A model generated the notes under the pieces. That model had not been told where the DNA came from. It searched no databases and worked only from the letters and a program-made list of their open reading frames with translations. The translations under genes were made by a program, and so were the position numbers. From Candidatus Avelusimicrobium pecoris (lineage in GTDB: Bacteria > Elusimicrobiota > Elusimicrobia > Elusimicrobiales > Elusimicrobiaceae), in the NCBI GenBank assembly GCA_902761975.1, contig CACWMG010000022.1, forward strand, positions 1-34,009: DNA of 34,009 nt, in the 5' to 3' direction. This document shows, one piece after another, positions 1 to 34,009 of this stretch (positions within the stretch are counted from its first letter, which is position 1; each line of letters starts with the position of its first letter).

Positions 1-772
1 CGCCGCCTAAACCAAAAGCGGCCACCATTAAGCGGGTGTAGCCAAATACGGCCTGGGCTTGTAAGAAACCTTGCCCCTCTTTTAGACCGATTAAATTTTC
101 AGCCGGCACATACACTTCGTCAAACGCTAAACCCGCCGTGTTGGAGAGGCGGATACCGTGTTTATCTTCGTGCGCGTCTTGCGTGAAACCCGGGGTGCCT
201 TTTTCTACAATAAACCAGCTCGGGCCGCCGGGGGCCAAAGCGAGCACGGTGTAAATATCGGCGACTCCGCCGTTGGAAATCCACATTTTGCTACCGGTAA
301 TTTTGTAGCCCACTACCTTGCCGTCTTTAACGACGTGCTCAGCACGGGTACGCAAGGACACCAGGTCGCTCCCGGCGTCGGCTTCGGTGGCGCCGTAGGC
401 AACCAATTTATTTTCGTGTGCGATTTTTTGGAACCATTTGGCTTTTTGTTCCGGGGTACCGCCTACGTTAATGGGGTCACTACCCAAGAAGGTGGCAAAT
501 ACGCCGGTGGCGATACCTAAGTCAATGCGGGCGAGTTGTTCACAAATGCGGTAAATTTCGGTGGTTTGCCCGCCCAGGCCACCGTATTCTTCGGGAATGA
601 GTAACAAATGTACGCCCAGTACATCACGGTCGTACATTTCTTTTAAAATGTCTAAGGGGATTTCGTTTTTCGCGTCATGTTCGCGGATTAAGTTAAACGA
701 GATACGGTTTTTAGCATACTGGCGCAAGCTATCTAGCATCAGGTTGCGCGTAGTTAAGTCATTTTTTGCCAT
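1..772 (-). CDS. Acyl-CoA dehydrogenase, N-terminal part (runs off left edge)
   Basis: Flavin-dependent enzyme that introduces a trans-2,3 double bond into an acyl-CoA thioester and passes electrons to electron-transferring flavoprotein. 257 codons are visible; family members are usually about 380 residues, so the C-terminal helical domain with the catalytic glutamate lies outside the window. The translation starts MAKNDLTTRN and carries the family signatures PEEYGGLGG, the flavin-loop motif GATEADAGSD (usually TEPDAGSD), KMWISNG in the beta domain, and the segment ending AFGLGG. The ATG at 770-772 is preceded by TTGGAGC, a good ribosome binding site. The gene faces away from the pilin leader at 891. 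Which acyl chain is used (for example butyryl) cannot be told from this part. Family assignment is firm. Confidence 0.93.
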   Translation of the reverse strand, partial: MAKNDLTTRNLMLDSLRQYAKNRISFNLIREHDAKNEIPLDILKEMYDRDVLGVHLLLIPEEYGGLGGQTTEIYRICEQLARIDLGIATGVFATFLGSDPINVGGTPEQKAKWFQKIAHENKLVAYGATEADAGSDLVSLRTRAEHVVKDGKVVGYKITGSKMWISNGGVADIYTVLALAPGGPSWFIVEKGTPGFTQDAHEDKHGIRLSNTAGLAFDEVYVPAENLIGLKEGQGFLQAQAVFGYTRLMVAAFGLGG

Positions 773-801
773 AATTATATGCTCCAATTTAGGATATGTA
801 T

Positions 802-807
802 ATTATA
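802..807 (-). promoter_or_regulatory. -10 box of the acyl-CoA dehydrogenase gene
   Basis: On the minus strand this reads TATAAT, about 30 bases before the start codon at 772, leaving a short leader with a GGAG ribosome binding site. No good -35 box is seen. Between it and the divergent -10 box at 861-866 lies a perfect 5-bp palindrome CAGGG-AACA-CCCTG (826-839), which may be an operator for one or both promoters. Confidence 0.55.
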
Positions 808-860
808 CAAAATAAAAAGTACTCTCAGGGAACACCCTGGTAAAAACCGGGAAAAATGTT

Positions 861-866
861 TATAAT
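861..866 (+). promoter_or_regulatory. -10 box of the structured leader / pilin transcript
   Basis: TATAAT on the plus strand; transcription would start near 873, about 260 bases before the pilin start codon at 1133. No convincing -35 hexamer lies 16-18 bases upstream, so an activator may be needed. Confidence 0.5.
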
Positions 867-890
867 AATAAGGTAGTAAAAAATTTTAAT

Positions 891-1110
891 TCTGTTTTTG
901 GAACCGTATGCGGAATACGGGGTGCCTGTTTGTGCAGGCCCAAGCGAACTCCAAAAATAGCCGATAACAGGCACAAACTAAAGGAACTTATAATCCCTTT
1001 GGGTTGTGCCGAGTGTTTGCCACCCTTTTGTGTGGTAGGCCGCGGCTATTGCGTGTGGGACCGTTCGCTTGGCTTACCCGCAAAGGCCGTTTATATTTTC
1101 CAAAGATAGA
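891..1110 (+). ncRNA. Large multi-helix structured RNA upstream of a pilin gene, class unknown
   Basis: A nested set of complementary segments is visible. P1 pairs 895-903 with 1098-1106 (closing stem, one G-U pair). P2 is a hairpin of 904-909 with 915-920 around GCGGA. P3 is a hairpin of 924-928 with 935-939. P4 pairs 940-949 with 1063-1072 (10 perfect pairs). P5 pairs 956-963 with 1043-1050 (8 pairs). P6 is a hairpin of 970-976/1004-1010 plus 978-984/996-1002 (14 pairs, one A-G mismatch). P7 is a hairpin of about 1018-1023 with 1032-1037. An alternative helix pairs 922-930 with 966-974 and would disrupt P3 and P6, as in a switch. The RNA ends just before the pilin ribosome binding site AAAGGAG (1118-1124), so it could be a 5' leader or a separate small RNA. 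Hallmarks of RNase P RNA, tmRNA, SRP RNA, T-box, cobalamin and c-di-GMP-I riboswitches were looked for and not found. Confidence 0.6.
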
Positions 1111-1132
1111 AAAAATCAAAGGAGAATGTCTT

Positions 1133-1687
1133 ATGGAAAATGTAAACGTAAAAAATGCAAAACGGGGGTTCACCCTCATTGAGTTGTTAGTTGTTGTTTT
1201 AATTATTGGCATATTAGCCGCGGTAGCAGTGCCACAGTACCAGGTAACGGTGGATAAAGCAAGGTATTCGGAATTAATGGCTTTAACCAAGCACATTAAA
1301 ACCGAACAAGAACTCTACTATTTGGCTAACGGGCATTATGCGTCCAATTGTGAAGAACTGGGGTCGGAAATTCCCAACACTTCACTTTCTTCTTGGACTC
1401 CAAAAAACTTGGTAGAAAATTCAAATAAATTTTACCTCCGATGCAACAATCCAAATCCAAGAGGTTCCGAAAGAGCTTCCGGCATAACGAACATTTTCGG
1501 CGGAACCGTTGCATACGAAATGGTATTAGATCATTCTGAACAAACCCCTGGATTTATTTGGTGCTACGCTTCTGAAGATAGCGGCGAACGAGGCAAACGA
1601 ATTTGTAATAGTTTTTGTGGACCAACACCCGAAAGAGATGACGGTTCAGCTATGTGCTACTTTATTGGTAGTCCTTCTGAAAACTAG
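1133..1687 (+). CDS. Type IV pilin-like protein (PilA/PilE/GspG class)
   Basis: 184-residue prepilin. It has a short basic leader (MENVNVKNAKRG), a class III cleavage site between Gly and Phe, Glu at +5, and a long hydrophobic alpha-1 helix (LLVVVLIIGILAAVAVPQYQ) used for membrane retention and fibre packing. The globular part holds several Cys residues (YASNCEEL, YLRCNN, IWCYASE, ICNSFC, AMCYFIG), probably disulfide-bonded. An upstream in-frame extension exists (from 1004), but the ATG at 1133 is chosen because it has AAAGGAG nine bases upstream and gives a canonical pilin leader. The gene stands alone, 15 kb from the assembly operon, behind a long structured leader. It is likely a fibre subunit of the machine encoded at 11.9-25.9 kb or of another one elsewhere. 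Confidence 0.9.
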   Translation: MENVNVKNAKRGFTLIELLVVVLIIGILAAVAVPQYQVTVDKARYSELMALTKHIKTEQELYYLANGHYASNCEELGSEIPNTSLSSWTPKNLVENSNKFYLRCNNPNPRGSERASGITNIFGGTVAYEMVLDHSEQTPGFIWCYASEDSGERGKRICNSFCGPTPERDDGSAMCYFIGSPSEN

Positions 1688-1712
1688 GAAAAATTACAAA
1701 CGCAACTTTTTG

Positions 1713-1718
1713 TATAAT
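1713..1718 (+). promoter_or_regulatory. -10 box of a leaderless HIT-family mRNA
   Basis: TATAAT followed by exactly six bases and then the ATG at 1725. No Shine-Dalgarno sequence lies between them, so transcription probably starts at or next to the start codon. The -35 region is poor. Confidence 0.55.
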
Positions 1719-1724
1719 GCTTAT

Positions 1725-2060
1725 ATGACTTGTATATTTTGTGGCATTGCCGACGGCTCTGTAAAAAGCCAACTGATTTACGAAGACGACCACGTGGTGG
1801 CCTTCAAGGACCTTAATCCTCAGGCCCCCACCCATTTGTTACTTATCCCACGCAAACATATTGCACGTTTAAGCGAAGCGGACGAGCAAGACACCGCCCT
1901 CTTGGGGCATATCCTTTTAGTAGCCAAAAAGCTCGCCCAGCAGTTTGACCTTAAGGACTTCCGCCTGGTTACCAATAATGGCAAAGGGGCGGGGCAGAGC
2001 GTGGACCATTTACACTTCCATTTAATGGCGGGGCGCCGATTCCTCTGGCCTGCGGGGTAG
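1725..2060 (+). CDS. HIT-family nucleotide phosphohydrolase (HinT-like)
   Basis: 111-residue histidine-triad protein. Family members hydrolyse purine nucleoside phosphoramidates and related nucleotides such as AMP-lysine in the cytoplasm. The sequence begins MTCIFCGIADG, where the CxxC pair is typical of the subgroup with a structural zinc. It carries the family core KDLNPQAPTHLLLIPRKH and ends with the histidine triad HLHFHLMAGR, then RFLWPAG, a normal family terminus. A longer in-frame reading from 1617 overlaps the upstream pilin and is not supported. The chosen ATG has no ribosome binding site but sits six bases after a TATAAT box, so the mRNA is probably leaderless. Physiological substrate unknown. 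Confidence 0.92.
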   Translation: MTCIFCGIADGSVKSQLIYEDDHVVAFKDLNPQAPTHLLLIPRKHIARLSEADEQDTALLGHILLVAKKLAQQFDLKDFRLVTNNGKGAGQSVDHLHFHLMAGRRFLWPAG

Positions 2061-2184
2061 TTTCTTCCTAATTTAGTGCAATACTTTGTTGCTCGGATAG
2101 TCGGATACCTCCGCCCTCCGGGCGCGTGCCGCCAGTATTCCTCCTATCCTCGCGCCTCGTCTTACACTAAATTCGTTTGAAACT
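2059..2184. repeat. Palindromic mini-element with imperfect terminal inverted repeats
   Basis: About 126 bases between the HIT gene and the rpsU promoter form a large imperfect palindrome. AGTTTC at 2059-2064 pairs with GAAACT at 2179-2184, AATTTAGTG at 2070-2078 with CACTAAATT at 2165-2173, and GGATAG at 2095-2100 with CTATCC at 2144-2149. A GC-rich centre contains the hairpin CGCCC-TCC-GGGCG. There is no coding potential. The layout resembles non-autonomous MITE/REP-like elements. It abuts the HIT stop codon, so it may also serve as that gene's transcription end. Copy number elsewhere in the genome cannot be judged here. Confidence 0.6.
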
Positions 2185-2207
2185 CCACACCCGTGTTAGT
2201 AGAGATA

Positions 2208-2236
2208 TTGTTTTTTTGCGTAAAATAATCTATAAT
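2208..2236 (+). promoter_or_regulatory. Promoter of the rpsU-dnaG-rpoD operon
   Basis: TTGTTT at 2208-2213 and TATAAT at 2231-2236 with a 17-base spacer, a good sigma-70-type promoter. Transcription would start near 2243. TAGGGT (2239-2244) can pair with ACCCTA (2262-2267), so the short leader could fold into a hairpin just before the ribosome binding site of rpsU, a possible translational control. Confidence 0.7.
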
Positions 2237-2286
2237 AATAGGGTATTATTTTAATCTACTGACCCTAGAAGGTGGTGAGAAACACA

Positions 2287-2481
2287 ATGGTTTTTGTAAA
2301 AGTAAGAGACGCTGAACACCTCGAAGAAGCTATTAAACGCTTCAAACGGGAATGCGAAAAAAACGGTATCTTGCGCGAAATTAAACGCCGCGAAACCTAC
2401 ACGCCCCCAAGCGTGAAACGCAAACTCAAATCCGAGGAAGCCCAACGCCGCGCCCGCCGTACTAAACGCCGCCGCTTTTAA
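2287..2481 (+). CDS. rpsU: 30S ribosomal protein bS21
   Basis: 64-residue, very basic small-subunit protein that sits near the 3' end of 16S rRNA and helps translation initiation. The sequence MVFVKVRDAEHLEEAIKRFK followed by the RRE motif and an Arg/Lys-rich tail (RRARRTKRRRF) matches the family. The ATG at 2287 is chosen over an in-frame GTG at 2272, because GTG 2272 lies inside the strong Shine-Dalgarno stretch GGTGGTGA (2271-2278) and the ATG start aligns with bS21 termini. It is the first gene of the conserved macromolecular synthesis operon rpsU-dnaG-rpoD. A terminator/attenuator follows, which would let S21 be made in excess over primase and sigma factor. Confidence 0.97.
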   Translation: MVFVKVRDAEHLEEAIKRFKRECEKNGILREIKRRETYTPPSVKRKLKSEEAQRRARRTKRRRF

Positions 2482-2495
2482 GTTTCCGTATCATC

Positions 2496-2541
2496 AGGCA
2501 ATAGTCCTTGCAACATAGGGCTATTGCCTTGTTTTCCTTTT
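2496..2541 (+). terminator. Intrinsic terminator/attenuator between rpsU and dnaG
   Basis: A 12-bp stem (2496-2507 with 2518-2529, one G-U pair) around a ten-base loop is followed by a T-rich tract (TGTTTTCCTTTTGATTTTT). In E. coli a partial terminator occupies the same place in this operon and sets the ratio of S21 to primase and sigma-70; the same role is inferred here. Confidence 0.8.
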
Positions 2542-2560
2542 GATTTTTACAGGGGACTTC

Positions 2561-4327
2561 GTGAAGACAGACCTCGTAGAACAAATTAAGGACCGCCTGG
2601 ATATTGTAGAGTTTATCCGCCACTATGTGCCCGGTTTAAAACGGGCCGGAAAAACCTACAAAGCTTGCTGTCCGTTTCATCAAGAAAAAACCCCCTCCTT
2701 TACGTGTAGCAGTGAAAAAGGTCTTTTTTACTGTTTTGGCTGTCAAGAGGGTGGAGATATTATTGCTTTTTTGATGAAAATAGAAAACCTCTCCTTCAAA
2801 GAAGCCTTGGAACGCTTGGCCGACCTAGCCGGCATAGAATATCAATCCAACCAGCCACTAAGCGGCGAAGAACAACTGCGCGCCAACGTGCGCCAGGTGC
2901 TTAACTTTGCCCGGGAACATTATCACAAAAATTTTATGTCGCGCGCGGGCGAGCACGCGCGCACGTACGTAAAAAGCCGCAACCTCACCAAAGAAACATG
3001 CGAACACTTTGAACTGGGCCTTTCCGGCGCCCAAGGAGTGCTTACCGCCGCCGCCAAGCAAGCGGGCTTTGCCGATAGTACACTCAAAGAGGCCGGGCTG
3101 TGCATCCAGACCGATTACGGCCTGCGCGAATATTTCCGCAACCGTCTCATGTTCCCTATTTGGAATCAACGCGGCGACACGGTAGGCTTTGGCGGGCGCA
3201 TTTTAGGCGAGGGAGACCCCAAGTATTTAAACTCCCCAGAAACGATTTTATTTACCAAATCCCATGTACTGTACGGGCTTAATTTTGCCGGCCCCGCCAT
3301 TCGCAAAGCGGGCCGCGCGGTACTGTTGGAAGGGTACATGGACGTGATTGGTTGCCACCAGGCGGGCGTAGAATATACCGTAGCTCCCCTGGGCACCAGT
3401 CTAACCGAGGAGCATGCCAAACTGTTAAAACGCTACACGCAAAACGTGGTGGTGTTGTTTGACCCGGATGAAGCCGGCCTAAAAGCCGCGTTGCGCGGGG
3501 CCCTTATCTTGGTAGAACAAGGCATTTTTGTAAAAGTTGCCAGTTTGCCCGACGGACTAGACCCCGACGAATATATCGCCCAGTACGGCAAAGAAAAATT
3601 TGAATCTATTTTGGACAATGCCCAAGAGCTCATTACCTTTCACTTGCGCCGCCTGTTGGACGCCCACCCGGGCCCGCTTTCTGCGCAAGATAAAACCCAA
3701 ATCGTTACCGAGCTTACCCAAACTATTGCCAAACAGCCCGACGCTATCGTCCGGCGCGAATGGGTCAAGCAAGTGGCCGAAAATTTAGGGTTGGAGGAGC
3801 CCTTAGTCATGCAACGCCTTACGCAAATCATGCGTAGCCAAACGCGTTTTACCCCTTTTCAAGCCGGGCCTAAACCGGCCGTGGTGCACGCAGACGAAAC
3901 CGCCCTGGCCCCCGCACCCGAAGAAGAACTTTTAGCCTGGCTCTTAAAAAGCCCGCAACACATGGTACTGTGTGAGGCCCTAACCGAGCGGGACTTTTCA
4001 TCCCCCCGCCTGTGGCAATTATTTCAAACCCTGGTGAGCGTTCATCAGCAAAACCCACAAGCGGCCGATATTACCGACCTCATCCTGGCGGCCGTGCCCG
4101 CCCAACGTAACGAGGTTGCCAAACTGGCCCTCTTACAAACCCCCAACGATTTTGACCCCGCACGCGACATTGCCGCCTGCGCGGCCAAGCTGGAACAAGC
4201 CGGCATTCACAAAGAGTTACAAGCCGTTACACGGCAAATGAAAACGTATGGCACGGGACAAGTGCCGCCGGAAGTTTTTCAAGCATATATGCAGTTACAA
4301 CGAAAATTAAAAAAATACCGGAGTTAA
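2561..4327 (+). CDS. dnaG: DNA primase
   Basis: 588-residue DnaG, which synthesises RNA primers at the replication fork and binds the replicative helicase. The N-terminal zinc ribbon shows C37-P-F-H40 and C58-F-G-C61. The central catalytic core has the TOPRIM motifs LLEGYMDV (catalytic Glu) and VLFDPDEAGLKA (metal-binding Asp residues). The C-terminal 150 residues correspond to the helicase-binding domain. Start: GTG at 2561, giving (V/M)KTDLVEQIKDRLDIV, with AGGGGA eight bases upstream. A TTG start at 2540 would lie inside the terminator tail and adds residues absent from the family. The gene ends six bases before rpoD, so the two are co-transcribed. Length is normal for the family. Confidence 0.97.
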   Translation: MKTDLVEQIKDRLDIVEFIRHYVPGLKRAGKTYKACCPFHQEKTPSFTCSSEKGLFYCFGCQEGGDIIAFLMKIENLSFKEALERLADLAGIEYQSNQPLSGEEQLRANVRQVLNFAREHYHKNFMSRAGEHARTYVKSRNLTKETCEHFELGLSGAQGVLTAAAKQAGFADSTLKEAGLCIQTDYGLREYFRNRLMFPIWNQRGDTVGFGGRILGEGDPKYLNSPETILFTKSHVLYGLNFAGPAIRKAGRAVLLEGYMDVIGCHQAGVEYTVAPLGTSLTEEHAKLLKRYTQNVVVLFDPDEAGLKAALRGALILVEQGIFVKVASLPDGLDPDEYIAQYGKEKFESILDNAQELITFHLRRLLDAHPGPLSAQDKTQIVTELTQTIAKQPDAIVRREWVKQVAENLGLEEPLVMQRLTQIMRSQTRFTPFQAGPKPAVVHADETALAPAPEEELLAWLLKSPQHMVLCEALTERDFSSPRLWQLFQTLVSVHQQNPQAADITDLILAAVPAQRNEVAKLALLQTPNDFDPARDIAACAAKLEQAGIHKELQAVTRQMKTYGTGQVPPEVFQAYMQLQRKLKKYRS

Positions 4328-4333
4328 AAAATT

Positions 4334-6049
4334 ATGGCATCTGGAAATAAAGCGTTAAAAGATTTAGTAGAAGAAGGCAAAGAAAGCGGTTTTCTGTCCG
4401 TGGATGAATTAAACCGCTCCTTAGCCGCGGCCGACATGAGCGCCCAAGACGTAGAAGGCGTCATGGGTACGCTAGATGATTTAGGTATTCAACTAGTGGA
4501 CCAAAAAAAGCTCAAGGAGACCGAAAAAGAAACCCTGAGCGAAGAGTGGAACAACCTATCTTCCGCCTCCGGGCTAGACGTATCTAACTCTATCCGGATG
4601 TATTTGTCCGAAATGGGACGCGTGCCACTCCTTTCTCGCGACGAAGAAATCACCCTGGCACGTAACATCCGCGAACGCGAAAAAGAACTGCGTAAATTAG
4701 TACTGGAATCCCCCATTACCATGCGTGAAATTTGCAACTGGGAAGAACTGGTGGACCAAGAAGAAATGACCACCAAAGAGCTTATGCCCCGCGGCAAACG
4801 CACTACGCGCGAGCTTAACAACATGCGCCGCAAACTGAAAGAAGCCGCCCAGTTTATCGGCAAGCGCGAAAAAGAAATTACTAAAATTATGAAGGAGTTG
4901 CGCACCGAAAAAATGACGGATAAAAAACGCAACCGTCAAATTGCGCTCTTGGAAGACAAACAAAAAGAAGTAGTGGCGCGCATTAACAAACTTAATTTAA
5001 ACCAAAACAAAATCAAACGTTTAACCAACAAAATCAAAAGCTTGGCAGACCGTTTAACGGAAACCTCTAACGACATGCAACGCTTTGACGATTATTTTGG
5101 GCCCTACAGTCAAGTCAAAAAACTAGTAAATGACTTTAAAAACAAAAAAATAACTGAAAAAGCCTTTAAAAAAGCCACTAAATTTACGCTGGAAGAACTG
5201 GAGCGCGCGCTGACCAACATTGAAGGCGTCCGCCGCCGCCATACCCAAATGGTGGAAATGCTACCCATGAGCGAAAAGGAATTTTTGGCCTTTAATAACC
5301 GCATTGTCTTCTTTGAAGATATGATTTTGCAAGACAAGCTAAAACTCATCAAAGCCAACTTACGTTTGGTAGTATCTATTGCCAAAAAGCACGTCAACTC
5401 CAACTTGGAACTTTCCGATCTGATTCAAGAAGGCGGCCTGGGGCTTATGAAAGCGGTAGAAAAATTTGAGTACAAACGCGGATTTAAGTTTTCCACCTAC
5501 GCTACGTGGTGGATCCGCCAAAGTATCAACCGCGCCATTGCCGACCAAGCCAACACCATCCGCATCCCGGTACACATGAAAGAGTTGGTTTCCAAACTCA
5601 CCAAAGTAACCAACAAATTCCGCCAGGAACACGGGTGTGAGCCGAGTATTGAAGATTACGCCAAGAGTTTGCATTTATCGGTAGAAAAAGTAAAAAGCGT
5701 CTTAAAAATTATGCAAGACCCTATTTCACTTTCCACCCCTATTGGCGAGGATGAGGACTCCAACCTGGAAGACTTTATTGAAGATAAAAGCGGCCCCAAC
5801 CCGACAACCGCCGCGGCTGATTTTCTGCGCAAGCAAGAAGTAGCTGACGTGTTGGCTACGCTATCGGAACGCGAGGCTAAAATTATTAGTCTGCGCTTTG
5901 GGATTGATTCGGGCTACCCGCGCACGCTGGAAGAAGTGGGCAAGATGTTTAACGTCACGCGCGAGCGTGTGCGCCAAATAGAGGCCAAGGCTATCCGCAA
6001 ATTGCGCCACCCCAGCCGCACCAAGATGTTAAAAGATTACCAGGAGTAG
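4334..6049 (+). CDS. rpoD: Primary RNA polymerase sigma factor (sigma-70/RpoD)
   Basis: 571-residue housekeeping sigma factor that directs RNA polymerase to -35/-10 promoters. Region 1.1 is at about 1-60 ([19 protein letters not shown]). Region 1.2 is at about 82-115 ([20 protein letters not shown]). A long, highly charged, coiled-coil-like non-conserved insert lies between regions 1.2 and 2.1. Region 2 follows with [18 protein letters not shown], then [11 protein letters not shown] in 2.3-2.4, which melts and reads the -10 box. Region 3 follows, and region 4 ends with the helix-turn-helix [20 protein letters not shown] that reads the -35 box. The near-consensus TATAAT and TTGACA boxes seen across the window fit this factor. 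Its ribosome binding site GGAG overlaps the dnaG stop codon, so the genes are translationally close. Confidence 0.98.
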
Positions 6050-6052
6050 GTT

Positions 6053-6081
6053 TTGACAACTCTCTTGTAATGTGTTATTCT
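6053..6081 (+). promoter_or_regulatory. Consensus promoter directly after rpoD, firing antisense to the pilin gene
   Basis: TTGACA (6053-6058), a 17-base spacer and TATTCT (6076-6081): the best -35/-10 pair in the window. No plus-strand gene follows until recG at 6878. A transcript from about 6088 would begin with the perfect hairpin at 6085-6117 and continue antisense through the minus-strand pilin at 6139-6663. Confidence 0.6.
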
Positions 6082-6084
6082 AGC

Positions 6085-6117
6085 ACACAACCTAAAACAG
6101 AATGTTTTAGGTTGTGT
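6085..6117. repeat. Perfect 14-bp inverted repeat overlapping the transcription start
   Basis: 6085-6098 is fully complementary to 6104-6117 around the five-base loop AGAAT. It begins four bases after the -10 box of the promoter at 6053-6081 and lies between two convergent genes (rpoD and a pilin). Neither side has a U-run, so it is not a typical intrinsic terminator. It could be an operator for a dimeric repressor, the 5' hairpin of a small RNA, or a stabilising 3' structure for both mRNAs. Confidence 0.7.
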
Positions 6118-6138
6118 TGCTTATAATCACAATTTTGA

Positions 6139-6663
6139 CTATCTCTTCCATAGATAGGAATAACTACCTAAACGCTTTGTAAATCCCAAGGATTTACAAG
6201 TTACTGATCCGTTGTCCAAGCAATACATTCCCTGCAATGTTTCCCACTTGGGTACAGTTTCCCAAGGTTTAGATGGATCTGGGGCATATACCCCTACTGG
6301 CTGGTATTCGGGACGATAGTAGTAAACTAAAGCATATTGCTGATTTGTATTTTGAACCTTAATATGATTCACATTAAGAAGATAATTACATCCACCGCTT
6401 CCCGATGCCGAACTTCCAAAAATCCCTGCAAGGTCCTTACAGGGAACTTGAATATCCAACTCATTTAACTTGCAAGTTTCACCTTTTCTTAACTCACATA
6501 CTTTAGCTGCCTCAGCCAAGGCTTTTAGATTTACTTCATATTCAGCTAAGCGGGATTTCTTAACCGCTTTTTGGTATTGTGGCAACGCTACCGCCGCCAA
6601 AATACCAATGATTAACACCACTACCAATAGCTCAATGAGCGTAAACGCACAACTATTTTTCAT
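6139..6663 (-). CDS. Type IV pilin-like protein (PilA/PilE/GspG class)
   Basis: 174-residue prepilin with the N-terminus MKNSCAFTLIELL. The helix is nearly identical to the pilin at 1133 (FTLIELLVVVLIIGILAAVALPQYQKAVKK), with Glu at +5. Notably the residue before the cleavage point is Ala (C-A|FTLIE) rather than the usual Gly. The globular part has six Cys (VCELRKGETC, VPCKD, GGCNY, MYCLD, VTCKS), likely forming disulfides including a C-terminal loop like the D-region of type IVa pilins. The ribosome binding site AGGAG lies eight bases before the ATG. The gene is solitary and convergent with rpoD, with a palindromic mini-element in its promoter region. Probably a major or alternative pilus subunit. 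Confidence 0.9.
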   Translation of the reverse strand: MKNSCAFTLIELLVVVLIIGILAAVALPQYQKAVKKSRLAEYEVNLKALAEAAKVCELRKGETCKLNELDIQVPCKDLAGIFGSSASGSGGCNYLLNVNHIKVQNTNQQYALVYYYRPEYQPVGVYAPDPSKPWETVPKWETLQGMYCLDNGSVTCKSLGFTKRLGSYSYLWKR

Positions 6664-6687
6664 TTTTTTCTCCTATTTTTATTTACT

Positions 6688-6763
6688 GTCATCCTGAACT
6701 TGATTCAGGATCTCACCTATAGATATTAAAAGTGGTAAGATTCCAAATCAAGTTTGGAATGAC
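6688..6763. repeat. 76-bp palindromic mini-element with 29-bp terminal inverted repeats
   Basis: 6688-6716 and the reverse complement of 6735-6763 align over 29 bases, both of the form GTCATNC...AACTTGATT...GGAATC/GGATCT. Each arm also forms a small hairpin (for example ATCCTGAA-CTTG-ATTCAGGAT). The element sits 25 bases upstream of the pilin start codon at 6663, inside its promoter/leader region. It has the look of a short dispersed palindromic repeat; copy number is not knowable from this window. Confidence 0.7.
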
Positions 6764-6784
6764 TTTATTATGCAGATAAAAAAG

Positions 6785-6802
6785 TTATCCACATTATCCA
6801 CA
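6785..6802 (+). promoter_or_regulatory. Two tandem perfect DnaA boxes
   Basis: TTATCCACA occurs twice back to back (6785-6793 and 6794-6802) with no spacer, about 80 bases upstream of recG and 120 bases upstream of the divergent pilin. A run of 12 A residues follows at 6819-6830. This could be a DnaA-responsive control site or a titration site; a second, larger cluster is at 29472-29711. Confidence 0.65.
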
Positions 6803-6865
6803 ACAATTTCAAGATATCAAAAAAAAAAAACAAGTCAAGGCTTTTCGGGGGGCACTTTCTTATAG

Positions 6866-6871
6866 TAAAAT
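6866..6871 (+). promoter_or_regulatory. -10 box of recG, probably leaderless
   Basis: TAAAAT lies exactly six bases before the recG ATG at 6878, and TATAGT (6861-6866) overlaps it as an alternative -10 box. No Shine-Dalgarno sequence precedes the start codon. Confidence 0.4.
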
Positions 6872-6877
6872 ACCTAT

Positions 6878-8974
6878 ATGTCCGCACCCATCAAAATCCA
6901 ATACTTAAAAGGTATCGGCCCCGCCAAGGCCAAACTGTTTGAACGGCTAGAAGTACAAACCGTGCAGGACCTATTGCACTATTACCCCCGCACGTACCAG
7001 GACCGCCGCCTGAATACCCCCCCTAACGAGTATAATTCGGACGCTCTCACCGTTTTTAAAGGCCGCGTGCTTAGCACCCAACAAATCCCGGCCAAAAGCG
7101 TGCTAATTTTTAAAGCTGTATTAGAGGACGAAAAAGGCGCTCATATTGAGTGTACCTGGTTTAAAAGACGTATGTACCGCGCGTTTCGCTTTGACCCGTT
7201 TGGACAGTTAAAAAAAGATTTCCACATTGGCACCGAAGTATGGGTAATTGGGCGCAAAAATGACCGCAGTGCCATGTTTGGCACGCAAATTACCGTAGAA
7301 GAATACTACGTAGCGGCGGACGTAATGACCCAATGGCACGCCGGGCGTTTAACCCCCATTTACGCGCTTACGGAAGGTCTTACCAATAAGCAATTCCGGC
7401 AATTTATGGTGGAGGCCTTGCAATCGGCCTCCTTGACGGATACACCCGAAATTCTCCCCCCCGCTCTTTTGCAAAAACGTAAATTGTTAAGTGCCCCGCA
7501 AGCCCTCAAAGCAATTCATTTCCCTAATTCCATGGCCGAACTGGATGTGGCCCGTACCCGCCTGGCGTATGAGGAGTTTTTGCTCCTAGCTACCGCCTGG
7601 GGGATCAAGCGCACCCAAACTAAAATTTTAGCCAAAGATTATAGCTATGAGGTTAAAAAAACACTCCTCACACCTTTTAAAAACCAACTGGGCTTTGAAT
7701 TTACAAACAGCCAAAAAAAGGTCATTAACGAAATCTTTGCCGATTTATTATCCCCCCGCCCTATGAACCGCTTACTGCAAGGGGATGTGGGCTCGGGCAA
7801 AACGGTAGTTGCCCTGTGTGCCATGCTACTGGCTGTGGAAAACGGTTACCAGGCTGCACTCATGGCCCCCACAGAAATTTTGGCCGAGCAACACTACCTC
7901 ACTTTTAAGCGCATTTTAAAAGACATCCCCGTTAACGTGGCTATTTTAACTTCCAGCACCAAGACCGCGCAAAAAAAGAAAATTTTGGCCGGCCTAGCCG
8001 ACGGCACGATTCAAATTTTAGTGGGTACCCACGCCGTTATTCAAGACAGTGTACAATTCCACAATCTGCGCCTGGCTGTAATTGACGAACAACACCGTTT
8101 TGGCGTTAAACAGCGCAGCAAACTTAAGGAAAAAACCGCCAAATTGGATTTACTGACTATGACGGCCACCCCCATTCCGCGCACCTTGGCCCTGGCTTTT
8201 TATGGCGATTTAGCCGTCTCTACGATTAGCGAACTTCCCCCCGGCCGCCAACCCATTATTACCGAAAGTGCCACCTCTAAACTGGCCTACGACCGCGTAC
8301 GCACTGAGGTAGAAAAAGGACGCCAAGCTTATATCGTATTTCCGATTATTGAAGAGAGTGAAAAAATTTCCGCCAAAGCGGTTACCGAGGAATTTGAAAA
8401 ACTTAAAAAAATATTCCCACAATTTAAGTTAGCGGTACTCCACGGTCAAATGACACAGGCCGAAAAAGAAAGCGTCATGGCGGATTTTGCCGCCCACAAG
8501 ACCGATATTTTAGTGGCTACCCCTGTGATAGAAGTGGGCATTGATGTTAAAAATGCTACTGTAATGGTTATTGAAAATGCCGAGCGTTTTGGCCTAGCCA
8601 GTTTGCACCAGTTACGCGGACGCGTGGGCCGCGGAGAACACGCCAGCTATTGTATTTTGGTTCCCCAACATGCGGGCAGTGTAGCCAAGGAGCGGGTGGA
8701 CATCATTTGTTCCACTCGCGACGGCTTTAAAATCGGCGAGCGCGATATGCAGTTACGCGGCCCTGGGGAAATTTTGGGCACACGCCAAAGTGGCGAGTTG
8801 GAATTTAAAGCGGGCGACATCTTTAAGGACCGCGATATCTTGTACTGGGCCATTGAAGACCGTGACGAGCTATTAAGCGCGGACCCGGGCCTTATAAAAC
8901 CCGAACACTCCCTTTTCCGTCTTAAACTGCAAGAACTCTACCAACAAAATTGGCATTTGATAGACCTCAGCTAA
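6878..8974 (+). CDS. recG: ATP-dependent DNA helicase RecG
   Basis: 698-residue superfamily 2 helicase that remodels stalled forks and branch-migrates Holliday junctions. The N-terminal wedge/OB domain (about 1-240) starts with the helix-hairpin-like KGIGPAKAKLFERL. The helicase core has Walker A GDVGSGKT (302-309), motif II DEQH (403-406) in VIDEQHRFG, motif III TMTATPIPRTLAL, motif V region ATPVIEVGIDV, and motif VI HQLRGRVGRG. The C-terminal part contains the family sequence RDGFKIGERDMQLRGPGEILGTRQSG. Length is typical. The ATG at 6878 lacks a ribosome binding site but follows a -10 box by six bases. Tandem DnaA boxes upstream hint at coupling to replication, an inference only. Confidence 0.97.
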   Translation: MSAPIKIQYLKGIGPAKAKLFERLEVQTVQDLLHYYPRTYQDRRLNTPPNEYNSDALTVFKGRVLSTQQIPAKSVLIFKAVLEDEKGAHIECTWFKRRMYRAFRFDPFGQLKKDFHIGTEVWVIGRKNDRSAMFGTQITVEEYYVAADVMTQWHAGRLTPIYALTEGLTNKQFRQFMVEALQSASLTDTPEILPPALLQKRKLLSAPQALKAIHFPNSMAELDVARTRLAYEEFLLLATAWGIKRTQTKILAKDYSYEVKKTLLTPFKNQLGFEFTNSQKKVINEIFADLLSPRPMNRLLQGDVGSGKTVVALCAMLLAVENGYQAALMAPTEILAEQHYLTFKRILKDIPVNVAILTSSTKTAQKKKILAGLADGTIQILVGTHAVIQDSVQFHNLRLAVIDEQHRFGVKQRSKLKEKTAKLDLLTMTATPIPRTLALAFYGDLAVSTISELPPGRQPIITESATSKLAYDRVRTEVEKGRQAYIVFPIIEESEKISAKAVTEEFEKLKKIFPQFKLAVLHGQMTQAEKESVMADFAAHKTDILVATPVIEVGIDVKNATVMVIENAERFGLASLHQLRGRVGRGEHASYCILVPQHAGSVAKERVDIICSTRDGFKIGERDMQLRGPGEILGTRQSGELEFKAGDIFKDRDILYWAIEDRDELLSADPGLIKPEHSLFRLKLQELYQQNWHLIDLS

Positions 8975-9002
8975 TCTTGCTCCACCCACACGCAAAAAGT
9001 GT

Positions 9003-9008
9003 TATAAT
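9003..9008 (+). promoter_or_regulatory. -10 box of the aquaporin gene
   Basis: TATAAT, 65 bases before the GTG start at 9074. A weak TTGCTC lies 20 bases upstream. The leader of about 60 bases contains a good ribosome binding site (AGGAG at 9062-9066). Confidence 0.55.
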
Positions 9009-9073
9009 ACATTTGTAACATCATTTTCCGTCGGACACATCATTATACCCGGCGGTCCAACAGGAGATACAAC

Positions 9074-9748
9074 GTGAAAAAATACGCTGCTGAATGTTTA
9101 GGTACATTTGTACTAACCCTGTTTGGGTGCGGTGCTGCCGCCCTAGCAGGGGAAGCGCTGGGCATGTTAGGGGTTGCCTTTGCGTTTGGTTTGTCTATCG
9201 TAGCTATGGCATACGTCATTGGCAACATTTCGGGCTGTCACATCAACCCCGCCGTTTCGTTAGGTGTGTGGATGAGCGGTAAAATGACCGATAAAGACTT
9301 TGCCTGGTACGTGGTTGCACAATGTCTAGGGGCTTTACTGGCCGCTTACGTACTGGCCGCTATTATCAATTCCTCCGATCTGGGGGGCATTGCACTAACC
9401 GGGTTAGGTGCTAACGGCTATGGCGAATATTCCGCCATTGGCTTAGAAGTGGGTGCCGCGCTCTTAGTAGAAATGATTTTAACCTGTGTATTTGTACTGA
9501 CCGTACTAGGCGTTACCGACAGCGCCAAAAACGCCACTATTGCCGGTTTAATTATCGGCTTGGCGCTTACGTTTGTACACATTTTGGGCATCCCGCTCAC
9601 GGGTACGTCTGTCAACCCGGCACGTAGCTTTGGGCCGGCCTTTGTATTAGGCGGCGAAGCCTGGAGCCAACTGTGGGTATTTATTGTAGGGCCTTTCTGC
9701 GGTGGCGGTTTGGCCGCGCTTATTTGGAAAAAATTAAAAGCCAAATAA
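9074..9748 (+). CDS. aqpZ: Aquaporin (AqpZ-type water channel)
   Basis: 224-residue inner-membrane MIP-family channel with six transmembrane segments and two half-helices. Both signature motifs are present: NPA in SGCHINPAVSLG and NPA in TSVNPARSFGPA. The Arg after the second NPA and a His in FVHILGIPLTGTSVNPARS line up with the water-selective filter of AqpZ, which favours water over glycerol. The start is GTG with AGGAG eight bases upstream. The gene has its own promoter and terminator, so it is monocistronic. It probably serves rapid osmotic adjustment. Confidence 0.95.
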   Translation: MKKYAAECLGTFVLTLFGCGAAALAGEALGMLGVAFAFGLSIVAMAYVIGNISGCHINPAVSLGVWMSGKMTDKDFAWYVVAQCLGALLAAYVLAAIINSSDLGGIALTGLGANGYGEYSAIGLEVGAALLVEMILTCVFVLTVLGVTDSAKNATIAGLIIGLALTFVHILGIPLTGTSVNPARSFGPAFVLGGEAWSQLWVFIVGPFCGGGLAALIWKKLKAK

Positions 9749-9765
9749 ACCGTCTATTTACCATG

Positions 9766-9797
9766 CACCCTCACGCAAGTGAGGGTGTTATTTTTTA
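9766..9797 (+). terminator. Intrinsic terminator of the aquaporin gene
   Basis: Perfect 9-bp stem CACCCTCAC (9766-9774) / GTGAGGGTG (9779-9787) with a GCAA tetraloop, followed by TTATTTTTT. The stem also directly follows the stop codon of the convergent HAD gene, whose transcript would form the same hairpin but without a U-run. Confidence 0.9.
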
Positions 9798-10759
9798 TAC
9801 ACATTTTTGCCTTGGTAGGAAAGTACGTAATAAGTAGCGGCTTGCTCTTTGGCTGTTCGTTCAGCCGCTGAATGGGCCTCTTCAATAGCCGCCGTAGGGA
9901 ACCCGGCCCGGTGAGCTGTTTGCAAGGCGTGCAACGCATCTTCGGCCACCAGTGTACGGGCTTTTCCAGTACCCAAGCGGCGCAGGGCCTCCTCGTACAC
10001 CTTTGGGGAAGATTTTCCCACCCCCACTTCGTCACACGTAATAATAAATTCAAAATAGTCCCGCAGTCCCAACCGACGTAAGGACCGTTCGGCCAATTCC
10101 CGGTCTGAAGCGGTAGCCACGGCCATTTTCACGCCTTGCGCTTTGAGCCGCGCTAATGTTTGCGACACACCCGGCATGGGCAAAATATCTTCATAATAAT
10201 GCTGGCGAATAGGACGCAACGTAAGAGCTAAAATTTCCTCCGGGCTTTGGGATAACTGGTAACGGGCTTTAATTAACTTTGCACCATCTAATAAACTCAG
10301 TGGCACCAGTTCATCATCCAACGTGTCCGGCGGCTCAAAACCTTGGCTACGCACAAAGTTACTGCCGCTATGTTCCCAGGCTCCTAACGAGTCTAATAAA
10401 GTACCGTCTAAATCAAAAATAACGGCATCTATTTCTTGCTTCCCCGGAAATGCCTGTAACACGGGACGAGGATACTGTAAAGTACGCAGGGCCACTCCAC
10501 GCACAAAGGGATACTCAATTCCACTTAAACAAGGTGCGGGCATTTGTATGGGTTTGTTCCCAAGCATTTTGGGAATATTATTCAAAATAGGGCAAGGCAC
10601 ACCGCAATATTTACAACGGACAAGCTGTAAATTCTTTGAGGGTGTTTTAATGGAAGATTTTAACACCGGACGAATATATTTAGGACTCTGGGCCTCACAA
10701 GGGCACGCCAAAAAAACGCCACACAAGAGGGAAAGTAAAATAGACAAAAAAAGCTCCAT
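9788..10759 (-). CDS. Exported HAD-superfamily hydrolase with a Cys-containing N-terminal extension
   Basis: 323 residues. Residues 1-24 look like a Sec signal peptide (ELFLSILLSLLCGVFLACPCEA). Residues 25-108 are a region with no recognised domain and a C-x2-C-x3-C cluster (CKYCGVPC). A complete HAD phosphatase/phosphoglucomutase-like domain starts near 109: motif I DLDGTLLDS (D116 nucleophile, D118 acid), motif II ATASD, motif III Lys in KSSPKVYEEALRR, motif IV EDALHALQTAHRAG. Most relatives of this subfamily are cytoplasmic and lack a signal, so periplasmic export is unusual. The start codon is supported by a TACAAT box six bases upstream (leaderless mRNA) and no other start gives a signal peptide. 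Substrate unknown. Confidence 0.8.
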   Translation of the reverse strand: MELFLSILLSLLCGVFLACPCEAQSPKYIRPVLKSSIKTPSKNLQLVRCKYCGVPCPILNNIPKMLGNKPIQMPAPCLSGIEYPFVRGVALRTLQYPRPVLQAFPGKQEIDAVIFDLDGTLLDSLGAWEHSGSNFVRSQGFEPPDTLDDELVPLSLLDGAKLIKARYQLSQSPEEILALTLRPIRQHYYEDILPMPGVSQTLARLKAQGVKMAVATASDRELAERSLRRLGLRDYFEFIITCDEVGVGKSSPKVYEEALRRLGTGKARTLVAEDALHALQTAHRAGFPTAAIEEAHSAAERTAKEQAATYYVLSYQGKNVYKK

Positions 10760-10765
10760 ATTTGT

Positions 10766-10771
10766 ATTGTA
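10766..10771 (-). promoter_or_regulatory. -10 box of the leaderless HAD-hydrolase mRNA
   Basis: On the minus strand TACAAT is followed by six bases and the ATG at 10757-10759, with no ribosome binding site. It is divergent from the equally arranged promoter of the gene at 10824; the two start codons are only 64 bases apart. Confidence 0.5.
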
Positions 10772-10811
10772 TCATATCTTCCGTCGGTCCATCTAGCTCT
10801 TTACAAAAAAG

Positions 10812-10817
10812 TATAAT
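10812..10817 (+). promoter_or_regulatory. -10 box of the leaderless alpha/beta-hydrolase mRNA
   Basis: TATAAT, six bases, ATG at 10824; no Shine-Dalgarno sequence between them. Same geometry as at 1713, 10766 (minus strand) and 30110. Confidence 0.6.
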
Positions 10818-10823
10818 ATAAGT

Positions 10824-11627
10824 ATGGGGTATATAGGATTATTTTTAACAATCGCCGCCGTGTGGTATATTTTATCCCGCGTGGGAGCGCATATTGTTTT
10901 TCGCCCACAGAAAAAGCGCTGGCCGCTTAAATTACCCTTTCAAAACGTCCATATCGGCCCGCTAACAGGCATTTACCTACCTGCCCAGGGGCAACAACAG
11001 CCCACCCTACTATTTTTCCATGGCCGGGGCGGAAATGTATCCCATTTTGAAAATTTTGCGCAAGCCTATGCCCCGCTAGGGTATGGAGTATTGGCATTTG
11101 ATTACCGCGGTTTTGGCTTATCCAAGGGCACACCTAACCAAAAACACCTAGAACAAGACGCGGTGTCCGCCGTTACGTACGCCTTAGAAAATTTACATCT
11201 GTTGCCGCAACGGCTGGTTATTTACGGTCATTCCCTAGGGAATGCGCCCGCCTTATTTGCCGCCCTCTATTTCAAAGACACCCCTTTCAAGGCCCTTATT
11301 TTGCAAAGCCCCTTTTTAAGCACGCCCGATATGGCCGCCAGTTGGGCCTGTGGCACGTACGCGTCCCATACGTGGAAATACCGGCTGATTCGCGCACTTG
11401 TAACCCCGTTTTTATGGCCAAACCGCTTTGATAATACGCGCCTCTGTGCCGGGCTGACGATACCGGTGCTGTTGTGTTCCAGCAAAGCCGACCAAACACT
11501 TCCCTGGGCGCAAAGTGCTAAGTTAGCAGACGCAATTTCGCACGTACAACGCTTTTTATCCCCTACAGGCGGACATGATGAATTTGCCTGGGCCGCCACC
11601 GCCGTGGATAATTTTTTAAAACAGTAA
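10824..11627 (+). CDS. Membrane-anchored alpha/beta hydrolase (BEM46/ABHD17-like)
   Basis: 267 residues. The N-terminal hydrophobic helix at 2-24 (GYIGLFLTIAAVWYILSRVG) probably anchors it in the inner membrane. The hydrolase fold shows the oxyanion-loop motif FFHGRGGN, the DYRGFGLSKG strand-turn, the nucleophile elbow GHSLGN (Ser), the acidic residue in SSKADQTLP, and the catalytic His in GGHDEFAW. Such proteins are esterases, thioesterases or lipases; the substrate cannot be read from sequence. Transcription is probably leaderless. A hairpin terminator follows. Divergent from the exported HAD hydrolase, so the two may share regulation. Confidence 0.88.
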   Translation: MGYIGLFLTIAAVWYILSRVGAHIVFRPQKKRWPLKLPFQNVHIGPLTGIYLPAQGQQQPTLLFFHGRGGNVSHFENFAQAYAPLGYGVLAFDYRGFGLSKGTPNQKHLEQDAVSAVTYALENLHLLPQRLVIYGHSLGNAPALFAALYFKDTPFKALILQSPFLSTPDMAASWACGTYASHTWKYRLIRALVTPFLWPNRFDNTRLCAGLTIPVLLCSSKADQTLPWAQSAKLADAISHVQRFLSPTGGHDEFAWAATAVDNFLKQ

Positions 11628-11646
11628 GGCTCCCACAATGGGAGCC
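11628..11646. terminator. Hairpin between the alpha/beta hydrolase and tRNA-Ser
   Basis: GGCTCCCA (11628-11635) pairs with TGGGAGCC (11639-11646) around CAA, directly after the hydrolase stop codon. The following plus-strand bases CTTAAAAT are weak as a U-run. On the minus strand the hairpin is followed by TTACTGTTTT and could end the tRNA transcript. Confidence 0.6.
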
Positions 11647-11658
11647 CTTAAAATACAA

Positions 11659-11743
11659 CGGAGAGGGAGGGATTTGAACCCTCGAAACCTTGCGGTTTAC
11701 AGGTTTTCGAGACCTGCTGTTTCAACCACTCACACACCTCTCC
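11659..11743 (-). tRNA. tRNA-Ser (anticodon CGA)
   Basis: The 85-base minus-strand sequence folds as a type II tRNA. The acceptor stem is GGAGAGG/CCTCTCC with discriminator G, and the D-arm contains GAGTGGTTGAAAC. The anticodon stem CAGGT/ACCTG holds the loop CTCGAAA (anticodon CGA, reading UCG). A long variable arm (CCGCAAGG-type hairpin) is present, and the T-arm is GAGGG-TTCAAAT-CCCTC. The 3' CCA is not encoded. This sequence accounts for the artefactual reading RGRDLNPRN on the other strand. Confidence 0.96.
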
Positions 11744-11785
11744 AATTCTACTTTTACCGAGTGGCGGGCGCAAGTAGCTTGTCTT

Positions 11786-11791
11786 ATTATA
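11786..11791 (-). promoter_or_regulatory. -10 box of tRNA-Ser
   Basis: TATAAT on the minus strand, about 43 bases before the mature tRNA 5' end, so a 5' leader of about 36 bases would be removed by RNase P. The -35 region is weak. Confidence 0.5.
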
Positions 11792-11821
11792 CTAAACTTT
11801 CGCCGAGCTTGAAAAGAGAAA

Positions 11822-11841
11822 AGCCCCCATTTCTGGGGGCT
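11822..11841 (-). terminator. Intrinsic terminator of the pilus operon
   Basis: AGCCCCC (11822-11828) pairs with GGGGGCT (11835-11841). On the minus strand the stem is followed by TTTCTCTTTTC, 20 bases after the stop codon of the metallopeptidase gene. The plus-strand side also has TTTTT, so it can work in both directions. Confidence 0.85.
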
Positions 11842-11860
11842 TTTTGCGTTGATAAATCTA

Positions 11861-13351
11861 TTACTTGTGTAGCCACTTCCAAAAATTATCTTCAAATGCG
11901 GCAATGTTGCTGTAGCGGTACGCCCGGCCTAGCGCCTTTTCTACAGAATACGGCTCATACACTTGTTTACCGCGGGAGTCTTTTACTAAAAAACCCGTGG
12001 ACGGGTTGCGCACGGCCTCGCCCTGGGCCACTAAGCGCGTAAATTGCTCAAATTGCATCCGGTTAGACGGGCTCATCCCCCCCGCCGGATTAAGCAAAAA
12101 GCGCACCATTAAATAGGCTTGCAAATACCAATTTTGTACCCGGTCTTTGCCTTCAGCAGTTTCCAGGGACCCCTCTTGCATAAAATCTTCAAACGGCACT
12201 AAACGTACCGATTTCCCGCGCCGCGGACCTACCCGAGTGCCCCGTTGAGAAATGGGCGTAAAGGGCTTAGGCTCAAACGAGCCAAACATCCGGCTAGAGC
12301 TAAAATTGGCAGGCAGTGTGCTAGGGTCACGTTCAAAGCGCAAGGTTTGATAGTCGTGATTCCACGGCCCCCCCTTACCACCAAACATTTGGTCTTCCAC
12401 TAATACGGCAAGTCCCTCATCTAGCCACGTGGGCGTCATAATGCGCCCCGTGTTGTGCTTATCAAAAAATTGTTGCGTAAAAATATGGGTAAGTTCATGC
12501 GCAAAAGTTTCTTTTAGTTCTTGCGTTTTTCCAGGCTCATCATATACCACAATTTCCCCGCGGGTGGGATACGCCACCGCACGTGTCCAGGCCTTAGCGT
12601 CCGGCTCGTAGCGCAAGTAAGAATTATGGTCCTGATACACAAATACGCGCACCCGGCCGGACATCATCCACGGAATAAACCGTCTCAGCGTATCATAGGC
12701 CGTTTCAAACGTCATAGCCATATTGGCCGAACCAATGGACCCATTGGGCTTTTGTGTGTAAATATCAAAGTGCGTACTTTTAGACGGGATCCACGTTACC
12801 CCCGGGCGAAAGGCGTTTGGGTTAAATGCTTTTTTAGCGGAAGGCACTTTAGAGGGTCTGTTTTTAGCCGCCGAAGGTGGAATCGTACGGTCGGTTTGTG
12901 CCTCTTGTTTAGATTTTTCCAGCATTTTTACCGCATACTCTAGTTCGGCATCTGCGGCATCTTCTTCTTCCGTATTTTCCACCGGCTCTTGCGGTGCAGT
13001 TTCTTCAGGCTCCTCTTTTGGGCGCGGTTGTGCCGGTTTTTTAGGGGCCACGGTCGTTTGCACGGTGGTAGTGGAACCACCAATGGTTAACGGCATATCT
13101 AGCGTGTTTTGCGCGGCAGACACCGCCGATTTAGCTGGGGTAGAAACTGCGGCTCTAGGCACTTTGGGAACCCGGGGCGCCTTTTTAGCGGAGGGAACCG
13201 CAAACGGAGAATTATTTTTAGTAGCTTGTTTAAGTAAATCTACCGAGGAAGACGGAGCCGCCACCGTAGAGGGAACTTCAATATCCGCACTAGCAGCTTG
13301 GCCCCAACTTAAAACGGGTAAAAATAGTAAAAAACCAACTAGGTAGCGCAT
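11861..13351 (-). CDS. Secreted zinc metallopeptidase (peptidase MA-like), last gene of the pilus operon
   Basis: 496 residues. A signal peptide lies at 1-18 (MRYLVGFLLFLPVLSWGQA). Residues 20-180 are a long Pro/Ala/Lys/Glu-rich low-complexity linker with an acidic patch. The catalytic domain covers about 190-496. The zinc-binding motif is HELTH (285-289) in KETFAHELTHIFTQQFF, and the third ligand is probably the Glu of WLDEGLAVLVED (about 312), a gluzincin arrangement typical of the peptidase MA-like group. It starts eight bases after the preceding minor-pilin gene, with a GGGGG ribosome binding site, so it belongs to the operon. It could be a substrate exported by the machine or a periplasmic processing protease; the sequence does not decide. 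Confidence 0.82.
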   Translation of the reverse strand: MRYLVGFLLFLPVLSWGQAASADIEVPSTVAAPSSSVDLLKQATKNNSPFAVPSAKKAPRVPKVPRAAVSTPAKSAVSAAQNTLDMPLTIGGSTTTVQTTVAPKKPAQPRPKEEPEETAPQEPVENTEEEDAADAELEYAVKMLEKSKQEAQTDRTIPPSAAKNRPSKVPSAKKAFNPNAFRPGVTWIPSKSTHFDIYTQKPNGSIGSANMAMTFETAYDTLRRFIPWMMSGRVRVFVYQDHNSYLRYEPDAKAWTRAVAYPTRGEIVVYDEPGKTQELKETFAHELTHIFTQQFFDKHNTGRIMTPTWLDEGLAVLVEDQMFGGKGGPWNHDYQTLRFERDPSTLPANFSSSRMFGSFEPKPFTPISQRGTRVGPRRGKSVRLVPFEDFMQEGSLETAEGKDRVQNWYLQAYLMVRFLLNPAGGMSPSNRMQFEQFTRLVAQGEAVRNPSTGFLVKDSRGKQVYEPYSVEKALGRAYRYSNIAAFEDNFWKWLHK

Positions 13352-13359
13352 GATGCCCC

Positions 13360-13809
13360 CTATAAATCAACCCCGTTTGGGATTACATACTCAATTTGAC
13401 AATTACCACCACTGCCCGAAATGACAGCATACACATTAGCAGTGTTACTATTTCCACCGATAATACTACCACAATTATATACTAAATTTCTATTGAAAGA
13501 CTTTCCATTAAAATCAAACATATCCGTGAGACAGTCGGCCTCCCTGTCTGCAGTAGGGTCACACATCTGGCACTGGCTCAAATCACGCGCATACGCCTCA
13601 GGTGTTTTGGAAGCCCAAAACATATTTACTTGTGCCATGCACGATTCAATCATCTTTTGCGCGGTGATTTGATGACGCACCTGCTTAGAAGCCACCGAGC
13701 GAGAGAGCGTCACGCGCAAAATCATGGTAGCCATCCCGGCTAAAATAGCCGATAAAATAAGCACTTGTAGCAAAGCGGCTCCGCGGTTGTTTTGTTTTTT
13801 AAAATTCAT
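13360..13809 (-). CDS. PilX/GspK-like minor pilin without Glu5
   Basis: 149 residues. The leader MNFKKQNNRG is followed by AALLQVLILSAILAGMATMILR, a pilin-type hydrophobic helix after a Gly cleavage point. The fifth mature residue is Gln instead of Glu. Loss of Glu5 is known for the tip subunits GspK and some PilX proteins, which start the fibre. The Cys-rich globular part includes SCMAQ, QCQMC, DCLTD, YNCGS and NCQIE. The protein is short compared with GspK (about 300 residues), so PilX-like is the better guess. Ribosome binding site AAGGAG; five bases separate it from the preceding PilW-like gene. Confidence 0.75.
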   Translation of the reverse strand: MNFKKQNNRGAALLQVLILSAILAGMATMILRVTLSRSVASKQVRHQITAQKMIESCMAQVNMFWASKTPEAYARDLSQCQMCDPTADREADCLTDMFDFNGKSFNRNLVYNCGSIIGGNSNTANVYAVISGSGGNCQIEYVIPNGVDL

Positions 13810-13814
13810 CTTAT

Positions 13815-14300
13815 TTACTCCTTAATTGCTACGCCGTGCGGCAACATAAAAGTTTCTTCCATCACTTCCATTACCGGCGGCTCGCTATTCACCCCTAACA
13901 CCAAACGTATTTTTAAGATGGAATTAAACCCGGCGCCTCCATAGACGAACTCACACTTCGCTTTGCGAACCTGTCCTAACCAAACTTCACTGCCTCGACT
14001 AATACTTGACCCATCAAAAGTATATGTAACGTTGACAAGTGCGGAATCCGGTTCTATTTGCTTTGTCTGCGTCAGCGTCCAGGCGTTCCCGTTGCAAGTA
14101 ACGTTAGAAGATTGGTGTACATCCTGGCGCAATTGCCGCATTGCAATAGATGCCTGATTACGCAACGTCATCCGGGTACGCCCTACGTTGCTTTCCCGCA
14201 CGGCAGTCCCCGTAAGAGCGGCTAACGCCACCCCTACTAGCCCCACAATCATAACTGCCAATAAAACTTCCGTTAACGTAAAACCTTTGTTATTGTTCAT
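13815..14300 (-). CDS. PilW/GspJ-like minor pilin
   Basis: 161 residues beginning MNNNKGFTLTEVLLAVMIVGLVGVALAAL, with a Gly|Phe cleavage site and Glu at +5. The following segment (NQASIAMRQLRQDVHQSSNV) resembles the GspJ/PilW family, where the motif RxLRxDxxxA follows the helix. The start overlaps the stop of the preceding PilV-like gene by four bases (ATGA), indicating translational coupling. Part of the minor-pilin priming complex expected to start fibre assembly. Confidence 0.82.
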   Translation of the reverse strand: MNNNKGFTLTEVLLAVMIVGLVGVALAALTGTAVRESNVGRTRMTLRNQASIAMRQLRQDVHQSSNVTCNGNAWTLTQTKQIEPDSALVNVTYTFDGSSISRGSEVWLGQVRKAKCEFVYGGAGFNSILKIRLVLGVNSEPPVMEVMEETFMLPHGVAIKE

Positions 14301-14818
14301 AACTCATACCCATTACAAGAAATTGTAAATGTAATTTTATAGCCATTAAGATTTACATCCGGCTCCTTGGAAGCATCCGCCAATTTATTCTCGTGGATGT
14401 TACTACTTGCTATCGTATAAGAAAATTCCGAATTGCTCCGGTCACACACCGGTGGCAACAAACATCCAACATAATGTGTGCCACTGGCAAGCGGGGTTCT
14501 ATCCGCCGGGTAAATTTTGTCTCCTGCATTACTGGTACATCCCCCGTTGCTTATGTTTCCACAGGGGCCACAAACCAAACCGTCCGGTAAATGTGTATTT
14601 GCAAATTCATTTTGTTGCGCATGGATATATACTTTTAGTAAATCCCCCGCTTTTTCAACAGCATAAGTCATTTCTTCGCGGATATCCGGCACCGAGGACT
14701 GCCGGGAAGCCGAGAGCAACACACCAAACGCCCCCGCCGTTATCAACGCCAAAAGGCCCAAAGCGATTACGCCCTCTAGTACCGTTACACCCGCCCTATT
14801 TTTAAGTAATTGTCTCAT
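14297..14818 (-). CDS. PilV/GspI-like minor pilin
   Basis: 173 residues from the ATG at 14816-14818, chosen because AAGGAAG lies nine bases upstream; an in-frame ATG eight codons earlier would overlap the preceding gene. It starts MRQLLKNRAG|VTVLEGVIALGLLALITAGAFG, with Gly before the cleavage point and Glu at +5. The V-L-E pattern is typical of GspI/PilV. Four clustered Cys (VCGPCGN, GCTSN) plus a C-terminal pair (CLLPPVC) suggest disulfides. Overlaps the next gene by four bases. Confidence 0.8.
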   Translation of the reverse strand: MRQLLKNRAGVTVLEGVIALGLLALITAGAFGVLLSASRQSSVPDIREEMTYAVEKAGDLLKVYIHAQQNEFANTHLPDGLVCGPCGNISNGGCTSNAGDKIYPADRTPLASGTHYVGCLLPPVCDRSNSEFSYTIASSNIHENKLADASKEPDVNLNGYKITFTISCNGYEL

Positions 14819-14828
14819 AGTTACTTCC

Positions 14829-15314
14829 TTAAAAGCTCTCATCCTCTTCCACCTTCATATCATGTGTTACATGAAAAGCTTGCGTTTTATAACGTCCCGC
14901 TTTGGCATCATCTAATGCCGTAAAGGTAACCAACTTGCTACGGTCCTCACTCGTAGCTACAGGCTCAAACGTATAAGGCAAACCCTGAAAATCCTTCCAC
15001 GTAAGGTAATTGCAAGCAAACAAATCCTTCACGTCACCTGATTTAATTCCAGGATCTTCCTCCATCCATGAATCCTTAGGGCAAGCCCCAAAAGAGTAAG
15101 TGTTCATTCCATTCACGGAGCCACTTGGCAACCCTCCTTTACGATCCCGGTAGTATGAACGCATAGCTTCTGCCATTTTAATAGCCGCTGTTTTAGCCCG
15201 TTGATAAGCTACTTCAGCCCGCGCTGAACGTACCGCCGGGACCAAAAAACTGGCAATCACGGCAATGACCAACATAACAGCTAAAATTTCCATGAGTGTA
15301 AAACCTTTCTGCAT
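14829..15314 (-). CDS. Minor pilin (GspH/GspG-like)
   Basis: 161 residues from the ATG at 15312-15314, giving MQKGFTLMEILAVMLVIAVIASFLVP, a perfect class III leader with Glu at +5. AGAGGA lies upstream at a normal distance; the longer reading from 15362 overlaps the previous gene and is rejected. The start lies one base after the stop of the upstream pilin gene. After the helix comes SARAEVAYQRAKTAAIKMAEAMRSYYRDRKG, similar to GspG/GspH N-terminal helices. Exact class uncertain. Confidence 0.8.
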   Translation of the reverse strand: MQKGFTLMEILAVMLVIAVIASFLVPAVRSARAEVAYQRAKTAAIKMAEAMRSYYRDRKGGLPSGSVNGMNTYSFGACPKDSWMEEDPGIKSGDVKDLFACNYLTWKDFQGLPYTFEPVATSEDRSKLVTFTALDDAKAGRYKTQAFHVTHDMKVEEDESF

Positions 15315-15315
15315 A

Positions 15316-15792
15316 CTAAAAATCCTCTTTAAAAGCGGTTTCTCCATCCGTGCAATATTCATCCGTATCCTCGGCTATTACCCGGCTACCCGTATCGGCT
15401 TTTTTCATACACACACAAACATCTCCCCCACAGGTACCGAAATAATATGCAAAGTCCTTGTCCAAGTATTCACGTTGTTCCAAATAACCACAATTTACCA
15501 GGGTTTGCAAGGTAACGGTGCCCGTGGCGTTACACTTACCTTCTACAGCATCCGTGCGAAAATCTTGTGGATTATTTAAGCCATTTGAAGTAAAAGATGC
15601 AGAGGTATAGTCATCCTTAAAAATACGGGCTGCCATGGCTACCACCTTGGCTTTGGCCTTTGCATTTTGGATGCGAATATCGGAGCTGGATTGCCTAAAC
15701 GACTGAGTGGCAAACACAGCAAGTGCCCCAATAATCACTGCTGCCACCAATAATTCTAGTAATGTAAAACCGTGTTGATTTTTCAGTATCAT
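15316..15792 (-). CDS. Minor pilin (GspG/GspH-like)
   Basis: 158 residues from the ATG at 15790-15792: MILKNQHGFTLLELLVAAVIIGALAVFATQSF, with Gly|Phe and Glu at +5. AAGGATGA is the ribosome binding site; the longer reading starting at 15870 overlaps the preceding frameshifted pilin and is rejected. The globular region is Cys-rich (GKCNA, NCGYL, GTCGGDVCVCMKK, EYCTD). It lies between the frameshifted pilin and the GspH-like pilin. Likely one of the subunits forming the pseudopilus. Confidence 0.8.
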   Translation of the reverse strand: MILKNQHGFTLLELLVAAVIIGALAVFATQSFRQSSSDIRIQNAKAKAKVVAMAARIFKDDYTSASFTSNGLNNPQDFRTDAVEGKCNATGTVTLQTLVNCGYLEQREYLDKDFAYYFGTCGGDVCVCMKKADTGSRVIAEDTDEYCTDGETAFKEDF

Positions 15793-15802
15793 AAGGTCAT
15801 CC

Positions 15803-16230
15803 TTAGTTCTTACAATCTGCCATGCGGATGGTTTCAAATCGGCCACCTTTATAGTAACGCGCACCCGCAAAACAATCTTTGCTATCCGGGTTTGGCTTTA
15901 TCATACAGGCCACTAATGTGCCCGCTAACGGGGAAGTAGTTGTACCTTTGCAATTCGTACTATTTGCACTTGTATTGGTTAGCACATAATAGTTAAAATT
16001 TCCCTGCCCTTGAAATTTTTTGATATATTTAAAAGGAACCAAGGATTTAAGTACTCGCTCTTCTCTGGGCTTACCACTACTTGCCGCTTTTACCCATTCC
16101 TTTAATGAATATTTTTCACTGGGCTCTTGTGTTTCCCCTTGATACAAAAGAACGCCAGTGCCAGTGCACCCGCAGCAATGATAACCACAAATAACATTTC
16201 TACTAATGTAAAACCACGTTTTAAGAACAT
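15803..16230 (-). pseudogene. Pilin gene split by a one-base frameshift in a T-run
   Basis: From the ATG at 16228-16230 (ribosome binding site GGGGGA) the frame reads MFLKRGFTLVEMLFVVIIAA, a perfect prepilin leader, but stops after 42 codons at 16102. The rest of a pilin-like protein (YQGETQEPSEKYSLKEWV and onward, to 15803) is open in another frame. Adding one T to the coding-strand TTTT run (16146-16149 on the plus strand) joins both halves into AFFLYQGETQEP and gives a normal 142-residue pilin. The downstream half is intact with no other stop. Possible causes are a sequencing or assembly error, a phase-variable switch, transcriptional slippage, or a fresh mutation. It is the first pilin after pilC, the position usually taken by the major pseudopilin. 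Confidence 0.85.
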
Positions 16231-16294
16231 ACATCCCCCGTTCTTTTAAGTATGGGTTTAAAACCCTCATTTTCAAGTGTTCGCTTTTGTGTTT

Positions 16295-17515
16295 TTAGCT
16301 GCCGATTTGGGATAGTTTGAAAATAGGCAAGAAAATAGATGCCACAATAATCCCAATCAGCACCCCCACCCCTATAATCAAAATAGGGTCAATTACAGCT
16401 GAGAAACGGGCAATAAACTGATCCACGTTATCCGCGTAGAACTTAGATAGGGTAGCAATAATGCCCGGCAATTTACCGGATTCTTCCCCCATCTTCATCA
16501 TTTCTACCATCAGCCCCGGGAAAACCCCCGTAGCTCCAAACGAATCAGAAATGGCTTTCCCAGCCGCTACATCGGCGCGAACTTGTTTTAAAGCATTTCG
16601 AATAATCACATTACCTTCAAAAGATTCTTCCAAAACGCCAATAGCGTTTAAAATAGTCACCCCACTACGAAGTAATGTAGAGAGAGTAGAAAGCATGCGG
16701 TCATAATAAATGTTTTGTAAAAATTTGCCAAAAATCGGCATTGTAAGTAAAAATGAATGCCACCGTTTACGGCCATTAGGTGTACGAATATAGAAGCGGA
16801 AAGCAAATACCACCGCTACAATACACAAAATAAGCGCTACTGCATGGTTCGTAATCACGCTAGATACTTTGAGCACGATAATGGTCAGCATGGGTAACGT
16901 CAAGTTAAAGTCCGCAAAGATTTGGGCAAATGTAGGTACAATCCCCACAATAAAGTAAATCAGTACCCCTACAGACGCTATCGTCAAAATAGCCGGGTAG
17001 GTAACAGCGGTAATAATTTTACTCTTCATCCCTTCTTGCGTTTTAGTGTAAATAGAGAGCTGCATGAGTGTTTCGGCAAGTTGGCCGCCTACTTCACCGG
17101 CTTGCACCAAGGAAAGCCATACATGCTTAAACGTTTTAGGATGGTGAGACATAGCTTCATGAAGTGATTGTCCACTCGAAACATCATGCGCTATTTGCGT
17201 AAGAACCATTCCCAACGTCGGGTTAGAGGAATATTGACCTAATAGTGTAACCGCACGCACCAACGGAACACCTCCAGCAATTAAAGTAGATAACTGCTCG
17301 GCAAAAAAGGCGAGCACATGTCCCGGTACCTTGCCCCCGCGCCGCCGCGTCTGCGTTTTAGCGGCAAACAATCCACGTGTAGCCTCGGTAATATCCAGTA
17401 CCAAATATCCCCGGTTTTGCAAAGCCGCACGCAAACGGTCTTTGCTATCAGTTGTATAGGAACCCGTAAAGGTTTTTCCTTGTTCATCTCTTACTTTGTA
17501 TGTATATTTTGGCAT
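16295..17515 (-). CDS. pilC: Type IV pilus/type II secretion inner-membrane platform protein PilC/GspF
   Basis: 406 residues. Polytopic membrane protein that couples the cytoplasmic assembly ATPase to pilin insertion. Two repeated GspF domains are visible: one with FFAEQLSTLIAGGVPLVRAV and GEVGGQLAETL, the second with YYDRMLSTLSTLLRSGVTILNAI and GEESGKLPGII. Transmembrane segments lie near 170-195, 205-240 and at the C-terminus (DPILIIGVGVLIGIIVASIFLP). The ATG at 17515 (MPKYTYKVRD) is preferred over an in-frame TTG at 17521 because AGAGG lies eight bases upstream. Co-transcribed with pilB 23 bases upstream. Length is normal. Confidence 0.96.
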   Translation of the reverse strand: MPKYTYKVRDEQGKTFTGSYTTDSKDRLRAALQNRGYLVLDITEATRGLFAAKTQTRRRGGKVPGHVLAFFAEQLSTLIAGGVPLVRAVTLLGQYSSNPTLGMVLTQIAHDVSSGQSLHEAMSHHPKTFKHVWLSLVQAGEVGGQLAETLMQLSIYTKTQEGMKSKIITAVTYPAILTIASVGVLIYFIVGIVPTFAQIFADFNLTLPMLTIIVLKVSSVITNHAVALILCIVAVVFAFRFYIRTPNGRKRWHSFLLTMPIFGKFLQNIYYDRMLSTLSTLLRSGVTILNAIGVLEESFEGNVIIRNALKQVRADVAAGKAISDSFGATGVFPGLMVEMMKMGEESGKLPGIIATLSKFYADNVDQFIARFSAVIDPILIIGVGVLIGIIVASIFLPIFKLSQIGS

Positions 17516-17538
17516 AATCAAACCTCTACAACGAGCCC

Positions 17539-19281
17539 TTATTCATCAGCCGTTGTAATACTTAAAATCTCGTCCACGGTGGTTAATCCGCGAATAACTT
17601 TGCGCCAACCGTTAGCGCGTAAATTAAGTGCACCTGAAGCAACTGCCGCTTTGCGCAAGGCTATTAAATCTTGCGTTTTGTAAATAATATTACGCATTTC
17701 CTCCGTAGTGCGATATACTTCATAGATAGCGCGGCGCCCACTAAACCCGGTACCAAAACATCTGGGGCATCCCACCGATTTAAAAAACGTCCAGGAATTT
17801 GCATCCCGCGGATTTAAATGCCCCTCCCGAATAATACGGTCCAATGTGGCCGAATCCGGGATATGAGGTACCTTGCAATAAGGACATAAAATACGGATTA
17901 AACGTTGCGCTGCCACCAAGGCCAGAGAACTGGCCAGCAAGAAAGGCTCCATCCCCATATCAATCAAACGAGGAACGGCCCCCAAAGCGTCGTTTGTGTG
18001 CAATGTGGAAAGCACTAAGTGCCCGGTTAACGCAGCTTTCAAACACGCTTCGGCGGTTTCGTTATCGCGGACCTCCCCTACTAAAATAACATCTGGGTCC
18101 TGACGTAAAAATGAGCGCAAACCTGCCGCAAAGGTAAGCCCAATGGCCGGTTTTACTTGCACCTGACTAATACCCGCTAGTTTATATTCTACCGGGTCTT
18201 CCAAGGTCATAAAGTTAAGTTCACTGGTACGGATGGACGTAAGCACCGCGTTTAGGGTAGTAGATTTACCTGAACCGGTGGGCCCCGTTAAGAAAATAAG
18301 TCCATGAGGCAAATGGGCAGCTTCCAAGAATGCTTTTTGTTGGTCCGGTTCAAAGCCCAACTTCTCAATGTTCATTTCTCCAGACCCTTTATCCAAAATA
18401 CGAAGCACCAATTTTTCCCCGTACACAGCCGGGCAGACAGATACACGGACCTCGATGGAGCGGTTTTGGTAACGGATGGTAAAACTACCGTCTTGCGGCA
18501 AACGTTTTTCCGCAATATCTAACTTAGACAAAATCTTAATACGGGAAATAATGGCATTTACAGCATCTTTGGCAGGGGCCGTACGTTCGTACAAAGAACC
18601 GTCAATGCGAAAACGCAAACTTACACGTTCGTCAAACATTTCCAAGTGAATATCACTGGTTCGTTCTGAAATAGCCTGACGCAAAATGGCGTTCACCTGC
18701 TTTACATATTGCGAGGAATTTGGACTCATACGGTCCAAATCCAGTACGCCAGTAACCTCTATTTCCTCATCACTTTCCGCTGTAGCCGCCGCATCAGCCG
18801 GGGCGGCAGCTATAGTTTCATTTAAAACTTCTTCTAATAAGTTCTTATTGGAGTAAAAGCTATCAATGACACTAAGTAGTTGGGATTTGCTGGTAATGAA
18901 CGGCTGTATTTGTTTGCCGGACATCATTTTTAGGTTTTCAATTAAAAACAGGTTGGTAGGATCCAAAACGGCAACTGCTAAAGAGTCGTCCTCCATAAAC
19001 AACGGAACTACCATATTTTCACGGGCAAATTTTTCGTTAACAATGTCTTGTAAATTCTGTTCGCGCTCAGGTACTAAGATACCATTTTCTTTAGAGGCAT
19101 ATGGAATTGCAAAATGTTTAGAAAGTGCAATGGTTACCTGTTCTTCATTCGCAAAGCCGGAACGTAAAATAGCTTCTGCAATCGGCACATTGTTCTGCTT
19201 GGCATAAAGGAGCGCCTGCTTATTCTGTTCTGGAGTAATTTTTCCCTGTTCTACTAAAATTTCGTTGATCTGCTTGGCCAT
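17539..19281 (-). CDS. pilB: Type IV pilus/type II secretion assembly ATPase PilB/GspE
   Basis: 580 residues. Hexameric cytoplasmic ATPase that powers fibre extension. The N-terminal MshEN/T2SSE-N domain is at 1-145 (ILVEQGKITPEQNKQAL). An Ala/Glu-rich linker lies at about 155-180, followed by the N2 domain. Walker A is GPTGSGKST (333-341), the Asp-box region is MTLEDPVEY, Walker B is VILVGEVRD (about 398-406), and the His-box is STLHTNDA. A tetracysteine zinc motif CPYC (466-469) ... CPRC (505-508) is present. It matches GspE/PilB rather than the retraction ATPase PilT, which lacks the N-terminal domain and the zinc motif. The ATG at 19281 follows a stable intercistronic hairpin. Confidence 0.97.
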   Translation of the reverse strand: MAKQINEILVEQGKITPEQNKQALLYAKQNNVPIAEAILRSGFANEEQVTIALSKHFAIPYASKENGILVPEREQNLQDIVNEKFARENMVVPLFMEDDSLAVAVLDPTNLFLIENLKMMSGKQIQPFITSKSQLLSVIDSFYSNKNLLEEVLNETIAAAPADAAATAESDEEIEVTGVLDLDRMSPNSSQYVKQVNAILRQAISERTSDIHLEMFDERVSLRFRIDGSLYERTAPAKDAVNAIISRIKILSKLDIAEKRLPQDGSFTIRYQNRSIEVRVSVCPAVYGEKLVLRILDKGSGEMNIEKLGFEPDQQKAFLEAAHLPHGLIFLTGPTGSGKSTTLNAVLTSIRTSELNFMTLEDPVEYKLAGISQVQVKPAIGLTFAAGLRSFLRQDPDVILVGEVRDNETAEACLKAALTGHLVLSTLHTNDALGAVPRLIDMGMEPFLLASSLALVAAQRLIRILCPYCKVPHIPDSATLDRIIREGHLNPRDANSWTFFKSVGCPRCFGTGFSGRRAIYEVYRTTEEMRNIIYKTQDLIALRKAAVASGALNLRANGWRKVIRGLTTVDEILSITTADE

Positions 19282-19318
19282 GCTCGTCCCCTACAACTTT
19301 TTCCAAATACACATGCAA

Positions 19319-19348
19319 GCCTGCCCCTGTTCAATTGCAGGGGCAGGC
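19319..19348 (-). terminator. Strong intercistronic hairpin between pilQ and pilB (partial terminator or stabiliser)
   Basis: 11-bp perfect GC-rich stem (19319-19329 with 19338-19348) with an eight-base loop, 12 bases after the secretin stop codon. On the minus strand it is followed by TTGCATGTG, not a U-run, so full termination is unlikely. It may protect the upstream mRNA from 3' decay, or attenuate, and so set different levels for the secretin half and the ATPase/pilin half of the operon. Confidence 0.65.
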
Positions 19349-19360
19349 AAACACTCACAC

Positions 19361-20947
19361 TTACTCGGCCAAAATGGTCGGCGTAATAAAGATGACTAAG
19401 TCCGTGGTGCTCTTGGATTTAGAACGGCTGGTAAATAACCAACCTAACACCGGGATGTCTCCTAACAGCGGTACTTTGCGGGTTTGGTCCGTTTCACGAG
19501 ACGTAAGCAAACCGCCAATCACCACTGTTTGCCCGTTTTTCACACGCACTAAGGTAGATGCGGCACGGGTTGTGGTATCTAACGCAAAGTCAAAACCAGA
19601 TGCTATTACGTCAGAGTAGGTAGGTTGTACATACAGCGTTACATATCCTTCGCGGTTAACTTGCGGCGTTACTTGCAACGTAAGACCTACACGTTTACGC
19701 TCTGCCGAAGTAGTGGTTTGAGCCGTAGCGGTTGTACTGCCGGAATCGGTTACCGTGCGGCCTACCGTAGCATCCGTAGAAGTGGTAATAGTGGCCGTTT
19801 TGTTGTTCAAGGTGACCACTTTAGGTTTACCCAAGTATTTGGCTTCCCCACGTGTTAATAGAGACTTTAACACAATGTTAAAAGCAGATAAGTTGAGTAC
19901 ACCGGAATTAGAATCCGTATTAGTGCTAGACGAACTACCACCAGATTCGGAATTATCACCAGCTTCTTTGGAACTCGGGAAAATCCATTCCCACCCGTGA
20001 ATTTTTCCACCATCTTTATTTCTTCCGCGGAAATATTCGGCATACAGCTGACGAGTAGGAGCTGTCATAGAGACCATGGTCCCATCGGAACCACCATATT
20101 CAAAACCAAGGCTTAAACCACTAGTTTTGCTTACTTCCACAATTTGCGCTTCAATTAAAATCTGCGGAGGTTTAATATCCAACTCCGCCAAAATGTTTTC
20201 CACCTGCGGGAATACTTCCGGTACGTCTGTAATGATGAGCTTGTTGGTACGAGGATCTACCGCAATTTTTCCAACTGGGGAAAGCATGCTACCCACAATG
20301 CTTGTAATCGTGGAACCGGATGCATAAGAATCACCACCTTTTGCGTTCATGTTTGACCCACCAGACATGGTGTTTCCATCAAAAGAACCACTCGTCATAG
20401 AGGAGCCACCACTACTTACATCTTGTGGCATAATGCTGTTAAGCTCGCTACTGGCTGACCCTACACCCTGCAGTGCAATATAGCTAAGCGTATAAATTTT
20501 GGTAATAGTGTCTGGCGCGTCGTTGGAACGTTTGGTTACTACGTAACTATCACTTTTACCAATGCGCTGATAGGCCAACCCATGCACACGCAATAATGTA
20601 TCTAAGGCTTCACGCACCGTTACACGTGTCAAAGAAGCCGTCACTTTTTTATTTGCGAATTCTTCGCTCATAATAAAGTTGATTTTAGCCTGGGTAGTAA
20701 TACTATTTAAGAAAGCCGATATCGGCACATTGGCTACCCGAATGGACACTTTTCTATCTAAGGGAGAGGAAACCTCTACCTCTTTATACAGGTCCGTGGC
20801 GGCGGACGGCGTAGTCACGCTCATATCCTCCGTCAAACTTACGGTATCATTGCTAGGAAGGAGTTGTCGCTCCTGCTGCGCAAAAGCAGTGCCTACCATC
20901 CCTAACATTACAATACCGCTCAACATTACTGCTAAACGATTTGTCAT
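19361..20947 (-). CDS. pilQ: Secretin PilQ/GspD, outer-membrane pore
   Basis: 528 residues. A signal peptide lies at 1-23 (MTNRLAVMLSGIVMLGMVGTAFA). A STN/N0 domain lies near 65-130 (PISAFLNSITTQAKINFIM). An N1-type domain is interrupted by a Ser/Gly/Met-rich insert (about 180-215) and resumes at IAVDPRTNKLIITDVPEVFPQVENIL. The secretin C-domain follows, with LKSLLTRGEAKYLGKPKV, and ends with the gate signature VPLLGDIPVLGWLF and VIFITPTIL. It forms the channel through which the fibre or substrates leave. Ribosome binding site AGGAGG. It is shorter than GspD (about 650) and has no evident S-domain, so an outer-membrane lipoprotein pilotin may not be needed. Confidence 0.95.
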   Translation of the reverse strand: MTNRLAVMLSGIVMLGMVGTAFAQQERQLLPSNDTVSLTEDMSVTTPSAATDLYKEVEVSSPLDRKVSIRVANVPISAFLNSITTQAKINFIMSEEFANKKVTASLTRVTVREALDTLLRVHGLAYQRIGKSDSYVVTKRSNDAPDTITKIYTLSYIALQGVGSASSELNSIMPQDVSSGGSSMTSGSFDGNTMSGGSNMNAKGGDSYASGSTITSIVGSMLSPVGKIAVDPRTNKLIITDVPEVFPQVENILAELDIKPPQILIEAQIVEVSKTSGLSLGFEYGGSDGTMVSMTAPTRQLYAEYFRGRNKDGGKIHGWEWIFPSSKEAGDNSESGGSSSSTNTDSNSGVLNLSAFNIVLKSLLTRGEAKYLGKPKVVTLNNKTATITTSTDATVGRTVTDSGSTTATAQTTTSAERKRVGLTLQVTPQVNREGYVTLYVQPTYSDVIASGFDFALDTTTRAASTLVRVKNGQTVVIGGLLTSRETDQTRKVPLLGDIPVLGWLFTSRSKSKSTTDLVIFITPTILAE

Positions 20948-20997
20948 CTATCCTCCTGTGTGAGTGTACTACAAATTTACAAAATACTTCTTACTGC

Positions 20998-21537
20998 TTA
21001 CAAACTAACCTTCTTTACAAATTTATGCCCTTTATAAGAAAACGTTACCGAATCTGCTCCTACCGCCACAATTTTGGCCCCTTTGTAAGTATTGCCGATG
21101 GTGTATAGTTTCCCACCAATCAGTACTTCTTTATCTATTAGACCACTGATTTTGATTTGGTTACGTACTAAAATAGTGGGGTCTCTGATAATCATTCGTT
21201 CCCACTCACGGCGGCGCTCTTCCTCCGCTAAACGCTTGCGTTCTTCTTCTTCTTTGCGTTTGCGTTCTGCAGCCTCCGCAGCTAAACGCATCTTTTCACG
21301 GTGTTGTAATACCATCACATCTTCTGCCGAAAGCATCGGATCGCGATTTCCTTTTAAAGAAAATTTTACATTAGGCTTAGAAACAACTCCTGGGGCAGTG
21401 TCTTCCGTTTCCGCCTCAGCGTCAACACCAGGGATGCTCGTGCTACGTTCAAGACGATCCGCTTGCGCGTACCCCAAGCTAGAAACACACACTCCCAAAA
21501 CGACCAAAAACCCGGTTAAAATGGTAAAACGCTTCAT
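20998..21537 (-). CDS. pilP: PilP-like pilus assembly protein
   Basis: 179 residues: signal peptide at 1-24 (MKRFTILTGFLVVLGVCVSSLGYA), low-complexity acidic linker, the short motif KGNRDPML (the RDPF-type motif of PilP/GspC partners), a charged Lys/Glu/Arg coiled coil at about 85-115, and a C-terminal beta-rich domain (IKISGLIDKEVLIGGKLYTIGNTYKGAKIV) resembling the PilP/GspC homology region that binds the secretin N0 domain. It lacks the lipobox of classical PilP. The start overlaps the stop of pilO (TAATG). Position between pilO and the secretin supports the call. Confidence 0.78.
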   Translation of the reverse strand: MKRFTILTGFLVVLGVCVSSLGYAQADRLERSTSIPGVDAEAETEDTAPGVVSKPNVKFSLKGNRDPMLSAEDVMVLQHREKMRLAAEAAERKRKEEEERKRLAEEERRREWERMIIRDPTILVRNQIKISGLIDKEVLIGGKLYTIGNTYKGAKIVAVGADSVTFSYKGHKFVKKVSL

Positions 21538-22322
21538 TACTGATTTCCTCCACTTTTCGGTTCATTCTGCGTCTGTGCTGTCGCCTCTTTCTCGGCTTGC
21601 ATTTTCTTAATCTGCTGCGCATAATCTTTAAACAATTTAGGTGCGTACTTTTCTTTAGGAAATACCGTATTAAACGTTACATTTACAGCATTTTTCCCTA
21701 ACGCTTCCGGCGCAGTTTGTTTAGAAATTGTTACTTCAGATATCCGCAAGAAATCATCTCCATTTTCAATATCTGCAATCAATTTGCCAATCTGCGCAAA
21801 AGACTCTTCAAACTTTACCGGTTGCACCAACGCAGTATATGTTTTTTGCACAGATTCCGTAAAATTTCCATCAATATCCGGTGTGATCTTATGTGTTTCA
21901 AAAATGTTGATTAAACGCCTAAGCATCCAATCATTTTTTTGCTCAATATTTGGAAATATCGGCTCCAAACGTAACAACTGCTGTTTATTTTCTGTATAGT
22001 CCTCTTCGTTGGCTTGCTGAATATTAATAGACGCTATCTGGTCTTTAATTTTGGCTTCACTTTGAGATAGCTTTCCGCTCACAAAACGGACCAATAAAAA
22101 CAGCACCAACAATACGACAATCTGCTTCACAAACAGATTAAATTTACCTTCGTGCGCAACTACCTGAACATCCTCTAATCCCCGCTTGACATTTGCCACG
22201 GCCGGGCGAGCAAGCACTTTAGTTAGAGCGTTGGGCTCTTTGGTGGCAGACGGTTGCTTTGCCTGTGAGCTTTGTGCCTCTCCCGAAAATTTGCTTTTTA
22301 ATTTTTCAAAATCTATCGCCAT
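21537..22322 (-). CDS. pilO: PilO/GspM-like inner-membrane alignment protein
   Basis: 261 residues. A cytoplasmic N-terminus of about 70 residues rich in Lys/Gln/Ala is followed by one transmembrane helix (about 76-92, IVVLLVLFLLVRFVSG). A periplasmic coiled coil comes next, then a ferredoxin-like domain (EESFAQIGKLIADIENGDDFLRISEV) typical of PilO/GspM. A Gln/Lys/Glu-rich tail closes the protein. The gene lies two bases downstream of the PilMN fusion and overlaps pilP. It is expected to dimerise with the PilN part of that fusion in the alignment complex between the ATPase and the secretin. Confidence 0.82.
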   Translation of the reverse strand: MAIDFEKLKSKFSGEAQSSQAKQPSATKEPNALTKVLARPAVANVKRGLEDVQVVAHEGKFNLFVKQIVVLLVLFLLVRFVSGKLSQSEAKIKDQIASINIQQANEEDYTENKQQLLRLEPIFPNIEQKNDWMLRRLINIFETHKITPDIDGNFTESVQKTYTALVQPVKFEESFAQIGKLIADIENGDDFLRISEVTISKQTAPEALGKNAVNVTFNTVFPKEKYAPKLFKDYAQQIKKMQAEKEATAQTQNEPKSGGNQ

Positions 22323-22324
22323 AA

Positions 22325-23920
22325 TTAACGCCCCCTCGATTTAGGCTCATTTTCACAAGTAAGAACAAACTGAGTTCCTTCTTTAGAGGCCCTTGTTTTT
22401 CTAAGCGTACTGGCTGAAATATTTACATAACGAATATTGGCGTTGCGACACAAGCGTTTTAACGCGGGTTGTTTGGCAATAGACTCTTTAAATTGCCCCC
22501 CTACCAATAAATCTTCCGTACCTTCTTTACCAGCGGAAATATATCCCTCTAATGTCAGTTTTCCTTCCCCTTGGTGACGTAGCGGAAAACTTGCCGAAAA
22601 CGAAACTTTAGTTAACCACATTTTGGGCAAGACCGCTTGCGCAACCGCATTTAGTACCGGGGTAGCTAATGGACTATTGGCATACACATCACTCAAAATT
22701 TCATTTTGGTTTTTAATATTATCAAGGTTGGTTTGTAACTGCGAGGAGGTCAAACCTTTAAAATCTTCCAAAGTTCTGCTCGCAGCCGCTTGTTTTTTCT
22801 TAAGCTGATAGTTTGCAGCCAAAACGTCCAAATATCCTTTTCCTACATATAATAACATCAACGCGGCAATAAGTAGCGTCACTTTCCATACAGTCCAACT
22901 GGCGTTAAACTCGTATGTACTCAAACGTTTTCCTTTTGTAAAATCAATATCCGGGGTCTTAGGATCCAAAAATTTACTACTCGCTCCAATAGCAGCTACT
23001 TCACCGGCCGATTTGGTTTCAATACCAAAAACTTCACTTAAATCCCATTTACGTACGGGCTTACGGGCATCAGCTTCTAAGGCAGCAATCCAAGGATCCA
23101 CTTGATATCCCATAATCACAGCTTCTTCAAATGGATCTCGCTCTAATTGCTTCGAGATAAATTCCGCACTATTTGTGATTTCAAAACGCCGTCTTTCAGC
23201 CGGAACAGAACCCGAAATTTCCACATCTCTCTCTAACACCGGCACCACACCATTCAAAAACACAAAATTGGCCGAATCTTTTCCAAAGAACGAATAAATA
23301 CGCCCGCCTTTACCAACGGCTTCCTTATCGTTATCACTAAAAGCACGTCCTAAAGAAATACAGGCCGGCTCTACAGACACCAAATCCAATCCAACAGCCT
23401 TAAGCCCTCTTTCCAAACGATTGATAATGGTTTTTGTAGTCATGGCAAATACAACACCCAGACGTTTTTGTTTGGTAGCAGCCGTTTCAAACTCATATGC
23501 ATGATATGCATAAACAGCTCTGTCAAAAGAAAAATGGATATACTTGCGCGCCTCATTGGGGATTCCTTCCGCCCATTCTGTACGCTTAAGAGGAATACCG
23601 ATCACAAAGTGACGTATCAAACAAAATTCCGGCGCTAAACTTACTACTACTTTTGTGGTGTTCCATGTTTTTTTGGCAGTCACCTTAGCAAGTGCATCCT
23701 TCCAATAGTTCATGGTAAAAAAAGATTCATTCAAATCAAGGGGTTTAAGTTGTCTCTTATCTAACAAATTAACCGGCACACGAATCAAGGACTCTAACAC
23801 CAGCCCCCCATCCCGTTTAGCACTCTGGGCAACATAAATTTCATCAATCCCAATATAAATCCCCAGACAATCTGGGTGTGCCTTCATGTTTGTACCAATT
23901 AATACTTCTGATAAATTCAT
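22325..23920 (-). CDS. PilM-PilN fusion (GspL-like) alignment protein
   Basis: 531 residues. Residues about 15-320 resemble PilM, an actin-fold cytoplasmic protein (GIYIGIDEIYVAQSAK, KVVVSLAPEF, then NEARKYIHFSFDRAVYAYHAYE, and GLKAVGLDLVSVEPACISLGRAF). A transmembrane helix lies at about 343-360 (WKVTLLIAALMLLYVG). A periplasmic coiled coil and PilN-like domain follow (SRTLEDFKGLTSSQLQTNLDNI, then VLNAVAQAVLPKMWLTKVSF). In type IVa pili PilM and PilN are separate; here they are one chain, as in GspL of type II secretion. Start ATG at 23920 with AAGGGGA upstream. The clear nucleotide-binding signature of PilM is not obvious. Confidence 0.8.
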   Translation of the reverse strand: MNLSEVLIGTNMKAHPDCLGIYIGIDEIYVAQSAKRDGGLVLESLIRVPVNLLDKRQLKPLDLNESFFTMNYWKDALAKVTAKKTWNTTKVVVSLAPEFCLIRHFVIGIPLKRTEWAEGIPNEARKYIHFSFDRAVYAYHAYEFETAATKQKRLGVVFAMTTKTIINRLERGLKAVGLDLVSVEPACISLGRAFSDNDKEAVGKGGRIYSFFGKDSANFVFLNGVVPVLERDVEISGSVPAERRRFEITNSAEFISKQLERDPFEEAVIMGYQVDPWIAALEADARKPVRKWDLSEVFGIETKSAGEVAAIGASSKFLDPKTPDIDFTKGKRLSTYEFNASWTVWKVTLLIAALMLLYVGKGYLDVLAANYQLKKKQAAASRTLEDFKGLTSSQLQTNLDNIKNQNEILSDVYANSPLATPVLNAVAQAVLPKMWLTKVSFSASFPLRHQGEGKLTLEGYISAGKEGTEDLLVGGQFKESIAKQPALKRLCRNANIRYVNISASTLRKTRASKEGTQFVLTCENEPKSRGR

Positions 23921-23940
23921 CCCAACAATCCCCTTAATAA

Positions 23941-25914
23941 TTAGTAGGAAACTTCAGTATATTCCTCTTCATATGGCATGCCATACGGGTTATCTACCGC
24001 ACTAACAGATGAAGTAGCACTATATCCACCTGCATCCGAAGGCAATGGCTCATACTCTTGGAGGGCTACTGTCGACTGTGTCCCGACCGCGGAATCCCCG
24101 GTTACTACATTACGCACTGTTTTGGTAACCGTGTAGGAACTGCTATCCGTGGCCGTTGCTTGAGCTTGTTCATCCATAGAATGCTCTACCGGTTGAACAA
24201 TATTTTCCTTCACTTCCACCACTTCTTTCTGCTCTACACTTTTTGCGCATGCATCACAATGCAGAACACGACCCGGTTTTTTCCATAAACGGCTTGCCTT
24301 GTAACCAGTGGTCACACTTTGTGCATTTTTCTTACTTCCTGGGCAAGTTCCCATTTGGCAAGAAGGAGCGGGATCCGGCGCACAACGCACAATTAAACGG
24401 CGACGCAAGGTTTGTTTTTCACCTTTCAAATCCACCCCGCTAAGTACCACCGTATATTTTCCACAAGGCAATTCCGGCCCAATAATTCCTTTACGTCCGT
24501 TCCATAAAATTTGGTGATAAACCGGTGAAAATCCTTCCAACTGACGTACAATATAATAATTACCATCCCGTCCATGTTGAATTATTTGTAATACCCAATT
24601 ATCCAGCGTATTGACTGTTTCTAATACAGAAAAATCAATGGCATACGCTTCCCCTAGCGAACGGTCAATCGCATGGCAAGGAGGCACAATGGCCATGCTC
24701 AGTAGCGGAGCTTTTTCATGTTCTTCATTTTCTAGCAACCGAGTAGGTAACTCGGCGTCATAATCAAACACAATAGAAAGACCTTTTAAATTAGAAAATT
24801 GCGGCGGAACTTCTTCATCTACTAGTCCCATGTTGTAGTGTAATTTGCCTTGAGAGATACCTCTTTTAACCAAATAAGATTGTAACGCCATAGCTTGGCG
24901 GATACCGCCTAATGTAACATCATCTGTGTAAGAACCTGCCGGCAAAATAATATAACGTGCTCCTTGAGTCAATGCAAGTAATTGATAAATATTATTCAAA
25001 TCGGTAAGTGCATCTGAACGAAACGAATTTTGGTAAAACAACACATTATCATCAATATCCAATGCATCCGGTCTCCCATCCGAACGCAAATACAAATGCA
25101 TGCCTTTATTAGCCCCTAAATTGGCAATAACACTATCAGTCATGCTTTGCAGTTTTTGGGTGGTATATTTGTTACGAGCCTCTACCGCTTGGGGACTGGT
25201 AAGGTCCGCAAAAACGGAAGAAGCCACAGGTGCAGATTCACTCGCCACAGGCGCAGATTTGTCGACCACCGCCACGGATTCAGATCCGCTGACTACCGGC
25301 TCCATGTTTGCCGGCAACGACGCTATTTCCTGCGCTTGCAGTTGATTTTCTTCTGCTTTTAAATCTGCTTGCGTCGTGGTTTTTCCATTGGCCGGTTGCA
25401 CCCCCAACACGGCAGAAACATCCGTCAATGGTTTCTCTTTGACCACAGGTTGTTCTCCTTTTTGCAAATATTCTTGCAATTGGCGTTCTTCTATCTGCTC
25501 CGTCAGTGTTTTAGGGGTAAGGGCTTCTTTTTGTTTTACCACTTCTTCAGAGTTAGTGGCCAATGTGTCCAATTCTTCCGTACCGTAGTTGGCTAAATTT
25601 TCCGCTTTATTCACGATGGTCTGTGTCGGTTGATCAGGGAAATTAACGTTCACTTCCACCGGGTTTTTGATACCGCCAAGTTGGTTGTGAATCGCGTCAA
25701 TATACTTATTGGCTAGGGCTACTTGTTCACTATCTCCGGTTGTAAGCACGTCAATAAAATAATCCATAGCTTTGCCATTATCATTTTTTTGATATGCTTC
25801 AATACCTTTCTGCAACTGTTTTTCTGCAGATGCAGCTTCCCCCGGCACAGTCGCCAGAAGTAAGCCGCCTGTCAATGCTAATATGCACCACCAGTTTTTT
25901 GTCATTTTGCTCAT
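23941..25914 (-). CDS. Large exported envelope protein with OmpA-like and FlgD-Ig-like regions, first gene of the pilus operon
   Basis: 657 residues, not matched to a named family. A signal peptide spans about 1-28. A TPR-like helical pair follows (EKQLQKGIEAYQKNDNGKAM). A long Glu/Gln/Val/Ser linker covers about 100-250. Residues about 290-363 are a degenerate OmpA/peptidoglycan-binding-like domain (LFYQNSFRSDALTDLNNIYQ ... IRQAMALQSYLVKRGISQGKL) lacking the usual GHTD. Residues about 437-511 resemble a FlgD-type Ig fold (YHQILWNGRKGIIGPELPCG then KYTVVLSG). Cys pairs follow (SCQMGTC, HCDAC), then a Ser/Thr/Tyr-rich tail. Its place at the head of the operon suggests a structural role in the envelope-spanning part of the machine, comparable to FimV/TsaP-type peptidoglycan anchors. 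That role is an inference. Confidence 0.7.
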   Translation of the reverse strand: MSKMTKNWWCILALTGGLLLATVPGEAASAEKQLQKGIEAYQKNDNGKAMDYFIDVLTTGDSEQVALANKYIDAIHNQLGGIKNPVEVNVNFPDQPTQTIVNKAENLANYGTEELDTLATNSEEVVKQKEALTPKTLTEQIEERQLQEYLQKGEQPVVKEKPLTDVSAVLGVQPANGKTTTQADLKAEENQLQAQEIASLPANMEPVVSGSESVAVVDKSAPVASESAPVASSVFADLTSPQAVEARNKYTTQKLQSMTDSVIANLGANKGMHLYLRSDGRPDALDIDDNVLFYQNSFRSDALTDLNNIYQLLALTQGARYIILPAGSYTDDVTLGGIRQAMALQSYLVKRGISQGKLHYNMGLVDEEVPPQFSNLKGLSIVFDYDAELPTRLLENEEHEKAPLLSMAIVPPCHAIDRSLGEAYAIDFSVLETVNTLDNWVLQIIQHGRDGNYYIVRQLEGFSPVYHQILWNGRKGIIGPELPCGKYTVVLSGVDLKGEKQTLRRRLIVRCAPDPAPSCQMGTCPGSKKNAQSVTTGYKASRLWKKPGRVLHCDACAKSVEQKEVVEVKENIVQPVEHSMDEQAQATATDSSSYTVTKTVRNVVTGDSAVGTQSTVALQEYEPLPSDAGGYSATSSVSAVDNPYGMPYEEEYTEVSY

Positions 25915-25970
25915 GTAATAAATATTCCTTACGCTACTGAATTTGTTTACAATCGCACTCCGATACAGGT

Positions 25971-25998
25971 ATTATAGCAATTTCGTACGATTTGTAAA
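25971..25998 (-). promoter_or_regulatory. Promoter of the pilus operon
   Basis: On the minus strand TTTACA (25993-25998), a 16-base spacer and TATAAT (25971-25976). The start would be near 25964, leaving a leader of about 50 bases with AAGGAA before the ATG at 25914. All genes from 25914 down to 11861 lie on this strand with gaps of at most about 80 bases and no U-run terminator, so this promoter probably drives the whole 14-kb operon. Confidence 0.7.
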
Positions 25999-26058
25999 GT
26001 ATTTTTTTATCAATTAAAAAACCTTCACTCTAATTAACATTGTAGCAAAATTAGGTCA

Positions 26059-28665
26059 TTAGTCCAATGCTTTAAGCCGGTTAGTGGCCGTGGATTGGCC
26101 CGGATAGTAAAACAACGCATTTTCCAGGGCCCTTTTGGCCCCGGCCGTATCCTCGGCTTGATAGTACAACGTGGACAGGGCCAAATTTGCCCACAAATTA
26201 TCCGGTCGTTCTTGCAATACGCGGCGTAACAATTCCTCCGCTTTCAAATCGTTGCCGCCTAGCGAAAGCACGCGCGCCAGCAAAATTTTCCCATTTGCAT
26301 CTTGCGGATACTGTTGCACATAGGCTTCCAAATTTTCACGTAATTTGTGTTGATAATAGGCCGACATTTTGGTAAATTTTTCAGCCTTGGTTTGATAAGC
26401 TTGCAACGTCTGGGCTTGGGCCACCAAATCAGGTTCTTCTTTGGGATTATAAAAACTCCGCACCGCTTTAAGAAGCGCGGCACTTAACGTATCCACACTA
26501 AGCCCACGTTGATATACATCTTTTGCTTTTTGGTTTTCTTCTTTCTTTTGGTACAGTTCCCCTGTCTGCAACCACAAATTGGTTTGATACGGAAACAATT
26601 TAAGCCCACGCTCCAACATTTCCATCTCATCATTATCGGCGTAAAGAACATTGTCTTGTAATAAAGTAGCCAGCAATTCATAAGCTTGCAAATGATACGG
26701 ACTCAAGCGTAAGTGATCCATCAAATAATGCACTGCTTTTTTGTAATCGTTTGTTCCCAAAGCGGCCAGAGCGGCTTGATAATATACTTCTTCGTAGTAA
26801 GAGGCGGCAGCCATGGTTTTTTCTAACACACGCAAACTGTCCGCGTATTTTTGTTGACGTAGAAGCACTTGCCCTAAGCGAAAGCCGGCCTCCGTATTAG
26901 CCGGATAGAGCCACAACGCGGTCGATAAATTTTTTACGGCACCCTCGTCATCACGGGCAGCTATTTTTTTCTCGCCCACAAAAGCTTCATATTCGCTGGC
27001 AAACCACACCCCTTGCCATAACAGCACACACGCACAGCCTGCTAGTACCGTCATAGCTAATGCCTTGGTAGCCGGGTTTGCGGTTAAAATAATTTTTCCT
27101 TCTTCCTTTCCCACGCCGCTTACTTCCGCGCCGACAAACCACCAAAAAATAAAGGCCGGCACTACCGCGTGCAAAGAGATATTAAGCATATTATCTACCA
27201 ACATCCCCAAAATACCGCAGAAAATCGCTTGCAACAGTTGCTTTTTATCCCCTTCTTTTTTATGGGCGGCAAAATCTTTTACTTCCAAAAACAGCACCAT
27301 AAACATAAACACAAACAGCCCTACCCCCACCAGTCCGCCTTGGGCCAGCTGAAATAATATCTCGTTATGCGGGGCATTGGTAGTCGTTTTAAGAGCGCGC
27401 AGTTCCGGGTATTTGAGTAGCGTTTTGGGCTGATTTTGCGCAAAGGCCATTTGATAGTTCCCCACCCCACTGCCCAGCACAGGGCGCGTTAAAAAGATTT
27501 CCTTAGACGTATCCCACATAAGGAGCCGCTGATGTAAAGATTGAAAAATACGCTCTTTCTTTACATCTAACGCAAAATCTTCCAATTCCAACGGGCGCAT
27601 TTCCAGCACACGGTTTTTCACAGGGCTAATGGCGTTGCCGGGCCCGGGCATATATACCGAGCTGTACGCTACACCCACCGCTAATAAAGCCAGTAGAAAC
27701 ACACGTCCTTTACGTTGCCAAATTAAACTGCGTAGTGTGCCAAACATCCACATCATCACTAGCGCACACACCGCCCCAATCCAGCACGAGCGCGCCAACC
27801 CAAATGACAAATACAACACATACATCAGCACCAACAACCCATAAACAATAAAATCCTTTTTGCTATCTGTGCGCATAAAATAAACGAGGAGCGCCGGCAA
27901 TAGCATTACCACAGCTGAGGATAAAAAGTTCGGGTTTCCAAAGGTAGAAAATGCCTTGGTAGCAAATTGGTCAATGGCAAACGGCCACAAAAAGTCCAGC
28001 CCCAACGCCTGTAAAACGCCGTATCCGCACGCTAAAAATACGGCTACAAAAATAAGTACAAAAATATTTTCCTGCGTGAGCTTTTTGAGCACCCGCACGC
28101 CCAAAAAAATGCCTATTGCCCACAACAACGCTCCGTACCAATCCCACAGTTGTGCCAGGAACGTTTCCGACGAAGTTGTAGTTTTTAGAAGCGGAGCCAA
28201 ATACCACAGTCCCCCCCACACAAAAAAAAGAAGAATATAGTTTGTCTTACTTTCAATCGTGCCCGAGAACACTACATTTTTGCTGATAATATACGCCCCA
28301 ACCGCCACAAATAGTAATAGTGTGCCGTAGTTAAGCATGTTAAACACCAGCGTTTGGCGCAGGGCTTGCGGCTCGCTAGACAGGGCAGACAGCCACCCCA
28401 TGGCACATGCAAGCACATACACAAAAAATGCTAAATCAAAAAACGTCTTAGTAAAATCAATGCTTTTGGTACGCAAAAATTTCACAGCCAGCGTGGCATA
28501 AATCAGCGCAATGAGCACATACAAAAGCACATTTTGTGCAAAAAACGGGTTTTGCGTTAGATCCGTAAAAAAGATAAGTGGCACAACGAGAAACGTAGCC
28601 GACAGCAATACGCGCACCACTTTCATGTAAATAGTTTCTTTTTGGGGTTTAGTTAAATTAAGCAT
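26059..28665 (-). CDS. O-antigen ligase-like polytopic membrane protein with TPR repeats
   Basis: 868 residues. The N-terminal two thirds contain about a dozen transmembrane helices and a large periplasmic loop with the Wzy/WaaL/PglL-type signature RLLMWDTSKEIFLTRPVLGSGVGNYQMAF followed by APHNEILFQLAQGG; family members transfer a lipid-linked glycan to lipid A or to protein. The last 270 residues are TPR-like helical repeats (GAVKNLSTALWLYPANTEAGFR; KKAVHYLMDHLRLSPYHLQAYE; KAEELLRRVLQERPDNLWANLALSTLYYQ). Lying directly upstream of the pilus operon, it may be a PglL/PilO-type oligosaccharyltransferase acting on pilins; a polymerase or ligase for surface polysaccharide is equally possible. Start uncertain: ATG 28665 or 28626, both with poor ribosome binding sites. 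Confidence 0.82.
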   Translation of the reverse strand: MLNLTKPQKETIYMKVVRVLLSATFLVVPLIFFTDLTQNPFFAQNVLLYVLIALIYATLAVKFLRTKSIDFTKTFFDLAFFVYVLACAMGWLSALSSEPQALRQTLVFNMLNYGTLLLFVAVGAYIISKNVVFSGTIESKTNYILLFFVWGGLWYLAPLLKTTTSSETFLAQLWDWYGALLWAIGIFLGVRVLKKLTQENIFVLIFVAVFLACGYGVLQALGLDFLWPFAIDQFATKAFSTFGNPNFLSSAVVMLLPALLVYFMRTDSKKDFIVYGLLVLMYVLYLSFGLARSCWIGAVCALVMMWMFGTLRSLIWQRKGRVFLLALLAVGVAYSSVYMPGPGNAISPVKNRVLEMRPLELEDFALDVKKERIFQSLHQRLLMWDTSKEIFLTRPVLGSGVGNYQMAFAQNQPKTLLKYPELRALKTTTNAPHNEILFQLAQGGLVGVGLFVFMFMVLFLEVKDFAAHKKEGDKKQLLQAIFCGILGMLVDNMLNISLHAVVPAFIFWWFVGAEVSGVGKEEGKIILTANPATKALAMTVLAGCACVLLWQGVWFASEYEAFVGEKKIAARDDEGAVKNLSTALWLYPANTEAGFRLGQVLLRQQKYADSLRVLEKTMAAASYYEEVYYQAALAALGTNDYKKAVHYLMDHLRLSPYHLQAYELLATLLQDNVLYADNDEMEMLERGLKLFPYQTNLWLQTGELYQKKEENQKAKDVYQRGLSVDTLSAALLKAVRSFYNPKEEPDLVAQAQTLQAYQTKAEKFTKMSAYYQHKLRENLEAYVQQYPQDANGKILLARVLSLGGNDLKAEELLRRVLQERPDNLWANLALSTLYYQAEDTAGAKRALENALFYYPGQSTATNRLKALD

Positions 28666-28689
28666 AAATCATATTTTTCAAAAGAAAGG

Positions 28690-28715
28690 CCCGGAACAAA
28701 CTGTCGCTCCGGGCG
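28690..28715 (-). terminator. Terminator after the Pal-like gene
   Basis: GCCCGGA (28690-28696) pairs with TCCGGGC (28709-28715). On the minus strand the stem is followed by CTTTCTTTT. It lies 18 bases past the Pal-like stop codon and before the O-antigen ligase gene, separating the two. Confidence 0.75.
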
Positions 28716-28732
28716 TCTAAAACGTCCTTTTA

Positions 28733-29266
28733 TTAATACACGGAATTCCAAACCCGCTTAGTTAGTTTCATATCCACGCGGCGGTTAGCTAGGCGGCCGT
28801 CGGAGGAATTATCCAGGGTAATGGGCCGCGTATTACCATAAGCGTGGATACGGATGCGGTCCGCCTCTACCCCGCGGCTGACTAAATAAGATTTTAACGC
28901 CGCAGCGCGCGAGCCGGAAAGCCAATAATTGTACTCATCCGAGCCTAACACGTCGCTGTGCCCTTCTAAAATCAGGTGAATATTCTTTTTTTCTTTCATC
29001 AGTGTAGCCACTTTATCCAGTAACGGGTAAGCGTACTCCGGCGGGCGGATAGAGTCAAAATCGTAGTTAATGGCCGGCAACTTCATAGACCGGTACATTT
29101 GCGTTACACTCTGTTTATAAAGTTTATAATTTTGTTCTTCAAAAAGAGCGACATTAGGGTCCTTGGCCGGCAAACGCGGCGCATCGTCTACTTCTTTTTG
29201 TTGATTGGACGCACACGCCCCCAACATCAGCGTAAGCCCTACTAAAAATAAATGGCGTACTTTCAT
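28733..29266 (-). CDS. Pal-like OmpA-family lipoprotein
   Basis: 177 residues. Type II signal peptide with lipobox (LTLMLGAC, acylated Cys at 18), then a short linker and a complete OmpA C-terminal domain (about 65-170): YDFDSIRPPEYAYPLLDKVA, ILEGHSDVLGSDEYNYWLSG with the Asp that binds diaminopimelate, SRAAALKSYLVSRGVEADRI, and GRLANRRVDMKL with the conserved Arg. It tethers the outer membrane to peptidoglycan. It is not next to tol genes, so it may be Pal or another OmpA-type lipoprotein serving the pilus. Ribosome binding site GGGAGGAT; -10 box TATAAT at 29287-29292 (minus strand). Confidence 0.9.
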   Translation of the reverse strand: MKVRHLFLVGLTLMLGACASNQQKEVDDAPRLPAKDPNVALFEEQNYKLYKQSVTQMYRSMKLPAINYDFDSIRPPEYAYPLLDKVATLMKEKKNIHLILEGHSDVLGSDEYNYWLSGSRAAALKSYLVSRGVEADRIRIHAYGNTRPITLDNSSDGRLANRRVDMKLTKRVWNSVY

Positions 29267-29286
29267 AAATATCCTCCCATGGTTGT

Positions 29287-29292
29287 ATTATA
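29287..29292 (-). promoter_or_regulatory. -10 box of the Pal-like lipoprotein gene
   Basis: TATAAT on the minus strand, 20 bases before the ATG at 29266, leaving a short leader of about 13 bases that still contains the ribosome binding site GGGAGG. The -35 region is a run of T residues without a clear hexamer. Confidence 0.5.
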
Positions 29293-29334
29293 GCAAAATA
29301 TCTATTCAAAAAAACAACCGATTTCCCCTGGGGT

Positions 29335-29462
29335 AACCATGGTTAAATTTGAGGATAGGTAAGGCCGCAAGTTGAGCGTAGCGTACGTCCGCAAGACAAG
29401 GCCCCGTATTGCAAGTACGTAAGCGAAAGTCGGCCTTAGATAGCCCAAATGTGAACATGGTT
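29335..29462. repeat. 128-bp palindromic mini-element beside the DnaA-box cluster
   Basis: The ends AACCATG (29335-29341) and CATGGTT (29456-29462) are complementary. ATTTG/CAAAT and TAAGGCCG (29360-29367) / CGGCCTTA (29431-29438) extend the imperfect terminal repeats to about 33 bases. The centre contains GCGTAGCGTACG-like and AGTACGTAAGCG-like arms that also partly pair. No coding potential. Architecture resembles the element at 2059-2184, though the sequence differs. Confidence 0.6.
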
Positions 29463-29471
29463 ATAAACAGC

Positions 29472-29711
29472 TGTGGAAAACTTGTGGATAAGTTCCCTTT
29501 TCCCCTATAAATTTACCATTTTTTAACAACCCCTAGTAAGCGTGGCAAGCAGTGTTATAATTAAGGGCTGTGGATAAATTATTTTTTCTGTGGATAACTT
29601 TTGTTTTTAAGGCATCCCTTATTTTTGGACCCGCCCATTTTTCGACGGTAAATTAACATCTCTGTTAGCAAAGGTAAGTTTTCCACAAGGGCCCAGGCAA
29701 CTTGTGGACAA
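29472..29711. other. DnaA-box cluster, candidate chromosomal replication origin (oriC)
   Basis: Six DnaA-box-like 9-mers lie in 240 bases. TGTGGATAA is perfect at 29483-29491, 29569-29577 and 29589-29597. One-mismatch forms are TGTGGAAAA at 29472-29480, TTTTCCACA at 29679-29687 (opposite orientation) and TGTGGACAA at 29703-29711. AT-rich stretches lie between them (CTATAAATTTACCATTTTTTAAC and AAATTATTTTTTC), suitable as unwinding elements. The roughly 570-base gene-free region separates leftward (Pal-like and beyond) from rightward genes. dnaA and dnaN are not in the window, so identity as oriC is an inference. Confidence 0.6.
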
Positions 29712-29823
29712 CTCCCCTCTAAAAGGCCTATAAACCGGGCTTTTAGGGCCTATTTACTGGGCCTAGGGCGCAAACAGGTCCAAATTTCGCTTGCGTAGCC
29801 CCCCCAAAACAGGTTTAATAAGA

Positions 29824-29829
29824 TATACT
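29824..29829 (+). promoter_or_regulatory. -10 box of the small ORF at 29849
   Basis: TATACT, 20 bases before the ATG, with AAGGAG between. The -35 region shows no clear hexamer. Confidence 0.4.
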
Positions 29830-29848
29830 GATTTTAAGGAGTTTTACT

Positions 29849-30019
29849 ATGACCCCCAAAACTAATTTACGTTTTTTATTATCCCTCGGTGCCACCAAAA
29901 TGGTGGTCTTACAAGATGAAGATGACCTGCGCGTCTATACGAGTAAAACCTCTTCTAAGGCCCGTCAAAAGGGCACTGTTGCGCCCGAACACGTCACTGA
30001 GGCACTCGTCGGAAAATAA
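29849..30019 (+). CDS. Small conserved-looking protein of unknown function (56 aa)
   Basis: ATG preceded by AAGGAG (29836-29841) at an ideal eight-base distance and by a TATACT -10 box. The 56-residue product starts MTPKTNLRFLLSLGATKMVV and ends TEALVGK; it is Lys/Thr/Ser-rich, with an acidic patch LQDEDDL, and has no signal peptide or recognised domain. It lies directly right of the DnaA-box cluster, the first gene of the rightward block. Good start signals argue for a real gene, but the shortness leaves doubt. Confidence 0.6.
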   Translation: MTPKTNLRFLLSLGATKMVVLQDEDDLRVYTSKTSSKARQKGTVAPEHVTEALVGK

Positions 30020-30109
30020 TCTGTAATCTGCCTTATTTTGTCCCCCACCTAAAGAGGACCTCACGCTTGCAAGCTTTATTTTTCCTTTAGCTTGCATAGC
30101 CATAATTGT

Positions 30110-30115
30110 TATAAT
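30110..30115 (+). promoter_or_regulatory. -10 box of a leaderless exported-protein mRNA
   Basis: TATAAT, six bases, ATG at 30122, no Shine-Dalgarno sequence. A 7-bp inverted repeat GCAAGCT (30069-30075) / AGCTTGC (30089-30095) overlaps the -35 region and could be an operator or the transcript end of the preceding small ORF. Confidence 0.6.
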
Positions 30116-30121
30116 AAAAGC

Positions 30122-31156
30122 ATGAAAAAACTAACCGTTTTCTTAGGAATGTTCGCTTTTTCCGCCACCTTCGCCGTGGCGCAGGACAGTTTAACGCAAG
30201 TGCTCCCGCTCTTGCAAGCCCAAACCCGCACCGCGCAAGAAACCCAGCAAGTGGTCCATTTATTCCGTACCACGCAGGACCCGGAGGCCGTCTTTGCCGC
30301 CGGGGCTAGCTTAGTACGCATTGCGCCGGATAAAGTGTATGAACCAGCGCTATTTAATGAAATTATCAGTGCGCAAAATCCGCTTAAATCGGCCTTTTCC
30401 GCTATTATTTTAACGTCTATGGGGTCGGGCTATGAAGAGTTTTCCCCCCTTCTCTTAGATGCTCTGCACAGTGACCAACCCATTTTGCGCGCTTACGCCG
30501 CCGGTGCTTACGCGCTTTTGCGCCCGGCCGATAAAGCCTACACCGCCGACGTGGTACGCCTGTATATTTTTGACCCGGCCCTTGCCCAACGCGCCGCTAA
30601 CGCCCTCACGGCCGACACGCCCGCATTACTCACTTTGCTTAAAAAACAGGCCGCCAGTGAGGACCCACAACTGCGTGCCGCCGTAGCCGCATGGCTTGGT
30701 ACGTTGCACACTCCACAAGCTTTGGCCTTGTTAGATAAACGCGCCAAAAAAGAAACGGATTCTTCCGTGCAAACCCAGTTAGCTATGTCCTTAGCCTCCT
30801 GGCCGGAACAAGCCTTGCCGCTTGCTGTAAAAGGGCTTTCGCTCCCTTACACCAAGCCGGCCGCCACTACCTACGATCTAGCCCTTGGTTTTATGACGGG
30901 CCATAGCGTTAGCGCACTGAAAACCGCCATTTTATCCACCCGCTCTAACGAACGGATTAACGCCTTGCGCGCCGCGGCCTACATGGCGGGCGTATTAGCT
31001 AATCCGGACGGTTTTGCCTACTCCACGGACCGCACCTTTGATATTCACTTGTTAAAAGGGCTATTGCCGCAAATTACCGCCTTAGCCAACAACGGCTCTG
31101 CCGAAGAAAAAAAATACGCGCAAAACACGTTAGCACAAATTGAAAAATTGCTGTGA
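30122..31156 (+). CDS. Exported HEAT-repeat-like protein
   Basis: 344 residues. Signal peptide 1-20 (MKKLTVFLGMFAFSATFAVA). The rest is an all-helical, Ala/Leu-rich solenoid of HEAT/PBS-lyase-like repeats, for example HSDQPILRAYAAGAYALL, SEDPQLRAAVAAWLGTL, SSVQTQLAMSLASWPEQALP, and SNERINALRAAAYMAGVL. Such scaffolds bind partner proteins; no catalytic motif is seen. An upstream in-frame start at 30092 would put ten residues before the signal peptide and overlap the -10 box, so ATG 30122 is chosen. Followed seven bases later by the dUTPase gene, so probably co-transcribed. Periplasmic location inferred. Confidence 0.82.
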   Translation: MKKLTVFLGMFAFSATFAVAQDSLTQVLPLLQAQTRTAQETQQVVHLFRTTQDPEAVFAAGASLVRIAPDKVYEPALFNEIISAQNPLKSAFSAIILTSMGSGYEEFSPLLLDALHSDQPILRAYAAGAYALLRPADKAYTADVVRLYIFDPALAQRAANALTADTPALLTLLKKQAASEDPQLRAAVAAWLGTLHTPQALALLDKRAKKETDSSVQTQLAMSLASWPEQALPLAVKGLSLPYTKPAATTYDLALGFMTGHSVSALKTAILSTRSNERINALRAAAYMAGVLANPDGFAYSTDRTFDIHLLKGLLPQITALANNGSAEEKKYAQNTLAQIEKLL

Positions 31157-31163
31157 GGCCTAC

Positions 31164-31577
31164 ATGAAAGTAAAAAAATTAGATCCCCGCGCTAAACTCC
31201 CGTTGCGTGCCCACGCGACGGACTCGGGCGCTGATTTATTTGCGTTAGAACGCACCGTACTCCCCGCCCGTAGCATTACCAAGGTGCGCACGGGGATTGC
31301 CGTGGAACTGCCGGAAAATACCTCTGGTATTATTTGGGGCAAAAGCTCGGTAGAGAGCAAAGGGATTAAAGCCATGGCAGGCCTGGTAGATGCGCCCTAC
31401 CGGGGTGAGCTGATTGTATGCATGTACAATTTAAACGACAGCGAATTTGTATTTGAACAGGGCCAAAAAGTAGCCCAGCTTGTGGTGCTACCCACGCTTT
31501 ACCCTACGTTTGAGGAAGTAGAGGAACTAACCGATACGTCCCGCGGCATAGGCGGTTTTGGCTCCACGGGTCAATAA
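31164..31577 (+). CDS. dut: Deoxyuridine 5'-triphosphate nucleotidohydrolase (dUTPase)
   Basis: 137-residue trimeric dUTPase that hydrolyses dUTP to dUMP and pyrophosphate, keeping uracil out of DNA and feeding dTMP synthesis. The five family motifs are visible: 1 ATDSGADLFA; 2 GKSSVESKGI (usually RSGLAxKxGI, with the Ser kept); 3 GLVDAPYRGE with the catalytic Asp; 4 GQKVAQLVV; 5 RGIGGFGSTG at the C-terminus. The ATG at 31164 (MKVKKLDPRAKLPLRAH) fits family starts; an in-frame ATG at 31140 lies inside the preceding gene and is rejected. It shares a transcript with the HEAT-repeat gene and ends at a strong terminator. Confidence 0.96.
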   Translation: MKVKKLDPRAKLPLRAHATDSGADLFALERTVLPARSITKVRTGIAVELPENTSGIIWGKSSVESKGIKAMAGLVDAPYRGELIVCMYNLNDSEFVFEQGQKVAQLVVLPTLYPTFEEVEELTDTSRGIGGFGSTGQ

Positions 31578-31591
31578 TTTTCGTACTTAAA

Positions 31592-31615
31592 AAGCCCCTC
31601 CAATGGGAGGGGCTT
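31592..31615. terminator. Bidirectional intrinsic terminator between dut and the symporter gene
   Basis: 10-bp stem AAGCCCCTCC (31592-31601) / GGAGGGGCTT (31606-31615) with a four-base loop. ACTTTTTT follows on the plus strand and TTTTAAG on the minus strand, so it serves both convergent genes. Confidence 0.92.
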
Positions 31616-31636
31616 ACTTTTTTATACTTGGGAATT

Positions 31637-33271
31637 TTATTTATCTTTACGCACCCGTTTGGCGGCTAAAAAGGTACGTTCCACGGCTTTATCTTCTGCC
31701 ACTTGTTGCTCGGCGGCGGCTTTTTTGGCGGCTCGCTCAGCTTTTTTAGCGGCCTTAGCCGCGCGGGCCGCGGCGGCACGTTCCATGCAGGCTTGCTTGC
31801 CTACTAAGGCGCGTAGGTTTTTGCGGGTAGTTTTGTTAATCACTTTGCGGAAACACCATAACGCCCAAATGTTGGGAATAGTCATCATGGTCATGGTCAA
31901 AATAGCCAGTGCCCACATAAAGCGGGTAGAGGTATTTGCCTCGGCCGTGCGCAGGACGGAATCGGCAATAGTCCAGTCCGTTGAGAAACTGGCCCCAATA
32001 ATGCCCCCCGCAAACACCAGTAGTACAAACACCACACGCGCCGGTTTAATAAGCACGTTGGATCCTTTGCACAAAAACTGCAGTGATTTTTCTACGTAAT
32101 AGCCCCACCCAATAATGGTTGTGAACGAGAACACGACCAACGAAAACACCAAAATCGGCGTACCGATATACGGCACCGTCTTAAATGCGCTGTTACACAA
32201 GTTAGCGGCATAGACGTTAGGGTTGGTGTAATCGCCGGCTAGCACAATTACAATTCCGGTTAAACTGCAAATAAAAATGGCCCAAAACACGGACGTGGCC
32301 GACACAATAGCCATTTGCGTAGCACTGCGCGTACGTGCGGCGGCCGCGGCCATAGAGGCACTGCCTAGCCCCGCCTCGGTGGCTAGTACGGCACGGGTTA
32401 CCCCCGCAGTTACCCCGGGGATCATGGCTTGCACCAGGGCCAAAATACCTACGCCCAAGGCCCCGCCTGCGGCAGCTTTGCCGGTAAATGCGCCTTTAAG
32501 CACCACCATAATCGCTTGCGGGATATGCGTAAAATTCATACAGATTACTAAAATAGCAATCAGTAAATACAAACTGCCCATAATGGGCACTAGCCACTCG
32601 GAGTACGACGCAATGCGTTTTACCCCGCCCAAAATAACAATGGCCGCGGCAAACGCCACAAACAAAGAAACGTACCACGGGTTTAAGTTGTATCCTTCCC
32701 GCAGTGCGTCGGCAATGGAGTTAGTTTGCAAGGCACTTCCGGCGGTAAGGCCCATTAAAAGAGTACCTACCGCAAAAATAATACCCAACCATTTAAATTT
32801 TAAAATGTTAGATAGATAATACATAGGGCCGCCCACATATTCCCCGTCGGCCAAGCGCACACGGTATTTAAATGCCACCATACATTCGCTGTATTTAATA
32901 GCAAAGTTAAAAAACCCGGCTACAATCATCCAAAACAGCGCCCCCGGGCCGCCCTCGGCTACGGCGGTAGTAACCCCAATAATGCTCCCGGTGCCTACCG
33001 TAGCACCAATCATCACGGCTAACGAGCCAAAACTGCTCACCATGCCTTCGCTTTCGGCTTTTGCCACCGAAAGTTTCATAGCCGGCCAGGTGTATTTTTG
33101 GATAAAGCGCAATTTTACCGTAAAATAAATCCCTAAAAACAGCAAGAGAAAAATCATCGGCGGGCCCCAAATAAGGGCGTTAAAGCCGTTCATTACGTCG
33201 TAGATATTTTGTAAAGACGGCTCTTGAAACAGGGCTTTGCAAGCACCTGCCAATTGGTTAAATGCATCCAT
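31637..33271 (-). CDS. Sodium:alanine symporter (AGCS family)
   Basis: 544-residue inner-membrane transporter with about 11 transmembrane helices that imports alanine, glycine or similar amino acids with sodium. Family signatures include the N-terminal WGPPMIFLLLFLGIYFTVKL, the ion/substrate helix GATVGTGSIIGVTTAVAEGGPGA, GEYVGGPMYYL, and TRAVLATEAGLGSASMAAAAA. The C-terminus carries an unusual cytoplasmic tail of about 60 residues made largely of Ala, Lys, Arg and Glu (AARAAKAAKKAERAAKKAA), predicted helical, not part of the transport core. Ribosome binding site AGGGGG upstream of ATG 33271. Monocistronic. Confidence 0.95.
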   Translation of the reverse strand: MDAFNQLAGACKALFQEPSLQNIYDVMNGFNALIWGPPMIFLLLFLGIYFTVKLRFIQKYTWPAMKLSVAKAESEGMVSSFGSLAVMIGATVGTGSIIGVTTAVAEGGPGALFWMIVAGFFNFAIKYSECMVAFKYRVRLADGEYVGGPMYYLSNILKFKWLGIIFAVGTLLMGLTAGSALQTNSIADALREGYNLNPWYVSLFVAFAAAIVILGGVKRIASYSEWLVPIMGSLYLLIAILVICMNFTHIPQAIMVVLKGAFTGKAAAGGALGVGILALVQAMIPGVTAGVTRAVLATEAGLGSASMAAAAARTRSATQMAIVSATSVFWAIFICSLTGIVIVLAGDYTNPNVYAANLCNSAFKTVPYIGTPILVFSLVVFSFTTIIGWGYYVEKSLQFLCKGSNVLIKPARVVFVLLVFAGGIIGASFSTDWTIADSVLRTAEANTSTRFMWALAILTMTMMTIPNIWALWCFRKVINKTTRKNLRALVGKQACMERAAAARAAKAAKKAERAAKKAAAEQQVAEDKAVERTFLAAKRVRKDK

Positions 33272-33393
33272 GGAAAGTTATTCCCCCTAAAAAATGTACG
33301 TGATATTTTACAAAATTTGAAGAAACCCTGTATTAAATTTTGTCGCCAAACGCCAAAGGTTTACTTGTTCGGGACTACCTGAAATTTAATAGA

Positions 33394-33419
33394 CCCCCGG
33401 AGCAGTATCACCCCGAGGG
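33394..33419. terminator. Hairpin in the intergenic region 33272-33466
   Basis: CCCCCGG (33394-33400) pairs with CCGAGGG (33413-33419) with one mismatch and a 12-base loop. CTTTTAG follows on the plus side; the minus side lacks a clear U-run. It probably ends the Cys-rich gene's transcript from the right. The remaining 195-base region contains the AT-rich upstream sequence of the symporter gene and no other recognisable element. Confidence 0.45.
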
Positions 33420-33466
33420 CCTTTTAGTTACATAAGAAAACATATATTTTTAATTTTCTTGTAATA

Positions 33467-34009
33467 TTATTCTGCAGGGTAACAAACAAGTCTTCCCACA
33501 AAGCAACCTGCCTCACCACCATTAGACTCTATATAAATTTTATTACAATTGGGGGTTGTGCCTAGTATGCCGTCAGAGGCACATAATGCCCGTACTTTTG
33601 CATTGGCATCTTCTAAACTAGCCATACAAGTGGTTACTCTTGAGTTCACCCAAGAAGATCCATTACAACTATAGACACCAACAGAGTAGCCATACCCGCT
33701 TAGGCAATTTTGGTTTTGAACTACAGCAGGAAAACCACTACCACTAGGTTTTTTTGTGCAAGTGCTACTGGTTTTTGTTGACCGCCAAGAGCCCGTAGAA
33801 TAATCACATGTTGCGCTTCCATATTTAACGGTACCGCAATAATTACTTCCGTAACTCGGATCAGCACTGCACGCAACATTATAGGCACTTGGTTTTGTAC
33901 CCGTGCAATTATATCCACAGCTACTGGTATCCCAATTTTCCTTCCATTTATTGCTAGTACAAGTGTAGTAAGACGATTTATTTCCATACGTATAGGGACT
34001 ATCGCACGC
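33467..34009 (-). CDS. Cysteine-rich repeat protein, C-terminal part (runs off right edge)
   Basis: 180 residues are open from the window edge to the stop at 33467; the start lies outside. There are 15 Cys in 180 residues (about 8%), with many Ser, Thr, Gly, Tyr and Asn. Three imperfect repeats of the form C-x4/6-W-x6/8-C are visible: CTSNKWKENWDTSSC, CDYSTGSWRSTKTSSTC, CNGSSWVNSRVTTC. The C-terminal part differs (ASLEDANAKVRALCASDGIL then PNCNKIYIESNGGEAGC). Disulfide-rich composition implies export; it may be the tail of a pilin-fused or adhesin-like surface protein, but no N-terminus is available to test this. No recognised family. Confidence 0.7.
   Translation of the reverse strand, partial: ACDSPYTYGNKSSYYTCTSNKWKENWDTSSCGYNCTGTKPSAYNVACSADPSYGSNYCGTVKYGSATCDYSTGSWRSTKTSSTCTKKPSGSGFPAVVQNQNCLSGYGYSVGVYSCNGSSWVNSRVTTCMASLEDANAKVRALCASDGILGTTPNCNKIYIESNGGEAGCFVGRLVCYPAE

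Follow-up and report, generated by a model that had tools for sequence, protein, structure and literature searches.

The 34,009-nucleotide stretch of Candidatus Avelusimicrobium pecoris analysed here (the window) contains a type IV pilin-like gene preceded by about 220 bases, for which the original prediction had proposed a complex multi-helix leader RNA with a possible switch. The locus raises the question of what this segment is and how it might act on the gene that follows it. All results for the leader RNA family reported below are computational.

The window leader and its fold

Region 880-1150 folds at -104.8 kcal/mol, against -71.8 +/- 4.8 kcal/mol for dinucleotide shuffles (z -6.9, 0/200). 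A multi-helix leader RNA before the pilin gene is borne out by this value and by compensatory changes in every major helix. The complementary strand likewise folds strongly (z -5.6), as expected from long inverted repeats, and the leader RNA is assigned to the sense strand on the basis of gene position and covariation. Its features are as follows.

861-866 (+): candidate -10 box TATAAT, proposed from the letters only
891-903 (+): 5' switch strand CUGUUUUUGGAA, predicted to pair with either 950-960 (P1) or 1098-1110 (P1')
904-920 (+): P2 hairpin, with a GNNGA-like pentaloop in the window and a GAAA tetraloop in the distant family f21 (see below)
924-939 (+): P3 hairpin, whose sequence and length vary among copies
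940-949 (+): P9 5' strand, unique to each copy
950-963 (+): P1 3' strand and P8 5' strand (CCAAAAAUAGCCG), conserved in both families
970-1010 (+): P4 hairpin, with the apical palindrome UUAUAA at 988-993, a predicted homodimer kissing loop
1015-1040 (+): P5 hairpin
1043-1050 (+): shared strand CGGCUAUU, pairing with either 956-963 (P8) or 1082-1089 (P6 base), which are mutually exclusive
1043-1099 (+): P6 hairpin (1043-1053 with 1079-1089) and U-rich tail, terminator-like, with a U-run in the copies
1063-1072 (+): P9 3' strand, inside the P6 loop, supported by the permutation test
1089-1147 (+): P7 in the predicted fold, 1089-1108 with 1127-1147, covering the AUG
1118-1124 (+): Shine-Dalgarno (SD) sequence AAAGGAG
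1133-1687 (+): type IV pilin-like gene, ATG at 1133, Pfam N_methyl PF07963 (36.7 bits)

The helices first proposed for this segment are mostly correct. The long hairpins correspond to P2-P6, and the "closing stem" is P1' (891-903 with 1098-1110). The long-range stem of 10 bp also holds: it joins 940-949 with 1063-1072 as P9, which has the strongest support of all helices in the family. The 5' arm of P7 and the 3' arm of P1' overlap, and P7 covers the AUG but not the SD in the window. The helix originally put forward as the switch (922-930 with 966-974) is a perfect 9-bp match in the window; of the 109 representative copies, none but the window itself pairs this well, and the two segments match no better than under permuted pairing (z +1.8). 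It was rejected as a coincidence confined to the window. From the candidate -10 box, transcription would begin some 10-20 bases ahead of P1; in other copies, the spacing between -10-like hexamers and the P1 downstream of them is scattered, often 23-35 bases.

A search of the leader and ten loci of relatives against Rfam 15 gave no family above the gathering threshold, the sole match in the window being a tRNA elsewhere, and permissive scans of the leader and its relatives returned chance-level matches only. Likewise, no description of this leader RNA was found in the literature, within incomplete coverage. The leader belongs to a previously undescribed family of RNAs that Rfam 15 does not contain, in agreement with the first reading, which recognised no known RNA.

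Distribution of the family and its downstream genes

By DNA search, diverged copies are numerous both in the 1.24-Mb genome to which the window belongs, an Elusimicrobiaceae MAG, and in its relatives. A covariance model built from 25 own-genome copies and restricted to the core helices P8, P4 and P5 detected 43-44 sense copies in this genome; it also matched 55 of the 61 genomes sampled from the same genus, all 18 listed genomes of the sister genus g15, and several genera of a distant family of the phylum, f21, which is probably Endomicrobia. Other sampled genera of the window's own family had no covariance-model match. Among them, the single-contig 1.6-Mb genome G091 has no RNA found, yet holds 76 N-methyl genes, and pilins can thus exist without the RNA.

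Copy number in sister genomes ranges from 0 to about 130, some genomes having only 1-3, and is highest in G084 (at least 130; 1.7 Mb), G026 (at least 97; 1.1 Mb, 72% complete) and G065 (at least 54), in a set composed mostly of MAGs with breaks near leader and pilin genes and a copy sample biased to high scorers. To our knowledge, about 130 copies in a 1.7-Mb genome is among the highest per-genome numbers of any structured cis element. Of the named records with an exact match to a conserved 19-mer, nearly all are Elusimicrobiales MAGs, and many of these come from rumen or gut samples. An alphaproteobacterial MAG locus had an exact 19-mer match but no covariance-model match, and was treated as a chance occurrence. 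No match to the leader RNA was found in viral contigs, phages or plasmids.

In the own genome, an N_methyl match follows on the same strand within 700 bases after 39 of 44 copies (2.4% expected by chance), and two of the five exceptions are close to a contig end. The leader is present before 39 of the 84 N_methyl genes of this genome; the pilin gene, described at first as solitary, is so in its local placement but is one of about 84 genome-wide. In the wider sample, an SD and an ORF start lie downstream of 140 of 144 copies; 107 or more of these ORFs resemble pilin genes. The distance from the P6 end to the start codon is mostly 31-57 bases (minimum to upper quartile), and the end of the RNA just before the ribosome binding site, proposed for the window, is a constant placement across copies.

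Non-pilin targets confirmed with Pfam include a type I restriction R N-terminal domain, a rhamnan synthesis RgpF protein and a zinc-ribbon protein. In the distant family, the leaders precede pilins and other surface or DNA-modification-type genes, with about half of the callable targets being pilins of a different sequence type (12/40 by strict assignment and several more by eye). A role of the RNA in controlling pilus production would fit its usual placement before pilin genes, but the family is genome-wide and also stands before some non-pilin genes. Inspection by eye adds putative glycosyltransferases, lipoproteins and a DNA methyltransferase to the targets and, at the distant-family loci L226, L231 and L232, DNA methyltransferase-like and glycosyltransferase-like genes. 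Both classes are often phase-variable in other bacteria.

Covariation and competing helices

For each helix, the energy of pairing between the two strands of one copy was set against that obtained after strands had been permuted between copies, using 109 representatives of less than 80% identity. P9 pairs at -16.75 kcal/mol, versus -6.59 kcal/mol when permuted (z -42.7). Its 10-bp sequence differs in every copy with self-pairing always kept, a result repeated independently in the distant family (-15.1 versus -5.6). The same 109 copies gave z -13.0 for the base and z -8.6 for the upper part of P6, z -7.2 for P8, z -14.2 for P7, z -3.1 for P1, and z -1.8 for P1', or -4.4 with its outer extension. 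In an Infernal-fitted alignment of 67 distinct rows, 95.3% of the cells are paired, with two-sided changes at 26 of 32 pairs, and 93.9% are paired in the distant family; such alignments lean to structure, whereas the permutation tests for P9, P6, P7, P1 and P1' are independent of the fit. Two-sided changes occur at all 15 modelled pairs of P4 and at all nine pairs of P5 (98% of cells paired). The observed covariation was matched in 0/500 shuffles and by no slide control in either family. Collection of homologues, which had been suggested as a check, revealed compensatory changes in every major helix, and not a sequence conserved without covariation.

The arrangement of these helices points to two alternative folds. 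P6 and P8 share CGGCUGUU and cannot coexist, and both covary; the P1' and P7 strands overlap in 61 of the 63 copies with both predicted. The switch anticipated in the original prediction thus finds its counterpart in real competing helices, P6 versus P8 and P7 versus P1', though not in the helix that was named. Folds with P8 or P6 forced are near-isoenergetic (-98.4 versus -97.8, median difference 0.65 kcal/mol), and pairing of the SD-AUG region is moderately higher in the P6 state (0.54) than in the P8 state (0.38). P6 is followed by a U-run, with at least five T in the next nine bases in 109/109 copies and TTTT in 98/109, and, as a GC-rich hairpin with a U-run, would qualify as an intrinsic terminator. 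It was not listed by a simple terminator scan, its loop exceeding the 3-8 bases of the scan. Against a switch, the P6 loop is large for an intrinsic terminator, the U-tract of the window is interrupted (UUUAUAUUUU), the support for P1' weakens when its extension is left out, the contrast in SD-AUG pairing is moderate, and some copies have no predicted P7.

We favour, with a probability of roughly 0.7, a cis-acting bistable mRNA leader, that is, a riboswitch-like platform that would control each pilin or surface gene it precedes. As judged by sequence comparison, the family has the conserved structured 5' leader and the mutually exclusive helices of a riboswitch. A new regulatory leader RNA is supported by the lack of an Rfam match, the compensatory changes, the constant placement, and the covariation of both competing helices.

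We infer which of the two folds is ON. In the OFF fold, the 5' strand would pair locally as P1, and CGGCUGUU would pair downstream to form the P6 hairpin which, together with the U's, would act as an intrinsic terminator, while P7 would cover the SD and/or the start codon. In the ON fold, CGGCUGUU would instead pair with AAACAGCCG as P8, a putative antiterminator extended by the copy-specific P9 and capped by a P4-P5-P8 three-way junction, and the 5' strand would shift to P1'. Because the 3' arm of P1' is the sequence needed by P7, the start site would be freed in this fold. The trigger may be a metabolite, a protein, temperature or the dimerisation itself. As to the signal, an attempt to exclude c-di-GMP through the absence of GGDEF genes failed, since these are present in all genomes tested; c-di-GMP is thus a possible signal, albeit not a specifically supported one.

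The P4 loop, the P9 keys and alternative readings

Nearly every copy has a palindromic P4 apical loop. A palindrome of at least six bases is found in 81 of 109 P4 loops, versus 11.3 in shuffled loops, while those of P3 and P5 are at chance level. The loops fall into discrete types. The 6-nt types are UAAUUA, UUAUAA, UUCGAA, UCAUGA, UUGCAA, CAGCUG, CUAUAG and CUCGAG, mostly in 9-base loops, preceded by two loop bases and followed by one; shorter types are GAUC, GUAC, AGCU and GGCC (4 nt), and GACG. A second occurrence of the hexamer within the leader was seen in just one of the 81 copies. The distant family shows a weaker palindrome signal (at least six bases in 21/46). Comparison of the copies thus demonstrates, at the level of sequence, the palindromes as well as the helices, their mutual exclusivity and the gene association.

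A self-complementary loop is unable to pair with itself within one hairpin, and pairing between two molecules is therefore the natural reading. The P4 loop has the self-complementary apex of a kissing-loop homodimer and probably lets two leaders kiss and dimerise. The HIV-1 DIS loop consists of a self-complementary core flanked by unpaired bases, and P4 displays the same layout. Known palindromic kissing-loop dimerisers include the HIV-1 DIS and the oskar 3' UTR (6 nt), the hatchet ribozyme (4 nt), and, with 2 nt, the MoMuSV GACG loop and guanidine-II (PMC7357161); 6-, 4- and 2-nt (GACG) palindromes are all present in P4. Unlike these, the P4 loops belong to bacterial mRNA leaders, with many interchangeable palindromes per genome embedded in a switch, and their dimerisation is predicted.

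The P9 keys of the own genome are 31 distinct sequences in 31 copies, and the cognate partner is the best in 29 of them. No selection for orthogonality was detected among these keys, as non-cognate pairing is no weaker than that of shuffled keys, and their divergence may therefore be drift. It is conceivable, but rather improbable, that each mRNA carries a private P9 key and a shared P4 kissing loop, and that dimers within a palindrome class coordinate or exclude the expression of paralogous surface genes. If true, this would represent RNA-based contingency control over tens to more than 100 surface genes, without DNA rearrangement. Still less probable is an exclusion of pilin genes in which the P4 palindromes common to different leaders would let them act on one another in trans and limit the number of pilins produced at a time, while the P9 keys would hold every leader to its own intramolecular fold. 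The P4 loop types common to the copies of one genome, the rarity of the hexamer elsewhere in the leader, and the all-different keys with their cognate preference are consistent with it, whereas the possible drift of the keys and the genomes with only 1-3 copies argue against it.

A less elaborate explanation, unlikely though not negligible, is a protein-binding leader or an mRNA-stability or localisation element with no ligand-driven switch, its alternative pairings being folding intermediates. In its favour, few strongly conserved unpaired bases lie outside the switch strands and the P2/P5 edges, and the palindromic loops of P4 are similar to elements through which mRNAs such as oskar dimerise (PMC7357161). 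A static element, however, needs neither the covariation of P6 and P8 on a shared strand nor the overlap of P7 with P1', and the conserved U-run after P6 also stands against it. The poorest candidate, with very little probability, is a repeat acting at the DNA level, either as a mobile element or as a recombination cassette that varies the pilins. The many dispersed copies per genome, their very uneven number and their position near contig ends recall such repeats, but the paired bases are the most divergent between copies with pairing still kept, the P6 end keeps its distance ahead of the start codon, and the viral, phage and plasmid searches were negative; the covariation, as read from the sequences, already disfavours this explanation.

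The bistable leader can be compared with two groups of known RNAs. The c-di-GMP riboswitches precede surface and pilus genes in C. difficile (PMC6200980). Like these platforms, which use terminator/antiterminator and SD-sequestering arrangements, the family consists of 5' leaders with competing helices before surface-structure genes, in several copies per genome. It differs from them in having no Rfam sequence or structure match, a larger size of about 200 bases, up to about 130 copies, a copy-specific P9 and a palindromic P4 loop. OLE, ROOL, GOLLD and HEARO are large ornate bacterial RNAs, and share with the leader a complex multi-helix fold and a restricted phylogenetic range. By contrast, the leader lies in cis directly before genes, is highly multi-copy and has no Rfam match to them. 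It would add a new class to the bacterial regulatory RNAs, linked to a large expansion of pilins in uncultured gut bacteria, and offers a handle on how small genomes control dozens of near-redundant surface proteins. The copy-specific helix and the palindromic loops open RNA dimerisation in bacterial gene control to direct tests.

Other pilin loci were also inspected. Many prepilins of the own genome (e.g., at L043, L067, L042, L066 and L060) have N-terminal extensions of up to about 107 residues before FTLIEL that resemble translated dispersed repeats (VMLNSFQHLHLNQTL...EILNQVQDD), which suggests insertion of repeats into the region coding for the pilin leader peptide. The window contains a second solitary pilin gene at 6139-6663 (-) without a leader RNA; upstream of it, to about 6870, lies another inverted-repeat-like sequence (gatcctgaatcaagttcaggatgaca). 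The region 13360-25914 (-) holds a cluster resembling type II secretion or type IV pilus assembly, with several pseudopilin-like ORFs.
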